Shown: positions 1 to 10,787 of the stretch, one piece after another | How the letters are laid out: the number at the start of each line of letters is the position of its first letter | Numbering within the stretch: the first letter of the stretch is position 1 | Assembly (NCBI GenBank): GCA_027019885.1 | Contig: JALUWC010000233.1 | Span: forward strand, 1-10,787 | DNA: 10,787 nucleotides | Direction of reading: 5' to 3' | Origin: Geoglobus sp. | GTDB taxonomy: Archaea; Halobacteriota; Archaeoglobi; Archaeoglobales; Archaeoglobaceae | Notes under the pieces: model-generated | What the model was told of the DNA's origin: nothing | The model's database searches: none | What the model saw: only the letters and a program-made list of their open reading frames with translations | Position numbers and translations under genes: made by a program

Positions 1-1722
1 TATAGCACTACCGAAACCACCCAGCAGAACATGATCTTCGATGGTCACAATTGCATTAACCCTTTGAGCTATATTTATGATCAGATCTCTATCAAGAGGC
101 TTAATAAATCGTGCATTTACTACATATATTGGTCCATACTCTCCCTTTAATTTCTCTGCTGCCTCCAAAGCTGAATAAACAGTATTACCAATAGCAAAGA
201 TTGCAAGGTTATCTCCTTCTGTAAGGATCTCTCCCTTTCCTATATGAATACGGCTTAAATCATTGTCCAATTTAATCCCAATACCTTTCCCCCTTGGATA
301 TCTGACTGCTATTGGCCCATTATGAATGGTTGCTGCAAACATCATATGTTGCAATTCATTTTCATCTTTTGGAGACATTATTGTCATGTTTGGAATGTGC
401 CTTAAAAATGATATATCAAACAATCCATGATGTGTAGGCCCGTCTTCACCAACAATGCCTGCCCTATCCATTGCAAATATTACATGGAGGTTCTGGAGAC
501 ATACATCATGTATAATCTGGTCATATGCCCTCTGTAAAAAGGTGGAATAGATTGCAACAACCGGTATAAAACCCTCTCTTGCCATGCCCGCTGCAAAAGT
601 CACTGCATGTTGTTCAGCTATACCTACATCAAAATATCTATCAGGGTACCTTTCAGCAAATTTATCAAGTCCTGTCCCTTCTGGCATCGCTGCAGTAATG
701 GCGATAATTTTTTGATTCTGTTCTGCAAGTCTGATAAGAGTCTGGCTAAATATCTCAGTATATGTTGGGACATCCTCTTGAGACTTTAATATTCTCCCTG
801 TCTCTATATCAAATGGGCCTACTCCATGAAATAACGATGGGTTTGACTCTGCCGGTCTATAACCTTTACCTTTTTTTGTCATTACATGAATAAACACAGG
901 TCCTTTCATATCTCGCACACCAATCAGAGTATCTATAAGCTGGGAAAGATTATGGCCGTCGATAACACCGATGTAGTGAAATCCAAAGGCCTCAAAGAGC
1001 ATTCCCGGAGTCAATAATGCGATTATTGACTCCTCTGCCTTTCTCAGCAACTGTGTAATCCCCCCACCTATTCCTGGAAGAGATTCAAAAAATTTCTGAA
1101 TTTCCTTCTTTCGCTCTGTTATAAACCTGCCAGTTACTTTTCTGCTTAAAAACAAAGATAAGGCCCCTACATTTTTTGAGATAGACATTTCGTTATCGTT
1201 CAATATTACAATTAGATTCTTTTTAAGATGGCCTGCGTTGTTTAGACCTTCAAAGGCAAGGCCAGCTGTCATAGCACCATCCCCTATAACCGAAATAACT
1301 TTAAAGTCATCTCTTTTTAATTCGCAGGCAGAGGAAATACCAAGACCCGCAGAAATAGAAGTTGAAGAGTGCCCTGTTCCAAAATAGTCATACTGGCTTT
1401 CTGAAGGTTTAGGGAAACCGCTTATTCCACCATACTGCCGCAGGGTTGAAAACATGGAATATCTGCCTGTCAAAAGCTTGTGTGCATATGATTGATGCCC
1501 CACATCCCAGATAATCCTGTCTTTTTTAATATCGAAAACATAATGAATAGCAATGGCGAGTTCCACAACCCCAAGATTAGATGAAAGGTGTCCACCATTG
1601 GTTGCTACTGTTGAGACAATGAGATCACGGATCTCATTGGCAAGGCTTAAAAGCTCTTTTTTATTAAAGTTTTTAATATCCTCTGGGTTATTAATCCTCT
1701 CTAATAATTTATCGTCTGTCAT
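1..1722 (-). CDS. dxs: 1-deoxy-D-xylulose-5-phosphate synthase, C-terminus cut by window edge
   Basis: Thiamine-diphosphate enzyme of the cytoplasm that condenses pyruvate with glyceraldehyde 3-phosphate to DXP, the first step of the MEP isoprenoid route. The reading frame runs unbroken for 574 codons from the ATG at 1722 to base 1, so about 50 residues of a usual 620-635 are missing. Visible family marks are GGHLSSNLG near residue 43, the ThDP/Mg motif GDGAMTAG starting at residue 147 followed by LNDN, and GIAEQHAV with the catalytic Glu at residue 370, the same number as in the E. coli enzyme. The last residues, [13 protein letters not shown], are a normal C-terminal-domain stretch. The start is fixed by an AGGAGG eight bases upstream. 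It lies 31 bases after the beta-barrel gene, with no terminator visible between them, so it probably shares the transcript while having its own strong ribosome site. No key residue seems lost. Confidence 0.97.
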
Positions 1723-1730
1723 GATATTAT

Positions 1731-1736
1731 CCTCCT
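1731..1736 (-). promoter_or_regulatory. Strong Shine-Dalgarno site of dxs
   Basis: The minus strand reads AGGAGG, ending eight bases before the dxs ATG. It sits in the 31-base gap after the beta-barrel gene and settles the dxs start. It is among the best ribosome sites in the window. Confidence 0.85.
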
Positions 1737-1753
1737 GCTATTCTTACATAACT

Positions 1754-2923
1754 CTAAAAGTAAAACTGCATCTGGGCATAATAAAGGTGGCTGAATTTCC
1801 CATATTCACTCTTATCATCTCCCTCAAAGAGAAGAGCTCCGATCATTACATCCATATCTTCAAAGATGTTGTATTTTAATGAGGGATTTATGAAGTAGCT
1901 TTTATCATCTACATCAAAAATCAGGAGGTTATCTGCTCTGAAGAGTGGGGTTATATCATAGCCGAGTTCTATGCCCCAAAAATTTTGGTTTTTTGTGGTA
2001 ATTTCATTCAAATAAGGCTGAATAAATATATTTTCATCTTTTATGTTGCCTCCATTATAAAGATATTCCATGAGGATATAGAATGTATCTGGAAAAGTAT
2101 AATCCCAGCTCAGGACAAAGCGAAGGAAATCATCCCTTTTATCATCAAAGGTGTATGTTGCCTCCCCCCTGAATCCACTCCCTTCAATGTAGCCTGAAAA
2201 ATCAAAGCCGATCATATAGTCATCATGCCCGATTCTGCTCCCCATTACAGAAAGGTCATATCCTTTGAGTTTTGATCGACCTTTCAGGATATAACCCTCA
2301 CCTGAGAGCTTTTTTACATATATAAAACTGATATTGCTAAAGGCATTTATACTAAAATCCATCTTAACCGCATCAACTCCTGTCCTTTCAGTTCTTTCAA
2401 TACTCACTGGATTAATAGGATTAATAACATCTTCTGGATTCCATATTCTACCAACACCCATAGCAATCCTCTGCCTCCCAGCAGTAAGGCTAATCAAATC
2501 ATCTGTATAAGTAAGATACAGTCTATAAATAGAATGCCTCCAGTAAAGATCAGGGTTATCGGCCAAGATACTATCCATGTCATAATAGACATCTCCTTCA
2601 CTTTTCTTAACAAACAAGAATTCTTGGGTATTCAGTATTTCGCCTAAAATAACTTCATTATCATAAATTGCCTTTGCTGATATCTCTGGATTAAATGAAA
2701 TATCGAGCTCAACTCTCAAGCGATTTAGATCACTATAATAATCTTTACCAGAAGAGGTCTCAGAAACTGAAAACAGGTTCTTATAATACCCCTTTAGATT
2801 AAATCCTGTCCCATACCCAGGTAAAAATCCAGATGACAGGGCAATTGAGGGGATAAAAAGGTTTAAGATAAGCATCAGCCACCATATCTTAATCTCTTTT
2901 TTCCTCACTCTCAATTCTTCCAT
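1754..2923 (-). CDS. Outer-membrane beta-barrel protein, porin-like
   Basis: A predicted outer-membrane beta-barrel of about 389 residues. The N-terminus has a basic stretch (RVRKKEIK), a hydrophobic run (IWWLMLILNLFIPSIAL) and a small-residue region (SSG), as in a Sec signal peptide. The rest alternates polar and aromatic/hydrophobic residues in amphipathic strands, and the protein ends in YAQMQFYF with the terminal Phe typical of BAM-inserted barrels. A segment near residues 145-170 reads AGRQRIAMGVGRIWNPEDV and then INPI. This resembles the conserved turn of DUF1302-like barrels that often accompany LolA-like and lipid-transport genes; the match is from memory. The start is uncertain: the ATG at 2923 overlaps the ATPase gene by 35 bases and has its GAGGG directly against it, while a GTG at 2908 has GGAAG at a better distance. 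It probably acts at the outer-membrane end of the transport route encoded just upstream. The exact family and cargo are unknown. Confidence 0.72.
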   Translation of the reverse strand: MEELRVRKKEIKIWWLMLILNLFIPSIALSSGFLPGYGTGFNLKGYYKNLFSVSETSSGKDYYSDLNRLRVELDISFNPEISAKAIYDNEVILGEILNTQEFLFVKKSEGDVYYDMDSILADNPDLYWRHSIYRLYLTYTDDLISLTAGRQRIAMGVGRIWNPEDVINPINPVSIERTERTGVDAVKMDFSINAFSNISFIYVKKLSGEGYILKGRSKLKGYDLSVMGSRIGHDDYMIGFDFSGYIEGSGFRGEATYTFDDKRDDFLRFVLSWDYTFPDTFYILMEYLYNGGNIKDENIFIQPYLNEITTKNQNFWGIELGYDITPLFRADNLLIFDVDDKSYFINPSLKYNIFEDMDVMIGALLFEGDDKSEYGKFSHLYYAQMQFYF

Positions 2924-3575
2924 CCCTCAGGATAATCACCCTTGATGCCATCTCCATTACCATGGGGTCATGAGTAGAAAAAATAAATGTTATATTCTCC
3001 CTGTGATTCATCTCCTGCATCAGTCTGAGTATCGAAATTCCTGTATTTGAATCGAGATTGGCCGTAGGCTCATCTGCGAGAATAACAGCAGGTTTTGTAA
3101 CCATGGCCCTGGCTACTGCCACCCTCTGCTGCTGCCCCCCACTCATCTCTTTTGGTCTTCTATTAGCAAGTTCCAAAATGCCAACATCTTTTATTATTTT
3201 ATTAACCCTCTCTCTTCTCTCTGCCTTATCAATACCGAGCAGGAGTAATCCTAATTCTATATTTTCAACAGCTGTCAAAACAGGTATAAGGTTGTACTCC
3301 TGAAATATAAAACCAATTCTCTTAAGACGGAGGTCAGAGCGTCTTGCTTTTGAAAGGAGTGTAATATCTTGATCTTCGATATACACTTTACCCTTTGATG
3401 GCCTGTCTATTCCGCCTATTAAATTTAAAAGTGTTGTCTTTCCTGACCCAGAAGGACCTACTATGGCAAGAAATTCACCCTCCTGCACCTCAAAGGACAC
3501 ATCTGTGACTGCATGGACCTTTAATTTGTTTTTCCCGTATACTTTTGAAACCTTATCTAATCTTACAATAGCCAT
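2889..3575 (-). CDS. ABC transporter ATP-binding protein, LolD/MacB type
   Basis: Cytoplasmic ATPase of 228 residues, complete and of normal length for the LolD/MacB/FtsE group. It shows Walker A GPSGSGKTT at residues 40-48, Q-loop Gln92 in FIFQEYNL, the signature MSGGQQQR at 144-151, Walker B VILADEP at 164-170 followed by the D-loop NLD, and the H-loop STHD with His202. All catalytic residues are present, so it should hydrolyse ATP. The ATG at 3575 shares one base with the TAA of the permease gene (TAATG), and GAGG lies eight bases upstream, which supports translational coupling. The partner is almost certainly that permease. Family members extract lipoproteins or lipids from the inner membrane or drive periplasmic efflux. 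The LolA-like and beta-barrel neighbours favour lipid or lipoprotein transfer to the outer membrane, but the cargo cannot be read from the ATPase. Confidence 0.93.
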   Translation of the reverse strand: MAIVRLDKVSKVYGKNKLKVHAVTDVSFEVQEGEFLAIVGPSGSGKTTLLNLIGGIDRPSKGKVYIEDQDITLLSKARRSDLRLKRIGFIFQEYNLIPVLTAVENIELGLLLLGIDKAERRERVNKIIKDVGILELANRRPKEMSGGQQQRVAVARAMVTKPAVILADEPTANLDSNTGISILRLMQEMNHRENITFIFSTHDPMVMEMASRVIILRDGRIESEEKRD

Positions 3576-4831
3576 TATATATGCCTCAGTGTATCCACTA
3601 TCTCAAGACGAGCTGCCTTTAAAGCTGGGTAAAGGGCAGCAATGATAGAAATTGAAAATACAAACAGTAAAGGTATCAGTATTCCCTTCCATGTAAACAT
3701 CGAATATATAATGGTATTTATGCCAAGGAATCTCCCGATCCCATGGGAAAACTGCGAAAAATCAAACCCATATTTACTCAGATACCATATATCGCCCAAT
3801 CCAATTATGACACCAATACTACCAGCTATTGCTGCAAGGAAAAATGACTCTAACAGTATCATTAAGACAATCTGCCTATCCCTCATCCCAATAGTCATGA
3901 TTATTCCTATTTCCCTGAACCTCTCAAAAACACTCATTAGCATGGTGTTTAAAATGCCCATGGCAACAAGAGTAAAGACAATGCCCATTACAATATATAT
4001 ATTGACCTTATTTATACGAATTATTTCCACCATATCAGGGGCAAGGTCCTTCCATGTCAATATCTCAAGTCCCCTATCTTTCAATGACAGCGATAGGGAG
4101 CGATAAATACTTTCAAGATATTGAGACTTTTGGAGCAACACAACTATCACTGATACCTCAGACTCATAACCTGCTATTTTCTGGGCTGTATTTAATGGGA
4201 TATATACTGTTGAGCGGTCAATCTCAGGGATACCTGTCCTAAAAATTCCTCTAATACGTAGTGCCCTCGCCCCCATCGAGCCGTCATATGCCTGAGTTAA
4301 TAAGACGATCTTGTCTCCGAGATCAACTGAGAGATTTTTTGCGAGCCTTTCACCTATCAGTATGGAAGGGCTGTCTGCCTCTTTAAGATATCCTCCTTTG
4401 ACAATGGTGCGTTCAAGAACGGATACCTGCCTTTCCTCTTTCGGAGAAATACCTACTACCATGGCACCTGCCGAATTTCTTGTGCTGCTTATTAATGCTT
4501 GGAACATTACTCTCTTTGTTACAGCTTTGACATAAGGAGTCAGGTTTGCCGAATAGATATCTTCGATAATTCTGTCAGGTTCAGATATAAACTTTGCTGT
4601 ATCTATCTCCTGATGAAATTCAGCTTCAGATATCTGGATATGCCCCGTCTGTAATCTAACGACATTATTTATCATCTGCTCGTTAAAACCATCATTAAAC
4701 CCGTTCAGGTGTATGAGTATGGCAAGCCCAAAGGCTATAGCAGCACTGGTAATAAAAGACCTTCTCTTATTTCTAAAGACATTTCTTATTGCGATCTTTG
4801 ATAGTATACCAATGGTATTAATAATGTTCAT
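3575..4831 (-). CDS. ABC transporter permease, MacB/LolC/E (FtsX) family
   Basis: Inner-membrane permease of about 418 residues with the MacB/LolE plan. It has a cytoplasmic N-terminal helix (IAIRNVFRNKRRSF), TM1 near residues 26-42, a periplasmic domain to about residue 270, then three TM segments near 275-297, 322-347 and 383-403, ending in ALYPALKAARLEIVDTLRHI. The segment FERFREIGIIMTIGM after TM2 is the usual coupling region for the ATPase. I chose the ATG at 4831; a GTG at 4840 is in frame but has no ribosome site. Either start overlaps the end of the LolA-like gene (14 or 23 bases). Only one permease is encoded here, so a homodimer is expected, unlike the LolC-LolE pair of E. coli. In this family the work is mechanical transfer of a hydrophobic cargo at the periplasmic face, not passage through a channel. 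The setting suggests a lipid or lipoprotein cargo. Confidence 0.9.
   Translation of the reverse strand: MNIINTIGILSKIAIRNVFRNKRRSFITSAAIAFGLAILIHLNGFNDGFNEQMINNVVRLQTGHIQISEAEFHQEIDTAKFISEPDRIIEDIYSANLTPYVKAVTKRVMFQALISSTRNSAGAMVVGISPKEERQVSVLERTIVKGGYLKEADSPSILIGERLAKNLSVDLGDKIVLLTQAYDGSMGARALRIRGIFRTGIPEIDRSTVYIPLNTAQKIAGYESEVSVIVVLLQKSQYLESIYRSLSLSLKDRGLEILTWKDLAPDMVEIIRINKVNIYIVMGIVFTLVAMGILNTMLMSVFERFREIGIIMTIGMRDRQIVLMILLESFFLAAIAGSIGVIIGLGDIWYLSKYGFDFSQFSHGIGRFLGINTIIYSMFTWKGILIPLLFVFSISIIAALYPALKAARLEIVDTLRHI
3584..3587 (-). promoter_or_regulatory. Shine-Dalgarno site of the ABC ATPase gene
   Basis: The minus strand reads GAGG, eight bases before the ATG at 3575. It lies inside the last codons of the permease gene. 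With the TAATG overlap it points to coupled translation of permease and ATPase. Confidence 0.6.
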
Positions 4832-5591
4832 ATTTACCACTCTTTAAGTTTTGTAATGTATAAATTCTCTTATTGATAGGTTTATCGAATGCTATATCTA
4901 AGTATCTAATTACCGTTAAGCCGTCTTTATTAACCAATGGTCTCATCTCAAGACGGGCCGGGAATTTTCTCCCGCCAAGATTTTTAATATTAGAATAACT
5001 AAGTACACGGATGAGTTTCCCTGATTCATCATAATATTCCTGGCGAATGGGGATAAAGTCTTTGGCCCTAATTATCAATCTCAGCTTGCCCCAGACCACA
5101 GGTGCCTCTGGTTTAGGTATGGACTCTATTATATACACCTCCTGACCTTTAATTTTTGTTTTATCTACTAATCTATGTTCATAATCCATGATTATCGTAT
5201 CAGTACGGACAATATCTTCATAGGTAAAGTCACTGCCCATCCATGGCTGTGCCATCATTGAGGGTGCTATCTTAATTATCCTCTCCACATCAGGGATGTA
5301 TGTCCATACCTCTTTACCAACTTTTAGCGTCCCTATCCCCTGTTCTTTAGATGGATAGACTATGCGAACCATTGTCTTCTCGAGCTTCTCACTCCATGTT
5401 TTCAACCTTATTGTCCTTTTCCATTTAGGTCTAATTACTGTCATCTCTACAAATGCCCTGTTGGTGGCATTTCCCCTTAAGATCTCATCCGTCTTTTCTA
5501 CAATCTCTCTTCCGGTGAGTTCGGCCATCCCTGGAGGAACAACGCCAAGAAATATTATTGAACAAATTATTAATGCTATAAATACCCTCAT
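4818..5591 (-). CDS. Outer-membrane lipoprotein-sorting protein, LolA-like periplasmic carrier
   Basis: Exported protein of 257 residues. A signal peptide covers residues 1-23, with a hydrophobic run and a GMA cleavage site before ELTG. Cys10 is inside the hydrophobic run and is not a lipobox. The mature part matches the LolA-like outer-membrane lipoprotein-sorting family (I believe PF17131): antiparallel strands with ...WTYIPDVERIIKI near residues 96-108, followed by the family mark SMMAQPWMGSDFTYEDIVR at 111-129. Proteins of this fold carry acyl chains in a half-barrel across the periplasm. The ATG at 5591 overlaps the aminotransferase stop as ATGA, with no good ribosome site, so translation probably depends on the gene before it. 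It stands directly before an ABC permease and ATPase of the Lol/MacB type and is the likely periplasmic relay for their cargo. It could carry a lipid instead of a lipoprotein; sequence does not decide. Confidence 0.88.
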   Translation of the reverse strand: MRVFIALIICSIIFLGVVPPGMAELTGREIVEKTDEILRGNATNRAFVEMTVIRPKWKRTIRLKTWSEKLEKTMVRIVYPSKEQGIGTLKVGKEVWTYIPDVERIIKIAPSMMAQPWMGSDFTYEDIVRTDTIIMDYEHRLVDKTKIKGQEVYIIESIPKPEAPVVWGKLRLIIRAKDFIPIRQEYYDESGKLIRVLSYSNIKNLGGRKFPARLEMRPLVNKDGLTVIRYLDIAFDKPINKRIYTLQNLKSGKYEHY

Positions 5592-6925
5592 TTCAGCTTA
5601 ATATCTGCCTTTCTGGTTATATATTTTAATTCTTCAAGTACATCAGCAACTTTCTGAACTGCATAATTTATATGTCTTTCTGTCATCGGAATTGAGAGAA
5701 AAAACGCACATCGTTTTGATAGAAAAACACCCTTATTGAGAAGCATTATATGAAAGAGGGGTGTTAATCTTTCAAAGAAATGTGTCTGTTTTCTTTTAAA
5801 AGAGCTGTCTACATTAAAATGGATTTGACAAAAAGATCCCGCACCTGTAATTTTAATGCCTCTTAAGTATCTTCCCATAATTTCAAAAAGCTGCCTTCTT
5901 AAAGTATCACCTAAAGCATTTAGACGCTGGATATTTTTCTTAGTGAGTTCTTTAAGAGTAATATATCCACAAACCATAGAGGCCTCATTACCATTAAATG
6001 TACCTGAGTGAAACACTCCTTTTTTTTCCTCGGACAGGAGTTGCATTATATCACTACGCCCTCCAACCGCTCCAATCGGGAAACCGCCTCCAATCATCTT
6101 ACCGAGTATGGTCAAATCAGGCCTTATGCCAAATAATTCCTGCGCCCCACCTAATGCAAGTCTGAAGGTCAAGACCTCATCGAATATTAGAATAATATTA
6201 TTTGCACTCGTCAGTTCTCTTAACCTTTGCAAATAGTCACTCTGCGCTGGTATCATTCCCCCTGCACCCAGCATTGGCTCTACTATAAGACATGCAATCT
6301 GCTTTTTATGCCTTGATATAATCTTTTCGACTAACTCTGCAGAATTATATGGAACGAGTATGACATTTTTTGCTGTCTCCCCCGTGAGACCATGGGGTGT
6401 GACTCTTTTTTCGCCATTATATATCACATCATCATATGTTCCATGATATCCATCAATGATCTTAATTATCTTTTCCCTTTTTGTAAATGCCCTTGCAAGT
6501 CTGACAGCATACATGGCGGCTTCTGTACCAGAATTAGTAAATCTAATCTTTTCAATAGAAGGCATACGTTTACATATCAAGCCTGCAAGCCTTATTTGAT
6601 TTGCAGTAGGTGCACCGAATACCGTACCCCTCGTCAGCTGGCGGCTCATTTCAGTTACTACTTTTGGATGACAATGCCCGAGAATAAGTGAACCATAATT
6701 ATTTAAAAAATCCAGATACCGCTTATTATCTTCATCGTAAACATAGCAGCCCTTTCCATGAGTCATATAAGGTGCAAATGGGGGGAAATGAGCTGCACTC
6801 CTGGTATTGCCATCTGGGAAATACCGTATCCCTTTGGAGTAAAGCCTCCCTGAATCTTTATGAGTTCTTGTATATTGTGACATTATTTTTTGATGTATAG
6901 ATTCAATTAATTTAATCGTTTCCAT
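5588..6925 (-). CDS. Class III PLP aminotransferase, beta-amino-acid transaminase-like
   Basis: Cytoplasmic fold-type I PLP enzyme of 445 residues, complete. Cofactor residues are visible: SGTEAAM at 132-138 for the phosphate, DGYHG at 158-162 for ring stacking, Asp249 in FDEV for the pyridine nitrogen, and the Schiff-base Lys276 in LGKMIGGGFP. The overall match is to the glutamate-1-semialdehyde aminomutase (HemL) branch, but two places look more like its beta-amino-acid transaminases: PDGNTRSAAHFPPF at 37-50 in place of the HemL N-terminal motif, and DEVLTFRLALGG at 249-260 where HemL has DEVMTGFR. Arg42 falls where the known beta-phenylalanine aminotransferase has a carboxylate-binding Arg (from memory). 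The gene overlaps the KamA-like gene by 14 bases and the LolA-like gene by 4. The pair suggests an aminomutase making a beta-amino acid that this enzyme then transaminates; this is inference. A HpnO-like or a true aminomutase role is an alternative. Confidence 0.88.
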   Translation of the reverse strand: METIKLIESIHQKIMSQYTRTHKDSGRLYSKGIRYFPDGNTRSAAHFPPFAPYMTHGKGCYVYDEDNKRYLDFLNNYGSLILGHCHPKVVTEMSRQLTRGTVFGAPTANQIRLAGLICKRMPSIEKIRFTNSGTEAAMYAVRLARAFTKREKIIKIIDGYHGTYDDVIYNGEKRVTPHGLTGETAKNVILVPYNSAELVEKIISRHKKQIACLIVEPMLGAGGMIPAQSDYLQRLRELTSANNIILIFDEVLTFRLALGGAQELFGIRPDLTILGKMIGGGFPIGAVGGRSDIMQLLSEEKKGVFHSGTFNGNEASMVCGYITLKELTKKNIQRLNALGDTLRRQLFEIMGRYLRGIKITGAGSFCQIHFNVDSSFKRKQTHFFERLTPLFHIMLLNKGVFLSKRCAFFLSIPMTERHINYAVQKVADVLEELKYITRKADIKLK

Positions 6926-8066
6926 CTCGATAATACCCTATGATGCATCCATGCTCATCAATATAATGCCTTCCGGGCAGAGAATTCTGGTTTGTGTATC
7001 TAAAAAACTCATCAGGATTATAAACCATCCTCGTTCTGATAAATTTTTGATCTCCTTTGTAATCATAATCCAATACTTCCTTATTAATCACATGCACCTT
7101 CCCAACCTCTGTAGCAAACACATAATTGGGACATAATGTAGAAGATAGCTTGAAAAGTTCCTCCATTATTTCAATACCCCGTGCTACTGAGGTACGGAAG
7201 TGATCAGAACCAACCACAGGCATACAGTGATTAAGATAATATGGGATTATCCTGTTTCTAATCAAGATACTGAAGAGGGTAATAATAGTGTCCGGATCAT
7301 CATTTATCCCTTTAAGGAGGACAGTCTGGTTGCGCAGGATTATACCCTTAGAAACAAATTTATGACATGTCCTTATTGCTTCTGGAGTCAATTCGTCTGG
7401 ATGATTGAAATGCACATTAATTGCTAATGACTTGCTCTTTGTCGGGTTAACATAATCTGGCACGTTAAATCTGTTCAACCTTTCTATGAGTTCGTCCGTA
7501 AAGATATGCGGCCTATAAAGCAGACTTCTTGTCCCAATCCTTATATCATAGATATGGTCAATAGACATTAATGAGGTTAAGAGAAAATCCAGTCTGTCCA
7601 AATCAAGAAAAGGATCTCCACCTGTAATTAATACCCCTCTGATTTCGGGATTATTTGAGATATATTCAACGGCCTTTTTAATATCGTTCTCATCCATCGG
7701 TCTCTTTGATCTCTGAACCCTTGACTTTCTAAAACAAAAACGGCAATAAGCCGGGCAATCAAATACTGGAATAATGATCACCCTGTCTCTATATACCCTT
7801 TCAAGTCCGTGTACACCTGCACAGTGTTTTCCGCTCTCAAATGGTTCATCTGTTCCATTAGAAGTTAATTCCTCTGGAGACGGGAGAAACTGCCTGCCCA
7901 CAGTAGATGGATATCTTATAATAAGCTCTCTCAAGTAGGATGTTACCTTTGCAGGATATAGTTTTATAACCTTTTCTATATCATTATCAATATTCGTATT
8001 TCTGTCATATTCTTCAGAAAAATTATTAAGATTGATGATTTCTTCAGTATCCATATGTATTCCCAT
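6912..8066 (-). CDS. Radical SAM protein of the lysine 2,3-aminomutase (KamA) family, substrate unknown
   Basis: Radical SAM enzyme of 384 residues with a CX3CX2C cluster motif (Cys104, Cys108, Cys111 in CPAYCRFC), the SAM-contacting GGDP at 149-152, and family blocks IRIGTR (175-180), HFNHPDEL (219-226), NQTVLLKGIND (246-256) and DHFRTSV (288-294). Arg113 matches the carboxylate-binding Arg134 of clostridial lysine 2,3-aminomutase, and Lys323 in VGKVHV matches the PLP lysine 337. By my alignment the two Asp residues that bind the side-chain amine of lysine (293, 330) are Met282 and Ala318. The usual PGGGGK loop is two residues shorter, and the C-terminal Cys cluster of the longer aminomutases is absent. 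I therefore expect a 2,3-aminomutase-type reaction on something other than lysine. The start is set by GGAGGA six bases before the ATG. It begins two bases after the glycosyltransferase stop and overlaps the aminotransferase gene. EpmB is an unlikely alternative. Confidence 0.9.
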   Translation of the reverse strand: MGIHMDTEEIINLNNFSEEYDRNTNIDNDIEKVIKLYPAKVTSYLRELIIRYPSTVGRQFLPSPEELTSNGTDEPFESGKHCAGVHGLERVYRDRVIIIPVFDCPAYCRFCFRKSRVQRSKRPMDENDIKKAVEYISNNPEIRGVLITGGDPFLDLDRLDFLLTSLMSIDHIYDIRIGTRSLLYRPHIFTDELIERLNRFNVPDYVNPTKSKSLAINVHFNHPDELTPEAIRTCHKFVSKGIILRNQTVLLKGINDDPDTIITLFSILIRNRIIPYYLNHCMPVVGSDHFRTSVARGIEIMEELFKLSSTLCPNYVFATEVGKVHVINKEVLDYDYKGDQKFIRTRMVYNPDEFFRYTNQNSLPGRHYIDEHGCIIGYYRDGND

Positions 8067-8068
8067 AC

Positions 8069-9232
8069 TTAATCCTCCTTTAGTACAAAAAACTTATCAT
8101 TCGAAATCAGCTTATATTTAATTCCTCTCCATGTAATCGTTTTACCGAATATTGAAAATAAGACTGTAATACTTGATAAAAAGCCTCCAACAACAGCTCC
8201 GGATATTGCCCATAAAGCAGTACGTTTATCATTAAAATATAATGCTGTTATAATACCCCCAATAGTAAGAATTGGGATAAGAGCTGAAATTATCATTCCA
8301 TGAATAAACAAATGGCGATAAAAAACTGACAAAATTAATAAGGATATGCCAACAGGAACCATGAGATAGGGCAAGATAAATACAAAAACGGTTTTCCAGA
8401 CATGCGGTGCATAAACTTTTAATATTATAACTTCCCGCCATAACCACTGAAAGAAATCACGAAGAGTGATATCACTGTAGTCATAGCAGAGGCATTCTGG
8501 TATGAACCTTATCTCTAATCCCATCTTTAGAATCTCCCGTGCGAGCGACAGGTCATCACTTATGGCCATTGACCATATCTTTTCTATATCTATCTTCTCA
8601 ATCGTTTCTCTCCTTATCGCCATGGCTGCTCCACATACCATCTTTTCAGATAAATACTTGGGAACTCCCCCGATATTTCCTATCATCGCCCTCAGCCATG
8701 AGACAATATTTCTACTATGAGGGATATACCACTGAGAACCTGTTGTAATACCAACATCATGGTCTAAGAGTGGATATACAATCTCCCTGAGCCATGTAGG
8801 TTTTGGCTGGCAGTCAGAATCCATAAAAGCTATGATTTCAGCTTTTTGGACAATGGGGTCATGCAATGCATATAACAGGTTGTTTACCTTCTGCCCCCTT
8901 TGCGGATTTATCCCGGCAACAAGCAATTTTGTATTTTTTCTTCTCTCGCAGAAGGCAGATAATACTGGATAGACTGGATCATCCTTCTCTGCAGTTACAA
9001 AAACAACAGAATAATCAGGATAGTCCTGACACATAACTGCATTGAGATTTTCCTCAAGCCTTTCATCTATACCCTTGCAGGGAATAATAATTGAAACAGA
9101 GGGGTATCTCGAAAAACATGGGATTCGTTTCTTTCTCTCCTTTAGAAACAATCTGATCTTGCTCAGTTTTGAGACCTGCAGCAATAACACAAACACTAAA
9201 ATTGTTATCTCAAATCCTATATAAAAATTCAT
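8069..9232 (-). CDS. Membrane-anchored family 2 glycosyltransferase, ceramide glucosyltransferase/HpnI-like
   Basis: Inner-membrane glycosyltransferase of 387 residues facing the cytoplasm. One N-terminal TM helix (about residues 3-20) is followed by a GT-A domain: PSVSIIIPCKG at 44-54, the metal-binding DSD at 138-140 in AFMDSDCQP, CGAAMAIRRE at 200-209, and ISDDL with the likely catalytic Asp at 224-228. Three C-terminal TM helices fill about 272-360. The order resembles ceramide glucosyltransferase and the hopanoid enzyme HpnI, which add a sugar to a membrane lipid. The usual QxxRW after the catalytic Asp is not present as such; residues 262-266 read QWLWR, followed by VYAPHVW. I chose the ATG at 9232 because AGGAAAG lies just before it; an in-frame TTG at 9253 has no ribosome site. 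It begins 29 bases after the UbiA-SCP2 gene and ends two bases before the KamA-like gene. The acceptor is probably a lipid. The sugar donor is unknown. Confidence 0.87.
   Translation of the reverse strand: MNFYIGFEITILVFVLLLQVSKLSKIRLFLKERKKRIPCFSRYPSVSIIIPCKGIDERLEENLNAVMCQDYPDYSVVFVTAEKDDPVYPVLSAFCERRKNTKLLVAGINPQRGQKVNNLLYALHDPIVQKAEIIAFMDSDCQPKPTWLREIVYPLLDHDVGITTGSQWYIPHSRNIVSWLRAMIGNIGGVPKYLSEKMVCGAAMAIRRETIEKIDIEKIWSMAISDDLSLAREILKMGLEIRFIPECLCYDYSDITLRDFFQWLWREVIILKVYAPHVWKTVFVFILPYLMVPVGISLLILSVFYRHLFIHGMIISALIPILTIGGIITALYFNDKRTALWAISGAVVGGFLSSITVLFSIFGKTITWRGIKYKLISNDKFFVLKED
8073..8078 (-). promoter_or_regulatory. Shine-Dalgarno site of the KamA-like gene
   Basis: The minus strand reads GGAGGA, six bases before the ATG at 8066. 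It lies within the last codons of the glycosyltransferase gene, which ends two bases before the KamA-like start. It selects this ATG over the in-frame ATG four codons later. Confidence 0.8.
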
Positions 9233-9234
9233 CT

Positions 9235-9241
9235 CTTTCCT
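9235..9241 (-). promoter_or_regulatory. Shine-Dalgarno site that decides the glycosyltransferase start
   Basis: The minus strand reads AGGAAAG, with its AGGA core five bases before the ATG at 9232. Nothing similar stands before the in-frame TTG at 9253, so the shorter protein is preferred. Confidence 0.6.
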
Positions 9242-9261
9242 GATTAATATCAATATAATTA

Positions 9262-10647
9262 TCAGCTAAAGCTGTGCAATGTCTTTTTGTATGCCAGGCT
9301 TAAATACCTTATAAAATCAAGAGATTGGAGAGGGTTGCTTGGGGCCCCAACGATCTCAACCTCTCCTGCATATTGCAATTTCACAGGATTTGTCTTTCCC
9401 ACCATTACATCATGAAAATTAATAAATTTCATCTTGAGCATGTATTCGCTCTTGGAAAAGGGGATATAGGAAGCATACATTTTCTTGTTTTCGACCTTTA
9501 TATGCCAGAATAAATCAAGGTCCGTAAAGTGGTACGACTGGTATTTTTCAATATCCTTTCTTATCATAATATTCTGCGGCAATTTTTCAAGAATCCTCTT
9601 TATGGTCTCTTTATCATAAGGAGGGGTTTTTATTGAATCTGGCCTTCTAAGCGAGAAGTGGTCTTTCAAAATAATTATATCATCAATATATTTCTGCCAC
9701 ACCTCCCTTCTGACAATTAAAATGTACATCACCAATAGCAAAACATTTTTAAGGTCTCTCTCTATGAGGAGGAACAATAAGGCAAAAGGCAAAAAGAGGG
9801 AAAAGTAATCATCCATATATGACTCAACTGGCGAGATATTAATTATATTATATCTTTTCATTAATGACCAGTGAACAACTAATATAAAACCAAACCCAAG
9901 GAGCAATAACATCAGCTTAATATTCATGGCAGAAATCACTATTAGAATAGCAGTTGAAATCAGCAATTCTATTGGCATAAGTATTTTATAAAGTAAAAAA
10001 TTTACTCTTCCAATGCCCAGGTTATGCACAATTGTGGATACATTGGTTCTCTTATCATTGAAAAAATCGACAAGCTGATGCTGAATAAGCTTTCTTACAT
10101 TAAACAGGTAAAGCTTTATAAAAAAGAGCATAAGAGCGATATCAAAAGACGTTACAAGTAGGATAACGCCAGTTAAGAAAATAGACGGTAGAAGGTTTGC
10201 TGCAAATACACCAAGGGCTGCTCGTTCCTTTAACCTGACAGGGGGCATTGAATATAGATATCCTATGACATAGCATAGAAGCAGTAAATAGATTGGAGTA
10301 GCATCAGCTATTATAAAATTTGCAAGGAAAAATATCGGGGCTATTCCGCCAATGATGGTGAACAACAATATACTTAATATCACTACTTTTGATAAGGATG
10401 CAGTTGGTTTTACCTTATGTGCCTTTAGATCGACTTCTCTGTCACTGAAATCATTAATTAAAAAGGTAAAGACCGCACAGCAAGAAAATGACCAGAAGGT
10501 TGTTATTGAAAACAACAATGGATGCACTGCATTGCTGCCAGATATAAAGATGTAGAAGACAGGAACCAGCACAAGGGGAACAATAAAGTTCCACTCATGC
10601 CACCTTGTCAAAGCCAAAAAAAATTCTCTGAAGTTTCTACTTGTCAT
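9262..10647 (-). CDS. UbiA-family prenyltransferase fused to a C-terminal SCP2-like lipid-binding domain
   Basis: A 461-residue protein in two parts. Residues 1 to about 320 form a polytopic UbiA domain with both Asp-rich motifs: NDFSDREVD at 65-73 (NDxxDxxxD), and D194/D198 in VDFFNDKRT (DxxxD), with YSMPPVRLKE at 132-141. These bind the Mg-diphosphate of a prenyl donor, so transfer of a prenyl group to a ring or polar acceptor is expected. After a charged linker, residues 376-455 look like a sterol-carrier (SCP2) domain: LFWHIKVENKKMYAS, then FINFHDVMVGKTNPVKLQYAGEVEIVGA, where the GKTNP at 417-421 and the following G-x-V-x-I-x-G strand match the SCP2 core. UbiA enzymes are usually about 280-320 residues, so the extension is extra. 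The ribosome site before the ATG is weak, and the preceding gene stops 15 bases upstream, so coupled translation is likely. Donor, acceptor and the lipid held by the SCP2 part are unknown. Confidence 0.87.
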   Translation of the reverse strand: MTSRNFREFFLALTRWHEWNFIVPLVLVPVFYIFISGSNAVHPLLFSITTFWSFSCCAVFTFLINDFSDREVDLKAHKVKPTASLSKVVILSILLFTIIGGIAPIFFLANFIIADATPIYLLLLCYVIGYLYSMPPVRLKERAALGVFAANLLPSIFLTGVILLVTSFDIALMLFFIKLYLFNVRKLIQHQLVDFFNDKRTNVSTIVHNLGIGRVNFLLYKILMPIELLISTAILIVISAMNIKLMLLLLGFGFILVVHWSLMKRYNIINISPVESYMDDYFSLFLPFALLFLLIERDLKNVLLLVMYILIVRREVWQKYIDDIIILKDHFSLRRPDSIKTPPYDKETIKRILEKLPQNIMIRKDIEKYQSYHFTDLDLFWHIKVENKKMYASYIPFSKSEYMLKMKFINFHDVMVGKTNPVKLQYAGEVEIVGAPSNPLQSLDFIRYLSLAYKKTLHSFS

Positions 10648-10662
10648 CTTTATGCAGTTAAC

Positions 10663-10787
10663 TCAGGCAAAATCACCTGTTATCATATATTCAGAGAATG
10701 CATTACCACTGTCTGTTTTTTTACCGTAATAAATCAATGCATCAGATGCCTGATATGCCTTAAAATCTATAAATTTTGGTGTAAAAA
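10663..10787 (-). CDS. C-terminal end of an unrecognised protein, cut by window edge
   Basis: An open frame enters from the right edge and gives 40 residues before a TGA at 10665-10663. It begins FTPKFIDFKAYQASDALIYY and ends AFSEYMITGDFA. The other two minus-strand frames here stop within a few codons of the edge. The stop lies 15 bases before the UbiA-SCP2 ATG on the same strand, as expected for an operon neighbour. The end, with a Gly-Asn-Ala-Phe, a Glu-Tyr and a closing TGDF, faintly recalls the last strand of lipocalin-like CrtC/AttH proteins, but the stretch is too short to assign a family. Confidence 0.55.
   Translation of the reverse strand, partial: FTPKFIDFKAYQASDALIYYGKKTDSGNAFSEYMITGDFA

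Follow-up and report, generated by a model that had tools for sequence, protein, structure and literature searches.

The stretch of DNA analysed here (10,787 nucleotides, called the window below) carries what we judge to be a lineage-specific operon put together from known modules. That these modules together make one exported lipid with prenyl, sugar and beta-amino parts, as the initial annotation had proposed, is possible but unproven. As far as can be read from the sequence, there is a run of genes of recognisable families, with conserved catalytic residues and a recurring export cassette (Table 1).

Table 1 Genes of the window, listed from the upstream end (positions are those of the whole window)
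Feature	Position	Strand	Remarks
Upstream gene end	10663..10785	-	last 40 codons and stop; 1 of 3 frames open, TGA end
UbiA-type membrane prenyltransferase (UbiA)	9262..10647	-	461 aa; C-terminal tail possibly SCP2-like
GT2 membrane glycosyltransferase (GT), HpnI / ceramide-glucosyltransferase-like	8069..9253	-	PF13641 + PF13506
KamA-like radical SAM aminomutase, predicted non-lysine subfamily	6912..8066	-	PF04055, CxxxCxxC
Class III aminotransferase (AT), predicted beta-amino-acid transaminase	5588..6925	-	PF00202
Periplasmic LolA-like carrier, signal-peptide-like N-terminus	4818..5591	-	PF17131
LolC/E / MacB-type ABC permease, single copy	3575..4840	-	PF12704 + PF02687
LolD-like ABC ATPase	2889..3575	-	PF00005
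Outer-membrane beta-barrel, receiving end of the cassette	1754..2923	-	matches barrel genes of 12 cassettes
dxs	1..1722	-	574 codons present; contig end cuts gene

All nine genes lie on the minus strand, and open reading frames fill the whole contig. With distances measured from the first start codon of every ORF, there are gaps of 8 bases between UbiA and GT, 2 between GT and the KamA-like gene and 31 between the barrel gene and dxs, while the five other junctions of the eight are overlaps (KamA/AT 14 bases, AT/LolA 4, LolA/permease 23, permease/ATPase 1, ATPase/barrel 35). The first gap becomes 29 bases if GT starts at the ATG at 9232, the more likely start, which has the better ribosome site. 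The single-strand tight run described earlier therefore holds, with no gap above 31 bases, and the AT/LolA junction, named beforehand as a possible split point, is exactly where the genes share a 4-base ATGA. Since the upstream gene stops (at 10663) 15 bases before UbiA, the operon probably begins outside the window; its fragment has no Pfam match at E 10. Within the window, Rfam gave no match, and the terminator and promoter scans returned 7 predictions (7.3 in shuffled sequences) and 50 predictions (38.6 in shuffles, sd 6.8), respectively. Each family named in the initial annotation was found again (UbiA, GT2, KamA-like, AT, LolA_like, permease, ATPase, barrel and dxs), apart from an SCP2 domain in the UbiA tail, which is weakly supported by the profile matches. 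Families and gene order also agree with its statement that lipid enzymes of the membrane adjoin an inner-to-outer-membrane route.

UbiA matches PF01040 above the cut-off (37.4 bits against 34.2) and has both Asp-rich motifs of the prenyltransferases, with N65 D66 D69 D73, D194 D198 and LYSMPPVRLKER common to it and P0002, as well as eight hydrophobic segments. Its tail, searched alone, gives PF14864 (Alkyl_sulf_C) at E 0.0026 and PF02036 (SCP2) at E 0.17, both below cut-off; the whole protein gives PF14864 at E 0.021, also below cut-off, and no PF02036 at E 0.1. The structure models of the protein and of its tail (mean pLDDT 46 and 36) are unusable for a fold search. Among 7,996 scored candidates only two proteins are related at E 1e-3, one of them the query itself, and 2 of the 247 genomes of an Aminicenantes record's phylum match at E 1e-12; three plasmid records match, the two inspected being large cyanobacterial proteins. 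GT matches PF13641 (70.1 bits) and PF13506 (39.8 bits), and has one N-terminal and four C-terminal hydrophobic segments. The best NCBIfam model is TIGR03472 HpnI, with 113.5 bits against a cut-off of 310, and a hopanoid cluster was rejected because this score is too low. GT matches occur in 22 plasmid records, with at most 27% identity among the matches listed. Both UbiA and GT are divergent, too far for their substrates to be named.

The radical SAM protein (PF04055, 51.2 bits) narrowly misses the family model TIGR00238 (184.9 of 199.2 bits), hence the name "KamA-like". It has the CxxxCxxC motif at C104/C108/C111, R113 at the position of R134 of lysine 2,3-aminomutase (LAM), and, in GKVHV, a Lys that aligns with the one in GGGGK of the LAM-like sequences and that we take to be the PLP-binding residue of the family. 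LAM D293 corresponds to M282, and D330 is lost in a gap; these two aspartates bind lysine in LAM, and because both are lost we predict that the enzyme does not use lysine. Both are absent in all 15 orthologues as well, while 51 of the 52 other CxxxCxxC rows keep both (12 of the 64 rows in the alignment, being wrong ORFs, were dropped before this count), the exception being L135. Lysine, glutamate and arginine 2,3-aminomutases were rejected as identities, with scores far below cut-off and the lysine residues lost. The orthologues (L002-L016) are 48-53% identical to the window's protein, and the subfamily with Met for Asp293 is shared by the window's bacterium with records of Bacteroidota and of a phylum that takes in Caldithrix and KSB1. 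Plasmid matches were found in 134 records, with identities up to 37% among the matches listed.

AT (PF00202, 222.9 bits) has StoTA (6k8h) as its best relative of solved structure, with the beta-phenylalanine aminotransferase VpAT (4ao9) ranking fourth. Its R42, R405 and K276 align with VpAT R41, R398 and K267, so that the PLP Lys and both arginines looked for in the VpAT type are present. R398 is the second carboxylate-binding Arg; it has no counterpart in StoTA or in the AT of L135. StoTA acts on beta-amino acids despite this, which indicates that the second Arg is dispensable for such activity. Among the 119 relatives listed next after AT (of 7,968), 117 have the first Arg and 109 the second. 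On these sequence features, AT is predicted to be a beta-amino-acid transaminase. Relatives at E 1e-60 were found in 7 of 31 genomes (33-39% identity), and four of the seven were fetched. For VpAT R41, binding of the substrate carboxylate is reported (PMC9850050).

In the export half, the LolA-like carrier matches PF17131 with 181.4 bits (cut-off 30) and has a hydrophobic stretch at residues 3-21. The permease, with four hydrophobic segments, scores 142.7 of the 362.45 bits needed for TIGR02212 (lolCE), and the ATPase (PF00005, 132.3 bits) scores 225.6 against the LolD cut-off of 307.75 (TIGR02211), so that neither reaches the equivalog level of the Lol lipoprotein system. The barrel has no Pfam match but is similar to the barrels encoded in the cassettes found at other loci (best E 1e-29), and has a hydrophobic stretch at the N-terminus and Phe as last residue. 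The LolA-like search matched 19 of 31 genomes at E 1e-15 (32 matches), of which the best 14 loci were fetched, together with four (H1-H4) of 14 matching plasmid records. In 12 of these 18 loci the order is LolA-like carrier, permease, ATPase and barrel, which is also the one-strand order of the window. All 12 complete cassettes have two permeases, and the window's cassette, with one, is therefore a variant. The export half is thus not unique, but a free-standing cassette that recurs elsewhere, and its presence alone is no proof that what the enzymes make is also what is exported. We infer most firmly that it moves some hydrophobic cargo.

The block was then sought elsewhere by tblastn with the nine window proteins. 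Its conservation from UbiA to the barrel, which the initial annotation had proposed as a check, was not seen in the loci reached; there the modules lie apart and do not co-occur, the outcome that the annotation had named as refuting. At 80 KamA loci, beyond the window's own, there were only KamA and two ATPase matches at E 1e-4. The block is absent from the 18 LolA-like loci, none of which has a UbiA, GT, KamA or AT match within stretches of 1.5 to 9 kb a side. It is also absent from the four AT-relative loci (L135-L138), where a match to the KamA-like protein (26%) occurs in L135 alone, next to the AT gene, and the two UbiA-relative loci (L149, L150) otherwise gave a single 18-residue ATPase match at E 0.006. 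A luciferase-like monooxygenase gene, with no lipid genes, follows the KamA orthologue in 15 of 15 loci (Pfam was run on two of these neighbours, and on one of the small proteins; the others were grouped with them by blastp). In the literature, we found no related system with three of KamA family, UbiA, LolA and glycosyltransferase. The kinds of parts are thus known, and their combination was met nowhere else among the loci reached, a set that lies outside Thermodesulfobacteriota, the nearest phylum.

The operon could well be a composite without a common product, its modules sharing a promoter through genome compaction, although we would not put this at even chances. The cassette would then move lipoproteins or an ordinary membrane lipid, UbiA and GT would make a quinone- or polyprenol-type lipid, the beta-amino acid from the KamA-like enzyme and AT would serve another purpose, and dxs would be housekeeping. 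The enzyme-free LolA-like loci, the different neighbour of the KamA orthologues and the separability of the modules by family all agree with this, but the overlap at AT/LolA lies between modules, and UbiA and GT act on lipids next to a cassette that carries hydrophobic cargo. The claim of one exported product is left with the tight run and the lipid enzymes beside a membrane route in its favour, and with the free-standing cassette against it.

The pairing of aminomutase and transaminase could also be catabolic, as in lysine fermentation by the Kat route, and would then yield energy by turning an amino acid first into a beta-amino acid and then into the beta-keto acid. The Kat route has been demonstrated experimentally (PMC3149608), and two Bacteroidota genomes (L135, L148) have an aminomutase-like gene, CoA transferase A and B, a HemL-like AT and a thiolase together. 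Pfam detected neither a CoA transferase nor a thiolase nor a 5,6-aminomutase among the window's genes, although the ends of the operon lie beyond it; the second Arg, missing from the L135 AT, is present in the AT of the window, and the neighbours here are envelope genes. We consider this explanation improbable.

The genome record of the contig is assigned to an archaeal genus and has 8.75% contamination. Its dxs (TIGR00204, 838.8 bits, cut-off 466; 634 aa on other contigs) shares 61-63% identity with its named relatives, of which 12 out of 13 belong to Thermodesulfobacteriota; the contig is bacterial and probably misbinned. Among the archaeal relatives of the record, 22 of 60 genomes (counting the window's own) have a KamA-like match, with identities no higher than 44%. 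Identical copies of AT and dxs are each also recorded on a 15,946-base contig, which suggests that a second assembly contains the part from AT to dxs; for UbiA the 10,787-base contig is the sole record, and this cross-check does not extend from UbiA to AT. That the neighbourhood is an assembly chimera or a binning artefact, for which the contaminated record and the single contig with the UbiA-to-AT part would speak, is very improbable, since misbinning touches the whole contig rather than its joints, AT and dxs are found twice, GC is even (34-41% over bases 1-10000) and the joints are clean reading-frame overlaps.

The explanation we prefer, held tentatively and at less than even confidence, is an operon of known modules in an uncultured diderm bacterium near Thermodesulfobacteriota, whose enzymes and export would work as follows. 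Dxs would add isoprenoid precursor, UbiA would attach a prenyl chain to an acceptor in the inner membrane, and the HpnI-like GT would put a sugar on the lipid at the cytoplasmic face. The KamA-like enzyme would take an amino acid other than lysine, probably a hydrophobic one, and shift its alpha-amino group to the beta carbon; AT would interconvert the resulting beta-amino acid and its beta-keto acid, and the pair would thus supply a beta-amino unit as building block or head group. The ATPase and a permease homodimer would extract the finished lipid, which the LolA-like carrier would ferry across the periplasm to the barrel. The explanation is boldest in assigning the UbiA, GT, KamA/AT and export steps to a single product. 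We counted for this explanation the five overlaps including AT/LolA, the catalytic residues kept in UbiA, the KamA-like enzyme and AT, both VpAT-type arginines in AT and most of its listed relatives, the pairing of aminomutase and beta-transaminase known from lysine fermentation, the conserved cassette order and the similar one-permease set of Borrelia; against it, the absence of the whole block from every other locus reached, the enzyme-free cassettes, the luciferase-like neighbour of the KamA orthologues, the divergence of UbiA and GT, and the activity of StoTA without the second Arg. No ligase, adenylation or acyltransferase family that could join the amino acid to the lipid was found in the window by Pfam; such a gene could lie outside the contig, and dxs may be a housekeeping neighbour. 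It is unlikely, in our estimate, that the product made by the operon and sent to the cell surface is an envelope lipid of a new class, prenylated, glycosylated and carrying a beta-amino acid, with a non-lysine KamA-like enzyme, a dedicated beta-transaminase and a one-permease Lol-like cassette tied to synthesis. We found no stated cargo in the literature for cassettes of LolA-like carrier, permease, ATPase and barrel, and where such a cassette sits in an operon whose chemistry can be named, the choice of cargo becomes narrow enough for a test by lipidomics. The putative aminomutases with Met for Asp293 are likewise a subfamily of interest.

Compared with known systems, the KamA-like enzyme shares sequence family, CxxxCxxC and R134 with lysine 2,3-aminomutase (2a5h), but differs at D293 and D330 and has an unlike C-terminus. 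VpAT and StoTA can both be aligned with AT over nearly the full length; VpAT has R41 and R398 matched in AT, StoTA R41 only, and VpAT E75 is Asn in AT and likewise in StoTA. The Kat lysine-fermentation locus, likened here by its published description, also combines an aminomutase with a HemL-like beta-transaminase in a single pathway, whereas its CoA transferase, 5,6-aminomutase and thiolase are missing in the window (PMC3149608). HpnI, which acts in hopanoid glucosamine transfer, gives GT its best model, but at the insufficient score above and in a window without a hopanoid gene. The E. coli LolABCDE system has the transport logic and the permease, ATPase and carrier families in common with the window, which lacks a LolB gene, has a PF17131 carrier and includes a barrel. 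In Prevotella nigrescens (L120; MMPL - LolA_like - DUF1302), the same carrier family adjoins a DUF1302 protein, and an MMPL pump replaces the ABC transporter. The 12 complete cassettes, in Vibrio campbellii (L116), Persicobacter (L115), Bacteroidota- and KSB1-linked and other records, have the same gene order (LolA 34-39%, ATPase 48-55% and barrel 23-30% identity), but two permeases and none of the window's enzymes; a TetR-type gene, judged by eye, is nearby in 8 of 14 loci. The single permease has its parallel in Borrelia, as proposed for BBJ26-28 of the set BBJ25-BBJ28, where, by the description in the accessible part of the source, a LolA-like carrier, an ATPase, one proposed homodimeric MacB-like permease and an outer-membrane barrel are proposed to move a non-polar ligand that is called uncertain; that barrel is of the Omp85 type, and the cluster has two TPR proteins and, in the same part, no named biosynthetic gene (PMC13078400).

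The window, which spans an entire contig, holds nine minus-strand genes whose junctions range from a 35-base overlap to a 31-base gap. This run is real and unusual, and the initial annotation named the gene families well. An upstream gene (see table) ends 15 bases before UbiA, so the operon probably begins beyond the contig, and the incomplete dxs runs off the other contig end. For the HpnI-like glycosyltransferase (GT), a start at 9232 is more likely than one at 9253, since a ribosome site precedes the former. The aminotransferase (AT) and dxs proteins are each recorded also on a 15,946-base contig, and the UbiA protein only on this one.

The contig looks misbinned: it is probably bacterial and was binned with an archaeon. 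The draft genome (2.77 Mb, contamination 8.75%) is 0.9 to 1.2 Mb larger than six same-genus relatives (1.6–1.9 Mb). A same-genus genome, G006, has rRNA for which archaeal SSU is the best Rfam model, a verdict taken from a run with competing models because the archaeal SSU model alone also matches bacterial controls; the SSU model was matched in 4 of 13 genomes, with no match in the window's own record. In contrast to this archaeal rRNA, the window encodes dxs, a LolA-like carrier and an outer-membrane barrel. Full dxs was found in none of 59 relatives of the genome record, two of which gave weak C-terminal matches (26–28%). The window's dxs is 61–66% identical to the other listed proteins; among those listed, 13 matches bear an organism name (61–63%), 12 from Deltaproteobacteria/Thermodesulfobacteriota and one from Nitrospirae. 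If the contig is indeed bacterial, the record's taxonomy would be uninformative about the operon, and searches around this genome would cover the wrong domain.

The KamA-like protein retains CxxxCxxC (C104, C108, C111) as well as the Arg that corresponds to R134 of lysine 2,3-aminomutase (LAM). Of the two LAM residues that bind the lysine side chain, Asp293 is replaced by Met282, and Asp330 falls in a stretch that is shorter here. Both losses are common to 15 orthologues at 48–53% identity (Bacteroidota, Caldithrix and KSB1 records), which have Lys in place of the window's Arg113; both Asp are kept in 51 of the 52 remaining rows that carry CxxxCxxC. The subfamily with Met for Asp293 is a rare one, with matches at E 1e-85 in 2 of 82 genomes from a single phylum and in 1 of 395 Bacteroidota, where apparently at most four candidates were scored per genome, and all three genomes were already among the earlier orthologue matches. 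A luciferase-like monooxygenase gene follows the orthologue in all 15 loci (L002–L016), whereas the window has none and the aminotransferase comes next instead. A small, weakly SpoIIAA-like protein is encoded in 13 of these loci.

The nearest solved relative of the AT is StoTA (6k8h), a beta- and gamma-amino-acid transaminase according to PMC10589169. Both Arg of VpAT (4ao9) are present in the window's AT, as R42 (R41) and R405 (R398), and by its residues the enzyme is predicted to be a beta-transaminase. The second Arg is missing in StoTA and in the AT of the Bacteroidota locus L135; StoTA, being such a transaminase, shows that beta-amino-acid activity does not depend on it. Our guess is that the substrate is a beta-amino acid in free form and not a CoA ester, even though a CoA ester is what the enzymes act on where an aminomutase is paired with a HemL-like beta-transaminase in PMC3149608. 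An AT of the type found in L135 and L148 was matched at E 1e-120 in 2 of 148 genomes. The gene set of these two loci resembles the Kat lysine-fermentation locus, but both lysine-binding Asp are missing from the aminomutase-like protein in L135.

Coordinates of features in the window and in the loci compared
Feature	Location	Content	Remark
Upstream gene end	window 10663-10785		no Pfam match
Aminotransferase loci	L135:4341-9926, L148:4145-9728	aminomutase-like protein, CoA transferase A + B, HemL-like aminotransferase, thiolase	same order in two Bacteroidota genomes; Pfam families assigned on L135 only
UbiA-like stretches	L117:7284-10610, L118:7164-10820	inside large plasmid-encoded proteins of cyanobacteria	annotation: phytanoyl-CoA dioxygenase or TPR protein

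The UbiA protein carries the two Asp-rich motifs as well as LYSMPPVRLKER; its sole relative among the matches listed is 27% identical over 61%. There is only a hint in the sequence that its C-terminal tail is SCP2-like; PF14864 belongs to the SCP2 fold group. Genes for AMP-binding, sulfotransferase and glycosyltransferase proteins lie near the UbiA-like stretches of the plasmid proteins. The GT layout is HpnI-like, with one N-terminal and four C-terminal hydrophobic segments and a DSD motif. Ceramide glucosyltransferases carry (Q/R)xxRW, where the window's GT has QWLWRE.

The inner-to-outer membrane export route proposed initially is present but not peculiar to this operon: it is a recurring cassette, since its order repeats in 12 of 18 LolA-like loci (14 of 32 genome matches and 4 of 14 plasmid records), and a UbiA, GT, KamA or AT match at E 0.01 was found at none of the 18, within 1.5 to 9 kb on each side. 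Plasmid records from Persicobacter and Vibrio campbellii, and genomes to which the KamA loci belong, share the order LolA-like, permease, permease, ATPase, barrel. It is complete at those 12 loci and agrees as far as visible at two cut by contig ends; at three the order is ATPase-permease-permease-LolA and no barrel is recognised, and the remaining locus carries an MMPL pump, LolA-like and DUF1302. In 8 of 14 cassette loci (L115, L124, L126–L131), a gene that looks TetR-type by eye lies just ahead of the one for the LolA-like protein, which hints at induced export.

Of the proposal that one operon makes and exports one lipid, the gene run stands, while the whole block was present at no locus reached and the export genes form a recurring cassette. 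That absence is weak evidence, because the nearest phylum, Thermodesulfobacteriota, lay outside the search for gene context. A single product for all modules and separate tasks for co-transcribed modules are roughly equally probable. The window's cassette is of the recurring kind minus one permease, with one where the others have two; a single permease, BBJ27 acting as a homodimer, is likewise proposed for Borrelia (PMC13078400). The novelty of the operon is its combination, the parts being of kinds already known.
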